Part shown: one piece after another, positions 1-34,333 of the stretch
How positions within the stretch are numbered: position 1 is the stretch's first letter
How the letters are laid out: every line of letters begins with the position of its first letter
Source: Acidobacteriaceae bacterium
GTDB lineage: Bacteria > Acidobacteriota > Terriglobia > Terriglobales > Acidobacteriaceae
Direction of reading: 5' to 3'
NCBI GenBank assembly: GCA_003142935.1
Contig: PLOG01000140.1
Location: 1-34,333 of the forward strand
DNA: 34,333 nucleotides
Made by a program: the position numbers and the translations under genes
The notes under the pieces: generated by a model
Told to the model about the DNA's origin: nothing
The model's database searches: none
Seen by the model: only the letters and a program-made list of their open reading frames with translations

Positions 1-2628
1 CACGGCACGGCTTACGAGTTCCTCCGCAACGGCGCCATGGACGCCCACTCTTTCAACCAGATGGGGACTTCGAATTTTCTGGTGCAGAATAACTTCGGCG
101 CTTCCTTCGGGGGCCCCGTAAAGCACACCGGCAAGACTTTCTTTTTCCTGAACTATGAGGCCCTGCGTCACGTTGAGGTTGACGCGATGGTAGACACGGT
201 GCCGACCGCGGCCGAGGACTCCGGCGATTTTAGCCAGAGCGGCGTGAAAATCTACGACCCGAGTACCACAATTGCAAACCCTGCCTACAATTCCAGCCTT
301 CCCGTGAGCAAGTCGAATCCGCAGTATATCCGCCAGCAATTCGAATACAACGGCGTTCTGAACGTGATTCCGCCTTCAAGGCTCACGAAAGCTGCCTCGA
401 TCATGCTGAACCAATACACGCCGCTCCCCAACTCGATGAACATGGGCGGAATGACTATGATGGGCCAGCCCACCGTCATCGGCGCGGGCAACGACGCCAA
501 TAACTATCTGGACACGCGCAAGGAACGCATGACCGACGACCAGGGTACGGTTCGCGTCGATCACAGCTTTGCCAGCGGCGACACTGCGTTTTTCCGCTAC
601 TCCGGGGCCAGCGAATACGGTTTCATGCCCGAGGGTCTGCCCGGCTTCGGTCTGTATCACGACAATTTCTCGCAGCAGGGCATCCTGGCATGGACCCGCG
701 TGCTCTCGCCGCACATGGTCAACATTGCGTCGGCGGCCATCTCCCGCCTGGTCATGATGCACACCACGGAGAACGCCGGCAAAAACGACATCGTCACCGA
801 GTTGGGCATTACCGGAACCGGCTTCGGCGGTCCCAATGCCTGGGGCGCTCCGTACTTCACGGTCCAGGGATATTCGCCGTTTGGCGACAACTATCTTGCC
901 ACGCCGATGCACGCCTGGGACACCGTAATCGAGGGCCGGGACGCGCTGAATTGGCAGATCGGCCGCCATAGCACCAAGTTTGGCTCCTCCTACCGGAAGT
1001 ACATCTGGCCCATGTGGGGCTTCTTCCAGAATCGCGGCTACTACCAGTACACCAACGGCTACTCCACCCAATACGCGCTCAACGACGGCGTTAGCGGATC
1101 GTCCCTGGCCAACTTCCTCCTCGGCCTGCCGGCAGCGCGGCAGGGCCAGGCCGGCGTACCCCAGATGCAGTTGCGCCAGTGGTACGCCGACGGCTACGGG
1201 CAGGATGCCTGGCGGCTGACTTCAAAGACCACGCTCACCTATGGCCTCCGCTACGAGTTCATGAGCCCGCTTGTCGATCTCGACTATACAAACAGCAACC
1301 TCGATCTTTCCAGCGGTACGCCAAAGGTCTTCATCGGCGGGCAGAATGGCTACCCGCGGGGACTCATGTATGCCAATCACACCAACTTCGCCCCTCGCCT
1401 TGGCGTGGCGCAGAATTTCCCCAGGCTGGGCGTGGTGGCCCACATCGCTTACGGAATCTTCTACACTCCGGTGGACATGAACACCTGGTGCAATCAGCGC
1501 CACAACGTGCCCTATGTCTTCCCTGAGACCGCGCAGAGCGATCCCTATATTCCCTCGATCACCACGCTGAACTTTCCTACGCCCGTACTCGGCACAACGG
1601 CGGTCAGTTTCACCGCGCTCCAGTTGCATGCGCCGGCGCAGTACGTCCAGCAGTGGAGCGCCTCGCTTGAAAAACAATTGGGAGCCCAAACCACGGTCGA
1701 AATTGGTTACCTCGGCGCTGGCGGCTTCCACTTGCAGCGCTCCCACCTCATCAACAACGCGCAGCCGGGGCCGGGCCTGATTCAACCCCGCCGGCCGTTT
1801 CCCAAAATCAGTTTTGTCGCCAACACGGTTTTTCCCGCCGCCGTAGCCAGCACAATGACCAGTTCGACATTTTCGGCAACCACCATTAACTTGCTTGAGA
1901 ACACTTCGCAGAGCTGGTATGACGCGGGCTACGTCAACGTGCGGCGGCGCGCCTCCAACCGCCTCAGCTACCTGGCTAACTACACCTTCGCCAAATCGCT
2001 TGAAAACGCGCCTGACTTCCGTTCGCCCATGTTTGAAGCCGCCACTCCGCAGAACAACAACGACCTGAATGCGGAGAAGGGTCCCGGATGCGATGTCCGC
2101 CAACGTGTAGCCGTAAGCGCGGTCTATAGCTCCCCAGTTCTGGGGAAGAACGGTCTCACTCGGGCTTTAACACGCGACTGGCTCGGCTCCGTCGAGTACC
2201 AGGTTCAGACCGGCTTTCCCATGACGATTTCCGTCTTTGGCGATACGGCCAATGCAGGAACTGTCGTCGGCGAGAATCCTATCCGCGCCAACGCCACGGG
2301 CCAAAAGATCTTCCCCTCGGGCACCAGGAACTCGAAAACATGGTTCAGTCCCGGAGCATTCTCGGCGCCGCCCGCCTACACCTTTGGCGACGTCGGCCGC
2401 AACTCCGTCTATGGCCCCGGCTTGCAGACCATGGACCTGGCTTTAGTCCGGAGTTTCAGCGTGGTAGAGAAGGCAAGACTTGAGACTCGCGCCGAATTCT
2501 TCAACGCACTCAACCACACCAACCTTGGAACCCCCAACCGTTTCGTGAATACCTCCAGCTTTGGCAGCATCACCGAAGTCAACACGCCAGGACGCGAGAT
2601 CCAATTAAGCGCGCGGCTCTCGTTTTAA
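1..2628 (+). CDS. Oar-like TonB-dependent receptor, 3' part (5' end outside window)
   Basis: This is an outer-membrane beta-barrel transporter of the Oar / carboxypeptidase-regulatory-like TonB receptor type, expected to import a large or scarce substrate. The reading frame is open from the first base (HGTAYEFLRNGAMDAHSF), so the ATG at 37 is internal and the signal peptide, regulatory-like domain and most of the plug lie upstream. Visible family signs are the GGPV..TGKTFFFLNYE block near residue 35, alternating aromatic barrel strands, a TLTYGLRYEF strand, and the typical end RAEFFNALNHTN...LSARLSF with terminal Phe for barrel assembly. About 875 residues are present, close to the barrel length of the complete paralogue at 12439. 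No SusD-like partner follows. The substrate cannot be read from sequence. The family call is firm. Confidence 0.93.
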   Translation, partial: HGTAYEFLRNGAMDAHSFNQMGTSNFLVQNNFGASFGGPVKHTGKTFFFLNYEALRHVEVDAMVDTVPTAAEDSGDFSQSGVKIYDPSTTIANPAYNSSLPVSKSNPQYIRQQFEYNGVLNVIPPSRLTKAASIMLNQYTPLPNSMNMGGMTMMGQPTVIGAGNDANNYLDTRKERMTDDQGTVRVDHSFASGDTAFFRYSGASEYGFMPEGLPGFGLYHDNFSQQGILAWTRVLSPHMVNIASAAISRLVMMHTTENAGKNDIVTELGITGTGFGGPNAWGAPYFTVQGYSPFGDNYLATPMHAWDTVIEGRDALNWQIGRHSTKFGSSYRKYIWPMWGFFQNRGYYQYTNGYSTQYALNDGVSGSSLANFLLGLPAARQGQAGVPQMQLRQWYADGYGQDAWRLTSKTTLTYGLRYEFMSPLVDLDYTNSNLDLSSGTPKVFIGGQNGYPRGLMYANHTNFAPRLGVAQNFPRLGVVAHIAYGIFYTPVDMNTWCNQRHNVPYVFPETAQSDPYIPSITTLNFPTPVLGTTAVSFTALQLHAPAQYVQQWSASLEKQLGAQTTVEIGYLGAGGFHLQRSHLINNAQPGPGLIQPRRPFPKISFVANTVFPAAVASTMTSSTFSATTINLLENTSQSWYDAGYVNVRRRASNRLSYLANYTFAKSLENAPDFRSPMFEAATPQNNNDLNAEKGPGCDVRQRVAVSAVYSSPVLGKNGLTRALTRDWLGSVEYQVQTGFPMTISVFGDTANAGTVVGENPIRANATGQKIFPSGTRNSKTWFSPGAFSAPPAYTFGDVGRNSVYGPGLQTMDLALVRSFSVVEKARLETRAEFFNALNHTNLGTPNRFVNTSSFGSITEVNTPGREIQLSARLSF

Positions 2629-2677
2629 GCCATTGGGTCGAGGCTTAGAAAGCTTCTTAGTACGTTGATGCATTGAA

Positions 2678-2701
2678 AGGGCACGACTTCGGTCGTGCCC
2701 T
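2678..2701. terminator. Perfect 10-bp hairpin with TTCG loop after the receptor gene
   Basis: Arms AGGGCACGAC and GTCGTGCCCT pair perfectly around a TTCG tetraloop, 50 bp after the receptor stop. There is no T-tract, so it is not a canonical intrinsic terminator, but it could stabilise the 3' end. Its stem is the same GCACGAC/GTCGTGC module found in the R1 repeats, so it may be a single-module R1 copy. Confidence 0.55.
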
Positions 2702-2730
2702 AAGTTCAGCAAAATGAGGACAGGCTTTAC

Positions 2731-2830
2731 AGGCTGCGCAAAAACTCTTCTGGGCCGGGACAAGTGTCGGGGCGCGACTTCAGTCGTGCCGTAAATTGCT
2801 CAAGATAGATCCGGGCTTCAGCCCCTGCAG
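2731..2830 (-). repeat. R1 palindromic repeat, copy F (reverse orientation)
   Basis: Read on the minus strand it has the R1 order: CAGGGGCTGAAGCCC, about 26 bp of spacer, a GGCACGACT...AGTCG palindrome, a CGACACTTGTCCC segment, and the end GAGTTTTTGCGCAGCC. The same order occurs at 16720-16830 and 22215-22318. It lies between two convergent genes, just past the CRTAC1 stop. Confidence 0.75.
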
Positions 2831-2846
2831 TTGGACGCCAATCCCG

Positions 2847-4706
2847 CTACTTCCCCGATCCCTCGGCAATATTCACAATCCGGTCCACGCCCTGCGCATT
2901 AAAGTGCTCCACCTTGCCGCTGGGCCAGCGCACTTCAACGTCATCCACTTTAGTCGCCTGTCCAAGCCCGAAATGCTGCCGCGGATCGCTCGTTGAAGCA
3001 TAGCTGCCGCCACTCAGCACGTCGCCGCGTTGCTTCATGCCGTTCGCCGTCACATACACGGTGGCGCCCACAGCATCGCGCGGGCTTTTTGGCCCTCCCA
3101 CAAGCTTCAGCTCAACCCAATGATTCTTGTCCGCGGAAACATTGCGCAGAATTACCGGGTGGCCGTCCATCACATTGATCACCACATCCAGCTTTCCGTC
3201 GTTGAACAGATCGCCAACGGCCAAGCCTCGCCCAGTAATAACGTCCGCCAGTCCCGAGCCCTCAACCGCCGGGACGGTCTCGAACTTCTTGCCTCCCACG
3301 TTGTGGAAGAGCATCGGCCGCTCCGCAAAGCTCGTGCCCCACGCGTGCTGGTCCACCTGCGGATAGACATGCCCGTCGGCCATGATCAGGTCCTTCCAGC
3401 CATCGTTGTCGTAGTCGAGGAACGCGTTGCCCCAGCCAAGGAACGGCACCGAAATCTCTGCGATGCCGAGTTGGTAGCTGCTGTCCGTCAGATTGCCAGC
3501 GCCATCGTTGCGATAAAGCGGCTTGTAGTCGTCGGAAAACGTAGTATTGAACACGTCGACCATGCCGTTGTTCTCAAAGTCGCCTGCCGCAATGCCCATC
3601 GACGCAGTCTCGCGCCCGGCCTCATTCAGCGCATAGCCCGACTGGTAGCTGGCATCCTCAAAAGTGCCGTCGCCCTTGTTCAGGTAAAGATAGTTCGGCG
3701 TCGAGTCGTCGGCCACCAGCAGGTCCATCTTGCCATCGTTGTTGATATCCACAAACAGCGAAGCCAGCCCATAGTAGCCGGAAGTGTCGGCAACGCCGGC
3801 CTTCTCGCTCGCATCGGTGAATGTGCCGTCTCCGTTGTTATGGAAGAGATGGTCGGGCTCGCCTTTGAGGCCCCTCGGTCCGCAGTTCACCGGCACTCCG
3901 CGGAAGGTGCAGAACGTGTCGGGAACTCCGTTTTCGCCGCCCGACGGCAGGTTGTCGCGATCGAAGTGGACGTAGCCGGGCACAAACAAATCCAGCCGCC
4001 CATCGCCGTCGTAATCGCCCCACGTGGCTCCGGTAGACCAGTTGCCCAACTGCACTCCGGCTTTTTCCGCAACGTCCGTAAAGGTTCCGTCGCGATTGTT
4101 GTGGTAGAGCCGATTCTTGCCCCAGTTGGTCACGTAGATATCGGGCCAGCCATCGTTGTCATAGTCGGCAATGGCCACGCCAACACCCCACCGATCGTTG
4201 GTCACGCCGGCCTTGGCCGCCACGTCGGTAAAGGTTCCATCGTGATTATTGTGGAAGAGCGCCGCATGAGGCGGCGTCTCCTTTCCATCCAGCGCATCGA
4301 AGGTCGAGCCGTTCACCACGTAAATGTCGAGCCAACCATCGTTGTCGTAGTCGATCAGCCCCACGCCCGACCCGTTGGTCTCGATAATGTACTTCTTCTG
4401 CGGCGTGCCCATCTTATGGGTCCAGTGAGTCAGCCCGGCTTTCTCCGAGATGTCCTCGAAGACCACCGGCCCGGTCTTCACAAAACCGCCCGCGGTGATA
4501 GGCCGGTGCTGCGCATCGTATTGGGCCGCCTGCGGAGGTCCGGTATTCACGCCGCCGGCTGTAGGCGTCTGGGCGTCCTCTGAAGTCTTTTCGGATTGCT
4601 GCCCAGGGGAAGGCGTTGGGGAACTTGTGACTTGTGCGGAAAGGCCAACAAAAACACCTCCCGCTAGCAGTCCCAAAAGAGCGGCTGCGCGCAATGGCTC
4701 AAACAT
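2847..4706 (-). CDS. Secreted CRTAC1-family protein (FG-GAP/VCBS propeller plus ASPIC/UnbV domain)
   Basis: A 619-aa exported protein. The start is placed at 4706 because MFEPLRAAALLGLLAGG begins a normal signal peptide; the frame stays open to 4973, but that extension lies inside the next gene. After a Pro/Ser/Gln-rich linker come RPITAGGFV and GPVVFED, then about seven FG-GAP repeats with DxDxDG calcium-type loops (DYDNDGWLD, DYDNDGWPD, DYDGDGRLD, DINNDGKMD, a degenerate DFENNGMVD, DYDNDGWKD, DLFNDGKLD), which suggests a seven-bladed propeller. The last 90 residues are an ASPIC/UnbV domain (NHWVELKLVGG, HFGLGQA, VRWPSGK). A Cys pair (CTFRGVPVNCGPRGL) is shared with two paralogues at 28478 and 32045. 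It lies 68 bp after the 174-aa gene and may be read with the kinase cluster, or from its own -10-like site. Molecular role unknown. Confidence 0.9.
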   Translation of the reverse strand: MFEPLRAAALLGLLAGGVFVGLSAQVTSSPTPSPGQQSEKTSEDAQTPTAGGVNTGPPQAAQYDAQHRPITAGGFVKTGPVVFEDISEKAGLTHWTHKMGTPQKKYIIETNGSGVGLIDYDNDGWLDIYVVNGSTFDALDGKETPPHAALFHNNHDGTFTDVAAKAGVTNDRWGVGVAIADYDNDGWPDIYVTNWGKNRLYHNNRDGTFTDVAEKAGVQLGNWSTGATWGDYDGDGRLDLFVPGYVHFDRDNLPSGGENGVPDTFCTFRGVPVNCGPRGLKGEPDHLFHNNGDGTFTDASEKAGVADTSGYYGLASLFVDINNDGKMDLLVADDSTPNYLYLNKGDGTFEDASYQSGYALNEAGRETASMGIAAGDFENNGMVDVFNTTFSDDYKPLYRNDGAGNLTDSSYQLGIAEISVPFLGWGNAFLDYDNDGWKDLIMADGHVYPQVDQHAWGTSFAERPMLFHNVGGKKFETVPAVEGSGLADVITGRGLAVGDLFNDGKLDVVINVMDGHPVILRNVSADKNHWVELKLVGGPKSPRDAVGATVYVTANGMKQRGDVLSGGSYASTSDPRQHFGLGQATKVDDVEVRWPSGKVEHFNAQGVDRIVNIAEGSGK

Positions 4707-4713
4707 GAGAGAG

Positions 4714-4719
4714 AGTATA
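4714..4719 (-). promoter_or_regulatory. -10-like TATACT close to the CRTAC1 start (possible leaderless transcript)
   Basis: TATACT lies 7 nt before the ATG at 4706, with only CTCTCTC between them and no Shine-Dalgarno sequence. That spacing would place transcription start at or next to the ATG. No good -35 was seen, so this is suggestive only. Confidence 0.35.
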
Positions 4720-4774
4720 CGCTGGCCAATCAAGGAAGCTGAATCGACCGAAGGGTGGAGGTCGCCCTTCGCCG

Positions 4775-5299
4775 TTAGTCGCTGCCCAGCTTGTACGGAA
4801 TTCCAAACCGTCCAATCTGGATCATGGCCTTCTCCTCCGGCGGCCAGATATGCAGGCTCTCCAACCGGGTTGGATCCTTGATCCGGTGCGCATCCGTCGT
4901 GCCCACCAGCGCTCCCGTCGCCGCCACATTGAAGTGGACGCTCAATGTTTCTCCCGTCTCCGCGCGGGTCCATCCAAAAGCATACTCGCCCCGCTTCAGC
5001 AGGATGTCTCCAATCCGCACCGGCGCCTGCACGATCAGGTAGTGCGAGTATTTCCCGTCCGCCGAGTAGCCGGCGGTAATCAGCACCACTCCGGCGATAA
5101 AGTGGCCGCGCTCGTCCACGATGCCCGACGCGGTCCGCATCTCCGTCTCGATATGCTCATTCTCAACTGGAGCCCGCGACGGCAGCACCGAAGCCAGTTC
5201 CGCCGCTGTGGCTTGGCGCCATGCTGTCCGCTGCGCCGGAGCCTGGAACGCCAGCAGCGCAACAATCGATGCGCACAAAACCGCGCCCCTCATCCTCAT
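4775..5299 (-). CDS. Small secreted protein of unknown function, paralogue of the 9278 gene
   Basis: 174 aa with a signal peptide (MRMRGAVLCASIVALLAFQAPAQ). I do not recognise a named family. The mature part has a block TEMRTASGIVDERGHF...GYSADGKYSHYLI...PVRIGDILLKRGEYAFGW that lines up with TQLRNSSGI...GYSTGIQAKYQAYFI...PIQVAGQSLAPGAYGIGF in the protein at 9278, so the two look homologous. The start ATG overlaps the stop of the response regulator gene (ATGA, 5296-5299), which indicates translational coupling and shared expression with the kinase and regulator. A second ATG two codons in is an equally possible start. It could be a periplasmic partner or output of the system; that is inference from position only. 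Confidence 0.82.
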   Translation of the reverse strand: MRMRGAVLCASIVALLAFQAPAQRTAWRQATAAELASVLPSRAPVENEHIETEMRTASGIVDERGHFIAGVVLITAGYSADGKYSHYLIVQAPVRIGDILLKRGEYAFGWTRAETGETLSVHFNVAATGALVGTTDAHRIKDPTRLESLHIWPPEEKAMIQIGRFGIPYKLGSD

Positions 5300-5946
5300 G
5301 ATTTGGCCTTTCTCAAAGACTCGAGAGGAACAAGACCGCGCTGGATGGCCGCCGTCGCCGCCTGGGTCCGGTCCGTCACGCCCAGCTTGCCCAGCAAACT
5401 GTTGATGTGGGTCTTCACCGTCGCCTCGGAAACATTCAACTCGGAAGCAATCTCCTTGTTGCTCTTTCCATTCACAATCTCTTTCAAAACATCGAACTCC
5501 CGCGGAGTCAATTCCTCGGTGCCCATGCGCTCTGCCAGCCTTTCGGCAATCGCCGGCGGAATATGCGACTTGCCGGCATGAACGGCGCGAATGGTCGTTA
5601 CCAGGTCCTCGCGGGTCATCCCTTTCAATAAATAAGCGCGCGCCCCGGCCTTCAGCGCCCGGTAGATGTCCTCATCGCCGTCATAGGTGGTCAGCACAAT
5701 GAATCGCGCCTGGGGCGTTTCCGACCGGATGCGCTGGATCACCTCAACGCCGCCCATCCGGGGCATGCGCAGGTCGATCAGCGTCACATCCGGTTGATGC
5801 TTGTGAAACGCATCGATGGCATCCAGACCGTCCGCCGCCTCGCCCACCACCGTCAAGCCGTCCACTACATTCAGCAGGGCAGCCAGTCCCTGCCGAACCA
5901 CGTTGTGGTCTTCCACAATCAGCACTCGAATTGGTTCCATCGTCAC
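5296..5946 (-). CDS. NarL/FixJ-type response regulator (REC + LuxR HTH)
   Basis: 216 aa DNA-binding response regulator acting in the cytoplasm. The receiver domain covers about residues 5-120: acidic pair E12-D13 (VEDHN), phospho-acceptor D58 in TLIDLRMP, switch Thr in FIVLTTYDG, and the conserved Lys in AYLLKG. The C-terminal LuxR/GerE domain is complete (LTPREFDVLKEIVNG, KSNKEIASELNVSEATVKTHINSLLGKLG). Its start overlaps the kinase stop by 4 bp (5943-5946), so it is the cognate partner. Regulators of this class usually control promoters near their own operon; likely candidates here are the genes at 4775, 2847 and 9278, but no operator could be identified. All key residues are present. Confidence 0.95.
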   Translation of the reverse strand: MTMEPIRVLIVEDHNVVRQGLAALLNVVDGLTVVGEAADGLDAIDAFHKHQPDVTLIDLRMPRMGGVEVIQRIRSETPQARFIVLTTYDGDEDIYRALKAGARAYLLKGMTREDLVTTIRAVHAGKSHIPPAIAERLAERMGTEELTPREFDVLKEIVNGKSNKEIASELNVSEATVKTHINSLLGKLGVTDRTQAATAAIQRGLVPLESLRKAKS

Positions 5947-8900
5947 TGTGCCTCTCCCGTCTGTTCGCGCGCTGCCTCAGGCGCCGGCGCGCGCAATCGT
6001 ACCGAGGTTCCCGTTCCCGGAGCGCTCTCCACTTCGAGTTCCCCGCCAATCGCCGCCGCGCGCTCTCTCATGCCGGTCAGCCCAAAGTGCCCTGAAGACG
6101 TTACGTGCGCCCTATCCACTGCGCCTCCCCGACCATCGTCCCGAACCTCCAGCGCGATTGTTCCCGGCCCGTAATCCAACTCGACCCACAGTTGGCTGGC
6201 CCCCGCATGCTTCTTCACATTATGGACGGCCTCCTGGGCTATGCGCAGCAATTCGCGCTCGGTTTCCGCGGGCAAAGAACGATAAGCGCCGAAAAGACTG
6301 AAATTTGAATTGAGCCCGCCGCCTCCGGCTGCTTCCGCAATCCGCCGCAGTTTCACGGGCAGCGTGGTCTCGTCCGCATCTTGCGTCCGGAGCGCCCAGA
6401 TCGATTGCCGGGCATCAGCCAGCCCTTCGCGAACATAATCGCGCGTCTTATCCAGATGCTTTCCCGCGTCGTCCAACTTTCGCTGCCGCAGCAACTCCGC
6501 CAGCAGCTCCAACTGCACCGAGATGCCCACATACCCCTGCGCCAGCGTGTCATGAATCTCGCGCGCAATCCTGCTGCGCTCGCCCAGCACCGCGCGAAAC
6601 TCCCGCTGGGCCAGGTTGAGACGGCGTCGCAGCAACAGCACAATCGCCGCCACCACGCATGCCAGCAGCAGCGCATAAAACCACCAAGTCTGATAGAAGT
6701 GCGGCCGCAATTCAAAGCTCAGCGCCGCGCCTTCGGTGTTCCAAAGCCCATCGTTATTGGCCGCCTGCACACGAAACGTGTATTTCCCCGGCGGAATATT
6801 CGTGTAATAGGCATTACGCCGCGCACCGGCCTCGGTCCAGCCGTGGTCAAAGCCCTCGAGCATGTAGCGGTAGCGCACCTTCAGTGGCGCCACAAAACTC
6901 AACCCCGCGTAGTCGAATTCAAAACGCACATGACCCGCCGGCACCTTCAGCACTGCGCCGGTTCCGCGCAGGATTTGGCTCACGTCGTCCACCTGAAACC
7001 GCTCCAGCGCCACCGGCGGCGGAATCGCGTTGACCGGAAAGTGCGCCGGGTCTACCTCCACCAATCCTTTCGGCGTGGCAAACCATAAGTGCCCGTCCCT
7101 CGACCGCCAGGCCGAAGGATGGCTATTGGTCGCCGTCTCGCGGCTGTGCAGTCCGTCGGCGATGCCGAATTCGATCAAGTGTCCATAGCCCGCCGCCGAG
7201 TTGCCTACACCCTCAACGGCGCAATCGCAGCGCGCAATTCCGTTCCCGGTGGCAAACCACAGGTGCCCGCCACTGTCGTTGAGAATCGCGTGAATGGACA
7301 TCTGCTCAAGACTGCTTTTCCCGGCCACAGTGAACTTGGAACCGTTCCACGCATTCCACCCCTGGTCCTGCGTTCCAATCAGCAGTGTTCCGTCCACAAG
7401 CGGCAGCAGCGCCGTAACCACGTTGCTTGAAAGCCCGTTGGCCGTGGTGAAGTTCGAGATTGCGCCATTATGCAATCGCGACAACCCCGCCAGGGTGGCT
7501 ATCCACAAATCACCTTTCGTATCCCGAGCCATCGCGCCCACCAGGTCGCTTCCCAGCCCATTGGCATGAGTGTAGGTCACCATGGGCGCATCGGAAAGCG
7601 CGCCCTCAGCCTTGCTCTTCCCAATCATCCAGTGCGTCAGTCCGCGCCGGGTGCTGATCCACAGCGATCCATCGCCGTCGATCAGCAGCGAGCGAATAAA
7701 GTCGTCCGGCAGCCCGTCAATCGAGGTGAAGGTCGCCACGCTGTTTCCGTGGATGCGGTTCAGCCCGTCCGGAGTGCCCACCCACACGTCGCCTTGGGGC
7801 CCGGCAGCAAGCGACAGAATCACATCGCTGGCCAGTCCATCGCGCACCGTCCACTTTCGCGCCAGGCTTATTCCGTTTCCATCGCGCCGCAGGGCATTCA
7901 AACCGTTGTCCTGCGTTCCCACCCAAAGCGTCCCAGCGCCGTCCTCCATCACCGCGGTCGTGGCATCGGATGAAAGACCCTCGCGGGCATCGAAGATTCG
8001 AAATCGCTCATCGCGCAAAATATGCAGCCCATCGGATTCGGTTCCCACCCAGACATTGCCTTCGCGATCCTCCATCAGCGCCAGCACGGACGCCGTGGCT
8101 AGCGCATCGGTCACCGGCAGTCTCTCCGGTTTTCCCTCAGCCCATCGCGCCAGCCCGTCGTCGGTCCCAATCCACAAACTGCCCTCGCGGTCTGCGAGGA
8201 TCGCCTGGATTCGATTTCCAGGTAGCTCCTTGCCCACCAAAAACCGTGCCGCCACTCGGTCGCCGCGCAAAATCATCACCGCGTTCTTGCTGGCAAAAGC
8301 GCTTCCTTCACCGCCCAAGGCCGCCGCAAACTGGATGTCTTCCTTCGCCAATCCAGTCTTATCCGCGCTCTTCCACCGCCCCTCGCCCGCAAGCGCGGCA
8401 ATCTCTTGCTGCGCATCCACCCGAAAGACGCTCGTCCCCCTAACCGACCTAACCGACATGACCGGAGCGCCTGGATGCCCTTCCCCGGCCGCAACAAACC
8501 TGTCGCCACTCAGCCGCGCCCACCCCTGATCTGTCGACACCCACAGTTCCCCGCCGCTGCCCTCGGCCAATGCCCGAATCCCGTTTCCCGGCAATCCGTC
8601 GCTCGTCGTATAGGCTCTAGTCTCACCATCCTTCCAGCGCGCCAGCCCTTCGCTGCTCCCCACCCACAATCCGCCATCCTTGGCTTCGAGCAGGCAGCAA
8701 ACATCGTTGCCCGGCAGCGCCGGAGTCGAACTGCGGTCGAAGACCTGGAATGAAATGCCGTCAAAGCGCACCAATCCGGCTTCGGTTCCCAGCCACACGA
8801 ATCCGTCCTTTGTTTGCACCAGCGCCTGCACTGTGTTTTGCGGCAGTCCGTTTTCCATCACCCACGCCTGCCGGCCAAGGTTAGCCAGCGGCGTCGACGG

Positions 8901-9032
8901 CTCCACAGCCAGTGCGGCACGCACCATCGGCAGCACCGTGGCAGCGCAGGCAAATGCGACCGCGGCCCTCACCGGCAAGCGCCTCGCGGTGTTGACCTCC
9001 GCCTCATTCGCGATGTTTCGAAACCAATTCAT
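5943..9032 (-). CDS. Propeller-type sensor histidine kinase (Reg_prop, Y_Y_Y, HisKA_3, HATPase_c)
   Basis: 1029 aa membrane sensor kinase. A hydrophobic segment near residues 22-42 acts as signal/anchor. Next come roughly 600 residues of Reg_prop propeller repeats (pattern GxxWVGTxxGLxR followed by SxDGLPxNxI) and a Y_Y_Y domain (VRYRYMLEGFDHGWTE, IPPGKYTFRVQAANNDG). One transmembrane helix lies at about 784-803 (FYALLLACVVAAIVLLL). The cytoplasmic part has a HisKA_3 box with the phospho-acceptor His in REIHDTLAQ, and an ATPase with N-box AQEAVHNVKKHA, DDGRG and GLTGMRERA. It resembles the sensing half of Bacteroides hybrid two-component systems, but without a fused receiver: the regulator is a separate overlapping gene. 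Carbohydrate sensing is known for relatives; the ligand here is unknown. No strong Shine-Dalgarno sequence precedes the ATG. Confidence 0.94.
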   Translation of the reverse strand: MNWFRNIANEAEVNTARRLPVRAAVAFACAATVLPMVRAALAVEPSTPLANLGRQAWVMENGLPQNTVQALVQTKDGFVWLGTEAGLVRFDGISFQVFDRSSTPALPGNDVCCLLEAKDGGLWVGSSEGLARWKDGETRAYTTSDGLPGNGIRALAEGSGGELWVSTDQGWARLSGDRFVAAGEGHPGAPVMSVRSVRGTSVFRVDAQQEIAALAGEGRWKSADKTGLAKEDIQFAAALGGEGSAFASKNAVMILRGDRVAARFLVGKELPGNRIQAILADREGSLWIGTDDGLARWAEGKPERLPVTDALATASVLALMEDREGNVWVGTESDGLHILRDERFRIFDAREGLSSDATTAVMEDGAGTLWVGTQDNGLNALRRDGNGISLARKWTVRDGLASDVILSLAAGPQGDVWVGTPDGLNRIHGNSVATFTSIDGLPDDFIRSLLIDGDGSLWISTRRGLTHWMIGKSKAEGALSDAPMVTYTHANGLGSDLVGAMARDTKGDLWIATLAGLSRLHNGAISNFTTANGLSSNVVTALLPLVDGTLLIGTQDQGWNAWNGSKFTVAGKSSLEQMSIHAILNDSGGHLWFATGNGIARCDCAVEGVGNSAAGYGHLIEFGIADGLHSRETATNSHPSAWRSRDGHLWFATPKGLVEVDPAHFPVNAIPPPVALERFQVDDVSQILRGTGAVLKVPAGHVRFEFDYAGLSFVAPLKVRYRYMLEGFDHGWTEAGARRNAYYTNIPPGKYTFRVQAANNDGLWNTEGAALSFELRPHFYQTWWFYALLLACVVAAIVLLLRRRLNLAQREFRAVLGERSRIAREIHDTLAQGYVGISVQLELLAELLRQRKLDDAGKHLDKTRDYVREGLADARQSIWALRTQDADETTLPVKLRRIAEAAGGGGLNSNFSLFGAYRSLPAETERELLRIAQEAVHNVKKHAGASQLWVELDYGPGTIALEVRDDGRGGAVDRAHVTSSGHFGLTGMRERAAAIGGELEVESAPGTGTSVRLRAPAPEAAREQTGEAQ

Positions 9033-9118
9033 GGTGCGGGTGAAAGACCTCTTATGCAGAACCCAGCCTGCGCTGCGGCCAGCGTTGAATCCGGCCTTTG
9101 ATATTGCAGGACTCGACC

Positions 9119-9124
9119 ATTATA
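9119..9124 (-). promoter_or_regulatory. Consensus -10 box (TATAAT) upstream of the kinase cluster
   Basis: A perfect TATAAT on the minus strand, 86 nt before the kinase ATG, in the 245-bp gap shared with the divergent gene at 9278. No convincing -35 lies 16-18 bp upstream, so it may need an activator. A weaker plus-strand TATACT at 9240-9245 could serve the divergent gene. Confidence 0.4.
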
Positions 9125-9277
9125 GGAGTCCATCATCGGCCAAGCCCGCTTTCGGCCAGCCATAGCCCAAGCCGCCATCGCAACTCCGTCATGCGGAAGG
9201 GCACCGTGGATCAACAGACCAGGTGCAACTCGATTGAGCTATACTTCGGGACACAACAAAATCACGGAGGTTTTTGG

Positions 9278-9793
9278 ATGCAAATCTGGAGAAGTATTAA
9301 GCAAGCGGGGTTCCTGGCCGCCCTTGTGGCAGTAACATCGATGGCTGCGTCGGCACAGGGCGGGGCAATTATCCTCAAGCCAGCCGAACTGACCAAACTG
9401 ATTCCGCAGACTGTGTTTTACCGCGGGCAATCGGCAACCACGCAGCTACGGAATTCCAGCGGCATCAAATTTGCCGACGGATTCCTCGTTCTCACCACCA
9501 TGGTGGACACCAGCGGATACTCCACTGGCATCCAGGCCAAATACCAGGCCTATTTCATCACCGAGGTTCCCATTCAAGTGGCCGGCCAGAGCCTGGCTCC
9601 CGGCGCCTACGGCATTGGGTTCATCGAAGGCAACAAGTTCCTCGTCACCGACCTGGGTGCGCACGATGTCCTGACAGCGGCTTCTGTCACTGACAGCGAG
9701 CTCAAACATCCCGTGCCACTTCAGATCCTGGCCGACTCCGGCGGCGGTTTCCGCCTCTATGCAGGCCGCAGCTACGTCGTTCTGACCCGCTGA
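9278..9793 (+). CDS. Small secreted protein of unknown function, paralogue of the 4775 gene
   Basis: 171 aa. The start at 9278 is fixed by a strong ACGGAGG ribosome site (9264-9270) 7 nt upstream and by the signal peptide MQIWRSIKQAGFLAALVAVTSMAASAQ; the frame is open further upstream but without support. The mature part is rich in beta-strand patterns and Gly. It shares the block LRNSSGI...GYSTG..AKYQAYFI..VPIQVAGQSLAPGAYGIGF with the 174-aa protein at 4775. It is transcribed divergently from the kinase cluster across a 245-bp gap, so the two related proteins bracket the kinase/regulator pair. No catalytic motif is visible; a small beta-sandwich or lipocalin-like fold is possible but not shown. 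Confidence 0.85.
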   Translation: MQIWRSIKQAGFLAALVAVTSMAASAQGGAIILKPAELTKLIPQTVFYRGQSATTQLRNSSGIKFADGFLVLTTMVDTSGYSTGIQAKYQAYFITEVPIQVAGQSLAPGAYGIGFIEGNKFLVTDLGAHDVLTAASVTDSELKHPVPLQILADSGGGFRLYAGRSYVVLTR

Positions 9794-9896
9794 GCCTGAG
9801 ATCGAGCGAATTCAACCGCGAAGACGCGAAGCCGTCCTCGCGCCGGAAATCCGCCGGGGCGATCGCCGGCTGGCACAGGCATGCTCATTGGCTAAA

Positions 9897-9933
9897 TGCC
9901 GCGGCACACCCATTTCATCATCGTGCCGCGGCA
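9897..9933. terminator. 11-bp perfect inverted repeat just past the GH3 remnant
   Basis: Arms TGCCGCGGCAC (9897-9907) and GTGCCGCGGCA (9923-9933) pair perfectly around a 15-nt loop, 19 bp beyond the stop of the GH3 fragment on the minus strand. There is no T-run. It is probably the old 3' hairpin of the lost GH3 gene, though it could also serve the convergent gene ending at 9793. Confidence 0.5.
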
Positions 9934-9952
9934 GGCGCAAAACGCACTCGCG

Positions 9953-10186
9953 TTATTCGGGCAAGGCGAGCCGGCCTTCGATATTGAAGCGCCCGCTCAC
10001 TCCCGGCGCGGCGCTATCGGGCTGTCCGCCGCCGATGCTGATTGTGTAATCGCCTGGAGCGATAATCGGACTGCCATCCTCAGTCACCATGACCAGATCG
10101 CGATCTTTCAACTCGAAGTGAACCTTCTGGCTCGCGCCCGGCTCCAGATGAATGCGCTCAAATCGTAAACAGAAACACTTCAACAA
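9953..10186 (-). pseudogene. C-terminal remnant of a GH3 beta-glucosidase
   Basis: About 70 codons match the fibronectin-III-like C-terminal domain of GH3 beta-glucosidase/xylosidase enzymes: FERIHLEPGASQKVHFEL, DRDLVMVTEDG, IAPGDYTISIGGGQP, then a short tail and TAA. The catalytic barrel and the second domain are absent upstream: within a few codons of the conserved Phe the frame becomes unrelated, and glmS ends at 10294. Only a TTG could start it and no ribosome site is present. It is a deletion remnant and is unlikely to make a working protein. It suggests that this spot once carried a complete beta-glucosidase/xylosidase gene. Confidence 0.8.
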
Positions 10187-10293
10187 TTCCGAGGGGCTCT
10201 TAACATGTTAAGACTGGCCCCGTAAACAAAGGGATTTCAAGGGCGAAGACCTTGGCTAGTCAGTTCAAGAGTGCCGCGCTTTATACGCCACTC

Positions 10294-12177
10294 CTACTCC
10301 ACCGTCACTGACTTAGCCAGGTTCCTCGGCTGATCCACGTCGCAGCCGCGCCGCACGGCAATGTAATAAGCCAGCAGTTGCAGCGGCACAATCTCGATCA
10401 GCGGCGAAAGCAGCTCCATGGCCGGCGGAATGTGAATCACATGCTCCACCAGCGTGCCAATCGTAGTATCGCCTTCGGTGGCGACGGCAATCACGCGTCC
10501 ACTGCGCGCCGTAACTTCCTGGATATTCGAGAGCGTCTTCTCGTAGCGCAGCTTCGACGCCGGGTCGGACTCATCCCTCGTGACCAGCACAACCACCGGT
10601 AAGGTCTCGTCGATCAGTGCATTCGGCCCGTGCTTCATCTCGCCGGCCGGATAGCCCTCCGCATGAATGTACGAGATCTCCTTCAGCTTCAGCGCGCCTT
10701 CAAGAGCGATGGGGAAATGGATGCCGCGGCCGAGGTAGAGAAAGTCGCGGGCCGTGGCAAAGCCCGCCGCCAACTGCTCGCATTGCGCGGAGCGCGAGCG
10801 CAGCACCTCTTCAATCTTGGCGGGGATGCGGCTGAGCTCTTCAATCAAAGTCACCGACTGCGCGGGGTCGATCCTGCCGCGCAACTGCCCAAGCTTGAGC
10901 GCCAGCAGAAAGAGCGCGGTAAGCTGCGCCGTAAACGCTTTTGTGGATGCGACGCCGATTTCGGGGCCGGCATGGGTATAGATAGCGCCGTGAGCCTCGC
11001 GCGCTACCATGGCGTCCACCACGTTGCAGATGGCCACGGTCTTGGAGCCGAGCGCAATCATCTCGCGCTGCGCGGCCAGGGTATCGGCGGTTTCGCCGGA
11101 TTGGGTGATGAGCAGGCCGAGGGCGTTGCGGTCGGGGATGGGGTTGCGGTAGCGATATTCGCTGGCATAATCCACATCGACGGGCAGGCGCGCCAGGCGC
11201 TCGATCATATACTTGCCGGTGAGCGCGGAGTGCCAACTGGTGCCGCAGGCGGCGATGTTGATACTGGAGGCCAGCGCCAGCTCCTCGTCGGAGATCTTCA
11301 TCTCGCCCAGGTAAACCTTGCCTGAGTCGAGCGAGACGCGGCCCAGCGTGGTGTCGGTAATGGCGCGGGGCTGCTCCCAGATTTCCTTGAGCATGAAGTG
11401 CTTGTAGCCGCCCTTTTCTGCCTGGATGGGGTCCCACGAAATTCTTGTGATATTGCGGTGGACGGGGTTGCCGTCGAAGTCGGTGAGTTCGACGCCGGCC
11501 AGGGTGAGGATGGCCATGTCGCCGTCGGCCAGGAAGTAGATGTTGCGGGTGTGGTGGAGAATGCCGGGAACGTCGGAGGCGACGAAGGATTCGCCTTCGC
11601 CTACGCCGATCACGACGGGCGGCCCGAATCGGGCAGCGACGATCTTGTCCGGCTCGGTGGCGGAGAGAACGCCCAGCGCGAACGCTCCAGTGAGTCGCTT
11701 GACGGCGCGGCGAACGGCGACTTCCAGAGGGATTGCGTCGCCAGCGGCTTCCGCGTCCTTCTGCACCTGTTCGATGAGGTGGGCGATGATTTCAGTGTCG
11801 GTTTCGGTGACGAACTTGTGGTGTTGGGCGATTAGTTCGCGCTTGAGCTGAAGATAATTCTCGACAATGCCGTTGTGTACCACGACGATTCGGCCGGTAC
11901 AGTCGCGGTGGGGGTGGGCATTTTCTTCGGTGGGGCGTCCATGGGTGGCCCAGCGGGTGTGGCCGATGCCGAAAGTGCCTTCGACGGGATGCTCGCGCAG
12001 GACTGCTTCAAGATTGGCGAGTTTGCCCGGAGCGCGGCGCACCTCGAGCGTTGGGCTCGAAGGACTGCCGACGGCGATGCCCGCCGAATCGTATCCGCGG
12101 TATTCGAGGCGCCTTAGCCCCTCGATGATGACTGGAACGACTTGCTTTTTGCCAACGTATCCGACGATCCCGCACAT
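10294..12177 (-). CDS. glmS: Glutamine-fructose-6-phosphate aminotransferase (isomerizing)
   Basis: 627 aa cytoplasmic enzyme converting fructose-6-phosphate and glutamine to glucosamine-6-phosphate and glutamate, the first step to UDP-GlcNAc for peptidoglycan and LPS. The N-terminal glutaminase domain starts [12 protein letters not shown] with the catalytic Cys directly after Met, followed by [12 protein letters not shown] and [11 protein letters not shown]. Two SIS sugar-isomerase domains follow ([49 protein letters not shown]), and the end [13 protein letters not shown] is canonical. It is slightly longer than the roughly 609-aa E. coli enzyme. It is monocistronic here. No Shine-Dalgarno sequence precedes the ATG, but a TAAAAT hexamer sits 6 nt upstream. 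No sign of a glmS ribozyme. Confidence 0.98.
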
Positions 12178-12183
12178 TCTGCA

Positions 12184-12189
12184 ATTTTA
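12184..12189 (-). promoter_or_regulatory. -10-like TAAAAT placed for a leaderless glmS transcript
   Basis: On the minus strand TAAAAT is followed by TGCAGA and then ATG. A gap of exactly 6 nt would make the A of ATG the transcription start. No ribosome site is present, which fits leaderless translation. No -35 was recognised. Confidence 0.4.
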
Positions 12190-12438
12190 AGCGACATTGG
12201 GGCACAGGGCTGTGACACGAAGGTGGAATTGGGGTTCAGCCAATGTGCAAGCCCCGATTTGGAACCGGGCAGTTCAGCCAACCCTTTGTGTTAGAATCCC
12301 TTAAAAATGCTCCAGCGCTTGCGCGCCGGCCGACACGCGCCTTGACGCTGGACCGGCTAGACCTTGCAGCCTTAGAACCTACCGCAGAACAGACGATGCA
12401 ACAAAAACCTTGACCGACTTCTTTAAGGAGGACTGACT

Positions 12439-15400
12439 ATGAAATGCACGATGGTGGGCGCGAACTGTCCAAGACTGGTGGAACGGCCAGCCGATAAAAA
12501 ATCCCACAAGATAATACTTTCCTTGGTTTTCAGCGTTCTGGCGCTGATGATCTCGCCGGCCATGCATGGCCAGGCGACCGGAAGCTTCTCCGGCAATGTC
12601 CTCGATAAGTCGGGATCGGCGATCCCTGGAGCTGCTGTCGTTGTTACCTCCCAGGGAACCGGCTTGGCTCGCGACACGAAGACGGACAGCGCCGGGCACT
12701 ATCTGGTGCCATTACTCCCTGTGGGGACCTTTACCGTGAGCGTGGATGCGACTGGTTTTCAAAGGGCTGAGTCCAAGGACTTGCGTCTCCAGGTCGACGA
12801 GTCCCGCGAACTGGATTTTTCGCTGGCTCCGGCCACAGTGGTCACTACGGTGTCGGTTTCCGGCGAGGCTGTAGCTGTGGAAACAGCCAATCCATCTCTC
12901 GGCCAGGTAATCACCTCGCAGCAGGTGACGCAACTGCCTCTCAATGGCCGCGACTTTGTTCAGCTCGCCACACTCACAGCCGGCGCCACTGCAGAGACGA
13001 ATCCCAACAGCTTTTTCACCCAGGGCAGCGACAGCGAAGTAGCCGCCCGAGGCTCGTTCTCATTATCGGTGGGCGGCTCACGCCCCAACAGCACGGACTG
13101 GCTGCTTGACGGCGTGGACAACAACGAACTCACCGCCGGCGGCATTGGCGTGTTTTCTTCGATCGACGACATCCAGGAATTCAAAGTTCTGACCTACACC
13201 TACTCTGCCGAGTTCGGCACGCGTGCCGGACCGACCGTGCTGGTGACCACAAAATCGGGAACGAACGACCTGCATGGATCGCTCTTCGAGTTCGTCCGCA
13301 ACACCGATCTCGACGCGAGGGGCGACTTCGACACGACAACCCCGAAGTTCAATCTGAACCAATTTGGCGGCTCGGCCGGCGGACCCATTCGCAAGAACAA
13401 GACCTTCTTCTTCGTGGATGGCGAGCAGAAGTATCAGCGCGAAGGAATTACCTTCACCGGTCTGGTTCCTTCACTGGCCATGCGCGGCGGCGACTTCTCC
13501 AACAACGCGTTCGGCACACCGGTGTTGGATTCGAATGGCAACGTCGTGCAGTATCCCATTGCCAACCCGAACATGGTCGGCGCGTCGAATGCCTATTTCC
13601 AGTGCGATAGCTCGGGTAATCCCCTGCCTGCCAATTCCGACGGAAGCCAAGCGCCGGGAAATAACTGCAACAAGATCCCCTCGAACCTTATCGACGGCGT
13701 CGGGCAGGCCATGATCGACATCTATCCCGCGCCCAACGTGAACTTCGGCAGTTCCTCTGCCAGCTATAACTACGTCAACGAGCCTGTCCGCGTACTGAAC
13801 GAAACCAAATTCGACGCCCGGCTGGACGAGACGCTCACCGCCTCGGACAACCTCTTCGCGCGGTTCAGCTACGACCAGGCATTCTCTTTTGTGCCGGGCG
13901 GCGCGCCGGGACTCGCCGAGTCCAACGCCTTCGGCAGCAATGAGAACCTCATCAACCACGGACGCAACATCGGCGTCGGCTGGAGCCACGTATTCTCGCC
14001 CCGCACGCTCAACCAGGCCACCGTGGGCTACGACCGCATCTTCGACTACATTGCCTCGCTGGGCAACTTCACCTGCGAGTCGGCCAAGCTGGGAATTCCC
14101 AACGCCGATCTGGGCTGCTCCTCTACCGGTACCCCGATCGCCGGTGGCGCCTACAGTCAAGGCCTGGTTTCCACCCAAGTCTATGGCGGCTATTGGTCGC
14201 TCGGCGATCGCGGCTACTCTCCATTTCAGGGTGGAACCGACATCTACTCCTTCAAGGACGATCTCGACCTGATTCGCGGCAAGCATGAAATCCACACCGG
14301 CATCGATTACCGCGGCAACCAGATGAATGTCGGCACGGAGGAATTTCAAGACGGCTTCTGGCTCGTGGGCGCCTTCGGAAACTTCAGCGGCGCAGGCGTT
14401 GCCCCCGGCAATCCCGAAGCGGACCTGCTGATGGGAATGACCGGAGGAGCCATCCACGACCAGACATACGGCGGCGCCGTCACCGGCCGCCGCTGGAAGA
14501 TCTACCGGCCCTTCGTCGAGGATGACTGGCGCGTTACCCCGTCGCTCACCCTCAACCTCGGTCTTGCGTGGGATATGACCACTCCCATCGTCGAAGAGCA
14601 TAACCGGATGTCGGACTACATCCCCTCAACGGGACAGCTCCTCATCGCCGGCCAGAACGGAGTGAGCCGCTCGGCGGGCATCAACATGTTCTGGGGCGCA
14701 TACGAACCGCGCGTGGGTCTCACCTGGAAAGTTCTCGGCAGCGACAAGACCGTCGTTCGCCTCGGCTTTGGCATCTATCACGATTCGTCCTGGAACCAGG
14801 GCGCGCAGGGCCTGTGGCAAAATCCGCCCACCCTGGGCGAGTCCGATCAATTCCCCGCTACTTTCTCTGCGGGCTGCGCCTTTGCAACTTCATACTGCGC
14901 CGTCGCGCTCAGCCAGACACCCGAGTTGAACTTTACCGAGTCCACCGGCTTTACAGCCCTTCCCACCCCGCAAAATGCGGCCAGCTACGTCGGCACGTTC
15001 AACTACGAGCCAACGAACATCCAGCCGGGCAGAGTTCACCAATACAACGCCAATGTCGAACGTGAGTTGCCCGGCAATGTTCTGCTTACCGCGGGCTACG
15101 CCGGATCGGTGGGCGGCCATCTGCTGGTCATCGGCAACGACCTCAACACCAACAGCCCCTCGGGTTGCGGAACCATCGCTAGCTATGCACTCGGCTGCCT
15201 GCCGAGCGGCGCTCCCTACATTTATCCGTTCGTCCCGCCGAACTACAACGCGATCCTGCTGCTCGGCGATGTGGGCACGACGCACTACAATTCGCTGCAG
15301 CTCAAAGCAGAGACCAAGACGCCAAAGTACGGTCTTTATGCACTGGTCGCTTACACCTATTCCCGCACCTACGACAACGGTCTGTCGGACGGCCTGGGCT

Positions 15401-16038
15401 CGGAGTTGAGCGCCCCGTATTTCCCGCTGCCCAACTGGCAAAATCTCGATTGGTCCCTGTCGCAGATCAATCTAAACCAAAGCTTCACCGCGAGCTTCAT
15501 CTACGATCTGCCGTTCGGAAAGGGCAGGATGTTCGGAAGCAACTGGAACCCTGTGACCAACACGTTGGTCGGCAACTGGCAGGTCACGCTCATCGAAAGA
15601 ATCTCTTCCGGATTCCCGGTTCCCCTGATCGACAGCAATAACCAGTCGGGCACCACCTTCAATACCGGCGGCGACGACTACAACTACAACCGGCCCAATC
15701 AGGTCGCCAACTGCAACCCCTATGCCGCCGACCACAGCCAGTACCAGTGGATCAAGTCCACGTGCTTCGTTGCGCCGGCCGCCGGCGAACTCGGCAACGC
15801 CTCGCGTGTTCCGGTCGTTGGACCCGATTTTGTCAACTCCGACTTCTCGATCATCAAGGACTTCGCGCTGCCCCGAAGAGAGATGGGTTTGAACTTCCGC
15901 GCCGAGTTCTTCAACCTCTTCAATCATCCCCAGTACGGCATGCCGATCAACGACATCAACCAGCCAGGCTTCGGCGCCGTGAATTCAACCGTCAACAATC
16001 CGCGACTGGTGCAACTGGCGCTCAAGCTATCTTTCTGA
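12439..16038 (+). CDS. Oar-like TonB-dependent receptor with carboxypeptidase-regulatory-like domain (complete)
   Basis: 1199 aa outer-membrane transporter. The start is supported by AAGGAGG (12425-12431) 7 nt upstream. An unusually long N-region (about 30 residues, MKCTMVGANCPRLVERP...) precedes the hydrophobic core IILSLVFSVLALMISPA. Residues about 47-135 form the CarboxypepD-reg-like domain (GSFSGNVLDKSGSAIPGAAVVV, AGHYLVPLLPVGTFTVSV). Then comes a plug-like region (SQQVTQLPLNGRDFVQLATLTAGA, RPNSTDWLLDGVDNNE). The rest is a large barrel (GGPIRKNKTFFFVDGE, NLFARFSYDQ, ending RAEFFNLFNHPQYG...ALKLSF with terminal Phe). It is divergent from glmS across 261 bp. Substrate unknown; an Ala/Gly-rich polymer or glycan has no direct support. 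It is the full-length version of the truncated gene at 1-2628, with different sequence. Confidence 0.95.
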   Translation: MKCTMVGANCPRLVERPADKKSHKIILSLVFSVLALMISPAMHGQATGSFSGNVLDKSGSAIPGAAVVVTSQGTGLARDTKTDSAGHYLVPLLPVGTFTVSVDATGFQRAESKDLRLQVDESRELDFSLAPATVVTTVSVSGEAVAVETANPSLGQVITSQQVTQLPLNGRDFVQLATLTAGATAETNPNSFFTQGSDSEVAARGSFSLSVGGSRPNSTDWLLDGVDNNELTAGGIGVFSSIDDIQEFKVLTYTYSAEFGTRAGPTVLVTTKSGTNDLHGSLFEFVRNTDLDARGDFDTTTPKFNLNQFGGSAGGPIRKNKTFFFVDGEQKYQREGITFTGLVPSLAMRGGDFSNNAFGTPVLDSNGNVVQYPIANPNMVGASNAYFQCDSSGNPLPANSDGSQAPGNNCNKIPSNLIDGVGQAMIDIYPAPNVNFGSSSASYNYVNEPVRVLNETKFDARLDETLTASDNLFARFSYDQAFSFVPGGAPGLAESNAFGSNENLINHGRNIGVGWSHVFSPRTLNQATVGYDRIFDYIASLGNFTCESAKLGIPNADLGCSSTGTPIAGGAYSQGLVSTQVYGGYWSLGDRGYSPFQGGTDIYSFKDDLDLIRGKHEIHTGIDYRGNQMNVGTEEFQDGFWLVGAFGNFSGAGVAPGNPEADLLMGMTGGAIHDQTYGGAVTGRRWKIYRPFVEDDWRVTPSLTLNLGLAWDMTTPIVEEHNRMSDYIPSTGQLLIAGQNGVSRSAGINMFWGAYEPRVGLTWKVLGSDKTVVRLGFGIYHDSSWNQGAQGLWQNPPTLGESDQFPATFSAGCAFATSYCAVALSQTPELNFTESTGFTALPTPQNAASYVGTFNYEPTNIQPGRVHQYNANVERELPGNVLLTAGYAGSVGGHLLVIGNDLNTNSPSGCGTIASYALGCLPSGAPYIYPFVPPNYNAILLLGDVGTTHYNSLQLKAETKTPKYGLYALVAYTYSRTYDNGLSDGLGSELSAPYFPLPNWQNLDWSLSQINLNQSFTASFIYDLPFGKGRMFGSNWNPVTNTLVGNWQVTLIERISSGFPVPLIDSNNQSGTTFNTGGDDYNYNRPNQVANCNPYAADHSQYQWIKSTCFVAPAAGELGNASRVPVVGPDFVNSDFSIIKDFALPRREMGLNFRAEFFNLFNHPQYGMPINDINQPGFGAVNSTVNNPRLVQLALKLSF

Positions 16039-16095
16039 AGCCGGTTGAGGCGGGAACGGCGGCTTGATGTTCTGGCCGGTGTCATCTGGAAGCCG

Positions 16096-16131
16096 GCTGC
16101 TGGCGAAGGAAGTTCATCCTTTGCCAGCAGC
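16096..16131 (+). terminator. 15-bp stem-loop after the complete receptor gene
   Basis: Arms GCTGCTGGCGAAGGA and TCCTTTGCCAGCAGC pair along 15 bp with one G-U, around a 6-nt loop, 57 bp past the receptor stop. It lacks a T-tract; it most likely marks or protects the 3' end of the receptor mRNA. Confidence 0.6.
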
Positions 16132-16186
16132 TGACTTCGCCGGACGTGGAAAAACTCGGGCGTTCTCGTGAAACAGGCGGAGGGCG

Positions 16187-16316
16187 TTCCTCCGCGGCTG
16201 AAGCCCTTATTTTCTGTGGGCTTTATGCGGGGGGTGAAACCCCCGCCTCCCTCCGGCAAGCGGCCCCTGCTCCCTCCGCAGTGTCGGCAGGAGTTGAAAC
16301 CGCCGCCTACCTCCGT
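16187..16316 (+). repeat. R1-related repeat debris, copy D
   Basis: Contains CCGCGGCTGAAGCCC, the hairpin arms GCGGGGG and CCCCCGC around GTGAAA, and CCCTGCTCCCTCCGC, which recurs in part near 16880 and 16990. The modules resemble R1 parts in disorder. No gene is seen between 16039 and 17123; frames open here have no start signal or recognisable protein. Confidence 0.55.
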
Positions 16317-16470
16317 GATTCAGTTGGCCTACAGGCTGACAAATGGCTCTTTTTTTGTCCACTTCCAGGGCGACGATCTTCCAATATGAGTATTCGCGGG
16401 TGGGAATGTCTGGTTCTATGAGGACGTTTTTTGGAAAGTGCACTGATAGATGCGGTCAAAATTTGCCAAT

Positions 16471-16580
16471 CGTGTGAAATTGCGTGTTTTTGGGGCGTTT
16501 TTTGGTGTTTTTGGTGGAGGAAGAGGTGCGTTTTGCCGGGGTTTGGTAAAAGCCGTCGGTGGGTGCGGGCGGGGACGGAG
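16471..16580 (+). other. G/T-rich, C-poor tract
   Basis: About 110 bp in which the plus strand is almost only G and T with a few A, including T6 and T5 runs alternating with GG/GGGG clusters. It differs from its surroundings. Several spaced G-runs could form a G-quadruplex on the plus strand, but this is not demonstrated. No gene seen. Confidence 0.5.
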
Positions 16581-16677
16581 ATTACTTCTTCCTGGCGAGT
16601 AGATTAATCTCGCAGGTCTCAGAAGCGAGACCTTGGGCGCGGCACGTTGGCAGGGTGCGCGAAGGGCCCGTGGCTAA

Positions 16678-16830
16678 ACAGGCTGCGGAAAAAGGACCGA
16701 GTTTGAACAGAGAACCCGAAAGGCTCTCCTCAGGGGCTAAAGCCCTCACTATTTTTGGCGGCATTTGGCACGACTGAAGTCGTGCCCTGACACTTATCCC
16801 AGTTCCGGCAAGAGTTTTTCCGCAGCCTGT
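16678..16830 (+). repeat. R1 palindromic repeat, copy A, with perfect 16-bp terminal inverted repeats
   Basis: ACAGGCTGCGGAAAAA (16678-16693) and its exact reverse complement (16815-16830) bound a 153-bp unit holding the R1 modules CAGGGGCTAAAGCCC, GGCACGACTGAAGTCGTGCC and GACACTTATCCCAG. The arrangement looks like a small non-autonomous mobile element (MITE). No clear target duplication was seen at its edges. Confidence 0.75.
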
Positions 16831-16854
16831 CAGGCCCCGATTATCGGATGCAAG

Positions 16855-17010
16855 CTTCCGGGGCCTGAGGGCCTGAAGGCCCCTGCTCCGTTGAAAGTCA
16901 TACTACGAGCCCACTTTCATGCCAGTGGGCGGCCCACCGGGCCATGGGTACTCCCTCCGTGGTTCCGCGTGCGTCCAAGAGCCTGAAGACCGCTGCTCCC
17001 TCCGCGGCCA
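16855..17010 (+). repeat. Degenerate repeat fragments between copy A and the 17124 gene
   Basis: Contains GCCTGAAGGCCCCTGCTCC and a second variant GCCTGAAGACCGCTGCTCC further on, which resemble each other and the CCCTGCTCCCTCCGC part of copy D. Probably old, scrambled copies of the same family. Confidence 0.4.
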
Positions 17011-17123
17011 TCCCCGCCTGCGGGAAAGATTTGGCTGCTGCAAGATGCCTTGTCTCGTGTACACTGCGCTTGATCAGGCATTCCCCAGAGTACCGCTGAC
17101 TAAATCACAACAGGAGAAAGAAG

Positions 17124-17909
17124 ATGAGCAAGCGTACGTTTAGTGTCTTCGCGGGGTTGTGTGCGTTTTTGATGTTTGCCCTGTGCGCGGCGCCATCGGG
17201 CGCGCAGACGACCGAAGAGAAAGAGAAACCGGCGATGTACTCGTATATCGCCAACTGGCAGATTCCGCGCGAGCATTGGGCGGAGATGGAAGCAGCGAAT
17301 GCGGCGGACAAAGCGATCCTGGATAAGGCGCTGGCCGACGGCACCATTGTGGGCTATGGCGACGATGTGAATCTGGTGCACACGCCCGCGGGTGAAACGC
17401 ATGACGACTGGTGGTCGGCTACGTCGCTGGCCGGGTTGCTCAAGGTGCTGGACCAGTTTACTTCGTCCGGCAACTCGACGACTGCCCCTCTGAGCACTGC
17501 CACAAAGCACTGGGACGAGGTCCTGGTGAGCCACTACTACAACTGGAAGCCGGGGGCCACCTACAAGGGCGGGTACGTGAAGTTGGCGGAGTACAAGCTG
17601 AAGGCAGATGCGCCCGACAATGCGGTGGAGTTGCTGAGCAAACACCTGGTGGTTCCAGCGCTGGAGAAGTTGCTCGCCGACGGCACCATTGTTGAATACG
17701 AGATCGACGAGACGGCCATTCACACTTCTGCGCCGGGGACCTTTGCGATTGTGATCGTGACGCCGACGCCGGAAGGCCTGGATACGGCCGCCGCGGCGAT
17801 TCGGGATGCCGTGAAGCTGCACCCGCTGGCGATTGACGCATTCGGTTCATTCCAGGACGACAGCGGCCATCGCGATGAGTTGCTGAAAGGGAACGGCATT
17901 TTCAAGTAG
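17124..17909 (+). CDS. Secreted protein with two related alpha/beta domains, function unknown
   Basis: 261 aa. The start is supported by AGGAG (17112-17116) 7 nt upstream and by a signal peptide ending near APSGAQ (about residue 28). The mature protein contains an internal duplication: residues about 64-110 (ILDKALADGTIVGYGDDVNLVHT) and about 177-226 (PALEKLLADGTIVEYEIDETAIHT) align, including an identical LADGTIV. Each half has the strand-helix rhythm of a ferredoxin-like / dimeric alpha-beta barrel domain, so the chain may fold as a built-in dimer. No named family or active site is recognised. The next gene at 18138 (DUF3303) belongs to a similar small fold class, so the pair may be functionally linked, but the 228-bp gap and a separate ribosome site leave co-transcription open. 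Confidence 0.85.
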   Translation: MSKRTFSVFAGLCAFLMFALCAAPSGAQTTEEKEKPAMYSYIANWQIPREHWAEMEAANAADKAILDKALADGTIVGYGDDVNLVHTPAGETHDDWWSATSLAGLLKVLDQFTSSGNSTTAPLSTATKHWDEVLVSHYYNWKPGATYKGGYVKLAEYKLKADAPDNAVELLSKHLVVPALEKLLADGTIVEYEIDETAIHTSAPGTFAIVIVTPTPEGLDTAAAAIRDAVKLHPLAIDAFGSFQDDSGHRDELLKGNGIFK

Positions 17910-17929
17910 TTTTCACTTGTGTTTTGCCG

Positions 17930-17971
17930 GATTCGCGGGCGGCGACCATTGGAGCCTGACGCTCGCGAATC
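17930..17971 (+). terminator. Inverted repeat after the 17124 gene
   Basis: GATTCGCG (17930-17937) and CGCGAATC (17964-17971) form an 8-bp stem with a 26-nt loop, 21 bp past the stop. No T-tract; a weak terminator candidate. Confidence 0.3.
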
Positions 17972-18137
17972 GTGTCGTTTGCGGAATGCTGCCATGGCAG
18001 GACTGGCAGCGATTCCGCGGCGACAGGGCTCTCTAGAAAATCCGCGCCTGCGATGGAGAATCGGTGCTCTCGGCGAGCCCGAGAGATTTCCCCACCCCAA
18101 GAAATCCAACCCAAAACCAACGAGGAGGACGAAAGAA

Positions 18138-18416
18138 ATGAAATTCATGTCGACGTGGACCCTGTTGCCTGGATCCGTGAAGGCCGCCGCCGAGCAGTTT
18201 CTTGCCAGCGGAGGACAAGAAGCCGCGGGAGTGAAACTGCTGGGCCGCTGGCACAACACGGACTGTAGCGGCGGGTTCTCGCTCTACGAAACGGACAGTG
18301 CCGCCGCGCTCCATTTGGGAGCAGTAAAGTGGGCCGATCTGATTGAGATCAGTACCGTCGCGGTGATTGAAGACAGCGAGGCCGGCGCCAACCTGGTAGC
18401 TACTTTCAAGAAGTAG
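18138..18416 (+). CDS. DUF3303-family small protein
   Basis: 92 aa. The start at 18138 is set by GAGGAGG (18122-18128) 9 nt upstream; the frame is open further upstream but that part is arginine/proline-rich and not protein-like. The sequence MKFMSTWTLLPGSVKAAAEQFLASGG, EAAGVKLLGRWHNTDCSGGFSLYE, KWADLIEISTVAVIED matches the DUF3303 pattern: a cytoplasmic single-domain protein with a dimeric alpha/beta-barrel look, conserved LGRWH, and no known reaction. No signal peptide, unlike its upstream neighbour. It is convergent with purS (174 bp away). Confidence 0.85.
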   Translation: MKFMSTWTLLPGSVKAAAEQFLASGGQEAAGVKLLGRWHNTDCSGGFSLYETDSAAALHLGAVKWADLIEISTVAVIEDSEAGANLVATFKK

Positions 18417-18589
18417 GGCCTCGGCTCTTATCCGCCCGCGCTTCTTGCCGCCGGCTTTCGCTTTGTGGAGATTCGGAAGCCGGTGACGAGGCGCGGCGAG
18501 CGGCCTCGGGAATTGATGCGCATGGGCGCAGCAATCTCCGTGCCTGCGGGGCGAATGCCATTCAAGAAGGCCCGGAATCTACTCGGCTT

Positions 18590-18835
18590 CTATTCCTCGA
18601 GGCGGTAGGTGAACTCTTCGATGACCGGGTTGGTGAGAACTTCGCGGGCGATGCGCTCCACCTGGGTGCGAGCGGCGTCGGCGGTGAGGCCATCGGCGAG
18701 GGAGAGCGCGAAATACTTGCCCTGGCGGACCGCGGTGACCTCAGCGAAACCGATCTTGCGCAGGGCATTGTGGATGGTTTGGCCCTGCGGATCCAAGACC
18801 GATGTCTTCAACGTGACATAGACATGTGCCTTCAT
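18590..18835 (-). CDS. purS: Phosphoribosylformylglycinamidine synthase subunit PurS
   Basis: 81 aa, the usual PurS length. PurS is the small dimeric subunit that links PurQ (glutaminase) and PurL (synthetase) in the fourth step of purine synthesis. Matching motifs are MKAHVYVTLKTSVLDPQGQTI, ALRKIGFAEVTAVRQGKYF, and VERIAREVLTNPVIEEFTYRLEE. purQ and purL are not in the window, so purS stands alone. There is no Shine-Dalgarno sequence; TATAAT ends 8 nt before the ATG, which suggests a very short leader or none. Presence of PurS implies the three-subunit enzyme and a small-type PurL elsewhere in the genome. Confidence 0.95.
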   Translation of the reverse strand: MKAHVYVTLKTSVLDPQGQTIHNALRKIGFAEVTAVRQGKYFALSLADGLTADAARTQVERIAREVLTNPVIEEFTYRLEE

Positions 18836-18843
18836 TACCCGCG

Positions 18844-18849
18844 ATTATA
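18844..18849 (-). promoter_or_regulatory. Consensus -10 (TATAAT) immediately upstream of purS
   Basis: TATAAT on the minus strand followed by CGCGGGTA and the ATG. The spacing puts transcription start 0-2 nt before the start codon. The -35 position shows no consensus. Confidence 0.45.
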
Positions 18850-19054
18850 GCTTGTGAGGCGGCCGGACGCATGGGGTCTGTTTCTTCAGGCTGAAGGCGT
18901 GGGAGAGAATTGCGCAGGGTGCGGAGCCGGCAAATAGGCCTTCACAAGAGCGTCTTTATAGATGGGACTTCTTTTTCGATGTGACTAACACCAGGTTTAT
19001 GACTGAGTAATTTTGCGGGTTGACTGTATACTGTCCCAGGACTGAGGATAAATG

Positions 19055-19137
19055 TCTCCATCCCACGGACGAAGACCTTTCCGTGGGGACCCTGGACCTT
19101 GGGCACCCCGCGTTGTTACAACAACAAGCGGTCAGGG
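19055..19137 (+). repeat. Diverged R2 repeat
   Basis: Shares GGGCACCCCG.GTTG.TACAAC and a CGGTCAG end with the R2 units at 22414, 22521 and 28357. The hairpin is kept with different arms (CCCACGG 19062-19068, CCGTGGG 19081-19087). It lies in the 522-bp gap between purS and the 19358 gene; no gene is seen in the rest of that gap. Confidence 0.55.
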
Positions 19138-19357
19138 GCCAAAGGCGAGGGCACTAATGATTACTAAAGCGTATTACTGAACAAGGTAACATTCCCAGAA
19201 TGCATCAAAACAGGTGAAGATCTTCTAATGTTTCCCGTAAAGGGAGGCAATAGAAGTTCGCTGCTTTTGGGGGGACAATTCCCTGTATTTCAAACAAGAA
19301 ATGCTGAATTATTTCAGTAGTGGCTAACCATGAGCACTGCGGGAGCTGAGGATACTT

Positions 19358-19669
19358 ATGCAGATCACTGTTTTTGCAGTTCGATTTGAAGATGCGACCT
19401 GGGTGGAATGGGAACACGCGTGCGACGAAGACGAGACAGCAGCCGTCGCGGATTCGGCACGGGAGCTGGGATTTGAACATGCGCTTTTTCGGGAGCCACT
19501 CAATGCCGATTTTCTAGGTGGGGCGCGCTACATATTCGAAGTTGCCAGAGGCACGCCGGAGAAGCCTGTGCATGGGGATACGCGGGTCTATGACGTGAAA
19601 GTGGCGGAGATAGAGTTGGAACAATTTGAAGAGTCTGTGGATGCATTCGCGGCCAAAATGACCGCTTGA
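19358..19669 (+). CDS. Small acidic protein of unknown function
   Basis: 103 aa, rich in Asp/Glu (DEDETAAVADSARELGF; EIELEQFEESVDAFAAKM). No signal peptide, membrane segment or known domain. The pattern of short strand, helix and strand (MQITVFAVRFEDATWVEWEHA, ADSARELGFEHALFREPL, VYDVKVAEIELEQF) would fit a small alpha/beta protein. A GAGG lies 9 nt before the ATG. It stands alone between purS (divergent) and ppa. Codon use looks normal for the window and the frame is the only sensible one here, so it is probably real, but there is no support from a known family. Confidence 0.65.
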   Translation: MQITVFAVRFEDATWVEWEHACDEDETAAVADSARELGFEHALFREPLNADFLGGARYIFEVARGTPEKPVHGDTRVYDVKVAEIELEQFEESVDAFAAKMTA

Positions 19670-19728
19670 GCAATGCTCGTGGTTCCGATTCCCTCGAAAT
19701 CACGAGCCCCGCACTCGCGCTGTCTCTT

Positions 19729-19790
19729 GCCGCAGGGGCTAAAGCCCCTTCCTTTTGGTGCGTTGATGTACGGGCTGAAGCCCGTGTCCT
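19729..19790 (+). repeat. R1-type hairpin pair, copy G
   Basis: Two adjacent palindromes: AGGGGC-TAAA-GCCCCT (19734-19749) and ACGGGC-TGAA-GCCCGT (19770-19785). Both keep a 6-bp stem and a 4-nt A-rich loop despite different stem bases. Located between the 19358 gene and ppa. Confidence 0.65.
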
Positions 19791-19803
19791 TCGTCGCTTC
19801 AGA

Positions 19804-19837
19804 TTCGATTGCCCTGGACTTTCGATTGCCCTGGACT
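19804..19837 (+). repeat. Perfect 17-bp tandem duplication upstream of ppa
   Basis: TTCGATTGCCCTGGACT occurs twice with no gap (19804-19820, 19821-19837), 178 bp before the ppa start. It may be replication slippage or a double binding site. Confidence 0.7.
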
Positions 19838-20015
19838 CGAGTGCGGCCGTGAACCAGACGACAATCCGTTAGTATAGGATTTTCGGTACTTTGCCGGGGT
19901 ACCGAGCGATGGGCCCCTGTGGCTCGGCGGTTGACCGGCGATTCCCCAATATCCAGTTTGTATGCAGCCTGGCCCCAATCCCAGCCTCCCCAACCCTAAG
20001 GAGAATGAAAGCGAC

Positions 20016-20576
20016 ATGGTCAACTACCTTGAACTGCCCATTGGCGAGCGCGCCCCCGAGGTCTTTCGCGCGGTGATCGAAATCCCGTTGGACGGGACGC
20101 AAAAGTTTGAATACGACAAGGAACTGCACGTCTTCAAGCTGGACCGCAATCTGCATTCGCCGGTGCACTATCCGGGCGACTACGGCTTTATTCCCTCTAC
20201 ATTGAGCGACGACGGCGACCCGTTGGATGTTCTGGTGCTGGTGCCGGGACCGAGCTTTCCTGGATGCGTGCAAGAGGTGCGTCCGATCGGCCTGCTGGAG
20301 ATGCTGGACCAAGGCGTGCTGGACGAGAAGGTACTGGCGGTGGGAAAGAACAACCCACGCTTCGCCAACATCTGGAACTACACGGATATTTATCCCCACC
20401 TGCTGAAAGAGATCACGCACTTCTTCTCGATTTACAAGGATCTTGAAGGCAAACGCGTGGAGATGAAGGGCTGGCGCGACGCCGCCTATGCGCGCGACCG
20501 CGTGGTGATTGCCGCCAAGCAATTTCGGGATGGCAAGGCAAAACAGGCGGGGGCCAAGAAGAAAGCCGCGGTGTAG
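20016..20576 (+). CDS. ppa: Family I inorganic pyrophosphatase
   Basis: 186 aa cytoplasmic Mg-dependent enzyme that hydrolyses pyrophosphate to phosphate and pulls biosynthetic reactions forward. The signature DDGDPLDVLVLV is intact, with FEYDKELHVFKLDR, PVHYPGDYGFIPSTL and HFFSIYKDLEGK in the usual order. The start is placed at 20016 (MVNYLELPIGE) because it matches the family start; AAGGAG lies 12 nt upstream, rather far. An in-frame ATG at 19962 would add 18 unconserved residues, and an out-of-frame ATG at 20005 lies between the ribosome site and the start. The Lys/Ala-rich tail (AKQAGAKKKAAV) is a family-typical extension. It is convergent with the permease gene, 9 bp away. Confidence 0.95.
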   Translation: MVNYLELPIGERAPEVFRAVIEIPLDGTQKFEYDKELHVFKLDRNLHSPVHYPGDYGFIPSTLSDDGDPLDVLVLVPGPSFPGCVQEVRPIGLLEMLDQGVLDEKVLAVGKNNPRFANIWNYTDIYPHLLKEITHFFSIYKDLEGKRVEMKGWRDAAYARDRVVIAAKQFRDGKAKQAGAKKKAAV

Positions 20577-20585
20577 GCAGGGATG

Positions 20586-21992
20586 CTACTTCGCGATTGA
20601 GGCTGTGGGCCTGTGCCTTTCGCCACGCTTCAGCAGCTTCCCCATAATCAGCGTGAGGCAGTAAAGGGCAGGACCGAGAAGTCCAATCGCGGTAGCGAAG
20701 ATCAACGCCGAGGTGCTGCCGATTATTTTCTCGGCGCGAGAGACATAAAGCGCATACGCAATGAGCGCCGCGGGGCCTACGCCGAGCAGGCAGGCGAAAA
20801 ACAGATTGCCGGCTTTGAAGGGCCGCTCCAACTGCGGCTCGCGGATGCGGAGAACGGCGAGGGCGACAAACTCCAGCAGCAGGCTTGAGCCATAAAGGAT
20901 GAGGTCGATGGAGATGAGGCGCTCGAAGGGCAGCTTGAGCGCCAGAGCCCAGGCCAGTCCGCAAAACAGAACGCTCACCCAGGGAACTCCGCGGCGATTG
21001 CGACGGGCCAGAACGCGCGGCAACATACCGTCTTCGGCCATGGCCATGGGCAGGCGCGTGTAGCTCATCACCAGCGCGTTGAACATGCCGACACCCATGA
21101 TGCAGCCGCCGGCAACCACGGCGATTCCAAGCCCCGCGCCGAAGATGCCGGGACCGCCGAGGGTTCTGGCAGCGGTGGCCCAGTCGCCGGTGGAGAAACT
21201 GTCGGCGGAGAGCCCGGCCAGCGCCATAGCCGCCAACGGGAGAATGTAAGTGATGGCGGTAAGGATTGCAGCGGCGATCATGGCGCGTGGATAGCTGCGC
21301 CGCGGATCTTCAACCTCCTGCGCCACTGTGGACGCATTGTCCCAGCCCATGTAATTCCACATGGCCACCAGAACGGCGGTCGAGAAGGCAGAGCCTGCGC
21401 CGAATGCAGTGGCGTGAAGCGGGGTGGCATTGCCCCATTGCACGGCGGGGTGCAGCATGAAGCCGCGCCAGAAGCCGAGAACGACGAAGACTGCGAACGG
21501 AGACAGCAGCAGAACGAAGAGCCAGATGGAGCCCTCGCCCACGGCCGGGGCTCCGCGCAGGTTCCACAGGCTGCAAACGGCAACCACTGCCAGCGACCAG
21601 GCGTAGGCCTTCCAGCCATCGGTGAGCACAGGCGAAAACTTGCCGAGATAAAGAACGAAGATGGCGGGATAGAGGGCCATGTCGAAGATGCTGGCCGAGA
21701 GCGAGAGCCAGCTCTCCTGGTAGCCCCAGAAGGCCCCAAGCGCGCGGCGGACCCAGATATAGAAGCCGCCCTCGGCGGGAATGGCGCTGGCCAGTTCGCC
21801 GATCATGAGCGCAGTGGGCAGGCTCCAGAGAAAGGGCAGCACCAGAAGAATTGCGATGGCCCAGCCATAGCCGGCTCCGCCCAAAATGTCTTCGATGCCG
21901 TAAGGACCGCCGGACACCATAAAGTAGGTGGCGGCAATCAGCGGCAGGAGACGCAGTTTTCTCTGCGCCGGCTTGTGGGGGGGGAACATCAT
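20586..21992 (-). CDS. APC-superfamily permease (amino acid/polyamine type)
   Basis: About 468 aa with some 12 hydrophobic helices, an inner-membrane secondary transporter. The first helices read AATYFMVSGGPYGIEDILGGAG and PALIxGELASAIPAEGGFYIWVRRALG-like, which resembles the polyamine/amino-acid branch (PUT/LAT-like) more than classical AAT permeases; the substrate is still a guess. Other marks are MGWDNASTVAQEVEDPRRSYPRA and a C-terminal positively charged tail. The start at 21992 is chosen because the protein homology begins just after MMFPPHKPAQRKLRLLPL. The frame runs open to 22286, but that part crosses an R1 repeat. No Shine-Dalgarno sequence is seen; the upstream 25 bp are AT-rich (TTAATAAATTTGATAAATT). 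Confidence 0.85.
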   Translation of the reverse strand: MMFPPHKPAQRKLRLLPLIAATYFMVSGGPYGIEDILGGAGYGWAIAILLVLPFLWSLPTALMIGELASAIPAEGGFYIWVRRALGAFWGYQESWLSLSASIFDMALYPAIFVLYLGKFSPVLTDGWKAYAWSLAVVAVCSLWNLRGAPAVGEGSIWLFVLLLSPFAVFVVLGFWRGFMLHPAVQWGNATPLHATAFGAGSAFSTAVLVAMWNYMGWDNASTVAQEVEDPRRSYPRAMIAAAILTAITYILPLAAMALAGLSADSFSTGDWATAARTLGGPGIFGAGLGIAVVAGGCIMGVGMFNALVMSYTRLPMAMAEDGMLPRVLARRNRRGVPWVSVLFCGLAWALALKLPFERLISIDLILYGSSLLLEFVALAVLRIREPQLERPFKAGNLFFACLLGVGPAALIAYALYVSRAEKIIGSTSALIFATAIGLLGPALYCLTLIMGKLLKRGERHRPTASIAK

Positions 21993-22180
21993 TTTGAATT
22001 TATCAAATTTATTAACACCGCTGTGGCGCGGGAAGGGCAGAACGGGGGCGATTGTATGGCCTTTCATCCCAGGGCAGTCGCATCTATATCTCTCGGCAAT
22101 TCTTCGTATGAGAGGGTGGTGACCGGTTCTTGCCTGTTCTTGAGGAGAGAGCGGGGGATGAGCGACTCCACACATGTCTA

Positions 22181-22413
22181 GAGCCTGTTTCATAGCCGGC
22201 TTGTTGCGCCGAAAAACATTCCCTCCGGGGCTAAAGCCCACGCTATTTTTGCGGCATTTGGCACGACTGAAGTCGTGCCCTGACACTTATTCCAGCTCCA
22301 ACAAGAGTTTTTCCGCAGCCCGTAACGCCCGCGATTTTCTTGTTCCGTATCGGCACGGCGACCCGGTACCCCGGCCTTGCCGTTTCAAAACCAGATTATG
22401 AAACAGCTTCTAA
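22181..22413 (+). repeat. R1 repeat, copy B, extended form
   Basis: CTGTTTCATA (22185-22194) and its exact complement TATGAAACAG (22397-22406) bound the unit. Inside, in order, are CGGGGCTAAAGCCC, GGCACGACTGAAGTCGTGCC, the GAGTTTTTCCGCAGCC segment also ending copy A, and a CGTAACG...GGCACGGCGACCCGG module also found in copy E. It is followed without a gap by two R2 units. The 21993-22646 gap holds only these repeats plus the possible permease promoter. Confidence 0.75.
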
Positions 22414-22520
22414 GGCTCTGACCGCATGATTTCGTGCCTTGAATTTCTGCTATCCCAGGTCCCAAAATCGGGACCTGGGGCACCCCGAGTTGGTACAACT
22501 TCAATCGGTCAGAAACCTAG
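22414..22520 (+). repeat. R2 repeat, unit 1 (107 bp)
   Basis: Starts GGCTCTGACCGCATGATTTC and ends CGGTCAGAAACCTAG, so TCTGACCG forms an inverted repeat at the two ends. The core is a 10-bp perfect hairpin: CCCAGGTCCC (22454-22463), loop AAAATC, GGGACCTGGG (22470-22479). GTTGGTACAAC follows. It is tandem with unit 2 and nearly identical to 28357-28463. Confidence 0.85.
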
Positions 22521-22620
22521 GGCTCTGACCGCATGATTTCGTGCCTTGAATTTCTGCTATCCCAGGTCCCAAAATCGGGATCTGGGGCACCCAGAGTTGG
22601 TACAACAACACGCGGTTAAA
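22521..22620 (+). repeat. R2 repeat, unit 2 (100 bp, 3' end altered)
   Basis: Directly follows unit 1. Its second hairpin arm is GGGATCTGGG (22577-22586), a change that keeps pairing in RNA as a G-U. The 3' end differs (ACAACAACACGCGGTTAAA) and lacks the AACCTAG terminus. It ends 26 bp from the stop of the GH127 gene, which is convergent with it. Confidence 0.8.
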
Positions 22621-22646
22621 GATCCAGTTTGTTGCAAACCGGGGTG

Positions 22647-24737
22647 CTAGACGCGGGTGTACGGAATCCAAACCTGCATTGCCGAACGCGAACGATTCGC
22701 CCATGCATAGTAAGGAATCAGCTTGAGCGTTGTGCGAGTCTCTTCGAGCGGGCGGGATTCCCCCGCGGTGAAGTAGAGCGAGTTCGAGGCAGAAGAGGGC
22801 GCAACGGTCCCGGAATGTTCAAGCACCATCACTCCGTCGAGCAGATCCGGAACAAAGCGGCTCTCTGAGCTGGCTGCAACCTCCGCGCGACAATTACTGA
22901 ATCCGCTCTGCTGCACCGCGTCCGGTTGATCCAGCATTTCCATACAGAAGACAATGGGCCCGCGCTGAAATGCGACGCGGCCACGATCTTCAGCAACTGC
23001 CGGATTTGCTTTGAGCAGTTGCACGGCCATATCGAAGCGAAGAGCGATGGAGTCGCCGGACGACCAGCGCCGGCGGATAGCGAGATACTTGCCCGGCTCG
23101 ATTCCCGAGACCGGCGTTCCGTTTACCATCGCCGTGTTCTTCAGCGACCAGCCAGGAATTCGAACATAGACCGTAAAGTCGCGCGCCTGCTCGGGAGAGA
23201 CGGAGATATCGACTTCACCATCCCATGGATAATTCGTCTTCTGCTCGATGCGTAATGCGGTTCCGTCTTCCAGCCGCCATGATATGCGGGAATTATCGTA
23301 GAGGTGCACATAGACGCCGTCAGCGGCGGTCGAGTAGAAATAACCCGGGAGCTCGGCGAAGGTCCGCTCCAAATTGGGCGGGCAGCAGGTGGTGTCATAC
23401 CAGGGGTTGCGAATCTTGCCCTCCGGATCCTCCGAGTACCGGGAGTCGCCGGATGGATCGAATGCCAAGGGGTTGCGATAACAGTAGGTTGTTCCGTCAA
23501 GCGACATTCCGGAGTTGATGCCGTTCAAGAGAGCGCGCTCCATGACGTCGGCGAACTTGGCATCGCCGGAGGCCGCGAGCATGCGCCAGTTCCACATCAT
23601 GTTGCCGATTGCCGCGCAACTCTCGCCATAGGCGCGGGCATTCGGCAATTCGTACGGGTCGCCGAAAGCCTCGCCTTCCTGGCGCGCGCCGACGCCACCG
23701 GTCACGTAAAGCTGGTGCGAAGCCAGATCGTCCCAGAGCGTGTTGAGGGTCTTCCAGTAGGCCGGATCTCCGGTTTCAAGATAGTAGTCGGTTGCGCCGC
23801 AGCAGGCGTACATGGCTCGCACCGCGTGGCCCTCGAGCTTGGTCCGTGAAGGGAAAGGAATGCCGCAGAACATATAGGAGACTTGGCTGGACCGCAGAGG
23901 GATCCGCTCATCTCCGTGGAGAATATAGCCGGCGAGGTCGACGTATTGGCGTTTCCCCGTGGTGCGATAGAGCTCGATGAGCGCCATCTCGATTTCGGGG
24001 TGGCCGGAGACAATACCCATTTGATTCGCACCGGGGCCATAGTTCGGAATAAGGAAATTGTCGACGAAGCGAATGCCGGCATCGAGAAGAGTCTTGTCGC
24101 CCGTGGCGCGATAGTAGGCGATGGCTCCCTGAAGCAGATGGCCGATGCAATAGAGCTCGTGCCCGGTGGTCTGGGTTGGATACTGCATGCGCAGCGGCTT
24201 CCGGTCTTCGACGTAGTAGGTGTTCAGATAGCCGCCCGGCTCCTGGACCGCAACCACATCGCGGATCATCGAATCGGCAGTCGCCCTGAGTTCTGGTTGC
24301 TGGCCGGACTGGAGCGCAAACGCAGCGCCTTCCAGCCACTTGTAGATATCGGAATCCGAGTAAACGGGGCCTTGTTGCGGCGCGGAGGATTTGCCGGCGA
24401 GGCGGAGAAAGTTGTTCATTCTCCCGTGCGCGATCAATTGGACGTGCATTGAAGGGATACTCGATTGAACATTGGTGGCGCGGCGTTTTGACCAGAAGCC
24501 ATCCTCGATCGTCACTGCGCTGACAGGCACGGGCTTGAGACGGGCGAAGGGCGATTTGGAGAAGTCGGCGATGCCTGCGTTCCTCCACGCTGCGCCCGAT
24601 GCTTCGCTTGCGTTCCGCGTGGGGGCCAGCAGAGCGAGCAAGTCTGCTGCATTGGGCAACGGATGCGCAACTGCCGGTGTAACGCAAGACGCTGCGGCGG
24701 CAGCGAGGAATTTGCGGCGAGAGAACTTTGAGTTCAT
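22647..24737 (-). CDS. GH127-family beta-L-arabinofuranosidase, Tat-exported
   Basis: 696 aa. GH127 enzymes remove terminal beta-L-arabinofuranose from arabinan-type glycans and plant glycoproteins using a zinc-bound cysteine nucleophile. The start at 24737 is supported by AAGGAG (24745-24750) 7 nt upstream and a twin-arginine signal (SRRKFLAAAAAS). The key sites of the family are in place: acid/base Glu in EGEAFGDPYELPNARAYGESC (about residue 356), Zn ligands Glu and Cys in GESC (about 372-374), and the nucleophile/ligand pair in DTTCCPPNLERTF (about 451-452). An all-helical barrel is followed by beta-rich C-terminal domains (VYVRIPGW). The gene lies downstream of GH31 in the same direction, with a decayed gene in the 335-bp gap; the old frame of that gene now supplies the ribosome site. 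Confidence 0.92.
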   Translation of the reverse strand: MNSKFSRRKFLAAAAASCVTPAVAHPLPNAADLLALLAPTRNASEASGAAWRNAGIADFSKSPFARLKPVPVSAVTIEDGFWSKRRATNVQSSIPSMHVQLIAHGRMNNFLRLAGKSSAPQQGPVYSDSDIYKWLEGAAFALQSGQQPELRATADSMIRDVVAVQEPGGYLNTYYVEDRKPLRMQYPTQTTGHELYCIGHLLQGAIAYYRATGDKTLLDAGIRFVDNFLIPNYGPGANQMGIVSGHPEIEMALIELYRTTGKRQYVDLAGYILHGDERIPLRSSQVSYMFCGIPFPSRTKLEGHAVRAMYACCGATDYYLETGDPAYWKTLNTLWDDLASHQLYVTGGVGARQEGEAFGDPYELPNARAYGESCAAIGNMMWNWRMLAASGDAKFADVMERALLNGINSGMSLDGTTYCYRNPLAFDPSGDSRYSEDPEGKIRNPWYDTTCCPPNLERTFAELPGYFYSTAADGVYVHLYDNSRISWRLEDGTALRIEQKTNYPWDGEVDISVSPEQARDFTVYVRIPGWSLKNTAMVNGTPVSGIEPGKYLAIRRRWSSGDSIALRFDMAVQLLKANPAVAEDRGRVAFQRGPIVFCMEMLDQPDAVQQSGFSNCRAEVAASSESRFVPDLLDGVMVLEHSGTVAPSSASNSLYFTAGESRPLEETRTTLKLIPYYAWANRSRSAMQVWIPYTRV

Positions 24738-24739
24738 CT

Positions 24740-25072
24740 TGAATCTCCTTGCGATTTTCCGTCGGGCTGGATGAACTTGCCCGGAATATTGACAAAGTAG
24801 CCCTGAACCCCAAAATCCTTGAGATAGCCAACCATGCGTCACGGGCCAGCCACTTTTTCGGCTTCAAGAATCATTGTGCTCATGGTTTGCGTGCTCAGCC
24901 ATCCATCGGCAACGCAGATCAGAAACCTGTCCAGAGCGAAATTATAGGTGATAGCGACGCTGCCGAAATGGTTTTTCCACTCCAGCATCGGACTCAGGTC
25001 CTGAAAGCGGCGCGACTGCGGACCATCGCTTCTCGGCTTTAATAGCAACGAAATCCTCGGCAGCGGGATCGC
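24740..25072 (-). pseudogene. Decayed C-terminal fragment of a secreted protein, with nonsense codon
   Basis: Read on the minus strand, codons in the GH31 frame after its TAA give RRFQDLSPMLEWKNHFG, AITYNFALDRFLICVADGW, MSTMILEAEKVAGP, a TGA stop, then RMVGYLKDFGVQGYFVNIPGKF, IQPDGK. The protein-like pattern continues in the same frame through the stop, so the TGA (24839-24841) is probably a mutated Trp codon (GPW). The start is missing, and the 3' end is cut where the GH127 ribosome site begins. From memory it resembles the end of a large secreted protein family in Acidobacteriota and Planctomycetes (LxxWxNHFG...YLMCVTDGW); I cannot name it with certainty. It is not expected to be functional. 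Confidence 0.7.
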
Positions 25073-27499
25073 TTAACGCCCAACGATTTTGACGATACTG
25101 GTGTCGGATCCGGTCCAGGCTTCGGCCCCTTCGTGGGTCAACTGCCCGGCCATATCGTTCCAATGCAAATGCGTGATCTGGGAATCCCCCTTTTCATAAG
25201 CGTAGGTTTTTCCGTCGTCGTTAAAAAGGGTGAAGTCGCCATCTTTGCCCGGATAGACAAGCACACGGGCAATCGATTGCGGTTCCTGGGTGCTGAGGAT
25301 CCGGGACCCGAACGGGACGATCGATCCCACGCGGACGAAGAGTGGAATGGTGTCGATGGGCGCATCTGCGTCAACCGTCTGGCCGCCCTTCAAACGCTCG
25401 TTGGTCCAGTAGTTGTACCAGTCGGTCCCGACCGGCAAATAGACCTTGCGGCTGGTCGCACCTTGCTCGGTGACCGGCGCAACCAGAAAGGCCGGACCGA
25501 ACATGTACTCGTCGCCGATGGCGGCCACGTTCGGGTCACCCGGAAAATCCATGAACAGCGCCCGCATAAAGGGCGCACCCGTGGTGTAGCTGAAGTAGCC
25601 GAGAGAATAGGTGTACGGCAACAGCTCGTAGCGCAAGCGCAGATACTTGCTCAGAATGGCCTCGGCCTGCTTGCCGTACGCCCAGACCTCGTTGTGCTGC
25701 CTCTCTCCGTGAGCCCGCATCACCGGCTGGAATGCGCCCCATTCGAACCAGCGCACGAACAGCTCGGGGTAGTCTTCGTAATTGCCCACGTTCTCTATTG
25801 CATCCGAGGGGTCGACCAACGGTTTGTGGGCCGCATGGTAGGTGGAGGGGATAATGGGCGAGAAGAAACCCGCAATATCCGTATCCCAGTAGGGCATGCC
25901 GCTGGCGGTAAAACCCAGTCCGGTGGGCACGGAGCGTTTCAGCATGTCCCAGGTCGACATGATGTCGCTGGACCAGAACACGGTGCCGTTCCGCTGCGCT
26001 CCAAGGTATGCCGCGCGGGCAAGGGAAAAGACCCGGCGGCGGTCTCCGAAGTCGCGCCGCGAACCCTCGTAAACCGAGGCCGTATGAAACAAGGGATAGA
26101 CATCGTAATAGCGTGTCCCTGAGCCTACGTAGAAGAAGTCGTTGATTGGGTCGATGTCCGGTTCCGTTTCATCGAGCCAGATGTAATCGAAGCCATACGG
26201 CTTTTCGTAGCGGTCTCTGATTGCCTCCCACCACCACTTGGCGGCGGCCGGATTAGTGGTGTCGATGTTGGGGCCGATTACGTCTTTGAAGCCACCGAAA
26301 TCGGGAGCGCCATCCGCGGTATGAATGAGCCAGCCCTTTTGGCGCAGCATGTCGTAATATCGCGTGCCGGGAGAGAAATGCGGCCAGACGCTCAGCAGCG
26401 TCGCGATGCCCATGGAATGAAGCTGTTTGTTCATTGCGGCTGGGTCGGGCCAGCGAGCGGGGTCTAGATCCAACTCGCCTTGCCTGGTCATGTTCAGGAA
26501 GTCCACCACCAGCACATCGAGCGGCAGGTTGCGGTCGCGATATCCCTTCGCAATGGCCATGATCTGGTCTTGCGTGGGATAGATGGCCTTGCTCTGGATG
26601 TAGCCATATGTGGCCTTGGGCAACATGTGGGTGACGCCGGTGAGCTGGCGATAGCCCTGGTAGATCTCGTCGCTGTTATCGCCGGAGATCACAAAGAAGG
26701 AAACACGGTCTCCCACCTCGGATGACCAAACGTTGCGCAGGTTGACACTCAGGTCGATGGTGGTCTTGGAGGGATTGTCCCAGATCAGGCCGTAGTTGCG
26801 GCTGGACACCATGAAAGGAACGCAGACCGTCTCTCCACCGATTGAGGTGTATTCATGCCAGCACTCGATACGCTGCTCACGGAGGTCGAGAAAACCCTGT
26901 TGGTGCTGGCCCAGCCCGTAGTAGTGCTCATCGAGCGGCGCGTCGAAGACAGCCGAAACCCGGTAGCCGGGATCTGCCTTTTGCCCGCTTTCCGCGCTCG
27001 CGGGGGACGCTGCCGGCCGGTTATGCCTCATGGACCAGTTCTTCATTGTCAGAAGCGGCTTGCCGGACGCCGTTGTTATAGAGATCGTGTCGTCGTGAGG
27101 TCCATTGCTGGGAGGATTGCCGCCGAAATAGTGTTCTCTGAGCGAATTATTCAACTCGTCGAGCGGCATAGCATGAGGCGGGGGGAGGTTCTGTGGGGCC
27201 ACACGGATGACCATTCGCCCCGAGCGAATCACGTCGTATCCGGCAGAATCCTGCTCGTGGGTCCATCCAGTCATCGACGGCGTGGCCACGAACCCATACC
27301 CGGCGGCCGCGAGGGCTGCGGAATTATCCGAGCTCAAGGTGATTCGGACGATATTGGGCGCGTACGGTTCCAGCACAACAGTCCTGCCCTGGCGCGACAA
27401 CACAATCTGCGCATCCGCGCTCCAGACAGGCCGGCACTCGAACAAGAGAACCGCCAAAATGACCGCAACGAAGCCTCTACGAACGAAAACTTCTAACAT
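25073..27499 (-). CDS. GH31-family glycosidase, alpha-xylosidase/alpha-glucosidase type, secreted
   Basis: 808 aa. The start at 27499 is supported by AAAGGAG 8 nt upstream and a signal peptide (RRGFVAVILAVLLFECRPVWSA); the frame runs open to 27700 without support. An N-terminal beta-sandwich (AQIVLSRQGRTVVLEPYAPNIVRITL) precedes the catalytic barrel. The nucleophile is Asp443 in YIWLDETEPD and the acid/base Asp512 in VFWSSDIMSTWDML, with YGYIQSKAIY and DVLVVDF as substrate-site blocks. C-terminal domains (GPAFLVAPVTEQGA, FTLFNDDGKTYAYEKG) complete the protein. The nucleophile context xDExEP fits the alpha-xylosidase-like branch that acts on xyloglucan, but alpha-glucosidase activity cannot be excluded. 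With GH127 downstream it suggests side-chain removal from hemicellulose. The gene is complete, with all catalytic residues. Confidence 0.93.
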   Translation of the reverse strand: MLEVFVRRGFVAVILAVLLFECRPVWSADAQIVLSRQGRTVVLEPYAPNIVRITLSSDNSAALAAAGYGFVATPSMTGWTHEQDSAGYDVIRSGRMVIRVAPQNLPPPHAMPLDELNNSLREHYFGGNPPSNGPHDDTISITTASGKPLLTMKNWSMRHNRPAASPASAESGQKADPGYRVSAVFDAPLDEHYYGLGQHQQGFLDLREQRIECWHEYTSIGGETVCVPFMVSSRNYGLIWDNPSKTTIDLSVNLRNVWSSEVGDRVSFFVISGDNSDEIYQGYRQLTGVTHMLPKATYGYIQSKAIYPTQDQIMAIAKGYRDRNLPLDVLVVDFLNMTRQGELDLDPARWPDPAAMNKQLHSMGIATLLSVWPHFSPGTRYYDMLRQKGWLIHTADGAPDFGGFKDVIGPNIDTTNPAAAKWWWEAIRDRYEKPYGFDYIWLDETEPDIDPINDFFYVGSGTRYYDVYPLFHTASVYEGSRRDFGDRRRVFSLARAAYLGAQRNGTVFWSSDIMSTWDMLKRSVPTGLGFTASGMPYWDTDIAGFFSPIIPSTYHAAHKPLVDPSDAIENVGNYEDYPELFVRWFEWGAFQPVMRAHGERQHNEVWAYGKQAEAILSKYLRLRYELLPYTYSLGYFSYTTGAPFMRALFMDFPGDPNVAAIGDEYMFGPAFLVAPVTEQGATSRKVYLPVGTDWYNYWTNERLKGGQTVDADAPIDTIPLFVRVGSIVPFGSRILSTQEPQSIARVLVYPGKDGDFTLFNDDGKTYAYEKGDSQITHLHWNDMAGQLTHEGAEAWTGSDTSIVKIVGR

Positions 27500-27978
27500 C
27501 CAGCTTTCTCCTTTACCACTTGTCCATATTTGGGAACCCCGAGTGCCGCTTGAAGAACCGAGACAGATGAAGCCAGCACCAATGTGGCCTGTCTGGCAGA
27601 GCCGGTACTGACGGACCGTGATTATCCTTCGGGCGACGCCCCACTCGCCCTCTCCGAGCGCGGGATGGTTACGAACCGTCACGCGCCAACCGTCGGTCAC
27701 CCTCCTTTTATCAATGGAAGTATTTGCTCCTCCTAACCTGGGACCTTTTTCCCGGTTACCAACCCCCTCTGAAGGCTATAAACGGAGATAAGAACCTCCA
27801 TTCCACCCCCATTGAAAGATGGATTACCGGGTCAGCTAGGAGTTTGATTCCCGATAACGAAGCTGGCAAGTAACACACAGTATTTTTTACGGTGTGTCTA
27901 ATAAAAAACAGGGTTCCGAATGGACCTGGATTGAATGATTAGCGGGAAGGTGCGGCGAGGATTGTGGTAATAAATTCA

Positions 27979-28017
27979 GCAAGTTAGCGTCCGCTTCGCG
28001 GACATGGCAAGTTAGCG
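27979..28017. repeat. Hairpin flanked by 11-bp direct repeats in the GH31/CRTAC1 gap
   Basis: GCAAGTTAGCG occurs at 27979-27989 and 28007-28017. The first copy overlaps, by one base, and the second follows a hairpin with arms GTCCGC and GCGGAC around TTC (27989-28003). The rest of the 27500-28255 divergent gap shows no gene; it must contain the GH31 promoter, but no convincing -35/-10 pair was found. Confidence 0.5.
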
Positions 28018-28255
28018 GGTTGGCGGCGGCATTGCCAAGCACAGTTTCATACCCCGCGGGTCGGCGAAGCCGGTGGACGACTGACACATTTTGGGGTCTC
28101 AATAGAATTTTGCAAGAGGTTCAACTGCTGAAAGATTAAGATGCGCCTGCCTTGGTGACCTGCTGGAAATAATCGACATTGACCACTCTGTCTGCTGTTA
28201 TTATGCGGCTCATGCACAGCCATAAGAATGACCAAAGCGTCTTTCAAGAATGACA

Positions 28256-28356
28256 GACGCATTCCCTCAGGGGTTAAAACCCCTCAATTTTCCTGGCTTT
28301 TCGGCACGACTAAAGTCCTGCCCCGTTACAAAGCGGTTTTTTGAAACACTCTCTGG
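28256..28356 (+). repeat. R1 repeat, copy C
   Basis: AGGGGT-TAAA-ACCCCT (28269-28284) replaces the AGGGGC...GCCCCT of copy G, so both stem arms changed together. GGCACGACTAAAGTC follows, then GCGGTTTTTTGAAACACTCTC at the 3' edge, and an R2 unit begins at the next base. Confidence 0.7.
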
Positions 28357-28463
28357 GGCTCTGACCGCATGATTTCGCGCCTTGGATTTCTGCTATCCCA
28401 GGTCCCAAAATCGGGACCTGGGGCACCCAGAGTTGGTACAACTTCAATTGGTCAGAAACCTAG
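28357..28463 (+). repeat. R2 repeat, unit 3 (107 bp)
   Basis: Same length and ends as unit 1 (GGCTCTGACCG to CGGTCAGAAACCTAG), differing at only a few bases. Hairpin arms at 28397-28406 and 28413-28422 are perfect. It ends 14 bp before the chosen start of the CRTAC1 gene and so forms its immediate upstream region. A reading frame runs through it into the gene, but the repeat also occurs outside any gene. Confidence 0.85.
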
Positions 28464-28477
28464 ATGGAGAAGTTCTC

Positions 28478-30325
28478 TTGCACGTTCGCGGTTTAATCTG
28501 TAGCGCATTGTTGATCCGCCTTGCGGTGTGCGCCGCGGGCCAGACTCAGGAACCTGCGCAACCCGCACAAGGCGGGATGGGCGGAGGCATAGCGTCGGCC
28601 GGCGTGTTCGCTCCCGTTTACGACGAACATCGGCGACCCATCACCGCGGGCGGATTCGTTGACAAAGGCCCAGTAGTCTTCGAGGACGCGACCAAGGCGG
28701 CGGGGCTCTCGGGCTGGCGCCATGAGATGGGCACGCCGCAGAAAAAGTACATCCTGGAGACCGATGGCTCAGGTGTCGGCTTGATCGATTACGACAACGA
28801 CGGCTGGCTCGACATCTACCTAGTGAACGGCTCAACCTACGACGCACTCAGCGGCAAGCGCACCCCTCCCCACGCGGCGCTCTTCCACAACAACCACGAC
28901 GGAACCTTTACCGACGTTGCCAAAATGGCGGGAGTCACCAACGACCGCTGGGGATTCGGCGTGGCGATCGGGGATTTCGATAACGACGGATGGCCCGACA
29001 TATTCGTGGCAAATTTTGGCAAGAACCGGCTGTACCACAACAACCACGATGGAACCTTCACGGATGTGGCGGAAGAAGCAAGGGTCACTCTGGGCAACTG
29101 GTCGAAAGGCGCAACCTGGGGCGACTACGACGGCGACGGCCGTCTCGATCTTTTCGTTTCCGGTTACTTGCACTACGACCTGAACAATCAGCCAAGCGCG
29201 GAGGACGGCGCAGCCTCCACTGCACACTGCCAGATGCGCGGTGTGCCGGTGATGTGCGGCCCGCGCGGGCTGCCCGGCGAACCGGATCACCTGTTTCATA
29301 ACAACGGCAACGGCACGTTTACCGATGTGAGCGAACATGCCGGGGTTTCCGATTCCGACCGGTTCTATGGATTCACTGCGATTTTTGTCGACGTGAACAA
29401 CGATGGCAAAGTGGATCTGCTTGTCGCGAACGATTCCGAGCGCAATTATCTCTACATCAATAAAGGGGACGGTACCTTCGACGACCAAAGCTATATCTCC
29501 GGTTTTGCTTTCAACTACGATGGCCGCGAGATAGCCTCGATGGGTTTGGCCGTCGGCGACTACCTGAACAACGGCCGGGTCGACGTGCTGGACACGGACT
29601 TCTCGGACGACTACAAGGCACTCTATCGAAACGACGGAAATGCCACTTTTACCGACGTTTCCCGCGAGGCAGGCTTCGCTCAAATTGCTGTTCCCTTTGT
29701 GGGCTGGGGTGACGGCTTGATCGATTACGACAACGACGGCTGGCTGGACATGATGATGATCAACGGGCACGTTTATCCGCAGGTGGACGAGCACGATTGG
29801 GGCACAACCTATGCCGAGCGTCCCTTGCTGTTTCACAACAACCACCATGGCAAATTCGAATACGTGCCGCCGGTGAAGGGATCGGGGCTGGCGATAGTCG
29901 TACCGGGGCGCGGCGCTGCATTCGGAGACCTTTTCAACAACGGCAAAATCGATGTGGTGATCAATCCTGTCGACGGTCCACCAGTGCTGCTGAAGAATGT
30001 GAATCAAGACCATCACCACTGGGTGGAGCTCAAATTGGCAGGCGGCCCGAAAAGCCCACGCGATGCAATCGGCACCACCGTCTATTTGACTGCAAACGGG
30101 ATGCGCCAGCGCCAGGACGTGATGAGTGGAGGAAGCTACATTTCATCCAACGACCAACGTCCTCACTTCGGCCTGGGCGATGCAACCGACGCCGGAACCG
30201 CAGAGATTCATTGGCCGTCCGGCCACATCGAAAAGGTCAAACTTCCGGCTGTGGATCGAATCTTCACGATCACCGAGGGACAAGGCATAACAGGAGTCTT
30301 GTGCGCCCCACAACCGTGTTCCTGA
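28478..30325 (+). CDS. Secreted CRTAC1-family protein (FG-GAP/VCBS propeller plus ASPIC/UnbV), second copy
   Basis: 615 aa from a TTG start at 28478. This start is chosen because GGAGAAG (28466-28472) lies 5 nt upstream and the codons after it make a short signal peptide (HVRGLICSALLIRLAVCAAG); the in-frame ATG at 28382 lies inside an R2 repeat and would give an unrelated N-terminus. The mature part has RPITAGGFVDKGPVVFED, seven FG-GAP repeats with DxDxDG loops (one degenerate: DYLNNGRVD), the Cys pair in CQMRGVPVMCGPRGL, and an ASPIC/UnbV end (HHWVELKLAGGPKSPRDA, HFGLGDA, IHWPSGH). It adds a tail GITGVLCAPQPC not present in the first copy but shared with the third. A TPR gene and a third copy follow in the same direction. 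Confidence 0.87.
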   Translation: MHVRGLICSALLIRLAVCAAGQTQEPAQPAQGGMGGGIASAGVFAPVYDEHRRPITAGGFVDKGPVVFEDATKAAGLSGWRHEMGTPQKKYILETDGSGVGLIDYDNDGWLDIYLVNGSTYDALSGKRTPPHAALFHNNHDGTFTDVAKMAGVTNDRWGFGVAIGDFDNDGWPDIFVANFGKNRLYHNNHDGTFTDVAEEARVTLGNWSKGATWGDYDGDGRLDLFVSGYLHYDLNNQPSAEDGAASTAHCQMRGVPVMCGPRGLPGEPDHLFHNNGNGTFTDVSEHAGVSDSDRFYGFTAIFVDVNNDGKVDLLVANDSERNYLYINKGDGTFDDQSYISGFAFNYDGREIASMGLAVGDYLNNGRVDVLDTDFSDDYKALYRNDGNATFTDVSREAGFAQIAVPFVGWGDGLIDYDNDGWLDMMMINGHVYPQVDEHDWGTTYAERPLLFHNNHHGKFEYVPPVKGSGLAIVVPGRGAAFGDLFNNGKIDVVINPVDGPPVLLKNVNQDHHHWVELKLAGGPKSPRDAIGTTVYLTANGMRQRQDVMSGGSYISSNDQRPHFGLGDATDAGTAEIHWPSGHIEKVKLPAVDRIFTITEGQGITGVLCAPQPCS

Positions 30326-30473
30326 GGTCAACGTTCAAGTTGGAAGATGGCTGGTCCGGCAATGGCGGTTGGCTGCGGGCCACCACCGGAATAGATGGAG
30401 CTATACCATGGAATCAGCGAGGGACCTCGGCATTGATCGTTCGTGTGAGAAACTGCGTTGGAGTTCGCCTCAA

Positions 30474-31961
30474 ATGATTCGTTTTATCCTGGTTATAGGA
30501 TTTGCCCTGGCTTGGCTCCTGCCGAGCCACGCCCAGGACGGCAAGGTCTCGATCACTACGATTGAGTCGCTGATCCGTTCACAGCAGTACGAACAGGCTC
30601 TCAACACATTGAAGACAGCGTTGCGCGAGAGTCCAAGCGACTACAAGCTCTGGACGCTCGATGGAATTTGCCTTGGATTACAGGGAAACGACACTGAGGC
30701 CCAAGCTGCATTCGGCCATGCAATTCGCATTTCACCTAATTACGTTCCCGCTCTCAAAGGTGAAATACAGATTCTCTACAAGACCGGGGACAAACGTGCT
30801 ATTCCGCTTCTGGAGAGGATGCTCAAGTCCGATCCGGGCGACCAAACCGGACACGAGATGCTGGGCACCCTCGAAGCACGCGCCGGCGACTGCCGCACTG
30901 CGGTGTCACAATTCGCCCAGAGCATGGAGGCAATCGCGAGCCATCCTTCATCGCTTGAAGCTTACGGCTTTTGCCTGTTCAAGCTTGACCGGGTTGCCGA
31001 TGCCATTCCCATCTTCCGCCAACTCATCCCGCTGGTTCCGGGGAGCACGTATCCCAGCTACGATCTTGCCGTTGTTCTTGTCGCCTCGCACAATAACGAT
31101 GAGGCGGTAAAGGCTCTTGAGCCGCTATTGACTCCCGATCAGACCGATCCCGATATTCTCAGCCTGGCCTCACAGGCGTACGAGGCGACCGGCAACACGC
31201 CCAAGGCTGTCGCGCTGCAGCGTCAAGCCATTGTACTCAATCCCACCGATCCCTCAAATTACATACTTTTTGCGGACCTTTGCATGACTCACGATTCCTT
31301 CCAGGTGGGAATCGATATGCTTAACGCCGGAATCGGGCGCATTGCCGTTAATGCCTCCCTCTATCTCTCGCGCGGCGTACTTTATGCGCAGTTGGCAGAC
31401 TACGACAAAGCGGAAGCCGACTTCAAAAAGGCAGAGCAGCTCGACTCCACCGAAAGCGTTGGCGCTTATGCCGGCGACCTTGCCGTTCTTGAAAGGAACG
31501 ATCCGAACACAGCTCTGACACGGGTGCGCGAGCAACTAAGGGCACATCCGGACAATCCGCTTTTCCGTCTCCTGCTTGCCCAATTGATCATGAACAGCGC
31601 TCCCGATCCGCAGAGTCCCGCATTCAAAGAGGCGATGCAAAACGCCCTGGCTGCCGCAAAGACCCAGCCGGATCTTGTCGAAGTGCATAATCAGTTGGCA
31701 AGCATGTATATGAGCCTGAATCAGTATGAGCAGGCGATCAAGGAGTGCAGAGTGTCTTTGCAGTACGACCCTTCCAACGAAACCGCCATGTATCACCTCA
31801 TCATCTCCATGCGTCATAGCGGCCACCAGGACGATTTGCAGCCTTTGGTCAAGCGGCTCTCAGAGTTGCACAAGGAGTCATTGCAGCATGAGACAGATCG
31901 CAAGCGCTACCGGCTGATTGAGGAAGGATCGCCAGGCGCACAGCCCGATGGACGGAACTAG
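30474..31961 (+). CDS. Exported tetratricopeptide-repeat protein
   Basis: 495 aa. The start at 30474 is chosen for the signal peptide MIRFILVIGFALAWLLPSHAQ; GGAG (30460-30463) lies 10 nt upstream. An in-frame ATG at 30408 is possible but would bury the signal. The mature chain is a run of about ten TPR units from residue 25 to the end (for example QQYEQALNTLKTALRESPSDYKLW, YDKAEADFKKAEQLDS, NQYEQAIKECRVSLQYDPSNETAMYHL). TPR proteins are scaffolds for protein binding; no catalytic domain is present. It sits 148 bp after one CRTAC1 gene and 83 bp before another, all on the same strand. TPR and CRTAC1/ASPIC parts occur fused in other proteins, so a physical partnership is a reasonable inference. 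Location periplasmic or surface. Confidence 0.87.
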   Translation: MIRFILVIGFALAWLLPSHAQDGKVSITTIESLIRSQQYEQALNTLKTALRESPSDYKLWTLDGICLGLQGNDTEAQAAFGHAIRISPNYVPALKGEIQILYKTGDKRAIPLLERMLKSDPGDQTGHEMLGTLEARAGDCRTAVSQFAQSMEAIASHPSSLEAYGFCLFKLDRVADAIPIFRQLIPLVPGSTYPSYDLAVVLVASHNNDEAVKALEPLLTPDQTDPDILSLASQAYEATGNTPKAVALQRQAIVLNPTDPSNYILFADLCMTHDSFQVGIDMLNAGIGRIAVNASLYLSRGVLYAQLADYDKAEADFKKAEQLDSTESVGAYAGDLAVLERNDPNTALTRVREQLRAHPDNPLFRLLLAQLIMNSAPDPQSPAFKEAMQNALAAAKTQPDLVEVHNQLASMYMSLNQYEQAIKECRVSLQYDPSNETAMYHLIISMRHSGHQDDLQPLVKRLSELHKESLQHETDRKRYRLIEEGSPGAQPDGRN

Positions 31962-32044
31962 GTTTTGCATACGCAACGCGCCAAGGCGGAGATCATCAAT
32001 TGATAACAACTGGAGTTCATGTTACTTTCAACGACGGACATGGT

Positions 32045-33997
32045 ATGGCAAAACGCATTTCGATCGAGTCCGTGATGCGGAGATTGCTATCGTTGCGAAA
32101 AGCGCGCCTGGTTCCCGGCATTCTTGGTATGGCCGTTTTTCTGCCTATGGTTTGCCACGCGCAGCAGGGGCAACCCCCTTCACAACAAGGCAGCGGGATG
32201 AGCGGGATCGCGTCGAGCGTGATAGCGGCGCCGGTCTATGACGAAAAGAGACGGCCCATCACCGCGGGAGGATTCGTGGACAAGGGGCCGGTCGTCTTCG
32301 AAGACATTACCAAACAGGCTGGGCTTTCCAACTGGATCCACAGGATGGGAGTGCCTGAGAAAGAGTTCATCGTCGAGGCCAACGGCTCTGGAGTTTGCCT
32401 GATCGACTACGACAACGACGGCTGGCTCGACATCTACCTGGTCAACGGGTCGACATTCAAGGCGCTCGATGGCAATGAAACTTCACCGCACGCCGCGCTG
32501 TTTCACAACAACCACGATGGCACCTTCACCGACGTAAGCGCTCAGGCAGGAGTAGAAAACGATCGCTGGGGATACGGATGCTCAGTGGCTGATTTCGACA
32601 ATGACGGCTGGCCCGATCTTTTTGTGGGGAACTTTGGGAAGAATCGCCTCTACCGAAACAATCACGACGGGACTTTCACCGATGTGGCGGAGAAAGCCGG
32701 CGTCGCGCTGGGCAACTGGTCAACAGGCTCGGCGTGGGGTGACTACGACGGCGATGGGAAATTGGACCTTTACGTGGCCGGTTATGTGCACTTCGATCGC
32801 GTTCTGGCTGAAGCGCTGGCCAAGGATGCGTCCAACTCCGCCTGCCTTTACCGGGGTTTCCCGGTCAACTGCGGTCCTCGCGGACTGCCCGCTGAACCCG
32901 ATCACCTCTTCCATAACAACGGCGACGGCACATTCACCGATGTAACTGAAAAAGCCGGCGTCGAAGACAAAGGCCCTTTCTACGGGTTCACGTCCATCTT
33001 TGTTTCACTGAACGGAAACGGCCGTCCCGATCTTGTCGTCGGGAACGACTCGGAACCCAATTATTTCTATCGAAACAAAGGTGACGGTACTTTTGAAGAT
33101 CAAAGCTACGTGTCGGGACTCGCGTTCAACAAAGAGGGACGCGAGATCGCATCCATGGGCATTGCCGCGGGCGATTACGAAAACAACGGGCTGATCGATT
33201 TTCTCATCACCGACTTTGGCGACGACTACAAAGTTCTGTTTCACAACGATGGCGAAACCGGCTTTACCGATGTCAGCTATGAGGCCGGGATCGCGCAAAC
33301 GGCAATTCCGTTTGTCGGCTGGGGCGACGGCTTCATCGACTACGACAACGATGGCTGGCTCGATCTGTTCATGGCCAACGGGCACGTATATCCCCAGGTC
33401 GACCAGCACGACTGGGGCACCACCTTCGCGGAGCGGCCGCTGCTGTTTCACAACGTACCCGATCGAACCGGAAAGGGACGCAGATTCGAATACGTTCCTC
33501 CGGTTACAGGCACGGGGCTGGCGGTGACGATTCCGGCGCGCGGCTCGGCCTTCGGCGATCTGTTCAACGACGGCAAAATCGATGTGGTGATCAATCCCAT
33601 CGATGGCCCGCCGGTGTTGCTGCGGAATGTCAATCCCGACCATCATCATTGGGTTGAGGTTAAGCTGGTGGGCGGCCCCAGGAGCCCGCGGGATGCGACT
33701 TGCGCAACGGGGTATCTCGCGGCGAATGGAATTCGTCAACGGCAGGATGTCCTGGCCAGCGGCAGCTACATTGGTTCGAACGACCGCCGGCTGCACTTTG
33801 GCCTGGGAGACGCATCCGATCCGGGTAGGATCGAGATCCACTGGCCCTCCGGCAGGAAGGAGACGGTCAAGCTTCCTGCTGTCGACCGAATTTACACAAT
33901 CACTGAAGGCGTGGGCATTACTGGCGAACTATGTGGCGGAAAGCCCTGCGCAGAACACGGAGTGGCCGGAAAGACAGCGCCGCACGTAAAGCCCTAG
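32045..33997 (+). CDS. Secreted CRTAC1-family protein (FG-GAP/VCBS propeller plus ASPIC/UnbV), third copy
   Basis: About 650 aa. The start is uncertain: ATG 32045 (MAKRISIESV) is chosen; TTG 32000 has GGCGGAG 8 nt upstream, and ATG 32075 (MRRLLSLRKARL) gives the tightest signal peptide before AVFLPMVCHAQQ. Then follow GMSGIASSVIAAPVYDEKRRPITAGGFVDKGPVVFED, which is close to the second copy, and seven FG-GAP repeats. Two calcium-type loops are altered (SLNGNGRPD, DYENNGLID). The Cys pair (CLYRGFPVNCGPRGL), ASPIC/UnbV domain (HHWVEVKLVGGPRSPRDA, HFGLGDA, IHWPSGR) and tail GITGELCGGKPC are present. It is last in the CRTAC1-TPR-CRTAC1 row and more similar to the second copy than to the first, so a local duplication around the TPR gene is likely. 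Confidence 0.88.
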   Translation: MAKRISIESVMRRLLSLRKARLVPGILGMAVFLPMVCHAQQGQPPSQQGSGMSGIASSVIAAPVYDEKRRPITAGGFVDKGPVVFEDITKQAGLSNWIHRMGVPEKEFIVEANGSGVCLIDYDNDGWLDIYLVNGSTFKALDGNETSPHAALFHNNHDGTFTDVSAQAGVENDRWGYGCSVADFDNDGWPDLFVGNFGKNRLYRNNHDGTFTDVAEKAGVALGNWSTGSAWGDYDGDGKLDLYVAGYVHFDRVLAEALAKDASNSACLYRGFPVNCGPRGLPAEPDHLFHNNGDGTFTDVTEKAGVEDKGPFYGFTSIFVSLNGNGRPDLVVGNDSEPNYFYRNKGDGTFEDQSYVSGLAFNKEGREIASMGIAAGDYENNGLIDFLITDFGDDYKVLFHNDGETGFTDVSYEAGIAQTAIPFVGWGDGFIDYDNDGWLDLFMANGHVYPQVDQHDWGTTFAERPLLFHNVPDRTGKGRRFEYVPPVTGTGLAVTIPARGSAFGDLFNDGKIDVVINPIDGPPVLLRNVNPDHHHWVEVKLVGGPRSPRDATCATGYLAANGIRQRQDVLASGSYIGSNDRRLHFGLGDASDPGRIEIHWPSGRKETVKLPAVDRIYTITEGVGITGELCGGKPCAEHGVAGKTAPHVKP

Positions 33998-34186
33998 AGT
34001 GTTTTCTCGCAACAAATTGCAAGGCCCGAAATTCGTTCCGTCAATCGGACCTTGCGCGTTGGCGTTTGTGCCGGAGCCACGTAAGAACTCTTGTGCACCG
34101 CCAAGATCGGTTCGTTCATCGCTGGGCTCCATTGAATCTCTTATCCGCATGCAGCAGTGCAGTTAGAGCGGAACCAAGGAAGATGT
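33998..34186. other. Gene-free stretch after the third CRTAC1 gene
   Basis: No open frame here has a start signal or recognisable product. CAACAAATTGC and neighbouring short palindromes were noted but do not form a clear terminator. Confidence 0.4.
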
Positions 34187-34288
34187 ATCCTTCAGGGGCT
34201 AAAGCCCACAATACGTAACGACTGCCAGCGGCACGGCGACCCGGCCCAGAGGGCACCCCGGTACCCCGACCGTGCCCTTTCAAAGAGG
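34187..34288 (+). repeat. R1 repeat, copy E
   Basis: TCCTTCAGGGGCTAAAGCCC, then CGTAACG and GGCACGGCGACCCGG, later CCGTGCC and TTTCAAAG. It shares the CGTAACG...GGCACGG module with copy B but lacks the GCACGACTGAAGTCGTGC palindrome. GGCACGG and CCGTGCC can pair. The unit may continue toward the window end. Confidence 0.65.
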
Positions 34289-34333
34289 GACATAGCAACT
34301 CTAGCCCCGCTCTAGTGTCCTGTCTCTAAAGTT

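Follow-up and report, generated by a model that had tools for sequence, protein, structure and literature searches.

R2, a probable CTAG-associated MITE with REP-like hairpins in an acidobacterial genus

The repeat family R2, found in the window (the whole 34,333-nucleotide stretch of DNA analysed here), is quite probably a MITE that carries exchangeable REP-like hairpins and depends on a putative CTAG-preferring DDE transposase acting in trans. In the proposed mechanism a trans-supplied transposase, presumably of the DDE class, would recognise the inverted ends of R2 and insert the element at CTAG or close variants (CTAA, TTAG, CAAG) with duplication of the four bases. The middle of R2 is occupied by a strong REP-type hairpin with a GCACCC tag, like the hairpins that flank Y1 (HUH, RAYT-like) genes in the genus. 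R2 is dispersed, has inverted ends and CTAG-rich surroundings, holds a hairpin like those of Y1 flanks or alternative hairpins in its place, and has one empty CTAG site.

Copies, ends and distribution of R2

Approximately 40 full-length copies are dispersed in the 5.2-Mb acidobacterial genome (40 scored from 116 first-look candidates), and a genome BLAST with R2 gave 51 matches (E<=7.3e-5), far beyond chance. The family extends to other species of this genus of soil acidobacteria, with matches in 35 of 36 genus genomes (the source genome included) and in 0 of 24 genomes outside it, many of them to the core hairpin alone. Among the matches listed, the end motif was present in 32 of 59 genus genomes, compared with 1 match in all for a reversed control pattern. 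A profile search yielded 98 matches, reduced to 72 copies by removing partial matches and duplicates; 70 of these were free of N (61 short, 9 long), and 57 of the 61 short copies are in alignment A1. Bodies are mostly 100-146 bp, with a short form of ~103 bp and a long form of 145 bp. The inverted consensus ends, GTCTCTGACCGC...GCGGTCAGAGAC, are conserved across the 57-sequence alignment, and weaker similarity of these ends extends ~30 bp inward. Being short (within 70-300 bp), non-coding, multicopy and bounded by terminal inverted repeats, R2 has the general build of a MITE. Viral contigs contained 11 matches to the R2 end pattern, one of which (L226) has CTAGGTCTCTGACCGCATGA near the contig edge; a second R2 end, at two mismatches, was found for none of these 11.

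The sequence-only reading had placed 107-bp units at 22414-22520 and 28357-28463, and both are present with that length and those starts, together with a direct tandem copy of the first at 22521-22627 (Table 1). Each unit comprises a 103-bp body followed on the right by 4 flanking bp, which are CTAG for units 1 and 3 and CCAG for unit 2; the left flanks of units 1, 2 and 3 are CTAA, CTAG and CTGG. The 10-bp stem CCCAGGTCCC/GGGACCTGGG was recovered, as was the base change in unit 2 (GGGATCTGGG), which is a G-U in RNA. The proposed end pair TCTGACCG/CGGTCAGA is indeed an inverted repeat, but that of the family is longer than was claimed. The diverged relative at 19055-19137 is the right part of a long-form copy with its body at 18995-19139. 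The reading of R2 as apparently mobile, with inverted ends and a hairpin preserved through paired changes, is supported. Copy 3 overlaps the mechanical start of the ORF at 28382-30325, the true start of which is probably downstream of the copy.

Table 1. Coordinates of R2 copies and associated features in the window
Feature	Position	Strand	Detail
R2 copy 1, MITE body, 103 bp	22414..22516	+	inverted ends GGCTCTGACCGC...CGGTCAGAAAC
Copy 1 left flank CTAA, candidate target-site copy	22410..22413	.	
CTAG common to copies 1 and 2 of the tandem, candidate target-site copy	22517..22520	.	
Copy 1 central hairpin	22454..22479	+	10-bp stem CCCAGGTCCC/GGGACCTGGG
GCACCC tag directly 3' of copy 1 hairpin	22480..22485	+	also in hairpins adjoining Y1 transposase genes
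R2 copy 2, MITE body in tandem with copy 1, 103 bp	22521..22623	+	right end decayed
Copy 2 right flank CCAG	22624..22627	.	
R2 copy 3, MITE body, 103 bp	28357..28459	+	
Copy 3 left flank CTGG	28353..28356	.	
Copy 3 right flank CTAG	28460..28463	.	
Copy 3 central hairpin	28397..28422	+	
Diverged long-form copy, 145-bp body	18995..19139	+	other inner hairpin CCCACGGA/TCCGTGGG, arms 19062-19069 / 19080-19087

The same reading had joined R2 to a second repeat, R1, as one composite element in which R2 starts exactly where R1 ends. R1 palindromes do precede units 1 and 3 of the window, but they end 134 and 34 bp before them. No R1 palindrome lies within ~400 bp of 35 of the 40 full-length copies in the source genome, and at the other five (4 places) the distances are 18, 34, 109, 134 and 241 bp, all different, where constant junctions had been proposed. 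Since R2 occurs mostly without R1 and the junctions differ, either of which the original proposal took as fatal to itself, a composite element is scarcely credible; each R2 copy has boundaries of its own, formed by its inverted ends and CTAG.

CTAG flanks, gene ends and candidate transposases

The words that flank R2 are CTAG and its relatives. CTAG occurs at 3.47/kb in the 40 bp beyond R2 ends versus 0.55/kb in the background (6.3 times), and seven other palindromic words occur at 0.63-2.1 times background. One copy in the source genome (L044) is arranged as CTAG-element-CTAG between two convergent open frames, and its counterpart in genome G022 (L341; query 44-255, 72% identity) has one CTAG and no element. 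This single CTAG at an orthologous site implies a 4-bp target duplication, the direction of the change (insertion or loss) being presumed rather than proven. Fourteen of the matching loci were inspected, with an empty site found at this one. In genome G019 (L329), another R2-family element terminates near that same gene end.

Equal flank pairs other than CTAG were observed at 6 of 72 copies compared with 1.6 in shuffles (p=0.0027), and inverted flank pairing at 2 versus 2.0 (p=0.61). Across 95 candidate frames the excess of equal flanks was weaker (6 versus 2.4, p=0.02; versus 2.6, p=0.027, when shuffled within genomes), and with inverted pairing, too, the total identity of the flanks was above that of shuffles (p=0.006). 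CCAG on the left and CTGG on the right are each common, so part of the flank variation is asymmetric. The 95-frame set, used for the flank shuffles and the joined-flank test, includes a chance-match frame at 26213-26391 inside a window ORF; it was left out of the CTAG-density, stop-codon and alternative-hairpin sets, where a few other chance frames may remain, and frames with N were left out of the alternative-hairpin comparison. Target duplication as in MITEs, of the YTAR/CTAG kind of IS5/IS701 derivatives, is thus seen in R2 at one orthologous empty site and in a flank test that is weaker in the larger set.

At 40 of 98 R2 flanks (those of at least 300 bp with CTAG, CTAA, TTAG, TTAA or CTGA), the flanking TAG, TAA or TGA closes in frame a reading frame that is open for at least 90 codons; the corresponding counts in the other two frames are 10 and 17. 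The proportion at background CTAG sites was 38 of 130, and the excess at R2 was not significant (p=0.09). Joining the two flanks gave an open frame in 75 of 95 joins, which is uninformative because the DNA is GC-rich. As CTAG is rare here and often contains a TAG stop, insertion at this word would leave many R2 copies directly at gene ends; the duplicated CTAG could give each side its own stop codon, so that insertion need not break a gene, and R2 may affect mRNA ends.

Frequent placement at stop codons would also suit a repeat retained chiefly because it acts at the ends of genes as a functional RNA or a terminator hairpin, with dispersal secondary. Folds of the three window units are stable (z -4.9 to -6.4), and 5 of 10 stem pairs have changed on both sides. 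The long window copy, however, folds no better than shuffles (z -0.6), Rfam gave no match within the window, the position bias is not significantly above that of CTAG sites in general, and the hairpin is wholly changed or missing in places where the ends are conserved. We regard a primarily RNA-based role as highly improbable.

Around the 17 PF01609 and 4 PF13358 matches of the source genome and the retrieved PF13546 matches, no convincing inverted pair of R2 ends marking an autonomous partner was found, nor was an IS-sized pair present among the end-motif matches listed. An R2 copy lies near one DDE locus (L072) and an R2 remnant near another (L054). The PF13546 elements of the genus, which we take to be IS701-type, are flanked by CTAG, CTAA or TTAG. 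Their target word fits R2, but they were rejected as its mobiliser because their ends (TACTACTGTGTTATA or TACTACAGTTGTA) differ. With no convincing R2 pair at PF01609 loci either, the ends of R2 did not match those of an IS5 or IS701 family member among the PF01609 loci of the source genome and the PF13546 elements compared. No literature pairing IS701 with YTAG was found.

The hairpin core and Y1 transposases

Stem-plus-tag hairpins were detected at 13 of 28 Y1 (RAYT-like) loci: 5 of 8 in the source genome, one by a weak match (12 of 28 without it), and 8 of 20 in the genus. Controls gave 0 of 20 at offset positions and 1 of 21 and 0 of 19 at DDE loci. The detector was written after a sequence-only scan for the core hairpin had found 2 of the 20 genus loci. 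The R2 core therefore resembles the REP/TIRYT type in that the same kind of hairpin flanks Y1 transposase genes; in the source genome it is not a GTAG-type REP, having the GCACCC tag where that type has a GTAG/GTGG foot.

Other hairpins take the place of this one inside the same R2 ends in genomes G025, G031, G076, G063 and G065 and in copy L074 of the source genome. The hairpin in G031 is a GTAG-type double hairpin, and one G025 copy (L235) has R2 ends without a hairpin. In G005 and G002, conversely, 9 of 9 loci inspected have the core hairpin and no R2 ends. The ends are thus conserved in the genus, and the hairpin differs between species and between copies, presumably through REP insertion and excision rather than change in place.

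Alternatively, R2 in its entirety could be REPIN-like or TIRtron-derived and be moved as single-stranded DNA by a Y1 (HUH) transposase, in which case the CTAG at each end would be a cleavage tetranucleotide and no target duplication. Y1 matches were found in 34 of 41 genomes searched, the core hairpin with its tag matches those found beside Y1 genes, and some Y1 flanks run on into GGTCAGACCTGG or a similar sequence, which resembles the right end of R2 (GGTCAGAGACCTAG). Equal non-CTAG flanks and the single-CTAG site nevertheless point to a 4-bp duplication, which IS200/IS605-type transposition is not known to produce, and no convincing pair of R2 ends was found at the Y1 loci of the source genome. 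Movement of the whole unit by Y1 is consequently judged unlikely.

Within the preferred reading of R2 as a MITE moved in trans, a further and tentative possibility is a modular selfish element, in which a genus-conserved, CTAG-targeting DDE MITE frame is repeatedly loaded and unloaded with the REP hairpins that belong to the Y1 transposases of the species concerned. Such an element would join two transposition systems; it may offer the hairpin another way to spread and the frame a stable heart.

Comparison with known elements

No earlier report of an R2 element was found in the literature searched. R2 adds a repeat family that members of an acidobacterial genus share, and few reports of such elements in Acidobacteria were found. 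As a MITE, it would target a word that overlaps stop codons; in one instance, two convergent open frames both end at the CTAG. Furthermore, R2 forms a natural series in which hairpin A, B or C, or no hairpin, lies between the same ends, and this allows the long-standing question of REP spread to be tested directly.

R2 shares the possession of two size forms with Correia elements. The target of RUP, Correia and ERIC elements is TA, unlike the CTAG target and 4-bp duplication of R2. Bacterial MITEs (RUP, NEMIS, ERIC, Nezha and others) are described as 70-300 bp long and without coding capacity, with inverted ends and robust secondary structure, and often adjoin genes (PMC3733652). R2 is similar in all these respects and differs in that its hairpin heart varies between species inside conserved ends.

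In REP/RAYT and TIRYT systems, hairpins or TIRs are described as flanking Y1 transposase genes and as capable of dispersal, and the acidobacterium Koribacter is listed with three TIRYT genes, the TIRs of one forming a repeated family (PMC3733652; PMC6006769). R2 likewise has a dispersed hairpin type that flanks Y1 genes, but it has DDE-style inverted ends, target duplication and, in the source genome, a core without a GTAG foot. REP dimers amid longer palindromes are described for A. variabilis GTAG-15 and H. neapolitanus CGTC-1; the section describing them mentions no target duplication and says that REP-free palindromes were not found (PMC3733652). R2 similarly has a REP-type hairpin mid-palindrome, but here one and the same frame holds hairpins of several families and in one copy has none. 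R2 is unlike the local PF13546 (IS701-type) elements in its ends. IS5 is described as duplicating Py-T-A-Pu, most often CTAG and also CTAA, TTAG and CAAG (PMC5493358), and the same four words are found at the flanks of R2.

R2 units and the extent of the family

The three R2 units lie where the sequence-only reading had placed them, and on inspection all three carry a hairpin whose arms, CCCAGGTCCC and GGGACCTGGG, enclose a loop of six bases; the base change reported in the second unit is a C-to-T within the stem that retains a G-U pair. The segment 19055-19137, proposed as a diverged relative, belongs to a long diverged copy, of which it forms the right-hand portion. The source genome (5.2 Mb in 219 contigs, the window being contig 97) yielded 51 BLAST matches to a 107-base R2 query; of 116 first-look candidates, 40 were scored. 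Searching the fetched loci with a profile returned 98 R2 matches, reduced to 72 full-length, non-duplicate copies (40 own, 32 in relatives). R2 matches were present in 35 of 36 genus genomes (own included), many spanning the central hairpin alone, and in 0 of 24 genomes outside the genus. The core-plus-flank pattern occurred in eight contigs among named genomes, all acidobacterial.

Alignment of short R2 copies (57 sequences, from 61 copies) gave the consensus CTAG-GTCTCTGACCGCATGATTTCGTnCC...hairpin...GGTACAAnATCAAGCGGTCAGAGAC-CTAG. Bodies measure about 103 bp, and those of a longer form, at about 145 bp, contain an additional inner hairpin. Neighbouring tandem copies have one four-base word in common: CTAG for the window pair, CCAG for the array at own locus L038, where three long-form copies recur with a period of 148 bp. 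Near base 107 of a viral contig (L226), close to its edge, lies CTAGGTCTCTGACCGCATGA, possibly an R2-type end in phage.

R1-type palindromes (GGCACGACTnAAGTCGTGCC, at most three mismatches) recur in the window, with six more across 90 kb of other loci from this genome, a set in which some loci overlap. They are a dispersed repeat separate from R2, rather than half of the composite element that had been proposed.

Coordinates of R2 copies, R1-type palindromes and associated features
Feature	Sequence	Position
R2 copy 1	window	22414-22520
R2 copy 2 (tandem)	window	22521-22627
R2 copy 3	window	28357-28463
Diverged long R2 copy, body	window	18995-19139
R1-type palindrome	window	2680-2699
R1-type palindrome	window	2771-2790
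R1-type palindrome	window	16767-16786
R1-type palindrome	window	22260-22279
R1-type palindrome	window	28303-28322
Large ORF	window	2847-4973
Large ORF	window	28382-30325
Large ORF	window	32000-33997
Long-form array L038	G000:C108	10227-11667
Hairpin-less copy in L235	G025:C1:17300-22300	2510-2576

Target site and placement

The commonest flank among the 72 copies was CTAG (32 left, 39 right). Where flanks were not CTAG, left equalled right in 6 copies, against 1.6 in shuffles (p=0.0027), the words being CAAG, CTAA, TTAG, CTAC, CTCG and CCAG, the last in a tandem array and hence not independent; equality after inversion was at chance level (2 vs 2.0, p=0.61). In 95 candidate frames, a set holding at least one chance match, the excess was smaller (6 vs 2.4, p=0.02; shuffles within genomes, p=0.027), and total flank identity exceeded shuffles in both direct (p=0.0002) and inverted (p=0.006) pairing and so does not tell the two apart. 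According to PMC5493358, E. coli IS5 duplicates similar words (CTAG 15, CTAA 3, TTAG 3 and CAAG 1, of 24).

The empty site sought in a relative was found in genome G022. At own locus L044 the element has CTAG on both sides and separates an open frame that stops at TAG from a convergent frame. Judged by its ending, the latter presumably encodes a 2-oxoacid dehydrogenase beta subunit. When the L044 flanks are joined without the element, query bases 44-255 align through the junction to G022 at 72% identity, and a single CTAG links both frames there; matches outside these two genomes comprise the right-hand gene plus bases adjoining the junction. This orthologous site without the element is the strongest target-site evidence. 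The simple reading is insertion in the own lineage, while precise loss in G022 could produce the same difference. Both flanking genes align in G034 and G025, where the junction contains additional bases and the element is absent. The G019 alignment (L329) takes in the right-hand gene only, and another family element, with a CCTTTCGCC-type hairpin, ends near the gene end that bears R2 in the own genome, so an element has occupied this site repeatedly or over a long time.

CTAG is also dense nearby, at 3.47 per kb in the 40 bp outside R2 ends (24 words, spread over 18 of 94 copies) vs 0.55 per kb in loci away from elements. Seven further palindromic words occurred near the ends at 0.63-2.1 times their whole-loci frequency, the highest being TTAA (0.87 vs 0.41 per kb). 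Copies in L018, L022, L023 and L051 adjoin short CTAG-rich stretches, e.g. CTTCTAGCTGCTAGCTTCTAG in L023, which look like landing zones.

In 40 of 98 CTAG-like flanks the last three bases serve as the in-frame stop of an open frame of 90 codons or more (other frames, 10 and 17; p=1.2e-5 against one third), with the two flanks of an element not independent and GC-rich DNA rich in open frames. Background CTAG sites lean the same way (38 of 130; other frames, 19 and 17), and R2 flanks do not differ significantly from them (p=0.09); stop-codon placement thus largely follows from the target word. The window also holds three similar large ORFs with DNDGW-type repeats, which we take to be ASPIC/UnbV-like; the mechanical start of the second of these falls within R2 copy 3.

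Central hairpin and surrounding frame

Consensus folding of the short-copy alignment retained the central stem only, with 10 pairs, 5 of them changed on both sides (the largest paired change, C-G to U-A, in 13 of 57) and a small covariation term (-0.45 kcal/mol). Single copies also fold end to end, the three units of the window reaching z -6.4, -4.9 and -5.0; for the long copy in the window, folding does not exceed that of shuffles (z -0.6).

The same ends enclose other hairpins elsewhere: CCCACCCATGCGGC/GCCGCATGGATGGG plus GCACCC in G025 (L230-L234), a double hairpin with GTAG feet in G031 (L238, L241, L244), a stem of CCTTTCGCC or CCATTCGCC type in G076 (L247), G023, G065 and own L074, and a stem lengthened to 16 bp with one mismatch in G063. 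A further G025 copy (L235) is flanked by CTAG and has the inverted ends, with no hairpin between its two CACCC words. In G034 the core sits inside variant ends, CTAGTACCGTGACCG. Core-hairpin loci of G005 and G002 lacked a pair of R2 ends in 9 of 9 inspected, and a pattern search at one mismatch found no end-motif matches in either genome. Ends and hairpin are therefore separable; the differences within the frame may reflect REP movement, deletion between short repeats or change in place.

Hairpins were also compared with RAYT-like (HUH) transposase (Y1) loci. A sequence-only scan found core hairpins at 3 of 8 own and 2 of 20 genus Y1 loci; a detector written after that scan (stem plus GGGCACC-type tag) found them at 5 of 8 and 8 of 20. 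It found none at 20 control stretches 20 kb off in the same contigs, none at 19 PF13546 loci, and one among 21 own DDE loci, some overlapping each other, this match probably being the R2 copy in L072. At own L015 the match is weak, with a 7-bp stem at some distance from the gene; a diverged hairpin with the tag lies nearer that Y1 gene. Eight loci (L013, L014, L016, L176, L186, L187, L189, L191) have outward-facing tagged hairpins on both sides of the Y1 match, the arrangement of REPtrons and TIRtrons (PMC3733652). In the Y1 flanks of L014 and L016 the hairpin and GCACCC tag are followed by a second motif that ends in CCACCCGCC and might be another possible partner of the 5' arm.

Mobiliser and relation to known systems

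None of the DDE loci examined (PF01609, PF13358, PF13546) had a convincing pair of R2 ends, and no IS-sized pair appeared among the end-motif matches listed. The PF13546 elements of the genus, which we take to be of IS701 type, are flanked by CTAG, CTAA or TTAG. Those at L133, L135, L136, L300 and L301 have ends TACTACTGTGTTATA or close, with CTAG or CTAA flanks. As the flank words of PF13546 elements fit, though their ends differ from those of R2, the mover is most likely an IS5- or IS701-type DDE transposase with a preference for CTAG.

No earlier report of R2 was found in the literature searched, including passages of PMC10969869, most subscription journals lying outside the search. One conserved MITE frame with several hairpin families across a genus, plus CTAG stop-codon placement, appears to be new. 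R2 behaves like a MITE in being short, non-coding and multicopy, in its inverted ends and in its target-site evidence. Its core behaves like a REP/TIRYT repeat; the GTAG foot is absent from the own-genome core. REP dimers within palindromes have precedents in A. variabilis and H. neapolitanus (PMC3733652).
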